47,484 nucleotides of DNA from Rhodospirillaceae bacterium. GTDB taxonomy: Bacteria > Pseudomonadota > Alphaproteobacteria > Rhodospirillales > Rhodospirillaceae. Shown in pieces: positions 1 through 47,484 of this stretch (the stretch's first letter is position 1; every line of letters starts with the position of its first letter). The stretch lies in NCBI GenBank assembly GCA_028822445.1, contig JAPKDQ010000011.1, positions 1-47,484 on the forward strand. Reading direction: 5' to 3'. A program made the translations under genes and the position numbers. The notes below the pieces were generated by a model, which made no database searches, had not been told where the DNA came from, and worked only from the letters and a program-made list of their open reading frames with translations.

Positions 1-63
1 AGAGAGCTAGAGAGCTAGAGAGCTAGAGAGCTAGAGAGCTAGAGAGCTAGAGAGCTAGAGAGC
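1..63. repeat. 8-bp tandem repeat (unit agagagct, about 8 copies)
   Basis: The first 63 bases are nearly perfect head-to-tail copies of the 8-mer agagagct; the last copy ends in a instead of t. Each junction creates CTAG and AGCT palindromes. The array runs off the left window edge, so its full length is unknown. It lies upstream of the CoA-transferase gene and has no coding signature. It could be a genuine variable-number microsatellite or an assembly-edge artefact. Confidence 0.9.
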
Positions 64-146
64 ATAGCGAAGCGCTTGCCCAGCCTCATGGCAACTGTTA
101 CCTAAACTAACGGACAACGTCATATTTCAACTTAAGGATTGAGCTT

Positions 147-1343
147 ATGCCCGGCCCCCTTGACGGTATCAAAATACTGGAACTTACAGCTGTCGTGCTG
201 GGTCCATGGGCATGTCAGATGCTTGGCGACATGGGGGCAGACGTCATTAAGATTGAGGCGCCGTATGGAGACAGCAACAGATCTCTGGGCGCCGTCAGAA
301 ATACCAAAGGTATGGCTGCGCTATACCTAACCTGTAATAGAAACAAGCGCAGCCTGGTGCTTGACCTCAAGAAGCCAGAGGCTCGCGACGCACTACTGGA
401 GCTTGTGAAAACCGCAGACGTATTAGTCCACAACAACCGGCCGCAAGTGATGGATAAACTGAAACTAGATTACGACACCCTGAAGGCAATCAATCCAAAA
501 CTTATTTATTGCGGTTCATACGGTTACGGCAAGAAAGGACCTTACGGCGAAAAGGGAGCCTTGGATGACTCTATCCAAGCCGTTTCCGGCATTGCCATGC
601 TCAACAAGCTAGTGCTTGGCGAACCACGGTACCTTCCAACAATCGTTTGCGACAAGACAACGGCAATGGCCGTCGTACAAGCCGTGCTCGCCGCGCTGTT
701 CCACAGAGAACGAACAGGTCGCGGTCAAGAAATCGAAGTCCCTATGTACGAAACTATGGTTTCTTATGTGATGGCGGAGCATTTATGGGGTAGCACCTTC
801 GAGCCTCCCATCGGTGGACCTGGCTACATAAGATTAATGAGCGAACACCGCAAACCCTACCCAACCAAAGACGGCTATATCGCCATTCTTCCTTACTTGG
901 ATGCACACTGGGAGACCTTCTGCAAACTTGCTGGGCGTGAGGAACTGCTCGAAGACCCACGTTTCAAATCCTTATCTGACCGTGTTGCTAATATCGATGA
1001 TACGTATCAAGAAACCGGCAAAACAATGCTGAAGAAGACGACAAGAGAGTGGATGGATATATTTGGAAAAACCAGCGTCCCGACCATCATCGTCAATAGC
1101 CTGGAGGACCTGATCGATGACGAGCATCTCAATGCGGTCGGATTCTGGAAAACAATAGAACACCCAACCGAGGGTACACTGCGCACTCCAGCGTTCCCCA
1201 TTGCCTTCTCTGATTCACCTGCCGATATCCGCCGGCACGCGCCATTGCTAGGCGAGCATACAGTAGAAATATTGTCTGAAGCTGGCCTAGACCAAGCGAC
1301 TATCGACTCGATGATAGAAAGTGGTGCGACCAAAGTCGCCTAA
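147..1343 (+). CDS. CaiB/BaiF-family (class III) CoA-transferase
   Basis: This 398-residue protein has the length and layout of class III CoA-transferases, which move CoA between carboxylic acids through an aspartyl-CoA thioester. The N-terminus has the family pattern GPLDGIKILELT, followed by GDMGADVIKIE and the NRNKRSLVLDLKKPEAR block. Asp169, in the segment PTIVCDK, matches the catalytic aspartate position of the family. The start is an ATG with AAGGA 8 bases upstream (134-138). The substrate cannot be told from sequence; relatives act on carnitine, formyl, succinyl or other acyl-CoAs. It is the first gene of a plus-strand pair with the exported methyltransferase-like gene after it, 78 bases away, so shared transcription is possible but not shown. 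Confidence 0.9.
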   Translation: MPGPLDGIKILELTAVVLGPWACQMLGDMGADVIKIEAPYGDSNRSLGAVRNTKGMAALYLTCNRNKRSLVLDLKKPEARDALLELVKTADVLVHNNRPQVMDKLKLDYDTLKAINPKLIYCGSYGYGKKGPYGEKGALDDSIQAVSGIAMLNKLVLGEPRYLPTIVCDKTTAMAVVQAVLAALFHRERTGRGQEIEVPMYETMVSYVMAEHLWGSTFEPPIGGPGYIRLMSEHRKPYPTKDGYIAILPYLDAHWETFCKLAGREELLEDPRFKSLSDRVANIDDTYQETGKTMLKKTTREWMDIFGKTSVPTIIVNSLEDLIDDEHLNAVGFWKTIEHPTEGTLRTPAFPIAFSDSPADIRRHAPLLGEHTVEILSEAGLDQATIDSMIESGATKVA

Positions 1344-1421
1344 GAGTAAGGTTTTCAAGAGCTGGCACCTGGCGTAGGCTGAGTACTTAAAGTGATCCAA
1401 ACTCATTGGAGGACAATAATA

Positions 1422-2210
1422 GTGCCACGAATTTCTTTTGGTCTTGTGACAGCGACACTCGTTTTTTCAGCCTTAACCGCAAATGCACAATTAGCAAACA
1501 AGGTTATCTCTGCAAACGATATCGTTGTCCCCAGCTACATTTCTCGCGGCATTGAGAACGACCGACGACCAGAAGAAGAGAAAGCTCGGGATGCTAACCG
1601 TAAACCAGGCAAAGTTATGGCCTTCTTCGGCGTAAAACCCGGTGATAACGTTTCTGAACTCCTTACATTCGGCGGATACTACACAGGGGTTCTTTCTGAA
1701 ATCGTGGGCGAGACCGGTGTCGTTTACGGGCAAAACAACGATTGGATCATGAAGCGCCAAGAGGACGGAAAATCACCTATTGAAAAGCGCATTGCTGAAC
1801 AAGGCTTAAAGAACGTAGTTGATCTCGTTAGCGAACTCGAAGATCCAAAGTTACCCCGCGGGGAAATGGATGCGGTATTTATCGTTCTCATCTATCACGA
1901 TGCCATGGGCGGCTTTAACACTGACACAGATGCGATGAACAGGGCTGTTTACGATTCCCTTAAGCCCGGCGGCATCTATGGCGTTATCGAACATCATGCC
2001 GCGCCTGGCATGGGCCTTTTAGATCTGACTAAAAACCACCGTACAGAACGGCACCTCGTTGTCGAAGATATATTGAAGGCTGGTTTTGAATTAGCTGGCG
2101 AAACTGATCTCCTAGAGAATTTAAGTGACCCCCTGGATGTCAGTGTGTTTTCACCAACCATCCGCGGAAAAACCCATCGGTTTGTTCTAAAGTTCCGCAA
2201 GCCTTCATAG
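1422..2210 (+). CDS. Exported COG4798-type class I SAM methyltransferase-like protein
   Basis: The protein has about 262 residues. I chose the GTG at 1422 because GGAGGA (1408-1413) lies 8 bases upstream; the GTG at 1392 has no such site. With this start the N-terminus is a clean Sec signal peptide with cleavage expected after LTANA. The mature part resembles predicted methyltransferases of the COG4798 group: KPGDNVSELLTFGGYYTGVL stands where the SAM-binding loop should be, then VVYGQN, then LKPGGIYGVIEHHA. The glycine-rich loop is less canonical than in cytoplasmic enzymes, so SAM binding is uncertain. It is convergent with the isochorismatase gene, with a 20-base gap. Substrate unknown. A methyltransferase fold outside the cytoplasm is unusual and recurs in this window. 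Confidence 0.75.
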   Translation: MPRISFGLVTATLVFSALTANAQLANKVISANDIVVPSYISRGIENDRRPEEEKARDANRKPGKVMAFFGVKPGDNVSELLTFGGYYTGVLSEIVGETGVVYGQNNDWIMKRQEDGKSPIEKRIAEQGLKNVVDLVSELEDPKLPRGEMDAVFIVLIYHDAMGGFNTDTDAMNRAVYDSLKPGGIYGVIEHHAAPGMGLLDLTKNHRTERHLVVEDILKAGFELAGETDLLENLSDPLDVSVFSPTIRGKTHRFVLKFRKPS

Positions 2211-2230
2211 AGACATCCAGGTGCCGCCGG

Positions 2231-2863
2231 CTATCGCGCTTGATGTGCGAAGTCAGCCACCCCTGCTTTGATCGCATCTACCATATCGAGTTCTGGTACT
2301 ACACGACCAAACGCTAGAGCAAAGAGCTCCATTGCTCGATCGTGAAAGTCTCGCTTTAAGTCGCCACAGGCCTCGGGAACCACAAAAGTGCGATAATCCA
2401 TCATGGCTAAGTCCCGCACTGTGCTCTCTACGCACATAGAGGTAGTCACACCGCCGACAACCAGACTCTCTATTTTTTGTTGCTGCAGAAGATCAGGAAG
2501 TGGCGATTTTATCATTGCCGAATATCGCTGCTTTTCTATGACAATATCCGATGAATGCACTTCAAGACTGGGCATTATATTTCGATCCGGCCGATCAGCG
2601 CGAAGAGCATTCTCCTCAGAAAGGTTAGGTCTCAGTTCTGATGTCGTCAGACCTCCATTTGAATAATCTGACGCAAAAGCCATCGTCGTGAAGATCACAG
2701 GCATACCGGCTTTGCGCGATGAATCTGCTAATCGCTTAGCCGACTGCAGGACTGGTTCAAATCCTGAAACATCAGTCCTCTGCCCTGTGTGACCCGCGGG
2801 TGAACAAAAACCAACCTGTAAATCAATCAGTAGTAAAGCCGAAGTCTTAGCCTGAAATAGCAT
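2231..2863 (-). CDS. Isochorismatase-family cysteine hydrolase
   Basis: This 210-residue alpha/beta hydrolase belongs to the isochorismatase/nicotinamidase superfamily. The catalytic triad is visible: Asp in LLIDLQVGF, Lys in IEKQRYSAM and nucleophilic Cys in TTSMCVESTVRDL. Family members hydrolyse isochorismate, nicotinamide, N-carbamoyl compounds or similar amides; the substrate here is not determinable. The ATG at 2863 is preferred over a TTG at 2890 because a purine-rich AGGGG site lies upstream of it and the fold begins soon after. It stands alone on the minus strand, downstream of the COQ9/def pair and convergent with the methyltransferase-like gene. Confidence 0.88.
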   Translation of the reverse strand: MLFQAKTSALLLIDLQVGFCSPAGHTGQRTDVSGFEPVLQSAKRLADSSRKAGMPVIFTTMAFASDYSNGGLTTSELRPNLSEENALRADRPDRNIMPSLEVHSSDIVIEKQRYSAMIKSPLPDLLQQQKIESLVVGGVTTSMCVESTVRDLAMMDYRTFVVPEACGDLKRDFHDRAMELFALAFGRVVPELDMVDAIKAGVADFAHQAR

Positions 2864-2929
2864 ACCCTCACCCCTTGTATAATTTGGCAAACATAACCAA
2901 GTATTTTAACGGGAAAAACCAAATGTGTA

Positions 2930-3577
2930 TTAGCGTAATACTGCCTGGCGCACGCGCCTCAGAGCGCTTAGAGGGTTAGGCAAGCGAGAGAACGCTTCCT
3001 CGAGACGTGCCTGAATCTTTGGCACTTTCATGACATTAGCAATACGCCGGTCAAGGAATGCCCAGGTATCCGCGCAGCCCTCAGACCGGTCGTCAAGCCA
3101 GACCAAGAGGGTTGAGGAATATACAGCGGCTAGTAATCCACGCTTAGTATAAAAATTAAAGTCTGTTGCAGTGTCGCCAGCGGCACGCCATATGGCATCT
3201 ATGGTAGCGTATCCACTACGAACACTATTCTCTGCAAATCCAGGAAGAATAGACAACGCTATAGCTCGGCGAACAGCCTCTCTGTGGGGTGTCCAACGTG
3301 TCAAACGCACTCGAACGATTGTCGCTATTCGATCTCGAATTCGAAGAGACCCGAGATCAACGGCCATTAAATCTTCCAACATGAAACGATCAGCCAAATC
3401 GAACCAATGGTTAACTACACCACGGGGTCCATTTGGAAATAAGACATTCACGTCGTCACATGTCAGACCAATATCGTCTGCCCCTCTTATGAGAGAATCA
3501 GCTGTCCAGCCGTCAAAGGGGACGTGCATCAACGATGCGAGAGTAAGGTCATCACAGAGACCCTCTTTAGCGCTCAT
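2930..3577 (-). CDS. coq9: COQ9 family protein (ubiquinone biosynthesis)
   Basis: This 215-residue protein carries the COQ9 C-terminal signature, with GDTATDFNFYTKRGLLAAVY followed by SSTLLVWLDDRSEG. In mitochondria and alphaproteobacteria COQ9 is a lipid-binding TetR-like protein that supports ubiquinone hydroxylation; that role is taken from the family. Its ATG overlaps the stop of peptide deformylase (ATGA, 3574-3577), so the two are probably translationally coupled. Another ubiquinone-linked family, an ABC1/UbiB kinase, lies further along at 16.1 kb. Confidence 0.88.
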   Translation of the reverse strand: MSAKEGLCDDLTLASLMHVPFDGWTADSLIRGADDIGLTCDDVNVLFPNGPRGVVNHWFDLADRFMLEDLMAVDLGSLRIRDRIATIVRVRLTRWTPHREAVRRAIALSILPGFAENSVRSGYATIDAIWRAAGDTATDFNFYTKRGLLAAVYSSTLLVWLDDRSEGCADTWAFLDRRIANVMKVPKIQARLEEAFSRLPNPLSALRRVRQAVLR

Positions 3578-4173
3578 AGCGCCGTCTCAGATGTGTCAGG
3601 CTCTGCAAAGAAAGCCTCTCCTTCATCCGATGGGTCATCGGCCTCAACGGCCACTGTACCCGCGTCGGGTTCATCTCTTTCATCAACAAAAGACAGTGTA
3701 GAGATATCCGTCATTCTCATCGGATATAGAATGCCGTCGAGGTGATCACATTCATGCTGAACGACACGCGCATGGAAGCCTTGGCTTGAGCGTTCTTGCA
3801 AGGATCCATCCACGTCTTGGTAAGAATACTTGATCTGCGTCCAGCGTGGGACAACACCAGTTAGGCTTGGGACAGACAGGCAGCCTTCCCAGGCTTCCGA
3901 TATTTCATCCGATTCTGGCTTGATAACAGGATTAATCATGACAGTTAATGGAACTTCTATTTCGCCATCCCGTCCTTCAGGAACAAAGAAAACAACAATC
4001 CTTAGAGGCACATAAACCTGCGGCGCAGCAAGACCAACCCCGCCAGAATGAACCATCGTTTCTTTCATATCTTCTATGAAAGCGCGGAGTTCTGGGTCAC
4101 GGAAGTTCGTAACTTCTTGAGACTGCCCCTTTAAAATTGGGTGACCCATAAGGGCGATATCTAAGATGGCCAT
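3574..4173 (-). CDS. def: Peptide deformylase
   Basis: This 199-residue metalloenzyme removes the formyl group from the initiator methionine of new proteins. All three motifs are present: GGVGLAAPQ (residues 44-52), EGCLSVP with metal-ligand Cys98, and HECDH with ligands His140 and His144 and catalytic Glu141. The core ends near residue 155. After it comes an acidic tail of about 40 residues rich in Asp, Glu and Ala that is not part of the catalytic fold. The gene overlaps COQ9 by four bases. The usual partner fmt is not in the window. Confidence 0.95.
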   Translation of the reverse strand: MAILDIALMGHPILKGQSQEVTNFRDPELRAFIEDMKETMVHSGGVGLAAPQVYVPLRIVVFFVPEGRDGEIEVPLTVMINPVIKPESDEISEAWEGCLSVPSLTGVVPRWTQIKYSYQDVDGSLQERSSQGFHARVVQHECDHLDGILYPMRMTDISTLSFVDERDEPDAGTVAVEADDPSDEGEAFFAEPDTSETAL

Positions 4174-4317
4174 ATATTGCCGACTACTTTATTGCAGAAA
4201 TGCTAAAGAGCGCTACTTTGTCTAGGTGATTAATATAAGTGTCCATGGGTTAAGAGCAAATGCCAAATTCCGCAGAATTCAAGCGGTTATGACCTTTAAA
4301 ACCTTCGTTAAGGGGCC

Positions 4318-4346
4318 TTCACAATGTAGATTCCCTATGATATATA
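4318..4346 (+). promoter_or_regulatory. Putative sigma-70 promoter of rpsU
   Basis: TTCACA (4318-4323) and TATATA (4341-4346) are separated by 17 bases, about 70 bases ahead of the S21 start. The elements are near-consensus by eye only; an overlapping TATGAT at 4336 is an alternative -10 with poor spacing. Confidence 0.35.
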
Positions 4347-4416
4347 CCGCGCCTTCTATGTTGCTAGTGTTTTGGCAGATCTAAGCGAACAATTTAGTTA
4401 AAAAAGGAGACGAACC

Positions 4417-4623
4417 CTGGTTCAGGTCGTCGTACGCGATAACAATGTCGATCAGGCGCTAAAAGCCCTGAAGAAAAAGATGCAGCGGGAAGGCGTATTC
4501 CGCGAGATGAAGCTTCGTAAATCCTACGAGAAACCGTCGGAAAAACGCGCTCGAGAAAAATCCGAGGCCGTCCGTCGTGCCCGTAAGCTTGAGCGTAAAC
4601 GCATCGAACGAGAGGGCTTTTAG
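4417..4623 (+). CDS. rpsU: 30S ribosomal protein S21, apparent CTG start
   Basis: Reading from CTG at 4417 gives 68 residues typical of alphaproteobacterial S21: [20 protein letters not shown], then [13 protein letters not shown], then a basic tail ending in [11 protein letters not shown]21 is a small-subunit protein near the mRNA/anti-SD region and aids initiation. The start is set by AGGAGA at 4405-4410, six bases upstream, and by homology, because S21 usually begins MVQV or MQV. An in-frame TAA at 4399-4401 rules out an upstream start. The only later in-frame ATGs fall inside the conserved domain. The initiator therefore appears to be CTG, a rare start codon, unless the assembly carries an error at 4417. 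Confidence 0.92.
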
Positions 4624-4670
4624 GCCTTTTCTCTGCTGGTGAGCGTACTTAGCCTTCCAAAAACTTATGC

Positions 4671-4703
4671 CGGCGTAGCTATTTCTTAGCTGCGCCGTTT
4701 GCG
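4671..4703 (+). terminator. Probable rho-independent terminator after rpsU
   Basis: The arms cggcgtagct (4671-4680) and agctgcgccg (4688-4697) form a 10-bp stem with one G-T pair and a 7-base loop, followed by a short T run (tttgcg). The stem is strong but the T tract weak. Confidence 0.6.
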
Positions 4704-5172
4704 TATTAGATAGCCTAAATCGGAAAACTCTAATATTGGGCTCTCAATTCACGACAGCGTTCCTTTGGCGGTGGCAAGCCAATCCCTAGACATCTGAAGA
4801 ACAGAGGTACCCGATCAACTGATCTTTCTCGCACCGCCAATCTTCCCGAATTGGCCTAAACAGCATCCAACGAAGGGCCCTTGCCGCTGCAACAATCGTA
4901 ATACTTACTGCAGAGAATTTTATCTCCGGTCTAATTGCTAATAGTAGCCAATATCTTTGGCTCGCGGAAATTAATACCGAATTAATGGCTGTCTCAAGGA
5001 TGGGTCAAGGAGAGCCTTAGACTAGGGACACCTAGTGTGTGTTCCGGCGCACCACAGCCATTCGGGTTTTTGCTCTCCATAGCTCATCTAAACAGCCTGT
5101 TGGCGGCAGCTTGCTGTCCAGGCTCGGGAGGGTTAAATTCTCACATAGTTTTTTATGATAGCGAGGCGCGAC
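4704..5172. other. Intergenic region without recognised gene
   Basis: About 470 bases between the rpsU terminator and the methyltransferase at 5173. I see no convincing open frame, RNA gene or repeat. It presumably includes the promoter of the downstream gene. Confidence 0.6.
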
Positions 5173-6258
5173 ATGACCCAATCAAATTATTTTGTCGACC
5201 GCGGCATGAATGGTAACACCCCTGCCCTACCGTCTCGAGCAGACGAGAGCTTTGTAGATTACGTGTGCGAGGCCCGCAACACGCTCCTGCACGCGCGTTG
5301 GAAGCAAATGGGTGAGCACGGCAACAAGAAACTTAAGAATCACGGTATAAAAATTAAGTATAGCGCCGATTGTGTCGAGCAGGTTAGAGACGTGATAGCT
5401 GGGGATATGGAACTGTCGAGTTTCATGCGCATCAAACGCAGTTATCAAGAAATTTATAAGGACCGCATTATTGGGTCCATTAATACTCAACGCGACGAAT
5501 GGCTGCGCAAGCTCGATGAGGCCGAAACCGCTGGGCCGGGGTCACTCACCTATGACCCACATTTCCCCATGCCAGACTATGCAAAGGTTCAGATACATAT
5601 TCAGCCGAAAGGTTACGTCGGCGATGACCTAGCAGGTCTTTACTACGACTGTGGTACGCAAGTGTTCTTTGGTGGAAATAATGCTGGTGATGCCTGGCAT
5701 CGTGAATTGGCTGAACGCACAGCGTTACCAGAAGATGGTAATCTCGATCGCATACTAGAGATTGGATGCTCCGTTGGTCAGTTAGCCTGCGAGCTAAAAA
5801 AACGCAACACAGATGCAGAAGTTTGGGCCACAGATATTTCTGCACCAATGGTTCGCTACGGGCACTGGCGAGCAATGCAGCAAGACCTAGATGTCAATTT
5901 TGCTCAAATGGCGTCTGAGGCATTGGAATTTCCAGACGGTCACTTTGACCTCGTCACAGCTCATATTCTTTTCCATGAAATTCCCCGGTCAGTAATTGAG
6001 AAGACGCTTGCTGAAGCGCTGCGCGTCCTGCGTCCGGGTGGTACCTTTGTGTTATGGGATTTCTCTAGCGCCTCGGACGAGAAGCCTGGCTACGGGGGCT
6101 TCCTAGGCCTCATGGACTCGGCCGATAATGGCGAGCCCTACGCACCGGGATTCGTGACCATGGGGGTTGAAAAAATCATCGAGGATACAGGCTTCGTGAT
6201 TCGCTCTATTGGCAACCCGGCACGGATGCATGATCGCGTTTGCGACAAGCCCGCATAA
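5173..6258 (+). CDS. Class I SAM methyltransferase, cytoplasmic member of the family exported at 22.9-25.6 kb
   Basis: This protein has about 361 residues. The ATG at 5173 is preferred because GAGG lies just upstream; an ATG at 5155 has no ribosome-binding site. No signal peptide is present. An N-terminal helical domain (about residues 20-190) carries the motif IHIQPKGYVGDDLAG, shared with the two Tat-exported proteins. The SAM domain follows: ILEIGCSVGQL (about 194-204), acidic Asp221 in ATDISAPMVRYG, and LRVLRPGG. It is 19 bases upstream of an exported NADP-binding protein, so an operon is likely. Methyl acceptor unknown. Confidence 0.8.
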   Translation: MTQSNYFVDRGMNGNTPALPSRADESFVDYVCEARNTLLHARWKQMGEHGNKKLKNHGIKIKYSADCVEQVRDVIAGDMELSSFMRIKRSYQEIYKDRIIGSINTQRDEWLRKLDEAETAGPGSLTYDPHFPMPDYAKVQIHIQPKGYVGDDLAGLYYDCGTQVFFGGNNAGDAWHRELAERTALPEDGNLDRILEIGCSVGQLACELKKRNTDAEVWATDISAPMVRYGHWRAMQQDLDVNFAQMASEALEFPDGHFDLVTAHILFHEIPRSVIEKTLAEALRVLRPGGTFVLWDFSSASDEKPGYGGFLGLMDSADNGEPYAPGFVTMGVEKIIEDTGFVIRSIGNPARMHDRVCDKPA

Positions 6259-6277
6259 CTTCAATTAGGAATACTCC

Positions 6278-7069
6278 ATGACAACGCGCCGTGCCTTTGC
6301 CGCCATAGCAGTCTCTCTTTTTGTATTCGTCACCATACCTGTATCGGCAGAAGTCGTTGCCATTATAGGTACCGGTAGAATGGGAGGCGCGATTGGGCCT
6401 CGCTTTGCTGAAACAGGTCACAAGGTAATTTACGGCTCACGCAACCCGGCTTCTAAAAAAGTAAACGCGTTGGTAACGCAAACAGGACACGGTGCGCGCG
6501 CAGACACATCGGCGAAGGCTATTGCAGAGGCTGACATCATCGTGTTAGCGCTGCTTTGGTCCGCCACAGAGGATTTAATTAAGGAGAATGTCGACAAGCT
6601 CGACGGCAAGATCATCTTCGACATCACCAACGCAACTCTAAAAGCATTACAGCCAGATCGAGAGGGCGCGGTGGACAGCTCTGCAGGCGCGCTGATCCAG
6701 GCCTGGGCACCTAACGCGAAAGTCGTGAAGGCATTCAATACTGTTGGCTATCATGTCGTCGCCGACCCGGAACACGCCGGTGGACCCGTCACAGTTCCTC
6801 TGGTCGGCAATGATCAAGCCGCGGTGGAGCACGTGTCAGAAATTGTTCAAGCCATGGGCTTTCAAACCATAATCCTTGGCGGCATTGAACAGGCGCATGT
6901 CCTTGAGGGCATGGCGACCCTTTACTTCGTGCCTTATGGCTCAGGACGCTTCGACGAAGCCTTTGAGTACTATTTCCGAAAAGGTACCGCCCCAGAAGGC
7001 ATCGGCTCCGCCCAAGTTCGCGGCGCAGATATATCAGTGTCGACGACGCTAGCTGATGAAACAAGATAA
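6278..7069 (+). CDS. Exported NAD(P)-binding Rossmann protein, F420:NADP oxidoreductase-like
   Basis: This 263-residue protein starts at an ATG with AGGA 7 bases upstream. The N-terminus MTTRRAFAAIAVS is a Tat-like twin-arginine signal, with cleavage expected after PVSA. The Rossmann fold begins at once with VVAIIGTGRMGGAIG, followed by KVIYGSRNP, where the Ser-Arg is typical of NADP-phosphate recognition. Later segments (DIIVLALLW, DITNA, VVKAFNTVG) match the F420-dependent NADP oxidoreductase-like family (COG2085). In bacteria lacking F420 such proteins often act on other substrates. It follows the cytoplasmic methyltransferase and overlaps the convergent SDR by 100 bases at its 3' end. Confidence 0.78.
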   Translation: MTTRRAFAAIAVSLFVFVTIPVSAEVVAIIGTGRMGGAIGPRFAETGHKVIYGSRNPASKKVNALVTQTGHGARADTSAKAIAEADIIVLALLWSATEDLIKENVDKLDGKIIFDITNATLKALQPDREGAVDSSAGALIQAWAPNAKVVKAFNTVGYHVVADPEHAGGPVTVPLVGNDQAAVEHVSEIVQAMGFQTIILGGIEQAHVLEGMATLYFVPYGSGRFDEAFEYYFRKGTAPEGIGSAQVRGADISVSTTLADETR

Positions 7070-8100
7070 GGCTGCGTAAGGCCTTCCGAGACGGTCCAAA
7101 GCCGTTCGGCCATGGCCGCGTTTTCCATATTTTGACCAGCGACTACGGGATTGCAGTCCTCAAAGTAGAAGCCACTGATTTCTGAGAGCCCAGGTGCAGT
7201 CGCCGCATAGGTTTCCGTGGCTGCACCCGCTTCAACAGTTTTAAAGAACGGCAGCGCCCAGCTGAATAGATTGGCAAATATCCGGATATACGACGGATAG
7301 TGGCGGCCAAGATTGGTATTGATGACCCCCGGATGAATCACATTGGCCGTCGCTGTTGATTCCCCTAACCGGCGAGCCAATTCTAGCGAGAACAGACCGT
7401 TCGCGAGCTTGGAATGCCCATAAGCTGTATTTGGTACATATTCGCCCCATGCACCGTCCAAGTTATCAAACTGAATTCCGGTGTCTGGTGCCCACATGTA
7501 TCCCTGTGAACCGACCGTCACAAAACGGCCTTGTGAGGCTGACTTCACTTGTTCCATCAGGCGATTGGCGAGAATAAAGTGGCCCAAGTGATTGATGACG
7601 AAGTGACGTTCAATGCCGTTGACCTGTTGAAGTTCCGGCAGCGCCATAACACCTGCATTGAGAATCAACATATCGATAGGTGCACCCGTCGCCCCGATAG
7701 CGTCCGCGCATACAGCCATGGTTTCAAACTGTTCCAGATCGCCGGCGAAGGGTGTCGTGGTTCCAACTACAGAATTGCATGCGTCCGTCGCCTTCTCCAT
7801 GCTCCGCGCGACACCAAATACGTGTGCCCCGCGAGAGGCCAGCACTCGCATAGTCTCGTAGCCAAGCCCTGAATTACAACCGGTGATGACCGCGGTCTTT
7901 CCGGACAAATCAAGTCCGGCAGTAACCTCCTCCGCTGTCGACTCTTTCCCAAAGTTGCTCATTGGCACACCATCCGGCCGAATAATCAGGGGGGCCTCCT
8001 CATCCCCGCCACAGGCTGATAGGGACGTTGCAGCAACAAGGGCAGTAGTGCCCGTGAATAGATGGCGGCGCGATAGGCCGGACTGGGTGTCTTTACTCAT
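6970..8100 (-). CDS. Tat-exported lipoprotein short-chain dehydrogenase/reductase
   Basis: This 376-residue protein has a twin-arginine motif (SRRHLF) and a lipobox (LSAC followed by GG), so it is predicted to be a Tat-exported, membrane-anchored lipoprotein. The mature part is a classical SDR close to the retinol-dehydrogenase/WWOX type: NAD(P) loop TGCNSGLGYE, NAG motif LNAGVMAL, serine in VGSQGYMW and catalytic Tyr and Lys in AYGHSKLAN. AAAGGA lies upstream of the ATG. It sits 44 bases after pntB in the same direction and is probably the last gene of the transhydrogenase operon. Its last 33 residues are antisense to the end of the convergent NADP-binding gene. Substrate unknown. Confidence 0.8.
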   Translation of the reverse strand: MSKDTQSGLSRRHLFTGTTALVAATSLSACGGDEEAPLIIRPDGVPMSNFGKESTAEEVTAGLDLSGKTAVITGCNSGLGYETMRVLASRGAHVFGVARSMEKATDACNSVVGTTTPFAGDLEQFETMAVCADAIGATGAPIDMLILNAGVMALPELQQVNGIERHFVINHLGHFILANRLMEQVKSASQGRFVTVGSQGYMWAPDTGIQFDNLDGAWGEYVPNTAYGHSKLANGLFSLELARRLGESTATANVIHPGVINTNLGRHYPSYIRIFANLFSWALPFFKTVEAGAATETYAATAPGLSEISGFYFEDCNPVVAGQNMENAAMAERLWTVSEGLTQPYLVSSASVVDTDISAPRTWAEPMPSGAVPFRK

Positions 8101-8144
8101 GGTGAGATTCCTTTTGGAATAACAGTATCTCGTTATACAAACGT

Positions 8145-9533
8145 TTAAAGAGATTGGACGATTTTTTCCGTAACTTCTTTTGCATCACCAAACAACATCA
8201 TCGTGTTGTCGCGAAAGAACAGTTCATTTGCAACGCCAGCGTAACCGGCAGACATAGAGCGTTTTACAAATAGAACAGTCTTCGCCTTCTCTACATCGAG
8301 AATTGGCATGCCATAGATCGGACTTTTCGGATCGGTCTTCGCCACAGGATTGGTTACGTCATTTGCGCCGATCACGTAGACCACATCAGCCGTACTGAAT
8401 TCATTATTGATCTCCTCCAGCTCGAAGACCTCGTCATAGGGTACGTTTGCTTCCGCGAGCAGCACGTTCATATGTCCAGGCATCCGTCCAGCCACGGGAT
8501 GAATGGCGTACCGAACGTCCACGCCTTCTGCCTTCAGCCTGTCTGCCATTTCACGCAATGCATGTTGTGCTTGTGCAACCGCCATGCCGTAGCCAGGAAC
8601 GATGATGACTTTCGAGGCATTACCCATAATAAATGCTGCGTCTTCCCCCGCGCCTGACTTCACGCTTCGGTCACCAGCTACCGCTGCTGGTCCTGCTGCG
8701 GCATCTCCGCCAAATCCGCCAAGGATCACATTAACGATAGAGCGATTCATGCCCTTGCACATGATGTAGGATAAAATAGCCCCAGAAGAGCCGACTAATG
8801 CACCAACAATAATAAGAAGAGAATTACCAAGCGTGAACCCGATGCCGGCCGCTGCCCAACCAGAGTACGAATTGAGCATGGACACTACGACCGGCATATC
8901 AGCCCCGCCGATGGGAAGAATAAGCAGAAAGCCGAGCGCGAAACTCAAAAGAGCGATCAGCACAAAGAGCGACACACTTTCTGTATTGCAGAACCAGATA
9001 ACCAACACGAGCAACGCAACACCCAGCAGAGCATTGAGAGCATGCTGACCTGGGAAAACCAAAGGGTTGCCCGACATAAGACCCTGCAATTTAGCAAAGG
9101 CAATAACTGACCCGGAAAAGGTTACCGCGCCAATGGTAAGGCCGATCGACATTTCTACCAAACTACCGGTTTTAATCTCACCGACGACGCCAATACCATA
9201 GGCTTCCGGTGCCAACAGAGCGGCGAATGAAACTAGCACAGCGGCCATACCCACCAGGCTATGGAAGGCCGCGACCAATTGAGGCAACGCCGTCATTTCG
9301 ATACGCTTAGCAATAATTGTGCCAGCTGTTCCACCGACTACCAAACCTACAACAATCCAGACGTAGGCCGTGACCTCTGGCGAAATTAAAGTCGTAAGAA
9401 TAGCGATAGTCATACCGACCATGCCGAATTTGTTTCCTCGGCGCGCCGTCTCTGGAGATGATAACCCACGCAAAGTGAGGATGAAAAAGACGCCCGCGAT
9501 CAGATAGGCGAGCAGTGTAGCTCCTTGTGCCAT
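8145..9533 (-). CDS. pntB: NAD(P) transhydrogenase subunit beta
   Basis: This 462-residue protein is the beta subunit of the proton-translocating transhydrogenase, which uses the proton gradient to reduce NADP with NADH. The N-terminal half has many membrane segments. The C-terminal NADP-binding domain III shows VPGYGMAVAQAQHALREM, AIHPVAGRMPGHMNVLLAEA and VIGANDVTNPVAKTDP. Length is normal for the family. It follows the alpha-2 gene by nine bases. Confidence 0.96.
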   Translation of the reverse strand: MAQGATLLAYLIAGVFFILTLRGLSSPETARRGNKFGMVGMTIAILTTLISPEVTAYVWIVVGLVVGGTAGTIIAKRIEMTALPQLVAAFHSLVGMAAVLVSFAALLAPEAYGIGVVGEIKTGSLVEMSIGLTIGAVTFSGSVIAFAKLQGLMSGNPLVFPGQHALNALLGVALLVLVIWFCNTESVSLFVLIALLSFALGFLLILPIGGADMPVVVSMLNSYSGWAAAGIGFTLGNSLLIIVGALVGSSGAILSYIMCKGMNRSIVNVILGGFGGDAAAGPAAVAGDRSVKSGAGEDAAFIMGNASKVIIVPGYGMAVAQAQHALREMADRLKAEGVDVRYAIHPVAGRMPGHMNVLLAEANVPYDEVFELEEINNEFSTADVVYVIGANDVTNPVAKTDPKSPIYGMPILDVEKAKTVLFVKRSMSAGYAGVANELFFRDNTMMLFGDAKEVTEKIVQSL

Positions 9534-9542
9534 AACGCTTTC

Positions 9543-9956
9543 CTACTTCGCCTTTTTCTTGAACATCGCCAGCATGCGCTGGGTGACAATGAAGCCACCG
9601 AATATGTTTACCGATGCCAAAATAACGGCAAAGAATCCGAGTACTTTGGATGTGGTAAACGCTTCAGGACCGGTTGCAATAAGAGCGCCAACGATGATGA
9701 CCGAAGACACCGCATTGGTTACGGCCATTAAGGGTGAATGCAGCGCAGGTGTTACGCTCCATACCACGTAAAAACCAACGAAGACGGCCAACACAAAAAT
9801 CGTCACGAGATACCAAAACTCGTTGCCCCCACCAGCGGCTTCTGCCTGCATCGCCAACTGGCCAGCCTGCACTGCCAGCATTTCCGCGTTTTGAGCCAAA
9901 GATTCAGCTTGGTCCGCTAGCCCCTTTGCCGCCTCGGGAACCGCTTGCGCATTCAT
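9543..9956 (-). CDS. pntAB: NAD(P) transhydrogenase subunit alpha-2 (membrane part)
   Basis: This 137-residue protein corresponds to the C-terminal membrane segment of PntA, encoded separately as in Rhodospirillum-type three-subunit enzymes. An Ala/Gln-rich stretch leads into membrane helices such as FWYLVTIFVLAVFVGFYVVW. The conserved TPALHSPLMAVTNAVSSV and FFAVILASVNIFGGF are visible. Its start overlaps the alpha-1 stop by four bases. Confidence 0.95.
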   Translation of the reverse strand: MNAQAVPEAAKGLADQAESLAQNAEMLAVQAGQLAMQAEAAGGGNEFWYLVTIFVLAVFVGFYVVWSVTPALHSPLMAVTNAVSSVIIVGALIATGPEAFTTSKVLGFFAVILASVNIFGGFIVTQRMLAMFKKKAK

Positions 9957-11116
9957 GACGTGCCTCCTTCGCCCGTAAGGCGTGGGTGAACGACTTCGCC
10001 ACCTTTCGTCACCAGGGTTCCAGTGACAACCTCATCATCCCAATCGATAGAAAGGTTACCTGACTCCTTGTCTATCATCGGAGACAGGAAGTTATACAGA
10101 TTCCGAGAGTAGAGAGCGCTTGAATCTCGAGCAAGGCGAGCCGGCATATTGGCATGACCAATAATTGTGACGCCGTTGCTCGTCATTATCGTTTCATCAA
10201 GCTTAGAGCCTTCAACATTACCGCCAGATTCAACAGCCAGGTCGACAATAATTGAGCCCGCTTTCATCTCAGCCACGACGTCAGCCGCGATTAACATAGG
10301 AGCCAGCCTCCCAGGAATGAGCGCGGTGGTGATAACAATATCCGCCTTAGCCACCTCTGCCCGCACGGCCTCAGCCTGTTTCTGCTTAAACTCGTCGCTC
10401 ATTTCCTTGGCATAGCCGCCTTCCGTTTCGGCGGCCTTCATCGCCTCTTCATCAACGACGATAAACTTACCACCAAGACTTTCGACTTGTTCCTTAGCAG
10501 CAAAGCGCACGTCCGTCGCCATGACGACAGCGCCAAGCCGCTTGGCTGTGGCAATGGCCTGCAAGCCAGCAACTCCCGCTCCGAAGACCAGTACACGCGC
10601 CGGAGCAATAGTTCCGGCGGCAGTCATCATCATCGGCATGGCGCGGCCGAACGTTGCCGCCGCGTCAATCACTGCTTTGTAACCGGATAAATTTGATTGC
10701 GATGAGAGAATGTCCATTGATTGGGCGCGTGATATGCGCGGCATCAGCTCCATGGCAAAGGCCGTCACACCTTGTTTCGCAAGTGCGTCTACCGTATCTT
10801 TCTCCGTCAAAGCCTGAAGAGCCGAGATAAGTACCGTATTTTTGGTCAGGCCTGCGACCTCATCCTCAGCATCTGCACCAGACATCGGGCGCGCAACTTT
10901 GAGAACAACATCGGCTTCTTTTAGCGCCTCTGTCGTCGATATGGCGATGCTGGCACCGGCCTCTTCAAAAGCAGAGTCCGAGATATGGGATGCCTGTCCG
11001 GCACCACTCTCCACAGTAACGTCACAGGACAGGGCGATAAATTTCTTAACCGTCTCCGGGGTCGCCGCAACACGCTTTTCCCCAGGCCGTCGCTCCTTCA
11101 ATACTGCGATCTTCAT
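9953..11116 (-). CDS. pntAA: NAD(P) transhydrogenase subunit alpha-1 (NAD-binding)
   Basis: This 387-residue soluble domain I binds NADH. It belongs to the alanine dehydrogenase/PNT family, with MKIAVLKERRPGEKRVAATP at the N-terminus and VLVFGAGVAGLQAIATAKRLGA as the NAD Rossmann loop. It is the first gene of pntAA-pntAB-pntB, with an AAGGGT ribosome-binding site upstream of the ATG. The SDR at 6970-8100 seems to be the fourth gene of the unit. Confidence 0.96.
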   Translation of the reverse strand: MKIAVLKERRPGEKRVAATPETVKKFIALSCDVTVESGAGQASHISDSAFEEAGASIAISTTEALKEADVVLKVARPMSGADAEDEVAGLTKNTVLISALQALTEKDTVDALAKQGVTAFAMELMPRISRAQSMDILSSQSNLSGYKAVIDAAATFGRAMPMMMTAAGTIAPARVLVFGAGVAGLQAIATAKRLGAVVMATDVRFAAKEQVESLGGKFIVVDEEAMKAAETEGGYAKEMSDEFKQKQAEAVRAEVAKADIVITTALIPGRLAPMLIAADVVAEMKAGSIIVDLAVESGGNVEGSKLDETIMTSNGVTIIGHANMPARLARDSSALYSRNLYNFLSPMIDKESGNLSIDWDDEVVTGTLVTKGGEVVHPRLTGEGGTS

Positions 11117-11240
11117 GGTTACCCTTCACCTTCACCTTAGACATCCCGTATGCCCTATCCCCTGCGCTTTGTGAAGGGGGCCGATATCGAGCAGGTTTTA
11201 GTTCTCCACAAGGCGACCAACATCCAAGAAAGGAATAGAA

Positions 11241-11267
11241 GGCAGGGGAGGCAGGGGAGGCAGGGGA
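11241..11267. repeat. 9-bp tandem repeat (ggcagggga x3)
   Basis: Three exact copies of ggcagggga lie between the divergent pntAA and DUF3108 genes, about 125 bases upstream of pntAA. The purine-rich strand could be a binding site or a replication-slippage microrepeat. Confidence 0.85.
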
Positions 11268-11350
11268 GACATGTGTGGACCCTTGCCAGAAATCCAATAC
11301 AGTAAAACCCTCCTAGGTATCGATATAAGTTAGTTCGGCGAACATTTCAT

Positions 11351-12241
11351 ATGAATCAGGTTATTACATTTTTAGCCATCAGCCTGTGTTTGGGCGCGAC
11401 AAGCGGCTCAGTTGAAGCCGCCTCGCTAGACGGACAGTCCGAGCGGTTAGCCTACAATCTGAAAATTGGTGGACTTCATGTCGCAGATTTCCTAGCTGAA
11501 TTCGACGAAAACGAGACCAGTTATAGAACCGCACTGACCATGGAGACCCGAGGGATAGCGCGCTGGTTTCAGAATTTCCGGGCTGAGGTTAAAGGCGGCG
11601 GTACCTTCATCATCGAAACCGGAAAAGGCCCCACGCCAGTTCCCCGACAATTTGACCGGGCATGGGCAACAGCAGAAATTTCCTCATCCTTAACCATAGC
11701 CTACGATCCATTAACTAGGCTGGCGCGATCACAAGAGCGCACCTTTAACCCGCAAACCGGTGAAGCGCTTTCCCTCAGTGACCTAGAATGGAATCGAGAC
11801 CGTAAAGTTCCCGAACCGGTCCCCAGTGATATGCGCACCGGCGTGTTTGACCCAATATCGGCCTTTGTGGCAGCCCGTGGAGAAATCATCCATCATCGCC
11901 AAAACACTTTCAGAATTCCCATCTACGATGGCAGAAGACGTTATGACTTGGTCGGCCGCGTTGAAGCCCCTCGCCTTTTTTGGATCCGCGGCCAGGATGT
12001 TGAACTTGTACCGGTACTGGCAAGCATCGAGCCAGTGTTTGGTTTCGACCCTCAGCGCAAGGAATCAATTCATAACAGCAGCGGTAAAATCCTATTTAGC
12101 CCGGACGACCGTTTTATCCCGGTCCAGATCATGCTTGAAGGGCGCGCTTTCACCAGTGTGATGAACCTTACCGCCGATTGCCGGATTGATACTGCGACAT
12201 GCAAGCAAATTTCGGATGCCAGTGACACCACAACGGACTGA
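11351..12241 (+). CDS. DUF3108 domain periplasmic protein
   Basis: This 296-residue protein has an N-terminal Sec signal, with cleavage expected after GSVEA. The body fits the DUF3108 family: SERLAYNLKIGGLHVADF, then ARWFQNFRAEVKGGG, then RRYDLVGRVE. DUF3108 proteins are envelope proteins of unknown biochemical role in proteobacteria. The stop is followed after two bases by the ATG of a membrane protein, so the two are likely translated together. The ribosome-binding site is weak. Confidence 0.8.
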   Translation: MNQVITFLAISLCLGATSGSVEAASLDGQSERLAYNLKIGGLHVADFLAEFDENETSYRTALTMETRGIARWFQNFRAEVKGGGTFIIETGKGPTPVPRQFDRAWATAEISSSLTIAYDPLTRLARSQERTFNPQTGEALSLSDLEWNRDRKVPEPVPSDMRTGVFDPISAFVAARGEIIHHRQNTFRIPIYDGRRRYDLVGRVEAPRLFWIRGQDVELVPVLASIEPVFGFDPQRKESIHNSSGKILFSPDDRFIPVQIMLEGRAFTSVMNLTADCRIDTATCKQISDASDTTTD

Positions 12242-12243
12242 CC

Positions 12244-13059
12244 ATGGAATCTAACCTTCTCTTTCCTCCACAAGTTTGGTTTAGCGAGCCGTGGGAAATC
12301 CGCTTTGTTATCAGTGCGAGTGCGGGCATTCTTATCCTAGCCCTTGCACTTCTTCGTCTTAACCGGCTCAGGCCCGCTGACGCATACGATCCACAGCGAG
12401 CATGGCTGCGCGCGGCAGTGTATTTTATGTTCTGTTTCTTGGTTTCGTGGACTGCCGGTGTGCTTCCAACTCTTAGGTCTGTCCCGGTTGTCCGTCCAGA
12501 TCAAATCGGAGATCCCTTGTGGTGGCTGGCGACGACTGGATTAGCCGTAATTATCCTATTCGGCTACGGCGTCATTTGGCGCGGCGGAACCGTGACTCAC
12601 AACAGACCCCTATCACTTACCCCTCTTCTTATCTTTGGAATTACTTGGGGATTTGCCACTGGAGAACTCCTCCTAAGCATTTGGTCAATTATTGAGAAGG
12701 CTGGTTTCGGGCCAGTTGCGTCTGCAACTGGGACATTTCTCATCGGCGGCTCTCTCAATGGTCTGTGGCATTCTAAGTACTGGGACGTTCGTGTTTCTCC
12801 AGACCATAACGTTTTGGAATTCAATCGAAAAAAAATTCTTCTCGCACATTTCCCAAATCTGATCGTTAGCCTTTTACACTTGGCTCTGTTCGCTAACCCA
12901 TATGTGTTTTTGCTGGGGCAAGCCGTCGCCTTAACGATATCAACGCTAATTATGCGCTTTCCACCGTTCTGGGGACCTGCCTCAGCCATGGTCCCGCAGC
13001 ACCCTCCAGAAGGCCGACCTAGAGCATCGATAGAGACACGAATAACGGAAGCGCCTTAA
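12244..13059 (+). CDS. Polytopic membrane protein of unknown function
   Basis: This 271-residue protein has about six hydrophobic segments, including FVISASAGILILALALL, AVYFMFCFLVSWTAGVL and LLIFGITWGFATGELLL. The loop after the fourth or fifth segment carries NGLWHSKYWDVRVSPDHN, which looks conserved in character. I do not recognise a family. Coupling to the DUF3108 envelope gene two bases upstream suggests a linked role at the inner membrane. Confidence 0.65.
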   Translation: MESNLLFPPQVWFSEPWEIRFVISASAGILILALALLRLNRLRPADAYDPQRAWLRAAVYFMFCFLVSWTAGVLPTLRSVPVVRPDQIGDPLWWLATTGLAVIILFGYGVIWRGGTVTHNRPLSLTPLLIFGITWGFATGELLLSIWSIIEKAGFGPVASATGTFLIGGSLNGLWHSKYWDVRVSPDHNVLEFNRKKILLAHFPNLIVSLLHLALFANPYVFLLGQAVALTISTLIMRFPPFWGPASAMVPQHPPEGRPRASIETRITEAP

Positions 13060-13648
13060 ACTGTGGCGTATTATTGAAGAAAATCATGCTTATCCCCGCT
13101 CCCACAGCCACGAATATTCTCTTCAAAAAGATAACCTTCCCTGCCACCGAAGTCCTAATCATAGCCGTCAGCATTAAAAGTTGTCACGATTTACCACCCC
13201 TCAAGTACTAATGATCTAGTGGCCAATTTGTTTCAAGATCTGGCTCAAGGCGTAGCGGTTGATTGGGGTTTTTCTGCCAATGCTCAACCTCTTGTGGTGG
13301 GGTGGCATCACTGGAAAATTAATAGTGTGACTTACAACCAAGCCCTACTTTATTTTATTCTTCCTCAAAATTGTTACCTAACCGATGCTTTCTAAGAGTT
13401 GTCAGAATGTCATACGGGTTACCGTTACCGCGCCCCGGCCTCTATCTACCATTTCAGGTTTTGGAGTGCGTTCAGGTCCTCGAAACAACTGAACCACGAG
13501 AAAACCTGATTTTTATAGAATACACGTTGTGTGCCTTGCCCATTTTTGGGATCATAAAAATCGGTGTGCACTTCACTAGTATTCCTGCTTCAATGAAATG
13601 GAATGAACCACGGGCGTAAGAATAGAAAGCCCTTAAGAAAGACAGAAC
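13060..13648. other. Intergenic region, no convincing gene
   Basis: About 590 bases. Two short plus-strand open frames (13219-13395 and 13371-13619) have no ribosome-binding site and no recognisable composition. I treat the region as noncoding. Confidence 0.5.
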
Positions 13649-14224
13649 ATGACCGAGCGGTTTCCAGTTGGTTCCAAGGCCTACACCAAGGACGGCCACC
13701 CCTATATCGTAGAGGAGGTTGCTGGAGGTATGGTATACTGCTCTTTGACGAACGGAACCGAAACGGACTTTCCAGAGGACACTCTATTTAATGAACAAGA
13801 ATGGATGGGACGATCCGGCGGACAAGATGAAGTCATCTACGGACGCATTAAGCGGGCCAAGGCCTACGTGGCGGTTACGACAAAATTGAATCGTACGGCG
13901 TCAGGAAAAATCCTGATGCGTGCAGAAGGTCTGTCTCCAGGTATACTCGATTTCGCAGCCTATACGATTAGCGTTCAAAGCTTATCAGAGAGCGGACATG
14001 ACGAACATCTTGATGGGCTTTCGATTGTAAAATGCCGGGACGTGTTTGACTCTCATTCGCCCGAGATACAGGCGAGTGCTCTCGCAAGCGTATTAGGTTC
14101 ACCGGCAGGCGTCTTTGTTAGCATTGCAGATCTTGGTGATAATTTACTGCGAGCCATGATCGACAAAGGTATGGCCGGTCATGCCGCCGCCTTTGATGAA
14201 TTCTGCGACCGTCCACGTCGATAA
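13649..14224 (+). CDS. Hypothetical protein
   Basis: This 191-residue soluble protein has an N-terminal segment PVGSKAYTKDGHPYIVEEVA that suggests a small beta-rich domain of about 55 residues, then a mixed alpha/beta part. No signal peptide, membrane segment or catalytic motif was recognised. The upstream site AAGAAAG is weak. A bidirectional-looking hairpin at 14251 separates it from the convergent DUF1775 gene. Confidence 0.6.
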   Translation: MTERFPVGSKAYTKDGHPYIVEEVAGGMVYCSLTNGTETDFPEDTLFNEQEWMGRSGGQDEVIYGRIKRAKAYVAVTTKLNRTASGKILMRAEGLSPGILDFAAYTISVQSLSESGHDEHLDGLSIVKCRDVFDSHSPEIQASALASVLGSPAGVFVSIADLGDNLLRAMIDKGMAGHAAAFDEFCDRPRR

Positions 14225-14250
14225 AACACACTTCAAATTGCCCAAAGAAA

Positions 14251-14278
14251 GGCCCCGCCTCAAATCTGAGACGGGGCC
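14251..14278 (-). terminator. Hairpin terminator between convergent genes
   Basis: ggccccg pairs with cggggcc (7 bp), then one mismatch, then ctca with tgag around the loop aatc. On the minus strand it is followed by tttcttt, so it best serves the DUF1775 gene; it may also stop the plus-strand gene. The gagacgggg core recurs at 25692, with a close variant at 24202. Confidence 0.75.
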
Positions 14279-14325
14279 CTCAACAACACGGTAAAAATTT
14301 GGTGTCAGCGTGCCATAGATTCTTA

Positions 14326-14964
14326 CTAAGGCGCATCACCGCGGGCTTGTTCCGCTGTCCAGTCCCATGGATATTGACCTTTTGACTCACGAACAATAAC
14401 CATCGGAGCCGGCCCTGAAGTTGCCGTCATAAAGGCCCACGCCTTTTTTGAAAACTCAGCGTCGTTCACGTCTAACGCCTGTTCGGGCAAATCCACGTAA
14501 GGGTCGGTCTTGCCACCTTCACAAACGGTAATATTCTTAAAGTGCATAACCCGGCCAGCATCTTTTGGAATCGTGCCGCGGAACTCAAAGGTCGCCCAGC
14601 CATCAGATGGCACCGTATCAGTCGGGTTTTTCCATACTATCTCGCCGACAACCTCTTTCACTTCACGACCATGAAGCACAACTGGCGTTTCCAGTTGCTT
14701 CATCTTGTATTCAATCTCCCAGCCCTGTTTGTCGACAGCTTTTGCATCAACAATACCATTAGGAATTTGAATGCGGGCACCAACAACAGGTGCCCCCTTG
14801 CAGCCATGGTTAACGTTGAGCACCATCGGGAACAAATGCCCAGCTGGTGCTTCACTAACATTCAATACATTGTGCGCCATTGCCGAACCAACGGCGCCTG
14901 CAGATAAACCAGCGCACAGAATTGTGCTGCTAAGAGTGGTCATTAAACGGGTTTTAAAAGTCAT
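14326..14964 (-). CDS. YcnI-like DUF1775 periplasmic copper-binding protein
   Basis: This protein has about 212 residues. The ATG at 14964 is chosen because a GGGGGAGA site lies upstream. A Sec signal ends in SAMA, and the mature protein begins with His (HNVLNVSEAPAG). That N-terminal histidine is the copper brace residue in YcnI-type DUF1775 proteins. Other family features are VGARIQIPNGI, DKQGWEIEYK, VGEIVWKNP and PSDGWATFEFRG. Copper binding is inferred from the family. It lies downstream of the DUF1838 gene (174-base gap) and ends before a hairpin terminator. No copper-pump genes are nearby. Confidence 0.82.
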   Translation of the reverse strand: MTFKTRLMTTLSSTILCAGLSAGAVGSAMAHNVLNVSEAPAGHLFPMVLNVNHGCKGAPVVGARIQIPNGIVDAKAVDKQGWEIEYKMKQLETPVVLHGREVKEVVGEIVWKNPTDTVPSDGWATFEFRGTIPKDAGRVMHFKNITVCEGGKTDPYVDLPEQALDVNDAEFSKKAWAFMTATSGPAPMVIVRESKGQYPWDWTAEQARGDAP

Positions 14965-15138
14965 AGATATTCTCCCCCAAGGCTCCACTTTAGAGCCAGA
15001 TTAATAAAAAAACGGGTCTCACATACCTAACTCACCATATCTTCGGGTCATCGCCAATGGTATTGCACCCCGAAAGTTAAGGTTAGCTCACATCACGATC
15101 TCCATAACTCAGGTCGTTTAGCAACTCAGGCTTTTAGA

Positions 15139-16044
15139 TTAACCATGCCGATCAGCCATATATTCTGGGAAATCATCCCGCGGTTCGGTCCAGTTGTCCG
15201 TATCAAAAATCTCAGGGGTCTGTTCCTCAAAAGCCTTGCGGTAGGCTGCTGGAATTTGTTCCGGCCCGCTAATCTTTGCGCCATACGCTCGCCCCCAGGT
15301 CCGCCCAGGTTGGTCACCCATGCCCCACCACGGGTGCCAACTGACAAGATTCTGAAACTGAATATGAGACTGGACGCTTGTGATTTCTCGATTCACTACG
15401 TCCTTGAGGTTGGCAAAATACACATAATGAGAATCCCACCAATACGTGTCTCCCGCCGATTCTTTTGGGAATACCTCTGGTGTCATTGGGTTTGGAAACG
15501 AAAAGGCTGACGCACTAGGTATCATGACCGTATCGCCGAACACCTGTAACTGAAGCGGCTTTGGTTTGAGGGTCGCTAGCTCCCCTGTAACCATACCGTC
15601 GGGTCCTATTTCTACTGATAGCGGTCCACCGATAAATCGCCAAGGCTTACGCTTTTCACCGGTAACCGGGTTTTCCCAAACCTCCAGCACCTCATCAGAA
15701 TCAAACTTCGTGTAAACGCCTGCCTCAAACACTTTCGCAGCTTGGTTGCCGTTTGGCAGTGTCCGCCATTTACCGACATTAAAGTTGCTCATCGTGGCAA
15801 ATGGAATGAGGTTACCCGAATGAGTGTAGCCATATAGATGAAGCCGGAAGAACGAATAGATTGTCTCTTCGCCAGAAGAGCCTTTCATGGCGGACTGTAT
15901 ACGCACCCGCTCCGCAGGGTCGTCCCAATTAAGTTCCGCAGGAACACTCGAGGCTAATGTCGGCATAGATGGCGTGGAGGCTGCTGCAGCGCTAGCTGCA
16001 AACAGAAAGGTATCACGGCGGCTTAATGTTGGCAGTATCGACAT
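15139..16044 (-). CDS. Tat-exported DUF1838 family protein
   Basis: This protein has about 301 residues from the ATG at 16044, preceded by AGGGGAT; an upstream in-frame ATG at 16071 lacks such a site. The N-terminus has the Tat motif SRRDTFLF followed by an Ala-rich hydrophobic stretch. The mature protein matches DUF1838, a family of uncharacterised exported proteins, with KVFEAGVYTKFDSDEVLEVW, PVTGEKRKPWRFIGGP and SWHPWWGMGDQPGR-like segments. It is 63 bases downstream of the ABC1 kinase in the same direction and may belong to the pepF-ABC1-DUF1838-DUF1775 unit. Confidence 0.78.
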   Translation of the reverse strand: MSILPTLSRRDTFLFAASAAAASTPSMPTLASSVPAELNWDDPAERVRIQSAMKGSSGEETIYSFFRLHLYGYTHSGNLIPFATMSNFNVGKWRTLPNGNQAAKVFEAGVYTKFDSDEVLEVWENPVTGEKRKPWRFIGGPLSVEIGPDGMVTGELATLKPKPLQLQVFGDTVMIPSASAFSFPNPMTPEVFPKESAGDTYWWDSHYVYFANLKDVVNREITSVQSHIQFQNLVSWHPWWGMGDQPGRTWGRAYGAKISGPEQIPAAYRKAFEEQTPEIFDTDNWTEPRDDFPEYMADRHG

Positions 16045-16107
16045 AGTTTTATCCCCTAAAAAAGTTAGCAAAAGCCTAGACCAGCATTATGAGAGTACAA
16101 AGGGGAG

Positions 16108-17481
16108 TTAAGCCCCTTCCCCCAGCCAGTGAACAAGCCCCGTCTGCTTTAACAACTTCTTTTGGCGCTTAGCCAAGACTCTGGGGTCGAACGCAGCAAC
16201 AGTGTCATGGAACAACCGGTGCCAATTCACCTCCGCCCCGAGGCGTAAAAATACTGAACCTAGGCCAATAGCTGCACGGTCCATTAACACGAACTCACGC
16301 GGTGGCTTCACCCCACCAAGACGGCGCAATTCCATCTGCACCCCCATGGCGACTTCACGGCCATAGTCTATGCCATTGGTTTCTTCTATCAGGCGCGGCC
16401 GGTCTTCCATTAGCGGCGCGTAGATAAAGGAAGCCCAACGGCTTAAGGCATCGATCACTGCGTCATCGAGCCCTACGAATCCCCATGTCTCATAAGCGTG
16501 AACAGCCAACTCACGATCACCGGACTCAACCGCACGATAGAGATCGATGACACCACGGATAAACTCTGGCCGGAAAACTCGAATGCAGCCAAAGTCCATC
16601 AAATTAATCGAGAGATCATCTCGCACTGAATAATTTCCAAGGTGTGGGTCGCCGTGAATAACGCCATACTGATAGAATGGAATGTACCAAGCCCGGAACA
16701 TATTCTCGGCAATGGTGTTTCGGTCTCCTAGGCTGAGGCCCTGGAGATCGGCAATGTTTCTTCCTTCCTCCCAACTCATGGTGAGTAAGCGTTCACTTGA
16801 TAAATTATCATGAACGGTAGGTACAGAAACGCCATCAGTATTAGCCAACATGAGGCGATAGAGACTTAGATTACGCGCCTCGTTCTCGTAGTCGAGTTCC
16901 TCACGTAGCCGAGCGCTAAGTTCAGCGTAAACTTCTGACGGATCAATAGCCTCGTCATAGCGCCGATACAGAGAAAAGATTAGCTTCAACTGTTTTAAAT
17001 CCGCTTCGACAACTGAAGACATATCTGGATATTGCAGCTTGCATGCCAATGCCTCACCGTCGAGTGATACTGCCTTATGCACCTGTCCTAAAGATGCAGC
17101 GGCCGCGGCTTCTCTATCGAAGGTCGCAAAGCAGCCCTGCCAATTAGTACCCAACTCCGCAGTCATCCGGCGCTTCACAAAAGGCCATCCCATATGAGGA
17201 GCGTTCGCTTGAAGTTGAGATAGTTCCCGGGCGTATTCCTTTGGTAGCGCTTCGGGAATCGTAGATAAAATTTGGGCCACCTTCATTAACGGACCCTTCA
17301 GCCCGCCGAGGGCCGCACGTAAGTTTTCTGCGCCTTTCGCTGGGTCTGCCTTAAGCCCAAGATAACGCTGACTAGCCAAGCGAGCTGCAAAGCCACCTAC
17401 CGCACTACCAACCTTCGCGTAACGCTGTACACGGCCAGATAAACTGTTGCCTTCCGACGAGGGCTTTTTAGGAGAAGCCAT
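16108..17481 (-). CDS. ABC1/UbiB (COQ8-like) atypical kinase
   Basis: This 457-residue protein belongs to the ABC1 atypical kinase family linked to ubiquinone biosynthesis. Visible motifs are the KxGQ-like signature as MKVAQILSTIPEALP (residues 66-80), the Ala-rich nucleotide loop AAAAASLGQ (125-133), the lysine in ALACKLQYP (about 148), HGDPHLGN and the DFG-like LMDFGCIRVF. The usual glycine of KxGQ is alanine here. It is not membrane-anchored at the C-terminus. The gene starts six bases after pepF ends and is surely co-transcribed with it. Confidence 0.88.
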   Translation of the reverse strand: MASPKKPSSEGNSLSGRVQRYAKVGSAVGGFAARLASQRYLGLKADPAKGAENLRAALGGLKGPLMKVAQILSTIPEALPKEYARELSQLQANAPHMGWPFVKRRMTAELGTNWQGCFATFDREAAAAASLGQVHKAVSLDGEALACKLQYPDMSSVVEADLKQLKLIFSLYRRYDEAIDPSEVYAELSARLREELDYENEARNLSLYRLMLANTDGVSVPTVHDNLSSERLLTMSWEEGRNIADLQGLSLGDRNTIAENMFRAWYIPFYQYGVIHGDPHLGNYSVRDDLSINLMDFGCIRVFRPEFIRGVIDLYRAVESGDRELAVHAYETWGFVGLDDAVIDALSRWASFIYAPLMEDRPRLIEETNGIDYGREVAMGVQMELRRLGGVKPPREFVLMDRAAIGLGSVFLRLGAEVNWHRLFHDTVAAFDPRVLAKRQKKLLKQTGLVHWLGEGA

Positions 17482-17487
17482 GAAAAC

Positions 17488-19290
17488 TTAAGCGACCATC
17501 TCAAGCTCATCAATGAGCCCCGTCAGGGTTTCCATGCCCCGCGCCCAAAACGCTGGGTCCGATGCATCTAAACCAAAGGGCGCCAATAGTTCTTTATGGC
17601 GGAGTGTGCCACCAGCCTTAAGCATCTCAAGATACTTGCCTTCGAAGTCAGGCACCGCCCCTTCTGTGTAAACTTTATAGAGTGAGTTCACGAGACAGTC
17701 CCCGAAGGCATAAGCATAGACATAAAAAGGTACGTGGACAAAATGGCTGACGTAAGTCCAATAATATTTGTATTCCTCATCAAACCGAAAAGCTGGTCCG
17801 AGGCTCTCAGATTGAACAGCCATCCATATCTCGCAAATATGCTGGAGCGATAATTCACCCTTTTTTCTTTCATCATGTACCTGCCGCTCAAATTCATGGA
17901 ATGCGACCTGACGTATTACAGTGTTCAGCATATCCTCAACTTTTCCAGCCAAGAGTGCACGGCGCTGCTCAGCTCGCCCCTCTTTTTCTAGCAAGGAACG
18001 AAAGGTAAGCATTTCTCCGAATACGGATGCCGTCTCTGCCAACGTGAGGGGCGTGTCACACAACAGCGTACCCTGACCAGCGGCTAAGACCTGATGCACA
18101 CCATGCCCCAGTTCATGAGCCAGTGTCATGACATCGCGAGGGCTACCGAGATAGTTTAGCAAAATGTAAGGGTGTGCTGAAGGAACGGTGGGATGCGAGA
18201 ACGCGCCGGATGCTTTGCCGGGAAAAGCTGGAGCGTCAATCCAACCCCGTTCAAAAAAAGGCGCCGCTGTTTCTGCCATTTCAGGTGTAAAGCCCGCGTA
18301 GGCATCCAGCACCGTCGCCTTCGCTTCGTCCCATTGTATTACCCGATTTTCCGCAGACGGCAGCGGCGCATTCCGGTCCCAGTATTCCAGCTTACTTTTG
18401 CCAAGCCATCGCGCTTTCAGAGCATAATAGCGATGCGACGTATCAGCGTATGCACCCTTGGCTGCGGCGACTAAAGCATCTACCACTTCATCCTCTACTA
18501 AGTTAGCCATATTGCGAGATGACACAGGGCGCGGATACTTGCGCCATTCATCTTCAATAGACTTATCCTTAGCCATCACGTTTGTGATGTAAGCGAACAG
18601 ACTCCCCTTTTCTCCGAGGGCATTTCCGATAGCCTTAGCAGCAGACCTGCGGCGCTCAGATTTTGTGTCAGATAAACGATTTAAAGCTTCCGTTAGCGTC
18701 AACACTTCTTCGTCAACAGCGCAACGAATACCCGCCTCTGTCTCATCAAACAAACGTGTCCACGCAGCACGACCTGTGACATATTTTTCATGCAGCAGTC
18801 GTTCTAGTGCATCACTCAGTTCATGGTCTTTGTACACTCTCAGGTCTCTCAGCCAAGGCCGGTACCTAGCCGCCACTGGGTCAGATAGCTTAGTCTCCAA
18901 GGCTTCGTCATCAAGCCTGTTAATGGACAATGTAAAGAACAGAGTTCGGCTCGAGAGCGTCGTCATGCGATCGATTGTGTTTTGATAAAACCGTCCGCGA
19001 TCAGAATCGCCGATGTTTTGGCTTTGATAAAGCTGGGCAAACGATCCAATTCGCCCCAGTAAATCACTGATCGATTCGTAGGCGACAATAGCCTGACCGA
19101 AGAGCTCGCCGTCTAACTCTTCAACTTTACCATCATAAGATGAGGCAAAGACACCGATCTGACGCGCGGCCTCTTCAAAGGCTGCCTCTAGATCATCTCC
19201 TTCCGGTCCTGAATAAAGATCAGATAGCTCCCAAACAGGGAGTTCACCAAATTCCTTACTTTGGTTCTGGGGAAGGGTTATCTCGTTCAT
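17488..19290 (-). CDS. pepF: M3-family oligoendopeptidase F
   Basis: This zinc peptidase of about 600 residues has the catalytic HELGH at residues 392-396 in TLAHELGHGVHQVLA. The second zinc-binding Glu lies downstream in the ETASVFGEML segment. Oligoendopeptidases cut short peptides in the cytoplasm. The ATG at 19290 has AAAGGAGA upstream and is better than the in-frame start at 19359. It is the first gene of a minus-strand operon with ABC1 and is divergent from the acyl-CoA synthetase. Confidence 0.93.
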   Translation of the reverse strand: MNEITLPQNQSKEFGELPVWELSDLYSGPEGDDLEAAFEEAARQIGVFASSYDGKVEELDGELFGQAIVAYESISDLLGRIGSFAQLYQSQNIGDSDRGRFYQNTIDRMTTLSSRTLFFTLSINRLDDEALETKLSDPVAARYRPWLRDLRVYKDHELSDALERLLHEKYVTGRAAWTRLFDETEAGIRCAVDEEVLTLTEALNRLSDTKSERRRSAAKAIGNALGEKGSLFAYITNVMAKDKSIEDEWRKYPRPVSSRNMANLVEDEVVDALVAAAKGAYADTSHRYYALKARWLGKSKLEYWDRNAPLPSAENRVIQWDEAKATVLDAYAGFTPEMAETAAPFFERGWIDAPAFPGKASGAFSHPTVPSAHPYILLNYLGSPRDVMTLAHELGHGVHQVLAAGQGTLLCDTPLTLAETASVFGEMLTFRSLLEKEGRAEQRRALLAGKVEDMLNTVIRQVAFHEFERQVHDERKKGELSLQHICEIWMAVQSESLGPAFRFDEEYKYYWTYVSHFVHVPFYVYAYAFGDCLVNSLYKVYTEGAVPDFEGKYLEMLKAGGTLRHKELLAPFGLDASDPAFWARGMETLTGLIDELEMVA

Positions 19291-19449
19291 AGCGTCTCCT
19301 TTGCCGGCCGAAGCGGCACTAATTTCTAAAGATATAGGCGGACTGGAGCGGTTCGCCAACCTTACGCTTTTCTCATACTGGTTTCATCCGCGCTCCCGTC
19401 GTAGACTTAACTTAGTGCAGGGGGTGCAGACTCGATATAGGGGGAAACT

Positions 19450-21249
19450 TTGACCGAGCGGGCGATCGATGCACGGGAAGTGCGCAATCTAGTAACATTG
19501 TTTTTCGACCAAGCCACACGCTTTGCCGATGAACCTTTCGTATGGGCAAAACGAGATGGCGTCTATGTCTCTCTGAGTTGGAGGGAAACCGCTGACGAAG
19601 TAAGAGCTGCAGCGAATGGTCTGATATCCGTACTGGGCGTTAAGACAGGAGACCGTGTCATCATCGTCGGTGAAAATCGGCCTGAATGGCTCATAGCCGA
19701 TATCGCGATCAAAGCCATTGGTGCAATTTCAGTGCCAACCTACACGACTAATACAGCCGTCAACCATCTCCACGTAATTAACGATTCAGGTGCGCAACTC
19801 GCTATCGTTTCTAATCCTGCGCTAGCCGCCCGGCTAATCGCCGCTGCAGTTGAGGCAGACCATAAACTCCGGGTAATCATCTTCGATAACCCTAACTCTG
19901 TCATTCACTCAGATATTGAGACAAAAGCCTGGTCCGATGTTCTTGAAGCTGGCCGGGGTGACGATATACCGGACCACGTCGCTACGGCAAAGCGCGAGGA
20001 CATGTGCAGCATCATTTACACCTCCGGTACGGGCGGTTTACCAAAAGGCGTCATGCTCACCCACGGCGGCATTCTATGTAACTGCGATGGAGCAACGCAG
20101 ATCGTAAAAGAGCTTGAGTTAGGCGAAGAAGTTTTTCTCTCCTTTCTGCCGCTATCCCATGCTTACGAGCACGTCGGTGGCATCTACCTTCCAATCTGCC
20201 TAGGTGCCCAAGTATTTTACGTCGAGCGCGTAGATACGTTGATCAACACCATGGCAGAAGTTCGCCCAACAATTATGACGGCTGTCCCCCGCCTCTATGA
20301 AACGATGCGCAGTCGCATACACCAAAGCGTTCAGACACAAAGTAACTTTCGCATACGGCTGTTCGAAAAAACCGTCGAGCTTGGAACCAAACGATACAAG
20401 AACCCTAAGAGCCTCTCGCTATGGGATAAACTAGTCGACGCGGTTTGCGAACGTTTAGTCCGCAAAAAGATACGCGAACGCTTTGGCGGGAGGCTCAAAG
20501 CCCTTGTTTCAGGCGGCGCGCCACTAAATTATGAAGTTGGCCTATTTTTCACCGCCCTTGGCGTCCGCATTCTTCAAGGGTATGGCCAAACCGAGGCCTC
20601 ACCTGTTATTAGCGCGAATGTACCAAACAACGTAAAACTGCATGCAGTTGGGCCACCCGCGCGCGGAGTTAGCGTCAAAATTGCTCAAGACGGCGAGATA
20701 TTATCTAAGGGCGAAATGGTTATGCTCGGCTATTGGAACGACCCTGACGCAACCATTGCAGCCATCGATGACGATGGGTGGTTGCATACTGGGGATATAG
20801 GGTATTTAGACGAAGACGGTCACATTATCATTACTGACCGTAAGAAAGATTTAATTGTAAATTCAGGTGGCGATAATATTTCTCCACAGCGGGTTGAGGG
20901 TACCCTCTGCCTCGAAGAGGAACTCGAACAAGCAATGGTATTTGGAGACAAACGCCCCTACTTAACAGCTGTGCTCGTTCCCGACGAAGAATGGCTAAAA
21001 AAATGGTCAAGATCCAACGGCAAAGAGAATTCTCTGGAGAAATTGGCCAAGGACATGCAACTGATCTCAGCCATAGGTGAGGCAGTATTACGATCTAACA
21101 AGACCGTTCCGGTGATCGAAAAAGTCCGAAAATTTGTTATCTCCCATCACTCATTCACTGTCGAAAATGGGCAGATGACCCCTACACTAAAAGTCAGGCG
21201 TCACGCAATACTAAGAGAATTTAGAGTGGGTCTTGAAGCTTTGTATTAG
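19450..21249 (+). CDS. Long-chain acyl-CoA synthetase (AMP-forming)
   Basis: This 599-residue member of the adenylate-forming superfamily activates fatty acids to acyl-CoA through acyl-AMP. The P-loop-like motif is IIYTSGTGGLPKGVMLTH, with Gly where Thr is common. GYGQTEASP, GWLHTGDIGYLDEDGHI and DRKKDLIVNSGGDNISP follow, and the C-terminus TPTLKVRRHAI carries the terminal lysine motif. Translation starts at TTG, with GGGGGAAA upstream. FadD15-like long-chain specificity is inferred from length and motifs. Confidence 0.92.
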   Translation: MTERAIDAREVRNLVTLFFDQATRFADEPFVWAKRDGVYVSLSWRETADEVRAAANGLISVLGVKTGDRVIIVGENRPEWLIADIAIKAIGAISVPTYTTNTAVNHLHVINDSGAQLAIVSNPALAARLIAAAVEADHKLRVIIFDNPNSVIHSDIETKAWSDVLEAGRGDDIPDHVATAKREDMCSIIYTSGTGGLPKGVMLTHGGILCNCDGATQIVKELELGEEVFLSFLPLSHAYEHVGGIYLPICLGAQVFYVERVDTLINTMAEVRPTIMTAVPRLYETMRSRIHQSVQTQSNFRIRLFEKTVELGTKRYKNPKSLSLWDKLVDAVCERLVRKKIRERFGGRLKALVSGGAPLNYEVGLFFTALGVRILQGYGQTEASPVISANVPNNVKLHAVGPPARGVSVKIAQDGEILSKGEMVMLGYWNDPDATIAAIDDDGWLHTGDIGYLDEDGHIIITDRKKDLIVNSGGDNISPQRVEGTLCLEEELEQAMVFGDKRPYLTAVLVPDEEWLKKWSRSNGKENSLEKLAKDMQLISAIGEAVLRSNKTVPVIEKVRKFVISHHSFTVENGQMTPTLKVRRHAILREFRVGLEALY

Positions 21250-21474
21250 GTTTCGTTTCTCAGCGTTGTGAAGGGTTCAGAGTTATCTCTAAGCTCTCTT
21301 AGCAATCTCAGCCCTACTTGCACTACCTCTTCACTGACTGACCTACGCCAATGTGGTAAGATACTAAATAATACTAATATGGTAATCACGACTTCACATC
21401 GGGCTTAAGCCTTTAGCCGGTGTTTCCCAGCATGCCGCAGCAATCTCGAGTTTATTATCTCGCTATTAAGTTGG

Positions 21475-21720
21475 TTAAGCTTCGCCGAGAGCCCTGAGGT
21501 AAGTGTCCAAAAGAGCCTCTTGTTCCTGGCGTTCACCCTGGTCTAACTTCCTAAGTGCCACGACTTTGCGCATGATCTTGGTGTCGAAGCCAGACGACTT
21601 AGCTTCAGAATAAACCTCGCGCGTATCAGCTATCAGATTCTTCTTCTCTTCCTCAAGGCGTTCGATGCGTTCAATAAATGACTTAAGCCGGTCTGCCGCC
21701 AATCCGCCGGTATCTGACAT
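21475..21720 (-). CDS. gapR: GapR nucleoid-associated protein (DUF2312)
   Basis: This 81-residue helical protein matches the DUF2312/GapR family: [58 protein letters not shown]. In Caulobacter GapR clamps overtwisted, AT-rich DNA ahead of replication and transcription; that role is from the family. The ATG has TAGGAG upstream. It stands alone. Confidence 0.92.
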
Positions 21721-22580
21721 AATTTTCTCCTACAATTGTAGTGGACGCGTATCGCCCAGGGCCGCTGGATATAGCAGGTCAGGTGGTCGAAAAGAAAGAG
21801 GAACAATTTTGTATTTTTACAGGCTATTTATATTACCCAAGCGCAAAAATGAGTGGTTTCATATATTAAATTAGCGCCTGTAGTTTGGGCGTGTACATAT
21901 AGGTATTAGCCATCGCGACCTGTCTAAACGCGCTGAATACATCGTCGAGGTTAACCGCATCGCACATTAACTTGGCGGTCAGGGTGGGGGTTTCGTTTAC
22001 CCACCAATAACCCTATTAGCAAAAAAATTTACAAAAAGCAGGGTGTGCCTGCCGCGGGGGTGGCTCAAATATTCAAATATATCGTGCTCATATCGACACC
22101 CTCAGGGTTGTGGTTCGCCAGAAAACCGAAGCTGAAGGAAGAGCAATAAGCCACCAATTCCTCACATAGCCCAAACAGCCAATTACAAAATATAGCCGCT
22201 GAATGACCGAGCCTATCAAACCTTAACTCCGAACCGAGCCACCAAAATAAATTTTCCTTTTAATAACAATATCTTATGCGAACGTGCTTTGCGGTCGTGA
22301 GGAAAACGTGAGCCAGCCTGGCGAAAATTCAGCCGCCCTTAAAGGAAAGGTACTTTCAGGCACAGGCGAGCTAAAGTAGAACATCGCTTAGAAACGATTT
22401 TAGAAGTCTGGAATGAGTCAATTTATTATGGCGTTGACTGATCCTAACTGGCCTCAAAGATCGTAAGAATTAAAAGATAGATAAAATTCTTTCAATCAGG
22501 CACTGCAGTACTATGTGTAACTGTATCGCCAGCCCACTTTTAGATAGTGGGTATGAAAGACATAACCAGGAGGCAAATTG
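21721..22580. other. Long AT-rich intergenic region upstream of the methyltransferase cluster
   Basis: About 860 bases between gapR and the 116-residue gene. No supported gene. Two minus-strand stop-free stretches (21866-22012, and about 60 codons ending near 22070) lie in different frames and have no start or ribosome site; they may be decayed coding sequence. A hairpin sits just before the next gene. Confidence 0.5.
22533..22551 (+). promoter_or_regulatory. Hairpin in the leader of the 22581 gene
   Basis: cccact (22533-22538) pairs with agtggg (22546-22551) around a 7-base loop, ending 14 bases before the GGAGG ribosome-binding site. It has no T tract, so a leader structure is more likely than a terminator. 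Function unknown. Confidence 0.35.
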
Positions 22581-22931
22581 ATGGCCACGAGCAAACTTAA
22601 GACCGACCGCCCAACCTACGCGTCTGACTTCATCGCCTCGGATGTAGAACGCGCAGTATTCCTAGGAAATCCAGTCCTCGATAACATGATGACCAGCCTA
22701 ATCGCCCTTGGCGCCGAAGTTTGGTCAAACCGCCGGCGGATGAAAGTGGTCGAAGCCCTTCTGGCCGAAAAAGGCGTAACAGCTGAAATGATCGAAACTT
22801 ACATGCCAACGACAGAGCAAGATGCCGAATGGCAGAAGGACCGCGATCGCTTCATCGACCTGACTTATTCACCATTGCTGCGCGAAGGCGACCTTCCCGT
22901 CTCAGCAGCCTTCACACGTGAAAACAAGTAA
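22581..22931 (+). CDS. Hypothetical protein, first gene of the exported-methyltransferase cluster
   Basis: This 116-residue, probably helical protein starts at an ATG with a near-perfect CCAGGAGG seven bases upstream. It has no signal peptide and no cysteines. Features are a central AEVWSNRRRMKVVEALLAEKG helix and an acidic C-terminal half. I recognise no family. The Tat methyltransferase gene starts 31 bases after its stop, so they are probably co-transcribed. It could be a cytoplasmic partner, chaperone or regulator of the exported enzyme; this is inference from position only. Confidence 0.72.
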   Translation: MATSKLKTDRPTYASDFIASDVERAVFLGNPVLDNMMTSLIALGAEVWSNRRRMKVVEALLAEKGVTAEMIETYMPTTEQDAEWQKDRDRFIDLTYSPLLREGDLPVSAAFTRENK

Positions 22932-22962
22932 GAAAAACGACTAGTATTCAGGAGAAATAGAT

Positions 22963-24171
22963 ATGTTAGACCGTCGTTCCCTCTTTGCTGCTACGGCAGC
23001 GGTTGGTTCCTTCGTCGGCGCCGCATTTAGCAGCCGCAAAGCCAACGCCGCTGCATCAGCACATACATACGTTAACGGCACCCCAGCGGGTGACGTAGAG
23101 CTACGTGGTTCAAAGGGCCGTATTGAGCGCCTTCCCACTCTTGATCTTGAAAGCAAGCATGACTTTGTGACTGGCTTCCGGACGTTTCACAAAAAATTTA
23201 ATCGCCCAGCTAGCAAAAGAATAGAAAAGCTTCTTGAAGAAAAGGGCCTTGATCCAAAGGGGAAATACTCCATGGAACAAGTAAATGAACTGGTAGAGAA
23301 AGATCCACTTGTTCAGATGAGTGCTCGCACCTGGATCAGCAACCAGCAAATTACCTGGAAAATTCTACAGGACCATTTCCATGAGAATGCAGATGATTAC
23401 ATTGCAGAAATGGAAGCAGCAGATAATGTTGGTCCGGGCACATTAGAACTCAACCCGGATATGGAAATTCCAAAATATACAAAACACGAAATCCATATTC
23501 AGCCAGGTGGCTATGTCGGCGACGAATTTGCAGGTCATATCTATCACTACGGTACCAATAGCTTTTACGTCGGCGCGATCGGCGATAACGAGCAGGACCA
23601 AATTCACATAGGCGTAGCTAACCGCTTGCCACTTCCAGAAGACGGCAAAGTCAAACGCGTTCTCGTCATGGGTTGTGGAACAGGCCAACTTACCACCGCG
23701 ATGGCTGAGCGCTTCCCTGACGCAGAAGTTTGGGGCATTGACGTTGGTGCTCCAATGGTTCGCTACGCACACCTACGCGCCAACGACCTCGGCGTTAAGG
23801 TCAACTTCGCCCAGCGAATTGTGGAAGATACAAAGTTTGACGACGGCTACTTCGATATAGTGACATCTTACATCATCAACCACGAACTGACGCAAGACGC
23901 CAGCCGTGCGATGATCGCGGAAGCTCATCGTGTCCTTCGTCCAGGTGGGTATTTCTACCCCGTCGATTTCCGCTCTGGTGGCGATACAGGACGTGCCTAT
24001 GGCCAATACCGCCGCTGGTGGGATCATCGCTGGAACACTGAAGTCTGGAGCCGTGAGTACCATTCATTAGATTTCGACGGTGAAATAGAGAAAGCTGGTT
24101 TCACCATGAATAAAGAAACGAAGGCAGCTCTGCCTGGGTTTGGTGCCCGGCACGCCGTGAAGAAGGCTTAA
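22963..24171 (+). CDS. Tat-exported SAM-dependent methyltransferase, copy 1
   Basis: This 402-residue protein starts at an ATG with AGGAGA upstream. Residues 1-29 form a textbook Tat signal: DRRSLF at 3-8, a weakly hydrophobic stretch, Sec-avoiding Arg25-Lys26 and the cleavage motif ANA. A helical domain follows, with the family motif IHIQPGGYVGDEFAGHIYHY at about residues 178-197. The SAM domain shows VLVMGCGTGQL, acidic Asp in WGIDVGAPMVRYAHLRA, and LRPGGYFYPVDFR. The same fold occurs without a signal at 5173 and with an identical signal at 24423. An intact SAM site in an exported protein is unusual. A strong terminator follows. Confidence 0.85.
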   Translation: MLDRRSLFAATAAVGSFVGAAFSSRKANAAASAHTYVNGTPAGDVELRGSKGRIERLPTLDLESKHDFVTGFRTFHKKFNRPASKRIEKLLEEKGLDPKGKYSMEQVNELVEKDPLVQMSARTWISNQQITWKILQDHFHENADDYIAEMEAADNVGPGTLELNPDMEIPKYTKHEIHIQPGGYVGDEFAGHIYHYGTNSFYVGAIGDNEQDQIHIGVANRLPLPEDGKVKRVLVMGCGTGQLTTAMAERFPDAEVWGIDVGAPMVRYAHLRANDLGVKVNFAQRIVEDTKFDDGYFDIVTSYIINHELTQDASRAMIAEAHRVLRPGGYFYPVDFRSGGDTGRAYGQYRRWWDHRWNTEVWSREYHSLDFDGEIEKAGFTMNKETKAALPGFGARHAVKKA

Positions 24172-24201
24172 ATACAAATAATCTCTTATGGTTTTCGGTT
24201 T

Positions 24202-24235
24202 AACCCCGTCTCAGGAGACTGAGGCGGGGTTTTTC
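24202..24235 (+). terminator. Rho-independent terminator after methyltransferase copy 1
   Basis: aaccccg (24202-24208) pairs with cggggtt (24225-24231), with an inner ctca/tgag pairing, followed by a T run. It isolates copy 1 from copy 2, so copy 2 needs its own promoter in 24236-24400. Confidence 0.88.
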
Positions 24236-24422
24236 TATGGTTTCTGCCCAGCTAAATTCTACAAATCGGTCAAAACTGCAGTAAAACCATGAAAAAACTA
24301 AAAACCTGCCAAATTAATGCACGTTTTCAGACTATACTAAGTTAGATTCCCAGACTTACAATGTCAGAGTTCCATCAAGGGCTATTCACAGGTAGACGAT
24401 AGAGAATACAGGAGTTTTAGAG

Positions 24423-25634
24423 ATGCTAGATCGCCGTTCACTATTTGCAGCGACTGCCGCAGTAGGATCTTTTGTCGGTGCAGCACTTGGTGGCCGCAAG
24501 GCCGAGGCTGCTACCACCTACACGACAAAAAACCTATCTCCTAAAGGGGATGTCAACAAACGCGGCACTAGGGGTCGGTTTGAACGCGTCCCGGAATTGG
24601 ACCTTGAGAGTAAATGGGATTTCGTCACTGGATTTAGGCATTTTCAGCAACGATTTAATCCCGTGGCCCGTGCACGCGTCAATAAAATCATGGAAGCTAA
24701 CGGGCTCGACCCCAAAGCCAAGCTCTCCTATGAACACGCTCTAAAGCTCGTTGAGGATGACCTTCTTATTCAGACCAGCGGTCGGACCTGGGTCAGCAAT
24801 CAACAAATCACGTGGAAGATCTTTCAAGACTACTACCACGAGCATGCTGACGAGTACCTGGACGAAATGGAAGCCGCTGACAATGCCGGCCCGGGCACCT
24901 TGGAACTCAACCCTGGTATGGAAATTCCAACTTACATTCGCCATGAGATTCATATTCAGCCGGGCGGCTATGTAGGCGATGCCTTCGCAGGCCACATCTA
25001 TCATCATGGGACCAACAGTTTCTCTGCTGCCATTTCTTTCCTGGGTGATAATGAGCAGGATCAAATCCCCATAAGAACAGTGAACCGTCTTCCTCTGCCT
25101 GAGGACGGAAAGGTCATACGTATTCTCGACATGGGCTGCGGTATTGGCCGGATGACGGTCGCTCTTAAAGAGCGCTTTCCGGATGCCGAGGTCTGGGGAA
25201 TTGATGCTGGAGGGCCCATCGTCCGCTATGCCCACATGCGCGCAAATGACCTAGGTATCGATGTTAATTTCGCTCAACGGTTGGCGGAAGATACAAAATT
25301 TGAAGACGGCTATTTTGACATGGTGCTCTCATCCATTATCAATCATGAAATCCCCTCAGAGGATAATAAAAAAGTCATTGCTGAGGCCTATCGTTTGACC
25401 CGCAAGGGCGGCTACTACTATCCAATCGATTTCCGAACAGGAAGCGATAAGGACGTTGTCCTTAATCAGTACCGCCGGTGGTGGGACCACCGCTGGAATT
25501 GCGAGCCATGGTCTCCCGAATTTGTTGCCTTTGACTTCGAAGGTGAAATCGAAAAAGCTGGGTTTGTTATTAATCGTGAAACAAAGCCTGCGCAGCCAGG
25601 CTTTGGAGCTAGACACTCAGTGAAGACGACTTAA
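24423..25634 (+). CDS. Tat-exported SAM-dependent methyltransferase, copy 2
   Basis: This 403-residue paralogue of the preceding gene has AGGAG upstream of the ATG. The first 21 residues of the Tat signal are identical to copy 1, and Arg25-Lys26 and the cleavage region (AEA) are kept. The mature domain repeats the pattern: IHIQPGGYVGDAFAGHIYHH, SAM loop ILDMGCGIGRM, Asp in GIDAGGPIVRYAHMRA, then the GGYYYPIDFRTGS region. It has a three-residue insertion near FSAAISFLGDNEQ. Both copies share RRWWDHRWN and end GFGARH followed by basic residues. A divergent duplication is clear. Methyl acceptor unknown. Confidence 0.85.
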   Translation: MLDRRSLFAATAAVGSFVGAALGGRKAEAATTYTTKNLSPKGDVNKRGTRGRFERVPELDLESKWDFVTGFRHFQQRFNPVARARVNKIMEANGLDPKAKLSYEHALKLVEDDLLIQTSGRTWVSNQQITWKIFQDYYHEHADEYLDEMEAADNAGPGTLELNPGMEIPTYIRHEIHIQPGGYVGDAFAGHIYHHGTNSFSAAISFLGDNEQDQIPIRTVNRLPLPEDGKVIRILDMGCGIGRMTVALKERFPDAEVWGIDAGGPIVRYAHMRANDLGIDVNFAQRLAEDTKFEDGYFDMVLSSIINHEIPSEDNKKVIAEAYRLTRKGGYYYPIDFRTGSDKDVVLNQYRRWWDHRWNCEPWSPEFVAFDFEGEIEKAGFVINRETKPAQPGFGARHSVKTT

Positions 25635-25665
25635 CTAGAGCTTGAGCAGTAAGTTATACATTTCC

Positions 25666-25706
25666 AAAGCCCCGTCTTCGGTTGATGCCAGAGACGGGGC
25701 TTTTTT
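25666..25706 (+). terminator. Rho-independent terminator after methyltransferase copy 2
   Basis: aaagccccgtct (25666-25677) pairs exactly with agacggggcttt (25692-25703) across a 14-base loop and runs into a T tract. A 12-bp perfect stem makes this one of the strongest terminators in the window. Confidence 0.92.
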
Positions 25707-25757
25707 ATTGGATGTGCTCGCTTGTAGAGGCAAACAATTTAAAGAAAAAAGGGAGAC

Positions 25758-26075
25758 TTACTCGACTACGCTAATCTTCGCATGCATTGGTTTGCTGTCT
25801 TCAAATTTCTGTTTCTGAGCACCCGACACATCAGCCTGATGCCTATCCTTCCAATCGCTATAAGGCATCCCATAGACTACCTCCCGGGCCTCATCATAGT
25901 CCAAATGAGCTCCATAGTGCTCTGCCGCGGTTTTTAGCCACTTTGCCAAGCAGTTCCGACAGAAACCCGAAAGCCCCATTAGATCAATATTCTGGACATC
26001 GGTGCGGCTTTGCAAGTGCTGCACCAGCCCACGAAATGCCGCAGCTTCAATTCTTGTTCGAGTTTCTTCGTCCAT
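25758..26075 (-). CDS. DUF1244 family protein
   Basis: This 105-residue protein fits DUF1244, a small conserved proteobacterial family, with AFRGLVQHLQSRTDVQNIDL and the cysteine motif GFCRNCLAKW, followed by EVVYGMPYSDWK. The Cys-x-x-Cys could bind metal, but function is unknown. GAGGAAG lies upstream of the ATG. Its start is 30 bases after the stop of the amidohydrolase gene, so they may be co-transcribed. Confidence 0.88.
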   Translation of the reverse strand: MDEETRTRIEAAAFRGLVQHLQSRTDVQNIDLMGLSGFCRNCLAKWLKTAAEHYGAHLDYDEAREVVYGMPYSDWKDRHQADVSGAQKQKFEDSKPMHAKISVVE

Positions 26076-26105
26076 GTCTTCCTCGTTTCTTAGTGTTTTT
26101 AAAAG

Positions 26106-26912
26106 TTAGTGAAATTCGAGTTCCAGAAGCGCGGGGTCGTCAAGAAAAGGCGATAGAGAGTGATCGAGAACATCTACCCAGCCTAACACCGCACCGTCAT
26201 CTACTAACAAATCTTGGCGTATTTCAATCTGCACACTCGCAAGGCCTTGGGACCCAGCCTGAACCTTCAGGGTGTAACCATACTCCACTCCCGAATAGGG
26301 TTGGTTATCACCTATTACAAGGTTCGTCGCTTTGCTCAGCCTTGAGATGAGGACGTCAGCCAATCGCCGATCCGCGGTAGACATAACCCCAATGTGCCAT
26401 GGTCGATCTTCGCCACCAAAATCTGGCGTAAAAGAATGTATTGATACAAGTAGCGGCCCAGGACCTATTCGGCGCAACCGTGCAATCTGTTCGGATATAG
26501 CTAGATGATACGGCCAATAAAATAACGCGGCCCGGCGCCGCCTGTCCTCCTCCATAAGATCTTGATTAGCCGGCACAACCGTATTGTCACTTTCATGTGG
26601 CATCGAAGACGCATCACCCAACGGGCGATTGGGGTCGACGATCAACCTCGAATATCGACTCAGCACAGCCGCTGCCAACCATCGCCTCGAGAGCTCAGTG
26701 GCCACCATCGCAGCGCCAGGATCCCATGCAATATGGCGTAACAAGTCTTCTTCTCCGATCCCCAGACCGTTCATAGCTGCCGGCACAGCATTTCCTGCGT
26801 GATCAGCGATCAGAAGAACAGCACGCGTGCTCGCCGGGTTAAGGATTGAAACTGGATCTAAGTCATCGCCTGCCAGAACGTCTGGGCACAGGTAAGCACT
26901 CATGGCGTCCAT
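26106..26912 (-). CDS. N-formylglutamate amidohydrolase
   Basis: This 268-residue protein belongs to the N-formylglutamate deformylase/amidohydrolase family, which yields glutamate and formate at the end of one histidine degradation route. Visible family features are LLIADHAGNAVP (metal-binding His), HIAWDPGAAMVATELSRR, RLIVDPNRP, LVSIHSFTPDF and VQIEIRQDLL. No hut genes are nearby, so a role in general N-formyl amide turnover is equally possible. The start may be ATG 26912 or 26903. Confidence 0.88.
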   Translation of the reverse strand: MDAMSAYLCPDVLAGDDLDPVSILNPASTRAVLLIADHAGNAVPAAMNGLGIGEEDLLRHIAWDPGAAMVATELSRRWLAAAVLSRYSRLIVDPNRPLGDASSMPHESDNTVVPANQDLMEEDRRRRAALFYWPYHLAISEQIARLRRIGPGPLLVSIHSFTPDFGGEDRPWHIGVMSTADRRLADVLISRLSKATNLVIGDNQPYSGVEYGYTLKVQAGSQGLASVQIEIRQDLLVDDGAVLGWVDVLDHSLSPFLDDPALLELEFH

Positions 26913-26950
26913 TCATTTTCCTGTCATACAAATTCTATAAGGAGGTCATC

Positions 26951-27118
26951 CTGAGCGTTTCCATTTACAAAACAAGGCGTCTTTTTTTATGGGCCGTCGC
27001 ACTTCTCGCACAGCCGGCCAGCACAGTGATTATTTTCTGGATCGTTTTGGCGGAGGCAATCACTATTGATAAAGTCATAGTAATGGCTGCCATCATTAGG
27101 GGCATTTGGTTTTTATAG
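26951..27118 (+). CDS. Possible small membrane protein with CTG start
   Basis: Directly after a perfect AAGGAGG (26939-26945), an open frame from CTG 26951 encodes 55 residues with two hydrophobic stretches (FLWAVALLAQPASTVIIFWIVLA and IVMAAIIRGIWFL). No in-frame ATG, GTG or TTG lies at a proper distance. The strong ribosome site and membrane-like composition support a real gene, but the start codon is non-standard and I recognise no family. It lies divergent from the amidohydrolase and ahead of pyruvate kinase. Confidence 0.4.
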   Translation: MSVSIYKTRRLFLWAVALLAQPASTVIIFWIVLAEAITIDKVIVMAAIIRGIWFL

Positions 27119-27211
27119 AAGGGTACGCCAACGATAACCAAGGACTAGAAGAGTGCTAAAACCATCTTGAACCCACTGGCGGGAATGTCATCAGGCGCGT
27201 ACAATATCCAT

Positions 27212-28639
27212 ATGACTAGAAAACGCCGCGGAAAAATAATCGCAACACTTGGCCCTGCCTCTAGTTCGGCAGAGACCATCGCAGATCTCTATGATGCAGG
27301 AGCTGACGTTTTTAGGCTCAACTTCAGCCATGGCAGTCACGAGGACCATGCCGCTCGGGTTGCTGACATACGTACCTTAGAAAAACAGGTCGGCCATCCC
27401 ATCGGCATTCTCATGGACCTTCAAGGCCCCAAACTGCGCATTGGTGTTTTCGCGAGTGAAGGTGGTGTTGTCCTAGAAGCAGGGGCCACATTCCGGCTGG
27501 ATATGGATGAAACACCAGGAGATCAAAACCGAGTTGGCCTTCCTCACAAAGAAATTTTTCAGACCTTAAAGCCAGGGGCTTCTCTGCTCGTTAATGATGG
27601 CCACCTTCGGTTCCAAGTATTGAATTGCGGAGAAGACTGGGCCGAAACAAGGGTCATCGTTCCCGGCGCCTTAACCAACCGCAAGGGCGTGAACGTTCCG
27701 GATGTAACATTTCCCCTGCCCGCCATGACAGAGAAAGATAAAATTGACCTCGAATTTGGGCTTAACCTAGGGATAGATTGGGTTGCGCTTTCATTCGTTC
27801 AAAGCCCACAGGATGTGGTGGAGCTGAAGGAACGAGTAAACGGAAGAGCGACAGTTATTGCAAAGCTGGAGAAACCAGCAGCACTCCATTATCTAGATAA
27901 AATCGTGGCGGAAGCCGATGGTATAATGATTGCGCGCGGGGATCTTGGCGTCGAGGTGCCCCTAGAACAAGTACCCGTTCTTCAGAAGCGTATTATCAGA
28001 GCCTGCCGGAAAGCCGGAAAGCCTTCGATTGTTGCCACCCAGATGCTTGAGACAATGATCAAGTCACCGGTGCCGACCCGGGCTGAAGCGTCAGACGTTG
28101 CAACGGCGGTATACGACGGCGCTGACGCTGTGATGCTGTCTGCCGAAACCGCAGCAGGAGACTACCCAGTTCGCGCCGTTGCTACAATGGATCGGATTAT
28201 CTCTCAGGTAGAAGCTGATGAGTACTATTTAAGCCTAATGGCAGCAGGGCAAGATATTCCTGGTGATTCAGCGCCTGAGGCAATCACCGCAGCTGCCAGA
28301 CAAATCGCATCCGCCTTAAAGGCCAAGGCCATTGTTACCTATACAACTTCGGGTTCAACGACACTTAGAGCAGCACGGGAAAGACCTCCGGCACGCATTC
28401 TATGTTTGACACCAAGCGAGACCGTTGCCCGACGCTTTGCTCTCGTTTGGGGCGTTCACAGCGTCGTAAACACGACACACACACCAGATCAGAGCATAGG
28501 TGCAATGGCCATAGAAACAGCTACGAGTGAAAAGTTGGCTGAGCACGGGGACATACTCGTCGTTACGGCTGGGATCCCGTTTGGCACAGTTGGATCGACC
28601 AACATGATCCGGGTCGTTCGGATTGGAGAGGATACCTAA
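27212..28639 (+). CDS. pyk: Pyruvate kinase
   Basis: This protein has about 475 residues and catalyses phosphoenolpyruvate plus ADP to pyruvate plus ATP, the last step of glycolysis. Motifs run in order: KIIATLGPAS, FRLNFSHGSHEDH, LMDLQGPKLRIG, IIRACRKAGKPSIVATQMLE, and MLSAETAAGDYP before the C-terminal domain. The ATG at 27212 is chosen by family alignment; in-frame TTG 27167 and ATG 27185 would add residues not seen in the family. It is followed by a strong terminator. Confidence 0.95.
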   Translation: MTRKRRGKIIATLGPASSSAETIADLYDAGADVFRLNFSHGSHEDHAARVADIRTLEKQVGHPIGILMDLQGPKLRIGVFASEGGVVLEAGATFRLDMDETPGDQNRVGLPHKEIFQTLKPGASLLVNDGHLRFQVLNCGEDWAETRVIVPGALTNRKGVNVPDVTFPLPAMTEKDKIDLEFGLNLGIDWVALSFVQSPQDVVELKERVNGRATVIAKLEKPAALHYLDKIVAEADGIMIARGDLGVEVPLEQVPVLQKRIIRACRKAGKPSIVATQMLETMIKSPVPTRAEASDVATAVYDGADAVMLSAETAAGDYPVRAVATMDRIISQVEADEYYLSLMAAGQDIPGDSAPEAITAAARQIASALKAKAIVTYTTSGSTTLRAARERPPARILCLTPSETVARRFALVWGVHSVVNTTHTPDQSIGAMAIETATSEKLAEHGDILVVTAGIPFGTVGSTNMIRVVRIGEDT

Positions 28640-28670
28640 ACTACAGCGTTTAAAAATCCCCGGTTAAAAC

Positions 28671-28700
28671 AAAAAAACCGCATTATACTGCGGTTTTTTT
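28671..28700 (+). terminator. Rho-independent terminator between pyk and rpmJ
   Basis: aaaaaaaccgca pairs with tgcggttttttt around ttatac. The A run and T run make it bidirectional, serving pyk on the plus strand and rpmJ on the minus strand. Confidence 0.92.
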
Positions 28701-28733
28701 TATCTTTGCGGCGTAAAGAGCTAAAAATAAAGA

Positions 28734-28859
28734 TCAACCCTGGCGAGCCTTAAACCGTGGGTTCTTCTTGTTAATTACGTATACGCGGCCTTTGCGCCGT
28801 ACAACGATGCAGTTCTTATCACGCTTCTTCGCGGATTTCAGTGAGCAGCGCACTTTCAT
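28734..28859 (-). CDS. rpmJ: 50S ribosomal protein L36
   Basis: This 41-residue protein reads [20 protein letters not shown], then [21 protein letters not shown]. It is the alphaproteobacterial L36 type, longer than the 37-38-residue zinc-ribbon form and lacking its full set of zinc ligands. L36 is a late-assembling large-subunit protein. AAGGAA lies upstream of the ATG and the bidirectional terminator lies downstream. It stands alone, away from other ribosomal genes. Confidence 0.95.
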
Positions 28860-29510
28860 GGTGCAATTCCTTGCTTCGCTGGCGGCTTAGCGACTTGCCA
28901 AACCGAAAGAAGGACGGCTTATACCCAACCCCATGCCACAGTGCAAGGGCACAATACCGGGCTAGCCTAGGAAAGGTGCTGTAGCGGCCAATCTCGCACT
29001 ACACTAGCCAAAACTGCAGCAATGCGGTGACCCCGATAGGCTATTCAAGGCTGCTAAGTCCCGAGACTTCTCAACAATAACCAACCTAGCCCCATGGATA
29101 GGGTCCGCCATTTACTGATGAAGAATGGGCGGAGTTAAAAATATCCGCCCCTTAATTGACACTCGAATAGCCTGTGAACCACCCCACACTATCTTGCGCC
29201 CTAGTATTGACGATTACTGGAGGACAAAACCATCCTGCTAACTATTTCGGTCATATCCGAAATACTGCCCAGCCGTATCGCTCTGGTCTGCCGCCTGGCG
29301 CCTGGCGCACCTAGAGCGCTTCTTAACAAAGCAACCCTAGCAGAAACACAATATGAACTATCTTGCAGAGCTAGTTTCCTTATACAAGTCTACTGTTGAG
29401 CCTGGTTTGGTTGACTTTGTGCGGCTCCTGCATCATATAGTGCGCCTTAATGAGCGTGGCGGCGCGACAAAATCGCACTTTTTGACCCCCGCAAGGACTT
29501 TTCAATTTCC
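28860..29510. other. Intergenic region and probable leader of the DEAD-box helicase
   Basis: About 650 bases between divergent rpmJ and the helicase. A 7-bp hairpin is visible (gggcgga 29127-29133 with tccgccc 29144-29150, followed by cttaatt), possibly an attenuator or a weak terminator. DEAD-box genes often have long regulated leaders, which would fit. No gene is supported here. Confidence 0.5.
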
Positions 29511-31040
29511 ATGACTTTTGAAGACCTGGGCCTAGAGCCGAGCACACTGAAAGCAGTTGCAGAATCCGGTTACACGGAGCCAACTCCGATTCAAGAAAAG
29601 GCGATTCCGATCGCTCTCATGGGCAGAGATGTCATGGGTATCGCGCAGACTGGAACAGGGAAAACTGCTTGTTTCACTCTTCCTATGATTGATATCCTTA
29701 GTTCGGGGCGCTCTAAAGCTCGCATGCCCCGCGCTCTAATCCTATGCCCAACGCGGGAGTTGGCCGCACAGGCTGCCGATAACTTTGCTAAGTATTCGAA
29801 GTACGCAGACTTATCCATGGCCCTGATAATTGGTGGCACATCTTTTACCGACCAAGAAAGAGCCCTCAACAAGACCTGCGATGTTTTAATTGCTACTCCA
29901 GGGCGATTGCTCGACCTTTTCGAACGAGGAAAAATTCTTCTAAATGATGTTAAATATTTCGTAATTGATGAAGCTGATCGCATGCTCGACATGGGCTTCA
30001 TCCCTGATGTTGAACGCATTGCCAAGCTGGTGCCTACACTTCGTCAGACATTATTCTTCTCTGCAACAATGGACAAACAGATTAAGCGCCTGTCAGAAGC
30101 ATTCCTAATGAACCCAAAAGAAGTTGCAGTTGACGCCCCTTCTACAACTGCGACCACAATCACACAGGCGCTCATTAAAACGACCGTTTCAGACAAGGGC
30201 GATACTTTGCGAAAACTTATTCGCGAAGAAGGAATTGAGAATGGCTTCGTATTTTGCAATCGCAAGAAAGACGTGGATATTCTATTCAAATCCCTAACGA
30301 AGCACGGCATCAATGCGATCGCACTTCATGGTGATATGCCACAGTCCAAGCGAACCGAAATGCTTGCAACGTTTAAGACAGGAATCGCAGGGTTGCTCGT
30401 CTGCTCTGACGTTGCAGCACGCGGATTAGATGTCGCCGCAGTACCCTACGTTATCAATTTTGACGTCCCGAATAATGCGGAAGATTACGTGCACCGCATC
30501 GGACGAACGGGCCGCGCTGGCATGCAAGGAAAAGCATTCACGTTAGCCGTTCCAGCAGATAGTAAAATGTTACTCTCAATCGAGAAACTAATTGGAGGTC
30601 CAATTCCTCCAGTCGGCCCGGCACGCGATTCAAAGACCTCCGCCACTCCAGTCGAGAAAAAGAGCGCCAAGCAAGAAAATAAAATAAAGCGAGATAAAAT
30701 AGACGGTGGGACTAAGGATAGTGCTCCTTCTGAACCTTTAAAGACAAAGGACCAACCTTCTGCTGCCCCTATCGAAGAAAATAAACCTGAAACGTCTCAG
30801 GCCGTGACTATCCAACAACCGACCGTCTCTCAGACGAAAATGCCAGAGCTTCAAAAGAAAGAACAGGCTCCTCGGCGCCAGAAACGGGATAGAAGCAGAC
30901 ATGACCCAGACGTTGGCGTCATGGATCACGGAGAAGATGTTCTGGCCTTTGGTGCCCATACACCAAGCTTTTTAAAGGTTGAACCGTACGTCGCAGATGC
31001 TGCAGAGCCTACAGGCACGATTGAACAACCCGCTAGCTAA
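29511..31040 (+). CDS. DEAD-box ATP-dependent RNA helicase (RhlE-like)
   Basis: This 509-residue protein remodels structured RNA using ATP. Motifs are Q motif PTPIQEKAIP, Walker A AQTGTGKT (45-52), PTRELA, DEAD (153-156), SAT, ARGLDVAAVPYVINFD and HRIGRTGRAG. After the core, from about residue 380, comes a low-complexity tail of about 120 residues rich in Lys, Pro, Gln and Glu, likely disordered and RNA-binding. The AAGGA ahead of the ATG is 13 bases away, so initiation may be weak or regulated. RhlE/DeaD-type assignment is from the motif set. Confidence 0.93.
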   Translation: MTFEDLGLEPSTLKAVAESGYTEPTPIQEKAIPIALMGRDVMGIAQTGTGKTACFTLPMIDILSSGRSKARMPRALILCPTRELAAQAADNFAKYSKYADLSMALIIGGTSFTDQERALNKTCDVLIATPGRLLDLFERGKILLNDVKYFVIDEADRMLDMGFIPDVERIAKLVPTLRQTLFFSATMDKQIKRLSEAFLMNPKEVAVDAPSTTATTITQALIKTTVSDKGDTLRKLIREEGIENGFVFCNRKKDVDILFKSLTKHGINAIALHGDMPQSKRTEMLATFKTGIAGLLVCSDVAARGLDVAAVPYVINFDVPNNAEDYVHRIGRTGRAGMQGKAFTLAVPADSKMLLSIEKLIGGPIPPVGPARDSKTSATPVEKKSAKQENKIKRDKIDGGTKDSAPSEPLKTKDQPSAAPIEENKPETSQAVTIQQPTVSQTKMPELQKKEQAPRRQKRDRSRHDPDVGVMDHGEDVLAFGAHTPSFLKVEPYVADAAEPTGTIEQPAS

Positions 31041-31058
31041 GAACTTGGCGTTTAGCGT

Positions 31059-31460
31059 TTAATTAAAAGCGACGTCAGGTTCCTTTGGTAATTCTTCCAG
31101 ATCGACATTAACTGGGCCCGCATGATGATGAATTATGCACCATTCATTGCCATTTCTCGTGAATACGTTCGTAGCGGACAGATAGACTGATCCTAATTCT
31201 TCAAAACAGATTACAATCGCAATCTCGCCGTGGATCGTCACACGAGGCACTCTGCACTTTACATCTGGCGCACCGCCTTCGCCCAAGATTGCTTCCCAGC
31301 TCGCCATAACCTCGTCGCGTCCATGAAGAGCCTGCCAACCAGGGTGAATGCACGTCACGCCTTTCGGCCCCCACAACCGATCCATCGCTTCAAAGTCGTT
31401 ACCCGCAAAGGCCGCATAGAAGCGGTCGTTAGCAAACAAAACTGCCTCTTCTTCGCCCAT
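31059..31460 (-). CDS. SnoaL-like / NTF2-fold protein
   Basis: This protein has about 133 residues. The ATG at 31460 is preferred, with GAGAGAG upstream; another in-frame ATG lies at 31475. The sequence fits the SnoaL-like NTF2 fold: FANDRFYAAFAGNDFEAMDR, LWGPKGVTCIHPGWQALHGR and WCIIHHHAGPV. Such proteins serve as small hydrolases, isomerases or binding modules, and the His-rich C-terminal strand is typical. Function is not determinable. It is convergent with the helicase, with an 18-base gap. Confidence 0.8.
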   Translation of the reverse strand: MGEEEAVLFANDRFYAAFAGNDFEAMDRLWGPKGVTCIHPGWQALHGRDEVMASWEAILGEGGAPDVKCRVPRVTIHGEIAIVICFEELGSVYLSATNVFTRNGNEWCIIHHHAGPVNVDLEELPKEPDVAFN

Positions 31461-31553
31461 ATAAGTCTCTCTCATTTCTGAACACCACGTAGTGCATGGT
31501 AATTATACATATCCTATCATGAGCTAAGTTTAACCTGGGGTAGGTATACTAAC

Positions 31554-32264
31554 ATGATCAATAGCATACGCCTTGATGGCCCTCGCAGGGATCCAGATTC
31601 TGGTAAACCCGCTGTACAAGCCGTTATTTTTCTTCATGGCTACGGCTCTGACGGCAATGACCTCATCAGTTTGGCACCCTACTTTGCCGAAAGCCTTCCT
31701 GATGCCAAATTCTTCAGCCCTAACGCCCCCGAACCTGGTGAGACAGGGCTTGGATGCCAATGGTTCACACTCCAAGGCTACGACCCAGATTTAATGAGAC
31801 GAGATCCGGTTCGAATGGGGGATGCTTTCTCGATAATGTACGAAGGGGCAAAGATAGCGGCTGAACCACTGAATGATTACTTAGACATTATACTTAAAGA
31901 CTTAGGCCTGCCCCCTAACAAGCTTGCGTTAATTGGATTCTCACAGGGTGCTATGATGGCAATCCATGTCGCATTGCGGCGAACCAAAGCTCTTGGGGCC
32001 GTCATCGGCTACTCTGGCGCGCTACTAGGCGCACAGTATATTAAGCGCGAAACTGTCGCGCCACCGCCCCTACTGCTCGTCCATGGATCCTCAGATGACG
32101 TTGTACCGGTCAACGCGCTAACCCACATGCAGGAAACGTTGGACACGGCAGACATTCCATACTCTGCACACGTTATTCCTAACCACGGCCATGGCATTGA
32201 GCAGGTTGGCGCCACCCTTGGCCGGTCTTTTCTCGAGGATAAACTGACCAGGGCTGATCAATGA
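31554..32264 (+). CDS. Alpha/beta-hydrolase, carboxylesterase/phospholipase type
   Basis: This 236-residue protein belongs to the carboxylesterase/thioesterase (YpfH, APT1-like) group. FLHGYGSDGNDLI is the oxyanion region, GFSQGAMMA holds the nucleophilic serine, HGSSDDVVPV the aspartate and NHGHGIEQ the histidine. Relatives hydrolyse short acyl esters or thioesters. It may head a plus-strand group with the VOC and propeller genes; the 94-base gap leaves this open. Confidence 0.88.
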   Translation: MINSIRLDGPRRDPDSGKPAVQAVIFLHGYGSDGNDLISLAPYFAESLPDAKFFSPNAPEPGETGLGCQWFTLQGYDPDLMRRDPVRMGDAFSIMYEGAKIAAEPLNDYLDIILKDLGLPPNKLALIGFSQGAMMAIHVALRRTKALGAVIGYSGALLGAQYIKRETVAPPPLLLVHGSSDDVVPVNALTHMQETLDTADIPYSAHVIPNHGHGIEQVGATLGRSFLEDKLTRADQ

Positions 32265-32358
32265 CTGCAAACGACGTTATTGCGCTAACTGACAAATAAA
32301 CTCAGACTATAGATTCTAAGTCACTCTTACGGCTCAAATCACCTTCAAGGATATACAA

Positions 32359-33240
32359 ATGCTCGGACCAATTCTTGCAGTAACGCTAGCCGTTCCGGAC
32401 CTTGCGGTAATTGAGCGCGCATATGGGGAAACCCTAGGTTATCAGGTTGTAGAGCGCGGTGAAATTAGTGCTGAAGTATCCGGCGTATGGAACGCCCCCA
32501 TCACCGCTGGTCGGCCATACCTAATCATGCAGCCAGCCAGTGGCGCTGATATGGTTTTCCGTTTCGTAGAATCTCCGCCAGTCCCTGGCTATGAGCCACT
32601 CAAGACCTTTGGCTGGAATGCCAACGAGCTTCTCGTGGAAGATGTGGACTCCATGCCAACTCGTTTAGAAAACTCTGAGTTTCAAATCATTGCGATGCCC
32701 CGCAATCTATCTACAACCGACGACATAAAAGCGATGCAGGCCTTTGGACCAGCGAAGGAACTCACCTATTTCACAACCGTGAAGAGTACCTCATTCGGAC
32801 TTGGAAAAGCCGAGTCATATGTTGACCGCGTTTTCATCGTAATTAACGGCGGCAAAAGTATGGATAGCCATATTAATTTCTACGGCAAAACATTGGGAAT
32901 AGAAGTCTCTAAACCTCAACCAGTTCGAATGTCGGCACTCAATGCAATTCTTGGCTTTGATTCAGAGCGCGAGCACCCACTCTCTACAGCGAATATTGGT
33001 GGCCCCTTCATGATCGAACTAGATCAATACCCCGAAGGCACTATTGATAGACCGCTTTTACCTGGCGATATTCCGCCAGGCATCTCAATTGTATCCTTCG
33101 TCGTTGAAGACCTAGATACCATTCCAGTCAACTATAGATCGAAGTTCCTGAAACCTGCAGGCAGACCCTATAACGGCAATCGTTCTGGACTTACTGTCGG
33201 GCCGAACGGTGAATGGATTGAACTTATCGAGCGCAAATAG
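32359..33240 (+). CDS. VOC (glyoxalase-like) family protein, two modules
   Basis: This 293-residue protein has AAGGAT upstream of its ATG. Two vicinal-oxygen-chelate modules are visible: the first from LGPILAVTLAVPDLAVIERA with YGETLGYQVVERG, the second from VDRVFIVINGGKSMDSHINF with YGKTLGIEV, ending in GPNGEWIELIER. Metal ligands cannot be assigned securely, and the substrate is unknown. The propeller gene begins three bases after its stop, so the two are very likely translated as a pair. Confidence 0.8.
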   Translation: MLGPILAVTLAVPDLAVIERAYGETLGYQVVERGEISAEVSGVWNAPITAGRPYLIMQPASGADMVFRFVESPPVPGYEPLKTFGWNANELLVEDVDSMPTRLENSEFQIIAMPRNLSTTDDIKAMQAFGPAKELTYFTTVKSTSFGLGKAESYVDRVFIVINGGKSMDSHINFYGKTLGIEVSKPQPVRMSALNAILGFDSEREHPLSTANIGGPFMIELDQYPEGTIDRPLLPGDIPPGISIVSFVVEDLDTIPVNYRSKFLKPAGRPYNGNRSGLTVGPNGEWIELIERK

Positions 33241-33243
33241 ATA

Positions 33244-35808
33244 GTGACTAGGCTTGTAATCTTACTGCTATCCTTTCTTTGGATGCCGGCTGCCTTAGCG
33301 CAAGAGGCCCCACATACGGGTCGTGCACTTTGGCGTGCATATGACACCAGAGAAACAGGAGCGATGCAGCGTACTTACGAGATGGCCTTTGATGACCGCG
33401 GCATTCTTTACGCCGCCAACGAGGCAGGCCTCGTGTCTTTTGACGGATTCACTTGGCGCGTTTATGAAGCCGGTCTCAAGCGGATGCAGCTTCAATCAAT
33501 CCTGCCATTGGTAGACGGCTCGTGGTTAGCAGGCGGCGCACAATCACTCGGCATATTTCGGCCAACACAAAATGGCAATTTGAGTTGGAACCCAATCCTA
33601 GAACAAACTAAAGGCGTTGGTTCCACTATAAAAGGGGTGACTAGCCTAATACCGACAGAGACCGGCCCTCTTGTGATTACAGATCAGTCCGTTTCTCTGT
33701 GGAAAAACGAAAGCTTAACTCAGGTTTACGCCGGGCTTCCGACAGGCCTCAGCTTCCATACTGAACAGGGAATCATATTCTCCATTGAAGGCGGCTTGGT
33801 TCTACTTTCAGATGAAAAACCCATAGAGTTACTTCCACCCCCAGGTTGGAACGATTTAGAGCCAGTATCATTTTTTATGTCGGGTAGTGGTGAAATTATC
33901 CTCTTGACGAAGCGGTCAGGACTATTCGTCCTCTCGCTCGAAGGTCTCAGGTTTAACATCAAACCGGTGTGGGACATTCTACCACCAATCATCGAGACGT
34001 CTAATGTTACTGCTGGCGCCACATATGGAGACAGCACATTTCTTTTGGGCACCGATGCTGGAGCATTAGTTCACCTAAACTCAGACGGGACAGTTATACG
34101 ATCTTTAGATGAACGCAATGGCCTGCGTTTAAACGCCATACGTGGGATTAGTGTCAGGTCCGATGGGAACACCTTTGCTTTCTTTGACGGCGGATTTGTA
34201 TGGTTGGACTTAAGTGACTTGCGCCGCACTTGGGACCAGACAAACGGCTTGCCAGTAGCGGTTAAGACCATCGCAAGAGATGGTGCTTATGTGTATGCCG
34301 GAACTAATGCTGGTCTATATCGCTCTCTGTCTGGCAGCCGCATGCGCCCTATAAACAGCGTTGGAACGTCTCCTATTCGAATCGCAAAGGTCTTCAGGCG
34401 CAGTTCAATTAAAAACCATAACTCATTATTATTGGCACGTAGTGACGGGGTTTTTGATCTATTTGACGACCAGCTCACTGAGATAACCGACGCACAACCT
34501 ACTGCGCTATTTATATCCAAAACACAGCCGTCTCGCATTGCCGTGGGCACCAAGGATTCTATCAGGCTGTTCGAGTTTAGGAGAAGCAAATGGCATGACG
34601 TAAGCCGTCTTGGGGAAACCAAAGAAGCGCTAGTGTCTGACTTTACGGAAACTACTGATGGAACCCTTCTCGCGACTTATACAAACGGCACAATCAAAAT
34701 GTTCCCGGCTGATAAATGGCTTGGAGACGGAAACCTTAGAAACGTCGTTCCAATCTCGTATCAAACTTTCTCGCGCAGAAACACAGGGGCCTCAAATCCG
34801 CACTTCGTAAGAACCGAAAGCCAAATTTATCTCTTTAATACGGGCCCTCCAGTTAGATGGGATGACAAAGATCAAAAATTCACAATTGACATCAATTTAA
34901 ACAACCAAATTACGCGAACATTTGGCGAGAGCTATCCAGCTTGGTACAGCACGGCGCACAACGACGGAACCCTTTGGCTTCAAACAAATAGTGGGTCTCA
35001 CGCCATTTCTCCCTCGGATAATACTACAAAGAGTTTACCCCAATCCGTTGACGGCACATCAGAATACAACACCGTCTTCATAGATGAAGTTACAGAAAGT
35101 GTTTTATTCGGCACACCAGACGGTATTACGTCGATGCCAGCTACAGGTATGGTGGAACGCACCCTACTAGCCCAACTTAATCTTCGTGGCGCCTCCATCG
35201 ATGACCTCGATATATATCAGGGTGAAGGGCCGCCTGAAACAATCACCTTAACTCGCTCAGACGAGACCGTGACGCTTACTTTTTCTGTACTAGACTGGCA
35301 TACCAAATGCACAAAATCAGGAACAACAATCAGTATTGAAGAACTTGACCAAACCCGTATTACTAAACATTCGGTCGACAACACATGCGCAGTAAATATA
35401 AATCCCAAAACACTAAAACTGGGACAATCTCAGCTAACTGCACAAATGTTTCGTATGGGGAAACCTTTAACTAGTTCGCTTACAATTAATTTTAGAGTTT
35501 CAAAACCATGGCTCAATGGGAGTTGGCTTCCCCTCCTGTTTGGCCTCACTATTTCGATCACAATCCTAATTTTCTGGCCGAGGTCCCGCCGCATGTGGCC
35601 CAAACTAATACGGCGCACCCTAACTTTGGCGTCAGGATTGCAGTTAGCCTTAGCCGTCGCGTTGATAGCAGAAATTATTCCACCCCCAATATCAGTGACG
35701 GTTTGGCTTCTCTGGTTTTCTGGGTTAGCAGGAACTAGTCTTTTTCTTTCGGTTTTTTCAGACGCCCTGAAGTGCCTTAGCAATAATCAATTCATTTCGA
35801 GGTATTAA
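33244..35808 (+). CDS. Periplasmic beta-propeller sensor-like protein without an output domain
   Basis: This 854-residue protein starts at GTG, coupled to the VOC gene. A Sec signal ends in AALA. A long repeat region of short WD/reg-prop-like blades (for example AFDDRGILYAANEAGLVSFD and LEGLRFNIKPVWDILPP) resembles the sensor half of hybrid two-component proteins of the YYY type. A likely Y_Y_Y domain follows near residues 660-750, then about three membrane helices (FGLTISITILIFW, SGLQLALAVALIAEII, TVWLLWFSGLAG). It ends there, with no histidine kinase, receiver or DNA-binding domain. It may signal by protein contact or be a scaffold. Confidence 0.7.
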   Translation: MTRLVILLLSFLWMPAALAQEAPHTGRALWRAYDTRETGAMQRTYEMAFDDRGILYAANEAGLVSFDGFTWRVYEAGLKRMQLQSILPLVDGSWLAGGAQSLGIFRPTQNGNLSWNPILEQTKGVGSTIKGVTSLIPTETGPLVITDQSVSLWKNESLTQVYAGLPTGLSFHTEQGIIFSIEGGLVLLSDEKPIELLPPPGWNDLEPVSFFMSGSGEIILLTKRSGLFVLSLEGLRFNIKPVWDILPPIIETSNVTAGATYGDSTFLLGTDAGALVHLNSDGTVIRSLDERNGLRLNAIRGISVRSDGNTFAFFDGGFVWLDLSDLRRTWDQTNGLPVAVKTIARDGAYVYAGTNAGLYRSLSGSRMRPINSVGTSPIRIAKVFRRSSIKNHNSLLLARSDGVFDLFDDQLTEITDAQPTALFISKTQPSRIAVGTKDSIRLFEFRRSKWHDVSRLGETKEALVSDFTETTDGTLLATYTNGTIKMFPADKWLGDGNLRNVVPISYQTFSRRNTGASNPHFVRTESQIYLFNTGPPVRWDDKDQKFTIDINLNNQITRTFGESYPAWYSTAHNDGTLWLQTNSGSHAISPSDNTTKSLPQSVDGTSEYNTVFIDEVTESVLFGTPDGITSMPATGMVERTLLAQLNLRGASIDDLDIYQGEGPPETITLTRSDETVTLTFSVLDWHTKCTKSGTTISIEELDQTRITKHSVDNTCAVNINPKTLKLGQSQLTAQMFRMGKPLTSSLTINFRVSKPWLNGSWLPLLFGLTISITILIFWPRSRRMWPKLIRRTLTLASGLQLALAVALIAEIIPPPISVTVWLLWFSGLAGTSLFLSVFSDALKCLSNNQFISRY

Positions 35809-35889
35809 ATGCCTAACTATACAGGTTCTGTTTAAGGTTAAATCTCTTCTGATATGATTAAGCGACGAATAATGCGAGGTGATAGAATT

Positions 35890-36549
35890 ATGCCAGATGT
35901 CGAGTTGTTTAGTTTTAAGGCCTGCCCTTACGCCCAGCGCACCAGAATGATGCTTATAGAAAAAGGAATCGAATACTCACTGACCGAAGTCGATCTCTAT
36001 AACAAGCCCGACTGGTGGAAAGAACTCTCACCACATGGAAAGGTTCCATTACTCCGTCATAACGGAGGCCTTGTTTATGAATCGCGCGTAATCAACGAAT
36101 ATTTAGAAGAAGTATTTCCTGAACCGACCCTGCTGCCGGAAAGCCCAATGCATCGCGCGAAAGCACGCATATGGATTGATTACTGCGATACCTACCTTCT
36201 TCCAGCCTTACATAACCTCATCGCTGACCGACACAATGATGAAAAGGTGATTAGAAATCGTAAAAGCATTGAAGAAAAACTTTTGTTTATCGAAAAGGAA
36301 GGGCTCAGAAAGCTAGGTGGTGGCCCTTTCTTTATGGGACCAGACATTACACTAGTTGACCTTCAATTTATGCCCTTCATAGAGCGTTTACCTTGCTATA
36401 AAGAATTGTGGGGGGCCTCTATACCCAAAGAATGTAGTCGTCTTAGGGCCTGGATTAAAACCATGCAGGACCAAGAAAGCCACAAGCGCACGGTTAACTC
36501 ATTCGAATTTCATATGCAGCGATATTCCAAGTACGATAAAGCCGCCTAA
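35890..36549 (+). CDS. Glutathione S-transferase family protein (omega-like)
   Basis: This protein has about 219 residues from the ATG at 35890, preceded by GAGGT; in-frame ATGs upstream lack a site. The thioredoxin-like N-domain has FKACPYAQRTRMML, where Cys12 suggests an omega- or beta-type cysteine enzyme using mixed disulfides. HGKVPLLRHNGGLVYESRVI carries the glutathione-binding cis-Pro and Glu-Ser. The C-domain is helical. Likely functions are thiol transfer or dehydroascorbate-type reduction; substrate unknown. Confidence 0.87.
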   Translation: MPDVELFSFKACPYAQRTRMMLIEKGIEYSLTEVDLYNKPDWWKELSPHGKVPLLRHNGGLVYESRVINEYLEEVFPEPTLLPESPMHRAKARIWIDYCDTYLLPALHNLIADRHNDEKVIRNRKSIEEKLLFIEKEGLRKLGGGPFFMGPDITLVDLQFMPFIERLPCYKELWGASIPKECSRLRAWIKTMQDQESHKRTVNSFEFHMQRYSKYDKAA

Positions 36550-36674
36550 ACACATGTAAGGGTAGATACTACCAATCATGCTTCAATCTACACGCAACAG
36601 CCCAGGCTTTTCTAAAGTTCTAATCAGCATGCCAAAATCGATTAATTGGTCATTTTTTTACTCACATTTTTGAA

Positions 36675-36884
36675 ATGGGTGTGCTCTACGGTGGAACTTT
36701 CAAACCAAAAAGATGCGGCATGAAGCGACCGACCAGAGATGCCAAAGTGCACGAATCACTGCTTAATAACTCAAATGCAGAAACTACACAGTTAAAAATG
36801 GCACTATACAGGTTAATGACAGCTATCGGACTCACGTCACCGAAGGATGCATTAATTGAATTCAACGAGTACTTGAGGCAGTGA
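36675..36884 (+). CDS. Small hypothetical protein coupled to a TRAP binding protein
   Basis: This open frame encodes up to 69 residues. The true start is uncertain: ATG 36675 has no ribosome site, and an in-frame ATG at 36720 gives 54 residues. The C-terminal half is helical (LKMALYRLMTAIGLTSPKDA). Its TGA overlaps the GTG start of the next gene (36881), which argues for translation. No family recognised. Confidence 0.45.
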   Translation: MGVLYGGTFKPKRCGMKRPTRDAKVHESLLNNSNAETTQLKMALYRLMTAIGLTSPKDALIEFNEYLRQ

Positions 36885-37891
36885 TCAGGTTCTTACGTCT
36901 CATTATCTTAGTCACTTCCTATTCAGGTACTGTTTATGCAGAAGACGTCCGCATGGCCACAATGTCGCCAGTCGGTTCCCCAAGTCGTTTTGTCTATGAC
37001 AACTTGGTGGAAAACGTCACCACTCAGTCAGGTGGGGCTTATACCATTGAGCCGTTTTTTAATGGCGAGCTCGGTCCAGAGGAAACTTACTTCAATGCCA
37101 TGAGACGCGGACGCATCCAGTTGGCCGCCATATCTGGACAAGCCGTTGGCACAGCAGTGCCTGAATACTCTCTCCTTCGCGCTCCGTTCCTCTTTGATTC
37201 CTTTGAAGAGCTTGCCTTCATATACGACAACTTTTTATTACGAAGACTGGAAGAACTCTTCCTTGAAAAAGGTATGGTCCATCTGCAATGGACAGCGAAT
37301 GGATGGGAGAATGTATACGCACAGAAGCCGGTCAGGAGACCATCAGACGTTGAGGGTTATAGAATACGCGTACCCCTTGAGCCAAACGCCGCTCTTTTTT
37401 TTAGTGCTGCTGGAGCTGATGTAATCCAGATTCCATTCACCGATATTATCCAATCGCTTCAAACAGGACTGATAAACGGCGGAGAGTCAACGACACTAAT
37501 GTATCTTCAAGGTGGAATTTTTACCGAAGCACCCCACCTTACCCGTACCCACCATGGTTTCTCATTAACCGTCTTTACCGCTAATAAGAAATGGTTCGAA
37601 GGACTCTCACTTAGAAGTCAGAATATCCTCAGAGAGGCATGCATGAAAGCCGAGAAAGCTTACCCTATTATGCACGCACAAACGATGGACCTTCTGTTGC
37701 AGACAAGAAAGAAAGGTGTCCTGGTCTATGATCTATCACCGCAAGAACGCCAAGACTGGCGCAAGGAAACCTTAGGGGCTCTCGATAAGGTTATCGATCA
37801 GGTCGGAGTGGGTGCGGTCGACTTCTATGATTTAATTAGGGCTGGCAAGAAAGAATACGCAGCCCTCAATAAGCAACACTACACGCCCTAA
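36881..37891 (+). CDS. TRAP transporter solute-binding protein (DctP type), orphan
   Basis: This 336-residue periplasmic binding protein starts at GTG overlapping the upstream stop. A Sec signal ends in TVYA. The DctP pattern is seen in FFNGELGPEETYFNAMRRGR, the LRAPFLFDSFEEL loop, GYRIRVPLEPN with the ligand-binding Arg, and LQTGLINGGESTTLMY. Such proteins capture organic acids for TRAP permeases. No DctQ or DctM gene lies beside it, so it either works with a distant permease or has another role, such as ligand sensing. Confidence 0.88.
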   Translation: MIRFLRLIILVTSYSGTVYAEDVRMATMSPVGSPSRFVYDNLVENVTTQSGGAYTIEPFFNGELGPEETYFNAMRRGRIQLAAISGQAVGTAVPEYSLLRAPFLFDSFEELAFIYDNFLLRRLEELFLEKGMVHLQWTANGWENVYAQKPVRRPSDVEGYRIRVPLEPNAALFFSAAGADVIQIPFTDIIQSLQTGLINGGESTTLMYLQGGIFTEAPHLTRTHHGFSLTVFTANKKWFEGLSLRSQNILREACMKAEKAYPIMHAQTMDLLLQTRKKGVLVYDLSPQERQDWRKETLGALDKVIDQVGVGAVDFYDLIRAGKKEYAALNKQHYTP

Positions 37892-37893
37892 TC

Positions 37894-39702
37894 CTAATTC
37901 TGTATAGAAAAACTTTTCCGCCACATCTCTGTAAATGCGTTCTCAACATCCCTAGCTATTTTCTTTCCATTACAAAATGGTGATGCCTGAAGAATAGTTC
38001 TTAGAGATCTTCGCATTGAAATAATGTCGTCACGATCACCGGCAAGTTCGGCCGCTCTGTCTATGTAGGCCGGAATAGAATGGACAATGAGGTGCGGCAA
38101 TCCAATGGCTTCTAGAATAGACTGACCTGCCCTCGCTTGCCATCCGTCACCGGCCAAAGTGATAACCGGTACCCCCATCCAAATGGACTCAGCAGTCGTT
38201 ACGCCGCCGCCATATGGAAATGTATCAAGCGCGATATCCACCTGTGCATAAGTTTCAAGGTGTTCGCGCCTAGATGTATTTCCAATCAAAATAAGCTGGT
38301 CATCGGAGATACCGCATTCAGCGCATTGCTGCAAAACGCTTCGTCGCACACAGTCATTTGAAAGCTGGGGGCACTTTAGTAGTAAACGAGCGCCTGGAAC
38401 CCGCTGAAGGATTTCTGCCCAGGCGCTGTACACCTCAATATTCATTTTAAGCACATTACTTAGTGAACCAAACACCACATGATCGTTGATCGTAACGGGT
38501 GCCTCCGTCAGTCTCAGGTCTTTAAATGGCGGAGAAAAAGATAAATATGATCCTGGAAGACGTATCGGGTCTTCGACGTATAGATCTTCATCGCCAACAG
38601 GTAACACATATTTATCGCAAATAATGAAGTCAATTTCAGGGACTCCTGTAGTCGCCACATAACCTAGCCAGGTCGCTTGAACCGGGGCCGGCTTTAGCTG
38701 CATGACACCGAGCCTATTGCCATCAGTATGCCCGGAGAGGTCAATTAAAATATCAATACCGTCAGCCGCTATCTGTCTCGCAACGAGTTCATCTGAAACA
38801 CCAAAGATGTCTCTCCAGCGATCACTCCCCTGCTTGAAGCCCTGAACAAATTCATCATCCGTAAGGTGATTGGAATAAAGGGATACACTAAAGTTCTTAT
38901 GGTCTCTATTCTCAAAATACGGCTTAAAGAGAATACCCACCGCATGAAAACGAATATCGGCGGAAATAAAGCCAATGTTAAGCGGGCGATTAGACACACC
39001 ACCTCTACTATCTTTAGCATATCGCGTCGATTGGCTGCCCTTAGCTTTCCAGTAACGGTCAGTAAGCCGCGAGACTTCTCCCCGTTCCAAATTAGGCGAA
39101 TAATTGGCGCATGAAAGCTTATTATGTAGGAAAATAGGGGACGTGGGTTGGATAGCTAATGCTTTATCAAAGCAATCAATCGCCTGTACTATTCTACCAA
39201 GCTTTTGATAAACTAGCCCCTTATTATTTAAGGCGGAAACCACGTTTTTATCAATTTCCAGTGCTTTATTCGCCGAAGCTAAAGCATCGTCAAGTCTATC
39301 TAGGTCAGACAAGACCATACTCAGGTTGGCATAGACCTCAGCACCAGCTTGCGGCAGAGTAATGGCTTCACTGAGAGTTGCTATGGCATCTACCAATTTT
39401 CCGGCGGCGTGTTGTGCGAGTGCCAGTCCATTTAAAATACTGGCATTCCCTGGGCTTAATGCAGAGGCAAGTGAGCATTGCTCTAACGCTTTCTCGACCT
39501 CGCCTTGCCCAAGTAAAATTGCAGACAACAAATGTAGCGCGTTTGGAAAGTCTGGGTCATCTTCCTTGATTTCACCGCATAACCGTTGTGACTCTAGAGG
39601 GTTTCCTAGCCGATACGCCTCAAGAGCAGTTTGGTAGATTTCATTCGCCACGTATGTGTTTTCGCTGTTCGGAGGAGGCTCTCCGACTTGTTCATTATCC
39701 AT
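37894..39702 (-). CDS. TPR / O-GlcNAc-transferase-like (GT41, SPINDLY-type) protein, copy A
   Basis: This 602-residue protein has TPR repeats in the first 200 or so residues (for example LSAILLGQGEVEKALEQCS and GLVYQKLGRIVQAIDCFDKA), then a bacterial O-GlcNAc-transferase catalytic region. Visible catalytic-region motifs are IGFISADIRFHAVG, with the candidate base histidine, DILIDLSGHTDGNRL, WLGYVATTGVPEIDF, FGSLSNVLKMN with the conserved Lys, and FPYGGGVTTAESIWMGVPV. GT41 enzymes attach GlcNAc or other sugars to Ser/Thr of proteins; the target is unknown. It follows a divergent paralogue on the same strand. It is convergent with the TRAP gene, two bases away. Confidence 0.87.
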   Translation of the reverse strand: MDNEQVGEPPPNSENTYVANEIYQTALEAYRLGNPLESQRLCGEIKEDDPDFPNALHLLSAILLGQGEVEKALEQCSLASALSPGNASILNGLALAQHAAGKLVDAIATLSEAITLPQAGAEVYANLSMVLSDLDRLDDALASANKALEIDKNVVSALNNKGLVYQKLGRIVQAIDCFDKALAIQPTSPIFLHNKLSCANYSPNLERGEVSRLTDRYWKAKGSQSTRYAKDSRGGVSNRPLNIGFISADIRFHAVGILFKPYFENRDHKNFSVSLYSNHLTDDEFVQGFKQGSDRWRDIFGVSDELVARQIAADGIDILIDLSGHTDGNRLGVMQLKPAPVQATWLGYVATTGVPEIDFIICDKYVLPVGDEDLYVEDPIRLPGSYLSFSPPFKDLRLTEAPVTINDHVVFGSLSNVLKMNIEVYSAWAEILQRVPGARLLLKCPQLSNDCVRRSVLQQCAECGISDDQLILIGNTSRREHLETYAQVDIALDTFPYGGGVTTAESIWMGVPVITLAGDGWQARAGQSILEAIGLPHLIVHSIPAYIDRAAELAGDRDDIISMRRSLRTILQASPFCNGKKIARDVENAFTEMWRKSFSIQN

Positions 39703-39795
39703 AAAACTATATGCCGTGCTGTAAAAAACGGGGGCTTGAAGTCTGCAACTCGTTAATAAGAATACTACTCACAAAGACGCGAGCTTCTAGTCACC

Positions 39796-41589
39796 TTAAT
39801 CACTTCCACAATGAGATTCGCACATTGCTCTGTATGCCGCCTCAAGGTTTAGCGTAAATGTTCTAGTATCACACACCGCTGAGTTGAAAAATGCTTCACG
39901 TCGCTCTAATTTTGTCTTCCGAATATACGGGACATCCTGTGCCAAGCTTGTTGCTATATCGATGTAGTCTTTCTCGGTGGGAGCGCATGTAGACTCCATC
40001 CCCATCCCTTTGAGAAAACCAAAACTAGTGCGCTGAATCCATCGCTCCCCGACAAGAGTAACAACAGGCACGCCCATCGCCAATGCATCAACTGTCGTTG
40101 TTGTTCCACAATAAGGAAAAGGGTCAAGCGCTATATCGACACTATTGTAAGCGAGTAGATGATCAGCTGGTTCAACATGATGCATTATCGTCAAGCGATG
40201 GCTCACGATCCCGTAGGCCTGGAATTGCTTGCGTATATGCTCCCTCAGAAGCGGGTTATTCAGGCGCCCGCTCTTCAGAAACAATCGCGAGCCAGAAACA
40301 CGCTTTAAGATTTCAGACCACACTCGCACCACGTCGACATTAAGTTTGGCGTGGTTGTTAAAACTTCCAAATGTGACGTTCCCTGTAAACGGCATTATTG
40401 GAATTCGCTTCGCAAAAACCGCTGGATCGAAGCAAAGATAATGGCCAGGCAGCCTGACAACCTGCTCAGAAAAATCTTCTTCATAACCAACTGGGCACAC
40501 AAATGAATCAGTCAATACGTAGTCCATTTGTTGCATTCCCGACGTACCAGAATAACCGATCCAAGACACCTGTATCGGTGCTGGCTGAAATCGAAACGTA
40601 TTTAGGCGGTTGTTTTCTAATCGGCCTGTGAGGTCTACCAAGATATCTATCTGCTCGGTTCGAATAGATTCCGCCAAAGACCTATCAGTTTGATGAACGC
40701 CGCAATGATAAACGTCCGAAAAATTACGGATTTTTTGAGATACCTCATCAGGGACTGGCGTAACATCGATGACAGTTATATCAAATTTTTTCCGGTCATG
40801 CTGCTCTAGTACGGGCATTAAAAATTGCGACACCGGGTGATCTTTGAAATCAGCTGAGAAATAACCAATTTTGACTTTGCGATTAGACAGCGGGTCTCTT
40901 GGCTGGCTGTAAGGCAGCGGCTCTATGTCTTCGCTCTTAGTATCCCAAACAGACACACTTCTCTCATATTCCTCCCGGCGAGTTATAGAAGGCGTATACA
41001 TGGAAAGACGCGCACCCAGGAGGGCGACGGCGTGCTCATCTGGATATTCTTGAGCCAACACATCGGCAACTTTTCGCGCCGTTTCGTACCGCCCTTCTTC
41101 GCAGTGTAGCAACACCGTATTTGCAAGTGCTATAGGCTTGCAACCAGGTTCTATATCGGATGCAAGAGAAAATTCCCGTTTTGCCTCAGCAAAACGATAC
41201 AACGCGACAAGTGCTATGCCGCGGTTAATGTGCGCTTTTACAAGAGTGCTATCAAAGTGAATAGAATCGTCGGCTAGCTTCAGTGCTTCCTGGTGTAATT
41301 TACAACGATTCAGGATATCTGACCGTTCAGCTAATATCGAAGCGCTATTAGGCGCTACCTCAACCGCTTGTGCAGATAGGTCAAGTGCCTCGTTCGCTCT
41401 ATTTTGTTTTAAGCGAACCGCAGCTAATAGGCACAATGCATTTGGCTGAAGCGGATCACCACTCAAGATCTTACAACACAGCAATTCTGCCTTATCGTAA
41501 TCGCCATGATTATAGGCATTCACAGACTCTTCGAGCACTTCTTTAAACGTTTCGTTGTCTGGTAGACTAGGCTGATCATGCGACGACAA
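39796..41589 (-). CDS. TPR / O-GlcNAc-transferase-like (GT41) protein, copy B
   Basis: This 597-residue paralogue starts at TTG, with AGGGG upstream. N-terminal TPRs include LAAVRLKQNRANEALDLSAQ and INRGIALVALYRFAEAKREF. The catalytic half has IGYFSADFKDHPVS with its histidine, FGSFNNHAKLNVDV with Lys, and FPYCGTTTTVDALAMGVPVV. The usual SGHT motif of copy A reads TGRLENNRL here, so a conserved His is Arg. The two copies may differ in sugar or target, or B may be weaker. The copies are 93 bases apart, probably one operon. Confidence 0.85.
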   Translation of the reverse strand: MSSHDQPSLPDNETFKEVLEESVNAYNHGDYDKAELLCCKILSGDPLQPNALCLLAAVRLKQNRANEALDLSAQAVEVAPNSASILAERSDILNRCKLHQEALKLADDSIHFDSTLVKAHINRGIALVALYRFAEAKREFSLASDIEPGCKPIALANTVLLHCEEGRYETARKVADVLAQEYPDEHAVALLGARLSMYTPSITRREEYERSVSVWDTKSEDIEPLPYSQPRDPLSNRKVKIGYFSADFKDHPVSQFLMPVLEQHDRKKFDITVIDVTPVPDEVSQKIRNFSDVYHCGVHQTDRSLAESIRTEQIDILVDLTGRLENNRLNTFRFQPAPIQVSWIGYSGTSGMQQMDYVLTDSFVCPVGYEEDFSEQVVRLPGHYLCFDPAVFAKRIPIMPFTGNVTFGSFNNHAKLNVDVVRVWSEILKRVSGSRLFLKSGRLNNPLLREHIRKQFQAYGIVSHRLTIMHHVEPADHLLAYNSVDIALDPFPYCGTTTTVDALAMGVPVVTLVGERWIQRTSFGFLKGMGMESTCAPTEKDYIDIATSLAQDVPYIRKTKLERREAFFNSAVCDTRTFTLNLEAAYRAMCESHCGSD

Positions 41590-41675
41590 TCTATCACGCC
41601 CCTAATCTATGAGTTTCGGCTGCCAGGCGCCGGAAAGTACAAGGCTATGCAGAGCGTAGGTGGCGGAGGCAGAAA

Positions 41676-42506
41676 TTACCAGGGCATCGGCACACCGTCA
41701 TAGTTGATCATCGTCGCGGCGGTTTCGGGACTGAGTGTTTCAATAAATCCGATCAAAGCAGCGGCTGCCTCCTCTGGGCTGAGTTTAGGGCCATCGTAAT
41801 TCGTCCCGCCAAAACCCGTGTCTACAATGCCCGGATTAAACAGACCAACAAGAATCCCCTCATCTCTTAAATCGGCAGAGAGGGTACGACTAATAATGTT
41901 CACGCCTGCCTTACTAGCTCTGTAAAAATAATAACCCTGCATCGCCTCTTCGGTCAGAGTCATAGAGCCCAGCCCGCTTGTAATCGTTATTATTTTTTTT
42001 TCCTCGCTAGCAGCAATATTATTGGCGAACGCTTGGCTCACTTTCAGCGGCCCAAAGGTGTTTACTGCCATGACATCAACGAATGTCTTGTAATCTAATT
42101 CATCAAGCTTCTGTAATTTAACAGCACCAAAAATACCCGCATTGTTGATGAGAACATCAATGGCAGTGTCGGCATACTTTTTTGCTAGGGCTTCAATCTC
42201 ACCTATATCTGTCACGTCCATTTCTTCAACGATTACATTAGGGTATTTTTCCGACAATCTGACCAAAGCATCTGATTCACTGGGAGTCCGGCAGGTTGCA
42301 ATGACCTTCCATTTCCTTACGGCGTATTGCTTTGATAACTCAAAGCCAATACCGCGGCTTGACCCTGTGATAAGCACAGTCCCTGGCTCATCTAGTAAGG
42401 CCGCCATGTCTTGGGCCATCATAGGACTCGAAAACAAGGAAAGACTACCTAGCAGGGCAAACATAGCAATCAGCATTCCTGGTATCTGGCTCGATCTAAA
42501 ACACAT
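41676..42506 (-). CDS. Exported CsgA-like short-chain dehydrogenase/reductase
   Basis: This protein has about 276 residues. The ATG at 42506 is chosen for TTGGAG upstream; an in-frame ATG at 42569 would bury the signal peptide. The Sec-type signal has the hydrophobic core IAMFALLGSLSLFSS and cleavage near MMAQ. The mature part is a complete SDR: VLITGSSRGIGFELSK, INNAGIFG, serine in TSGLGSMT, catalytic YRASK, and FNPGIVDTGFGG. It resembles the C-factor group, of which Myxococcus CsgA is a surface-associated member. It is similar to the cytoplasmic SDR at 45416; both end in a DGxxxPW pattern. It lies downstream of no clear partner. Confidence 0.82.
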   Translation of the reverse strand: MCFRSSQIPGMLIAMFALLGSLSLFSSPMMAQDMAALLDEPGTVLITGSSRGIGFELSKQYAVRKWKVIATCRTPSESDALVRLSEKYPNVIVEEMDVTDIGEIEALAKKYADTAIDVLINNAGIFGAVKLQKLDELDYKTFVDVMAVNTFGPLKVSQAFANNIAASEEKKIITITSGLGSMTLTEEAMQGYYFYRASKAGVNIISRTLSADLRDEGILVGLFNPGIVDTGFGGTNYDGPKLSPEEAAAALIGFIETLSPETAATMINYDGVPMPW

Positions 42507-42988
42507 ACTTAATGCTCCAAGTTTTGTAGCTCTTAAGAAGGATACAGTTTCTCTGCACGCGAGTCTCAACGCACAACACAGAATTGATGCTTATCATGGC
42601 CGCTAGGTAGTTCAAACTAGAGCATTGCCGCGGCCAACCGCAGGGTTATTAGTATTCTCACCACCCCCAAAGGTGGGGCTAACGATCCCGGAGGTGTTCT
42701 ACAGCCATCATCAAGAAGTCTAGATGTGGAAGTAAAGCTGTCGCGGCTGAGAGAATGACCGGACTAGCCCCGTACCTTGCATAAAACGCGAAGAAAAACG
42801 GTTAGCTCAGCCGCTTTGTCAAAAGCCACAGTCTTATTCTGTTTCTAACGATAGGTTTCCTCGCAGGAAATCACGCACCTACCTTGCTGCGATTGATCCG
42901 TAAGAACCCAGATCTCGTATTAAAACCTAGAAACAAAGTTAAACGAAGCGCGTTGTAAATTTTTGATAACTCATTTAGGCGTATAAAA
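42507..42988. other. Intergenic region between divergent SDR and SOUL genes
   Basis: About 480 bases with no supported gene. Inverted repeats are visible: tttcctcgcaggaaa (42856-42870) is a perfect 6-bp dyad, and a ccacc/ggtgg hairpin lies near 42660-42678. Either could be an operator, but nothing indicates which protein binds. Confidence 0.45.
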
Positions 42989-43633
42989 ATGAACAACGGT
43001 ATTGCCGTAGTCATTAGTTCGGCTTTTCTGGCGGGGTGTTCTGTGGTTGGAATACGTTCTGGAACAGAACAGCCCCCATATCAGGTAATAGGGCAAATTA
43101 ATAACGACATTGAGTTGCGACAGTATGGAGAACGTTTAGCTGCAGAGGTTGCCATAGATCGGCGCAGCCAGCGTGCTAATGAAAATTCAGCATTTTCTAT
43201 GCTCGCTGGATACATTTTTGGCAACAATCAAACTAAAATAAAATTAGCCATGACTTCTCCAGTGTCCACCAATTTACCTTCAAAAGTAATTGCCATGACC
43301 GCGCCGGTAGAATCTAATATTCAAGACGATGGCCTCTACACTATGCGATTCTTTTTACCAGAAACATATTCGTTGGACACAGCCCCAACGCCAAAGAATT
43401 CACAGGTCAAATTGATTACAGCACCTTCTGAAACTATGGCAGCAATAAGGTTTAGTGGGCGCCGGAACCAAGTGACTGTGGACAGATACAAAGAAACATT
43501 AATGCGGTCTATTCAAGGTTCGAATTGGAAAGCTACCTCTGATCCCGTTGCCTTCTTTTATGATCCACCTTGGACAGCTCCCTTTCTACGTCGCAATGAA
43601 ATAGCTGTGAGGGTAACGCAGCGAGAAAACTAG
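42989..43633 (+). CDS. SOUL family heme-binding lipoprotein
   Basis: This 214-residue protein has the lipobox LAGC at the N-terminus, so it is probably a lipoprotein. The SOUL/HBP fold shows in YQVIGQINNDIELRQYGER, the AFSMLAGYIFGNNQ loop, KLAMTSPVST, IAMTAPVES and YTMRFFLPETYS. Family members bind heme or porphyrins; the biological role in bacteria is unclear. No clear ribosome-binding site was found, so the start is by homology. Confidence 0.85.
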   Translation: MNNGIAVVISSAFLAGCSVVGIRSGTEQPPYQVIGQINNDIELRQYGERLAAEVAIDRRSQRANENSAFSMLAGYIFGNNQTKIKLAMTSPVSTNLPSKVIAMTAPVESNIQDDGLYTMRFFLPETYSLDTAPTPKNSQVKLITAPSETMAAIRFSGRRNQVTVDRYKETLMRSIQGSNWKATSDPVAFFYDPPWTAPFLRRNEIAVRVTQREN

Positions 43634-43770
43634 GGTCCAATTTGAGTATCAGTGCTCGTTTTAAGTCAGCGGCACTCGGAATTCCGAGACATCCATACAA
43701 GCTCAATTACACACAGCTCTCTCAGACATAAAATTATTGTACGGTTTGAATAAACAGACCGTTAGCGCCT

Positions 43771-44433
43771 TTAACCAGGCTTCATCACTGACAACACCAC
43801 AATTGCTGCAATAAAGACCCAAAGCAGTACAAGGATGGCGGTGCCCCAGGTATATATCCACCAGATTTCTTTTTCTCTTTCAGTCGTCGAGCCGGTGGCC
43901 TCTATTTCACGCCATACTCGGAAGAACTCGATAATTGAAATACGAATACCGACCCCACTTGCCATCACACAGCCAAACAAAACTAACTTCAATGCAAACC
44001 AACCTTGCAAGCTTATGGCATCAAGCGCCGCAGCAACGCCAACTACGAAAAGAAAAAAGAGCAATACGTAACGAATAACGCGGTCTAACAGGGCCAGTTT
44101 TTGGCCCAACCCAGCGTGCCGAACGCGATGAATAGTCTCTACGAACCCAAGCCATAAGATACCTACGATTCCAGCGCCCCAGGCCAGAGTAGAACCACCG
44201 GGAACGTAGCCAAGCAATGCGGCAAGTACTGTTCCCAGCCCTGCCTGTAGAACAAGCGCGTAACGGACGTGTTGGTCGACATCCATCACATGTTCCATAA
44301 GCCGGTTACGCTCGTCGAATGGCATTGAAGACCCACGGCAGACGTACCGGTACCCACTATTGATGACAAACTCAGACCCGAGCCAATACCCCAGAACAGC
44401 GATATGAAAAATAAGGAGGACTTCCACTAACAT
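43771..44433 (-). CDS. Polytopic membrane protein of unknown function
   Basis: This 220-residue protein has about five or six membrane segments (LLIFHIAVLGYWLGSEFVI, LQAGLGTVLAALLGYV, LLFFLFVVGVAAALDAI, AILVLLWVFIAAIVVLSVM). Two features look functional: the N-terminal FHIAVLGYWLGSE and the MDVDQHVRYALVLQ segment, with His residues near or in the membrane that could bind metal or heme. AAGGAA lies upstream of the ATG. I do not recognise the family. Confidence 0.65.
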   Translation of the reverse strand: MLVEVLLIFHIAVLGYWLGSEFVINSGYRYVCRGSSMPFDERNRLMEHVMDVDQHVRYALVLQAGLGTVLAALLGYVPGGSTLAWGAGIVGILWLGFVETIHRVRHAGLGQKLALLDRVIRYVLLFFLFVVGVAAALDAISLQGWFALKLVLFGCVMASGVGIRISIIEFFRVWREIEATGSTTEREKEIWWIYTWGTAILVLLWVFIAAIVVLSVMKPG

Positions 44434-44823
44434 TCTTTTTCCTTTTAGGGGTCCTTGCGTTTGAAAGGTGACACCAAGAACGCTTAACTGTTTTGACCGA
44501 GCCTGACTCGACCTTCCACTAGTCTTAGTACACGGTCACAGGCCTTTACGTTAACAATGTGATGGCTTCGAGGATGCGCCACCGGACTCTCTGAACATCT
44601 AAGTGCCAGCATTCAGTATAGCATGTGCCCTAGTCAAAGCCTCGAAAGGTCGCTTCCTCGCCATACTGCTCATACGTTTTTCTTCAAATCCTTGCAGCAA
44701 CGGGTGAGGTTAGGGCTAGTATTCATTGGTAAGCGCATAAGGGCGGTTGGGGGCACAATAAATTTCGTTAACTCTGACCCGCTTCAAACCAACAACGCAT
44801 TGGAGTCATAGCAGATAGAGAGC
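44434..44823. other. Intergenic region with an open frame ending in TAG
   Basis: About 390 bases. The plus-strand frame 44623-44811 is open for 62 codons and ends at TAG 44809-44811. The frame then continues without a stop into the gene starting at ATG 44824. This may be the front part of an interrupted gene. No ribosome-binding site or other feature was seen. Confidence 0.4.
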
Positions 44824-45114
44824 ATGGTCGAGGAGCTAAATAAAGATTTGCCGAGACAGCTAGATGAAATAACCAGGATGGATCAGATCAGTAAAAGTTC
44901 CTTCACATATGTTTATCATAATACCACCACAGAGCCTGTCCGTGATCCACTAGAGCTTCAAGAACGTTTAACACGCAATGTGACAGGCAGTGTTTGCGGA
45001 ATGGAAGTGATGAGAGCGGGCTTTAATGACGGCCTAAGTTATCGCTACATTTACTCCGATATTGATGAAAATGTATTGGCAGAGGTCTTCGTTACAAAAA
45101 CTTCCTGCGATTAA
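44824..45114 (+). CDS. Small conserved-looking protein, possibly N-truncated by an in-frame TAG
   Basis: This frame encodes 96 residues from ATG 44824. The pattern KDLPRQLDEITRMD, FTYVYHN, a Cys in GSVCGME, YRYIYSD and a terminal Cys resembles a widespread small protein family (roughly P..LD..T.L, Y.Y.L, C, Y.Y.D, C) of unknown function. In that family the region normally continues upstream, and here the same frame is open on the far side of TAG 44809. It could be a real short protein with weak GATAGAGAG upstream, a pseudogene, or the result of a base error. Confidence 0.5.
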   Translation: MVEELNKDLPRQLDEITRMDQISKSSFTYVYHNTTTEPVRDPLELQERLTRNVTGSVCGMEVMRAGFNDGLSYRYIYSDIDENVLAEVFVTKTSCD

Positions 45115-45221
45115 GTTGGCAAGATCGGACAAATTGGAACTCACGATGAATAGGGGCTGGGGGTTATTAGCGGTGGTCCTTTTTTTATTGTCTTCCCCGT
45201 GACTGTTAGAGAAAAAAATAC

Positions 45222-45320
45222 AAAGACAGCAAACGCACCGGCCAGGGAACCTACACATCCGCTATTGGCGACAAATATTTAGGCGAATGGAAAGACGAAA
45301 AACGCAACGGCCAGGTCTGA
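45222..45320 (+). pseudogene. MORN-repeat relic
   Basis: In the frame beginning at 45222 the translation reads KDSKRTGQGTYTSAIGDKYL, then GEWKDEKRNGQV and a stop. GQGTYT-GDKYLGEWKD-NGQ is a clear MORN repeat unit. The frame opens just after a TAG (45207-45209) and has no start codon, so it is a fragment of a longer MORN protein. It sits between two intact genes. Confidence 0.65.
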
Positions 45321-45415
45321 AAATGTCGGGCATCGTTCTTGGGGTCGTCTTTCCAATCCGCAAGGACGGGGATAGGATCTGCTCAGTTCTATTTTGATTT
45401 AACAGGGATCTCGGC

Positions 45416-46132
45416 ATGCCAACATTGCTCATTACCGGTGCAAACCGGGGCCTTGGCCTCAACCTCCTCAAACTATACGACCAAGAAGGGTGGACCATCC
45501 ATGCCTGCTGTCGAAATCCAGACTCGGCGGCAGACCTCAAAGCTGTTGCTGATGTCAGCGCGGGGCGAGTCACCCTTCACCCCCTGGATGTTGAAGACCC
45601 AAGCACCATTGCTGGTTTAAAAATCGCCCTCGGCGCCACACCCATCGACATGTTGATCAACATGGCCGGGTATCTCGGTGAGAAAGCCCTGAGAGAACCC
45701 GAAGGGCTTCAACCCTTCGGCGTAACCGATTACGACGTTATGGAAAAAGCTTATCGTATCAATTGCGTCGGGCCACTCCGCGTGTGTGAAGCGCTGGTGG
45801 ACAATGTGGAAGGCAGTGATCGAAAGACGATTATCAATATCTCAAGCATTGTTGGATCTATCGGTGGCGACAACTTTGGTAATTTTTATATGTATCGCCC
45901 CAGCAAAACGGCGCTCAATGCTATTACTCATGCTATGGCGATCAATTTGAAAGACCGAGGCATTACTGTCATTCCGTTCCATCCCGGCTTCACCAAAACC
46001 GATATGGGCGGGCCCACGGCGGATATCGAGATTGAGGACAGCGTAACAGGCATCAAGGCTGTGCTTGATAAAGTGACCATCGCTGACACGGGTCGTTATC
46101 TGACGTGGGATGGTGGCGAACTGCCCTGGTAA
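45416..46132 (+). CDS. C-factor-type short-chain dehydrogenase/reductase
   Basis: This 238-residue SDR starts at an ATG with AGGGAT upstream and has no signal peptide. The cofactor loop is LLITGANRGLGLNLLK. The NNAG motif is NMAG here (INMAGYLG), a mild substitution. SSIVGS holds the serine, YRPSK the catalytic Tyr and Lys, and HPGFTKTDMGG closes the family pattern. It is a cytoplasmic relative of the exported SDR at 41676. Substrate unknown. Confidence 0.88.
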   Translation: MPTLLITGANRGLGLNLLKLYDQEGWTIHACCRNPDSAADLKAVADVSAGRVTLHPLDVEDPSTIAGLKIALGATPIDMLINMAGYLGEKALREPEGLQPFGVTDYDVMEKAYRINCVGPLRVCEALVDNVEGSDRKTIINISSIVGSIGGDNFGNFYMYRPSKTALNAITHAMAINLKDRGITVIPFHPGFTKTDMGGPTADIEIEDSVTGIKAVLDKVTIADTGRYLTWDGGELPW

Positions 46133-46335
46133 GCCGAAGGAACATGAAGATCGATCGCCAGAGGCTTGGCGGGGCAAGGGCCTTCAAGGGATATAGACTA
46201 GGACCTAATCACCGGCCCGCATAGCACGTCTGTTTTCACAGACCGCCAAGCAAGATTATGAAGATGGGTCAAAAGATGGGTAGGGTAGTTAATAACTACA
46301 TAAATCATTGATATTATTGTATTTATTATAAGTAA

Positions 46336-46423
46336 TGGCGGAGGGACAGGGATTCGAACCCTGGGAACTCTTATAAAGTTCACGGATTAGCAATCCGCTC
46401 TATTACCACTCTAGCACCCCTCC
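46336..46423 (-). tRNA. tRNA-Ser (anticodon GCT)
   Basis: On the minus strand an 88-nt tRNA is readable: acceptor GGAGGGG pairs with TCCCTCC, discriminator G, genome-encoded CCA (46336-46338), and T arm CAGGG-TTCGAAT-CCCTG. The anticodon loop is ATTGCTAAT with anticodon GCT (serine AGC/AGU). A long variable arm (GTGAACTTTATAAGAGTTC) confirms the class II serine type. Confidence 0.95.
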
Positions 46424-46446
46424 GCAGTATTGAGCGGGCGTGGAAC

Positions 46447-47376
46447 ATGAAAAGTTACGACGCAGTTGTCAAGCACAGCTCTCCTGCCCAAGAAAATAAA
46501 TTAACAAGTCTGATTCAGGCAAATAAATCAGGGGCTTATCAAGCCTCTCTGTTAATTCTACAATATGCTGAAGCATTAATCATGATCGGTATAGCCAGTA
46601 TGACACATCACCGCTGCGGATTTGGCTCCGCCGTTCAAAACCAAGTTTTATTATTGAACATGATGCTTGCTCTTAGCATCACAGTTTTTAGCCACCCCTT
46701 AGCTGCTGAAGACGGCCTTACTGGAGAGGTCAATGTTGGTGGGTCGATGGCAACAGGCAATACAGATACAACTCGTGTAGATGGCGAAATAAAAGCCCGT
46801 TTTAAAGCGGGGAGGCTTGAAGATAATTACCGTCTTGTTACCGAATTCTCAAACGATAATGGAAGAAAGACAGCACAGCGTATTTTAGGCTCCATCGAAT
46901 CCCGATTTGATATGCAAGAGGACCTTTTCATCTTTGGTTACCTAGAGTTTGACGACGATAAGTTCTCAGGGTTCAAATATGAAGTAGAGGGCGCGTTCGG
47001 GGCTGGATACAAGGTCATTGACGACGATAATATGCGCCTACTTCTTCAGGTAGGGCCAGGCTACAGATATAGTAAATTCCCCACACCAGCCCTATCTGCT
47101 CTACCGCTAGTCAGCTCAAATGAAAATGAACTCCTCATTCGGGGAAGCGCAGATTTTGAGTACATTATTACTAATACCCTTTCAATCACTAACGCCTTTA
47201 TAGTGACGTGGGATAGCAACAGAACGAAGCTCGAGAACACAACTGCAATAACCAGTGCATTGATCGGCGATTTGTCGACACGACTATCCTTGAACATTAG
47301 ATACAATACGGAGCCACCGCTGCTTACCAAGAAGACCGATACTCTAACCAAGGTTTCCTTGGTTTATGGCTTCTAG
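46447..47376 (+). CDS. DUF481 outer-membrane beta-barrel protein
   Basis: This open frame encodes 309 residues, but the start is uncertain. An ATG at 46600 gives a protein whose first 36 residues form a signal peptide (core VLLLNMMLALSITVF, cleavage at PLAA), while ATG 46447 adds 51 residues without homology. The body is a DUF481 (YdiY-like) beta barrel: GEVNVGGSMATGNTDTTRVD, alternating aromatic strands such as LFIFGYLEFDDD, and a C-terminal Phe (LVYGF) expected for barrel assembly. Role unknown; relatives are called salt-induced outer-membrane proteins. Confidence 0.82.
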   Translation: MKSYDAVVKHSSPAQENKLTSLIQANKSGAYQASLLILQYAEALIMIGIASMTHHRCGFGSAVQNQVLLLNMMLALSITVFSHPLAAEDGLTGEVNVGGSMATGNTDTTRVDGEIKARFKAGRLEDNYRLVTEFSNDNGRKTAQRILGSIESRFDMQEDLFIFGYLEFDDDKFSGFKYEVEGAFGAGYKVIDDDNMRLLLQVGPGYRYSKFPTPALSALPLVSSNENELLIRGSADFEYIITNTLSITNAFIVTWDSNRTKLENTTAITSALIGDLSTRLSLNIRYNTEPPLLTKKTDTLTKVSLVYGF

Positions 47377-47484
47377 CTGCCACGTTCAACACCATCGTAA
47401 GCGCATGGACTGAAAACAACACCTACCTCAGGGCGTTTTGTATTTTCTGGCAGTACTCTTACCGGCTGCAGGAGCCTTGTCCCA

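Follow-up and report, generated by a model that had tools for sequence, protein, structure and literature searches.

Tat-type leaders mark one clade of a large methyltransferase-fold family with a small helical partner protein in a Rhodospirillaceae bacterium

The stretch of DNA analysed here, called the window, comprises 47,484 nucleotides of contig JAPKDQ010000011.1 from a Rhodospirillaceae bacterium (assembly GCA_028822445.1). It carries two neighbouring genes for methyltransferase-fold proteins with Tat-type leaders, at 22963-24171 and 24423-25634, for which the coordinates, plus strand and ATG starts given by an earlier sequence-only reading are correct. The features are as follows.

5155..6258, + strand: leaderless member of the enzyme family, the third in the window, placed just outside the Tat clade in a 76-row tree
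22581..22931, + strand: small helical partner protein, 116 aa, no signal peptide seen; ATG at 22581, the listed ORF opening with TTG at 22578
22963..24171, + strand: Tat-type methyltransferase-fold protein 1, 402 aa; ATG start, AGGAG 8 bases upstream
22963..23052, + strand: Tat-type leader of protein 1, aa 1-30, RR at 4-5, ANA at 28-30; cleavage site read by eye
23131..23637, + strand: helical N-terminal domain of protein 1, about aa 57-225, with EIHIQPGGYVGD at 176-187; approximate boundaries
23650..23970, + strand: SAM-binding Rossmann domain of protein 1, aa 230-336; GCGTG at 237-241, D260, H307-E308
24202..24231, + strand: terminator-like hairpin of 13 pairs between both enzyme genes
24423..25634, + strand: Tat-type methyltransferase-fold protein 2, 403 aa; ATG start, AGGAG 8 bases upstream
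24423..24512, + strand: Tat-type leader of protein 2, aa 1-30

Protein 2 is 68% identical to protein 1, and a wrong start codon is unlikely for either gene, the ribosome-binding site AGGAG preceding each ATG. The description of the two genes as tandem holds for their position, but because a terminator-like hairpin intervenes they may form separate transcription units; hairpin matches of this kind are no commoner in the region than in shuffled sequence. The partner gene precedes the gene of protein 1, while no partner gene directly adjoins that of protein 2. Read by eye, the leaders MLDRRSLFAATAAVGSFVGAAFSSRKANA (protein 1) and MLDRRSLFAATAAVGSFVGAALGGRKAEA (protein 2) each present a twin arginine and a hydrophobic stretch, with basic residues and then an AxA-type end.

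Both proteins retain the intact SAM-binding loop that had been claimed for them, motif I being GCGTG in protein 1 and GCGIG in protein 2, together with the acidic residue after strand 2, which is D260 in protein 1. Pfam Methyltransf_25 spans residues 233-329 in protein 1 (E 3.4e-23) and 234-330 in protein 2 (E 4.1e-20), and PF13649 scores 82.6 and 72.7 bits, respectively, against a cut-off of 27. The proteins thus share with class I SAM-dependent methyltransferases (PF13649, PF08241, PF13847) the Rossmann domain above cut-off, the glycine loop and the acidic residue, whereas the family described here also has its own N-terminal domain, about 170 residues long, as well as a partner family and, in one clade, a Tat-type leader. 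An anti-phage role was considered and rejected, as the PADLOC match (mad2) spans the methyltransferase domain only.

An AlphaFold2 model of protein 1 built with 63 family sequences (mean pLDDT 87.8, pTM 0.85) presents a disordered leader and a helical N-terminal region, with helices between residues 60-153 and 190-221. That this region, which carries the motif EIHIQPGGYVGD in both window proteins, resembles nothing recognisable was borne out: among the Pfam and NCBIfam matches listed, the Rossmann domain alone was recognised, and no PDB sequence matched the region either with protein 1 (best 60 of 110 matches) or with the family profile (best 60 of 290). PDB sequence matches that extend beyond the Rossmann domain are second stretches in double-domain methyltransferases. 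In a Foldseek search of the PDB with the whole enzyme model, the best 50 of 1811 matches are methyltransferases whose query TM-scores do not exceed 0.45; alignments spanning most of the chain, to O-methyltransferase-type enzymes, have an rmsd of 11-18 Å, and none of the 50 gives a convincing fold match over the N-terminal domain. The domain, about 170 residues long, is undescribed in Pfam, NCBIfam and the PDB as searched. It is also common to the leaderless homologues in the window's genome and, since these presumably cytoplasmic paralogues share it, it is not an adaptation to export. No characterised cytoplasmic family with the same N-terminus was found in these searches, although uncharacterised leaderless paralogues do have it.

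The two-gene picture of the sequence-only reading was right in that both proteins are real, but it missed the number of paralogues, the partner protein and the history of retargeting. A search of the window's genome (2.85 Mb, 99% complete, 41 contigs) with protein 1 hit 48 places, which, after exclusion of one short generic methyltransferase, correspond to 47 family members; the family profile likewise gave 47 matches at E <= 1e-30. At an assumed 1.2 kb per gene, these 47 genes make up about 2% of the genome. Profile counts were 54, 70, 62 and 34 in genomes of the same taxonomic family (G003, G009, G022 and G029, respectively) and 63 and 42 in two genomes of another family of the class (G395 and G219). 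Across 61 genomes, the window's included and with up to 30 matches scored per genome, 14 had at least 23 matches (genera g1, g2, g4, g6, g17 and g23) and the remaining 47 had between 0 and 8, all of them weak (best E 6e-11). With the threshold set at E <= 1e-40, the profile matched 25 of 385 genomes of the class and 4 of 398 of the phylum, two of these four lying outside the class, where both samples include the window's genome and up to five candidates were scored per genome. A named-record search yielded 14 loci. Thirteen belong to the family and come from metagenome assemblies, which are assigned to Rhodospirillaceae or Alphaproteobacteria and, in one case, to Marinimicrobia, which may be misbinned; to judge by the isolate names, sources may include San Francisco Bay, Saanich Inlet and Lake Baikal. 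The fourteenth (L029) is a generic match, with 29% identity over 134 residues. Among the matches listed in the open-licence literature, we found nothing relevant on the family, on exported or periplasmic methyltransferases, or on expanded methyltransferase families in such bacteria.

Twelve of the 47 members in the window's genome have a leader, 34 do not, and one is cut by a contig end ahead of the leader region. We then widened the set to 140 distinct homologues, drawn from the window's genome and others for their similarity to the query and hence not a random sample, and count a Tat-type (RR) leader in 84. This count derives from a hydropathy filter, which set aside 12 of the 140 proteins as having too short an upstream region and detected a hydrophobic stretch upstream in 87 of the other 128, with RR ahead of it in 81. 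Stop-to-stop scanning yields false leaders, hence the calls were corrected by eye: L059 was removed and L098, L107, L104 and L086 were added, giving 84. Among the six filter matches without RR, L098 does have the pair, which the filter missed, L022 has lost one arginine, and L065, L075, L053 and L115 639 are upstream sequence or unclear by eye.

In a tree of the 140 proteins built without the leader, all 84 Tat-type proteins fall on one side of a single branch, accompanied by five leaderless ones (L006 at 2691, L022 with its lost arginine, L110 at 7415, and L115 twice) and by four truncated proteins that were not counted, such that 84 of the 89 classified members on that side have an RR leader. 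The leader label changes five times on this tree, compared with about 42 in shuffles, and an earlier 76-row tree gave the same pattern. The leader would most simply have arisen once, followed by few losses; the tree is unrooted, and the direction of gain is read from leaderless members in other families (13 rows of the 76-row tree). RR is retained while the remaining leader residues diverge, and an AxA-like end occurs in 66 of 67 leaders scanned, by a permissive pattern and with no background control; RR was required for entry into this set, and its 67/67 RR count is thus circular and was given no weight. A chance origin of the leaders was rejected, since they are confined to one part of the tree and keep RR as the rest changes. 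The genome of the window also encodes one TatC (237 bits). The earlier claim of Tat-type leaders on both window proteins is thereby strengthened, and with leaders confined to a single region of the tree, RR kept in them and TatC encoded in the genome, Tat targeting of the clade appears very probable.

Clustering the genes around the 47 enzyme copies uncovered the partner family, which counts 25 genes in the window's genome. By distances measured between open frames in the fetched loci, 22 of these adjoin an enzyme gene, sharing its strand in 20 cases and lying on the opposite strand in 2; two of the 22 flank a single enzyme gene at L041. The other three partner genes stand alone. In all five Tat-type cases the partner lies upstream; of the 17 others, 12 have it downstream and 3 upstream, the remaining 2 being divergent or convergent. 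Five of the 12 Tat-type genes have a directly adjoining partner, some of the 12 sitting in arrays or near contig ends. Among the 385 class genomes, enzyme and partner occur together in 23, the enzyme only in 2 (G119, G283), the partner only in 1 (G430) and neither in 359 (Fisher p 1.2e-33 at the thresholds used, genomes not being independent). Outside the window's genome, 63 partner genes were listed, and at least 33 of them have a listed enzyme gene on the same strand no more than 600 bases away; the count is a lower bound, given that up to five enzymes were scored per genome. At least one adjacent pair is present in 20 of the 23 other genomes with the partner.

The partner's AlphaFold2 model, of only moderate quality (mean pLDDT 71), has helices at residues 31-63 and 78-100. 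Pfam and NCBIfam give no match above cut-off for the partner; its best PDB sequence match, with an E of 0.0074 across 23 residues, is not convincing, and a fold search of the PDB gave none (best E 6.8). In families f55, f124 and f163 of the class, the partner has a long Lys/Ala-rich N-terminal tail. The window partner and that of L030, in the same genome, are 97.4% identical as proteins, with a saturated pS of 0.77 and a dN of 0.011, compared with a dN of 0.37 between their enzymes; a third copy, L060, which stands alone, shares 99.1% identity with the window partner. Judged by these substitutions, the partner is under strong purifying selection, and recent gene conversion was rejected, the synonymous sites being saturated. 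The pattern is consistent with a near-constant partner shared among several diverging enzymes, although the Tat-type partners of L033 and L032 have diverged, with 54% and 44% identity to the window's. A role as Tat chaperone only is unlikely, because the partner accompanies leaderless enzymes too. A physical complex between enzyme and partner seems quite likely.

Conservation was counted in the corrected groups of 84 Tat-type and 52 other proteins, the four truncated ones left out. P170 and H178 are invariant in all rows that have the residue (H178 in 84/84 Tat-type and 52/52 others), as are H307 and E308 (83/83 and 52/52), while E360 is found in 81/81 and 50/51, and D260 in 82/83 and 50/52. 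In the glycine loop, G237 (83/83) and G241 (81/83 Tat-type rows) are near-invariant in the leaderless group as well. Residue 235, the acidic position of motif I, is acidic in all 52 leaderless rows and in 74 of 83 Tat-type ones, and V or H in the other nine; it is V in protein 1 and D in protein 2. Where it is lost, some members of the Tat clade might bind SAM less tightly or in a different way.

H307-E308 follows strand 4 and aligns with the metal-binding His-His of CysG, one of the CysG/BelI metal-dependent carboxyl O-methyltransferases (PDB 9FCD and relatives) that match the Rossmann domain. In CysG, the His-His pair and an Asp bind a divalent metal on which carboxyl O-methylation depends (PMC11408123). 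The His-His-Asp motif of CysG/BelI was not found in the family, which has HE at the place where those enzymes have HH, and the solved CysG chain, at 215 residues, is too short to hold the N-terminal domain seen here. We infer a metal or acid-base site at the conserved residues, with moderate confidence that the enzyme holds a metal; a site related to that of CysG/BelI is possible, and membership in that group is not claimed.

SAM enzymes are generally taken as cytoplasmic, and the puzzle raised by the sequence-only reading, an exported protein with a SAM-binding fold, stands. Tat-type and leaderless proteins keep the glycine loop and the acidic residue after strand 2 equally well, and the one SAM synthetase gene and the one SAH hydrolase gene detected in the window's genome by Pfam search have no leader in the frame read. 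Near-invariance of D260 and the glycine loop in both groups argues for a bound SAM-type ligand in the family. For an enzyme clade that conserves both Tat-type leaders and SAM-contact residues, either the periplasm would have to contain SAM or the protein would have to take its bound cofactor along on export; to our knowledge, either would be new.

The enzyme loci lie near FAD_binding_4 oxidases, cupins, alpha/beta hydrolases, SDRs, and MFS and TonB transporters, and at some Tat-type loci the neighbours include PQQ dehydrogenases, a TonB receptor and flavin oxidases whose N-termini resemble leaders. Ten neighbours were scanned with Pfam (one had no match), and the rest were named by clustering or by eye. 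Genes of similar kinds also occur around the leaderless homologues of two plasmids, Novosphingobium resinovorum pSA1 and Sphingomonas JE1 pJE1. These neighbours may hint at breakdown of organic compounds.

On balance, and with some reserve, we favour the reading that the Tat-type proteins are the periplasmic branch of a large two-part family, made up of a methyltransferase-fold subunit and its partner, that is exported folded and cofactor-loaded. The subunit, a class I methyltransferase fold of 360-400 residues with its own helical N-terminal domain, would take up a SAM-type ligand while folding in the cytoplasm, and H307-E308, with E360 and/or H178, would probably hold a divalent metal. The leaderless helical partner, of about 110 residues, would bind the subunit and either ride out with it or stay behind as a folding partner, and Tat would move the folded holo-enzyme into the periplasm. 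There the enzyme may act on small organic molecules, retaining SAM as a prosthetic group rather than spending it at each turn, with dozens of diverging enzyme subunits providing a range of substrates.

Precedents exist for parts of this scheme. The glucose-fructose oxidoreductase of Zymomonas is exported by Tat while loaded with its nucleotide cofactor, and the work of Halbig in 1999 reportedly offers a precedent for Tat export of an NADP-containing enzyme; what is shared is the idea of cofactor-loaded Tat export, the enzyme being unrelated and its cofactor being NADP. LepI, SpnF and SlnM are methyltransferase-fold enzymes that keep SAM or SAH unconsumed (PMC10491745). These natural-product enzymes serve as a comparison for the way of working only, in holding SAM or SAH as a prosthetic group; the relation to the family seen here is confined to the Rossmann domain. 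We prefer a carried prosthetic group because SAM synthetase and SAH hydrolase are leaderless and because of the precedents of LepI, SpnF and SlnM and of Tat export of the NADP enzyme; that SAM goes unconsumed is nonetheless a tentative proposal by analogy, with somewhat less than an even chance. It is rather doubtful that all elements combine into a new class, in which SAM and metal would be loaded in the cytoplasm and a clade, moved once by acquisition of a Tat leader, would be exported folded with a near-constant partner for non-methylating periplasmic catalysis on diverse substrates.

Alternatively, the exported proteins could be true SAM-consuming periplasmic methyltransferases, supplied with SAM by an unknown exporter or from outside and methylating small molecules or envelope components. 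The kept glycine loop and D260 suit this reading, both the fold and the closest relatives of solved structure are of the methyltransferase type, and HE occupies part of the catalytic metal site of the O-methyltransferase CysG. However, the only SAM synthetase and SAH hydrolase found have no leader, and a dozen periplasmic enzymes would depend on a hypothetical SAM supply, so that we regard this as unlikely. Less probable still is that the leader acts as an uncleaved or non-productive membrane tether, with the enzyme methylating at the cytoplasmic face, where SAM is made and where the leaderless partner would be found. No export puzzle would then arise, but a mere tether needs neither the RR kept through leader divergence nor the AxA-like end that the permissive, uncontrolled pattern picks up in nearly all leaders.

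A conversion of the fold into a metal-dependent lyase, hydrolase or isomerase working without SAM, with the loop kept for structure, would agree with the conserved potential ligands, with the loss of the motif I acidic residue in the nine Tat-type rows and with the catabolic-looking neighbours (FAD_binding_4 oxidases, cupins, alpha/beta hydrolases and TonB receptors). Yet D260 and the glycine loop are near-invariant with and without leader, making this conversion very improbable. The chemistry of the family is probably important to the life of these uncultured, apparently aquatic bacteria, because it takes up about 2% of the window's genome and reaches 70 copies in a related one.

Homologues also occur on plasmids, namely pJE1 of Sphingomonas sp. 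JE1 (WP_087573421, with the partner WP_087573420) and pSA1 of Novosphingobium resinovorum SA1, and further in Novosphingobium sp. RL4, Sphingobium sp. TomTYG65 and Antarctobacter heliothermus. The homologues on the two plasmids checked, those of JE1 and SA1, have no Tat-type leader. The JE1 proteins are annotated as "class I SAM-dependent methyltransferase" and, for the partner, "hypothetical protein". The name Sphingomonas sp. JE1 was not found among the literature matches listed, and the word methyltransferase is absent from the TomTYG65 paper. Through the plasmids of Novosphingobium, Sphingobium and Sphingomonas, the enzyme and its partner become accessible to study in bacteria that grow in culture. 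Each plasmid carries one to six enzyme places, and the partner adjoins the enzyme in all five of the plasmid records examined, out of nine found.

Locus L034, in the window's own genome, carries four genes of the methyltransferase-fold enzyme family in a row, in an array that reaches past the contig end.

6742-11142, (-) strand: four consecutive enzyme genes

Tat-type leaders are present on three of the four, and the fourth is cut before its start. The family is also expanded in a second family of the class, f55, with 63 copies in one genome (G395) and 42 in another (G219), and among the f55 members examined no leader was seen.

Within the window, the third family member, itself leaderless, is adjoined by two nucleotide-binding-loop proteins, each with its own twin-arginine (RR) leader.

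6970-8100, (-) strand, and 6278-7069, (+) strand: the two RR-leader neighbours

One is a short-chain dehydrogenase (Pfam adh_short match) with the lipoprotein-like leader SRRHLFTGTTALVAATSLSAC, and the other, as read by eye, has a GTGRMG loop preceded by TRRAFAAIAVSLFVFVTIPVSA. Further cofactor enzymes of this organism may be exported in a loaded state.

The small helical partner protein of the window has a third, solitary copy at locus L060 of the same genome.

8488-8847, (-) strand: solitary partner gene

The encoded protein is 99.1% identical to the window's partner, and no enzyme gene lies beside it at this locus; its neighbour is, by appearance, a peptide-type solute-binding protein. In other families of the class (loci L064, L069, L076, L078 and L079), partner proteins bear long N-terminal tails whose Lys/Ala-rich, histone-H1-like composition suggests polyanion binding.
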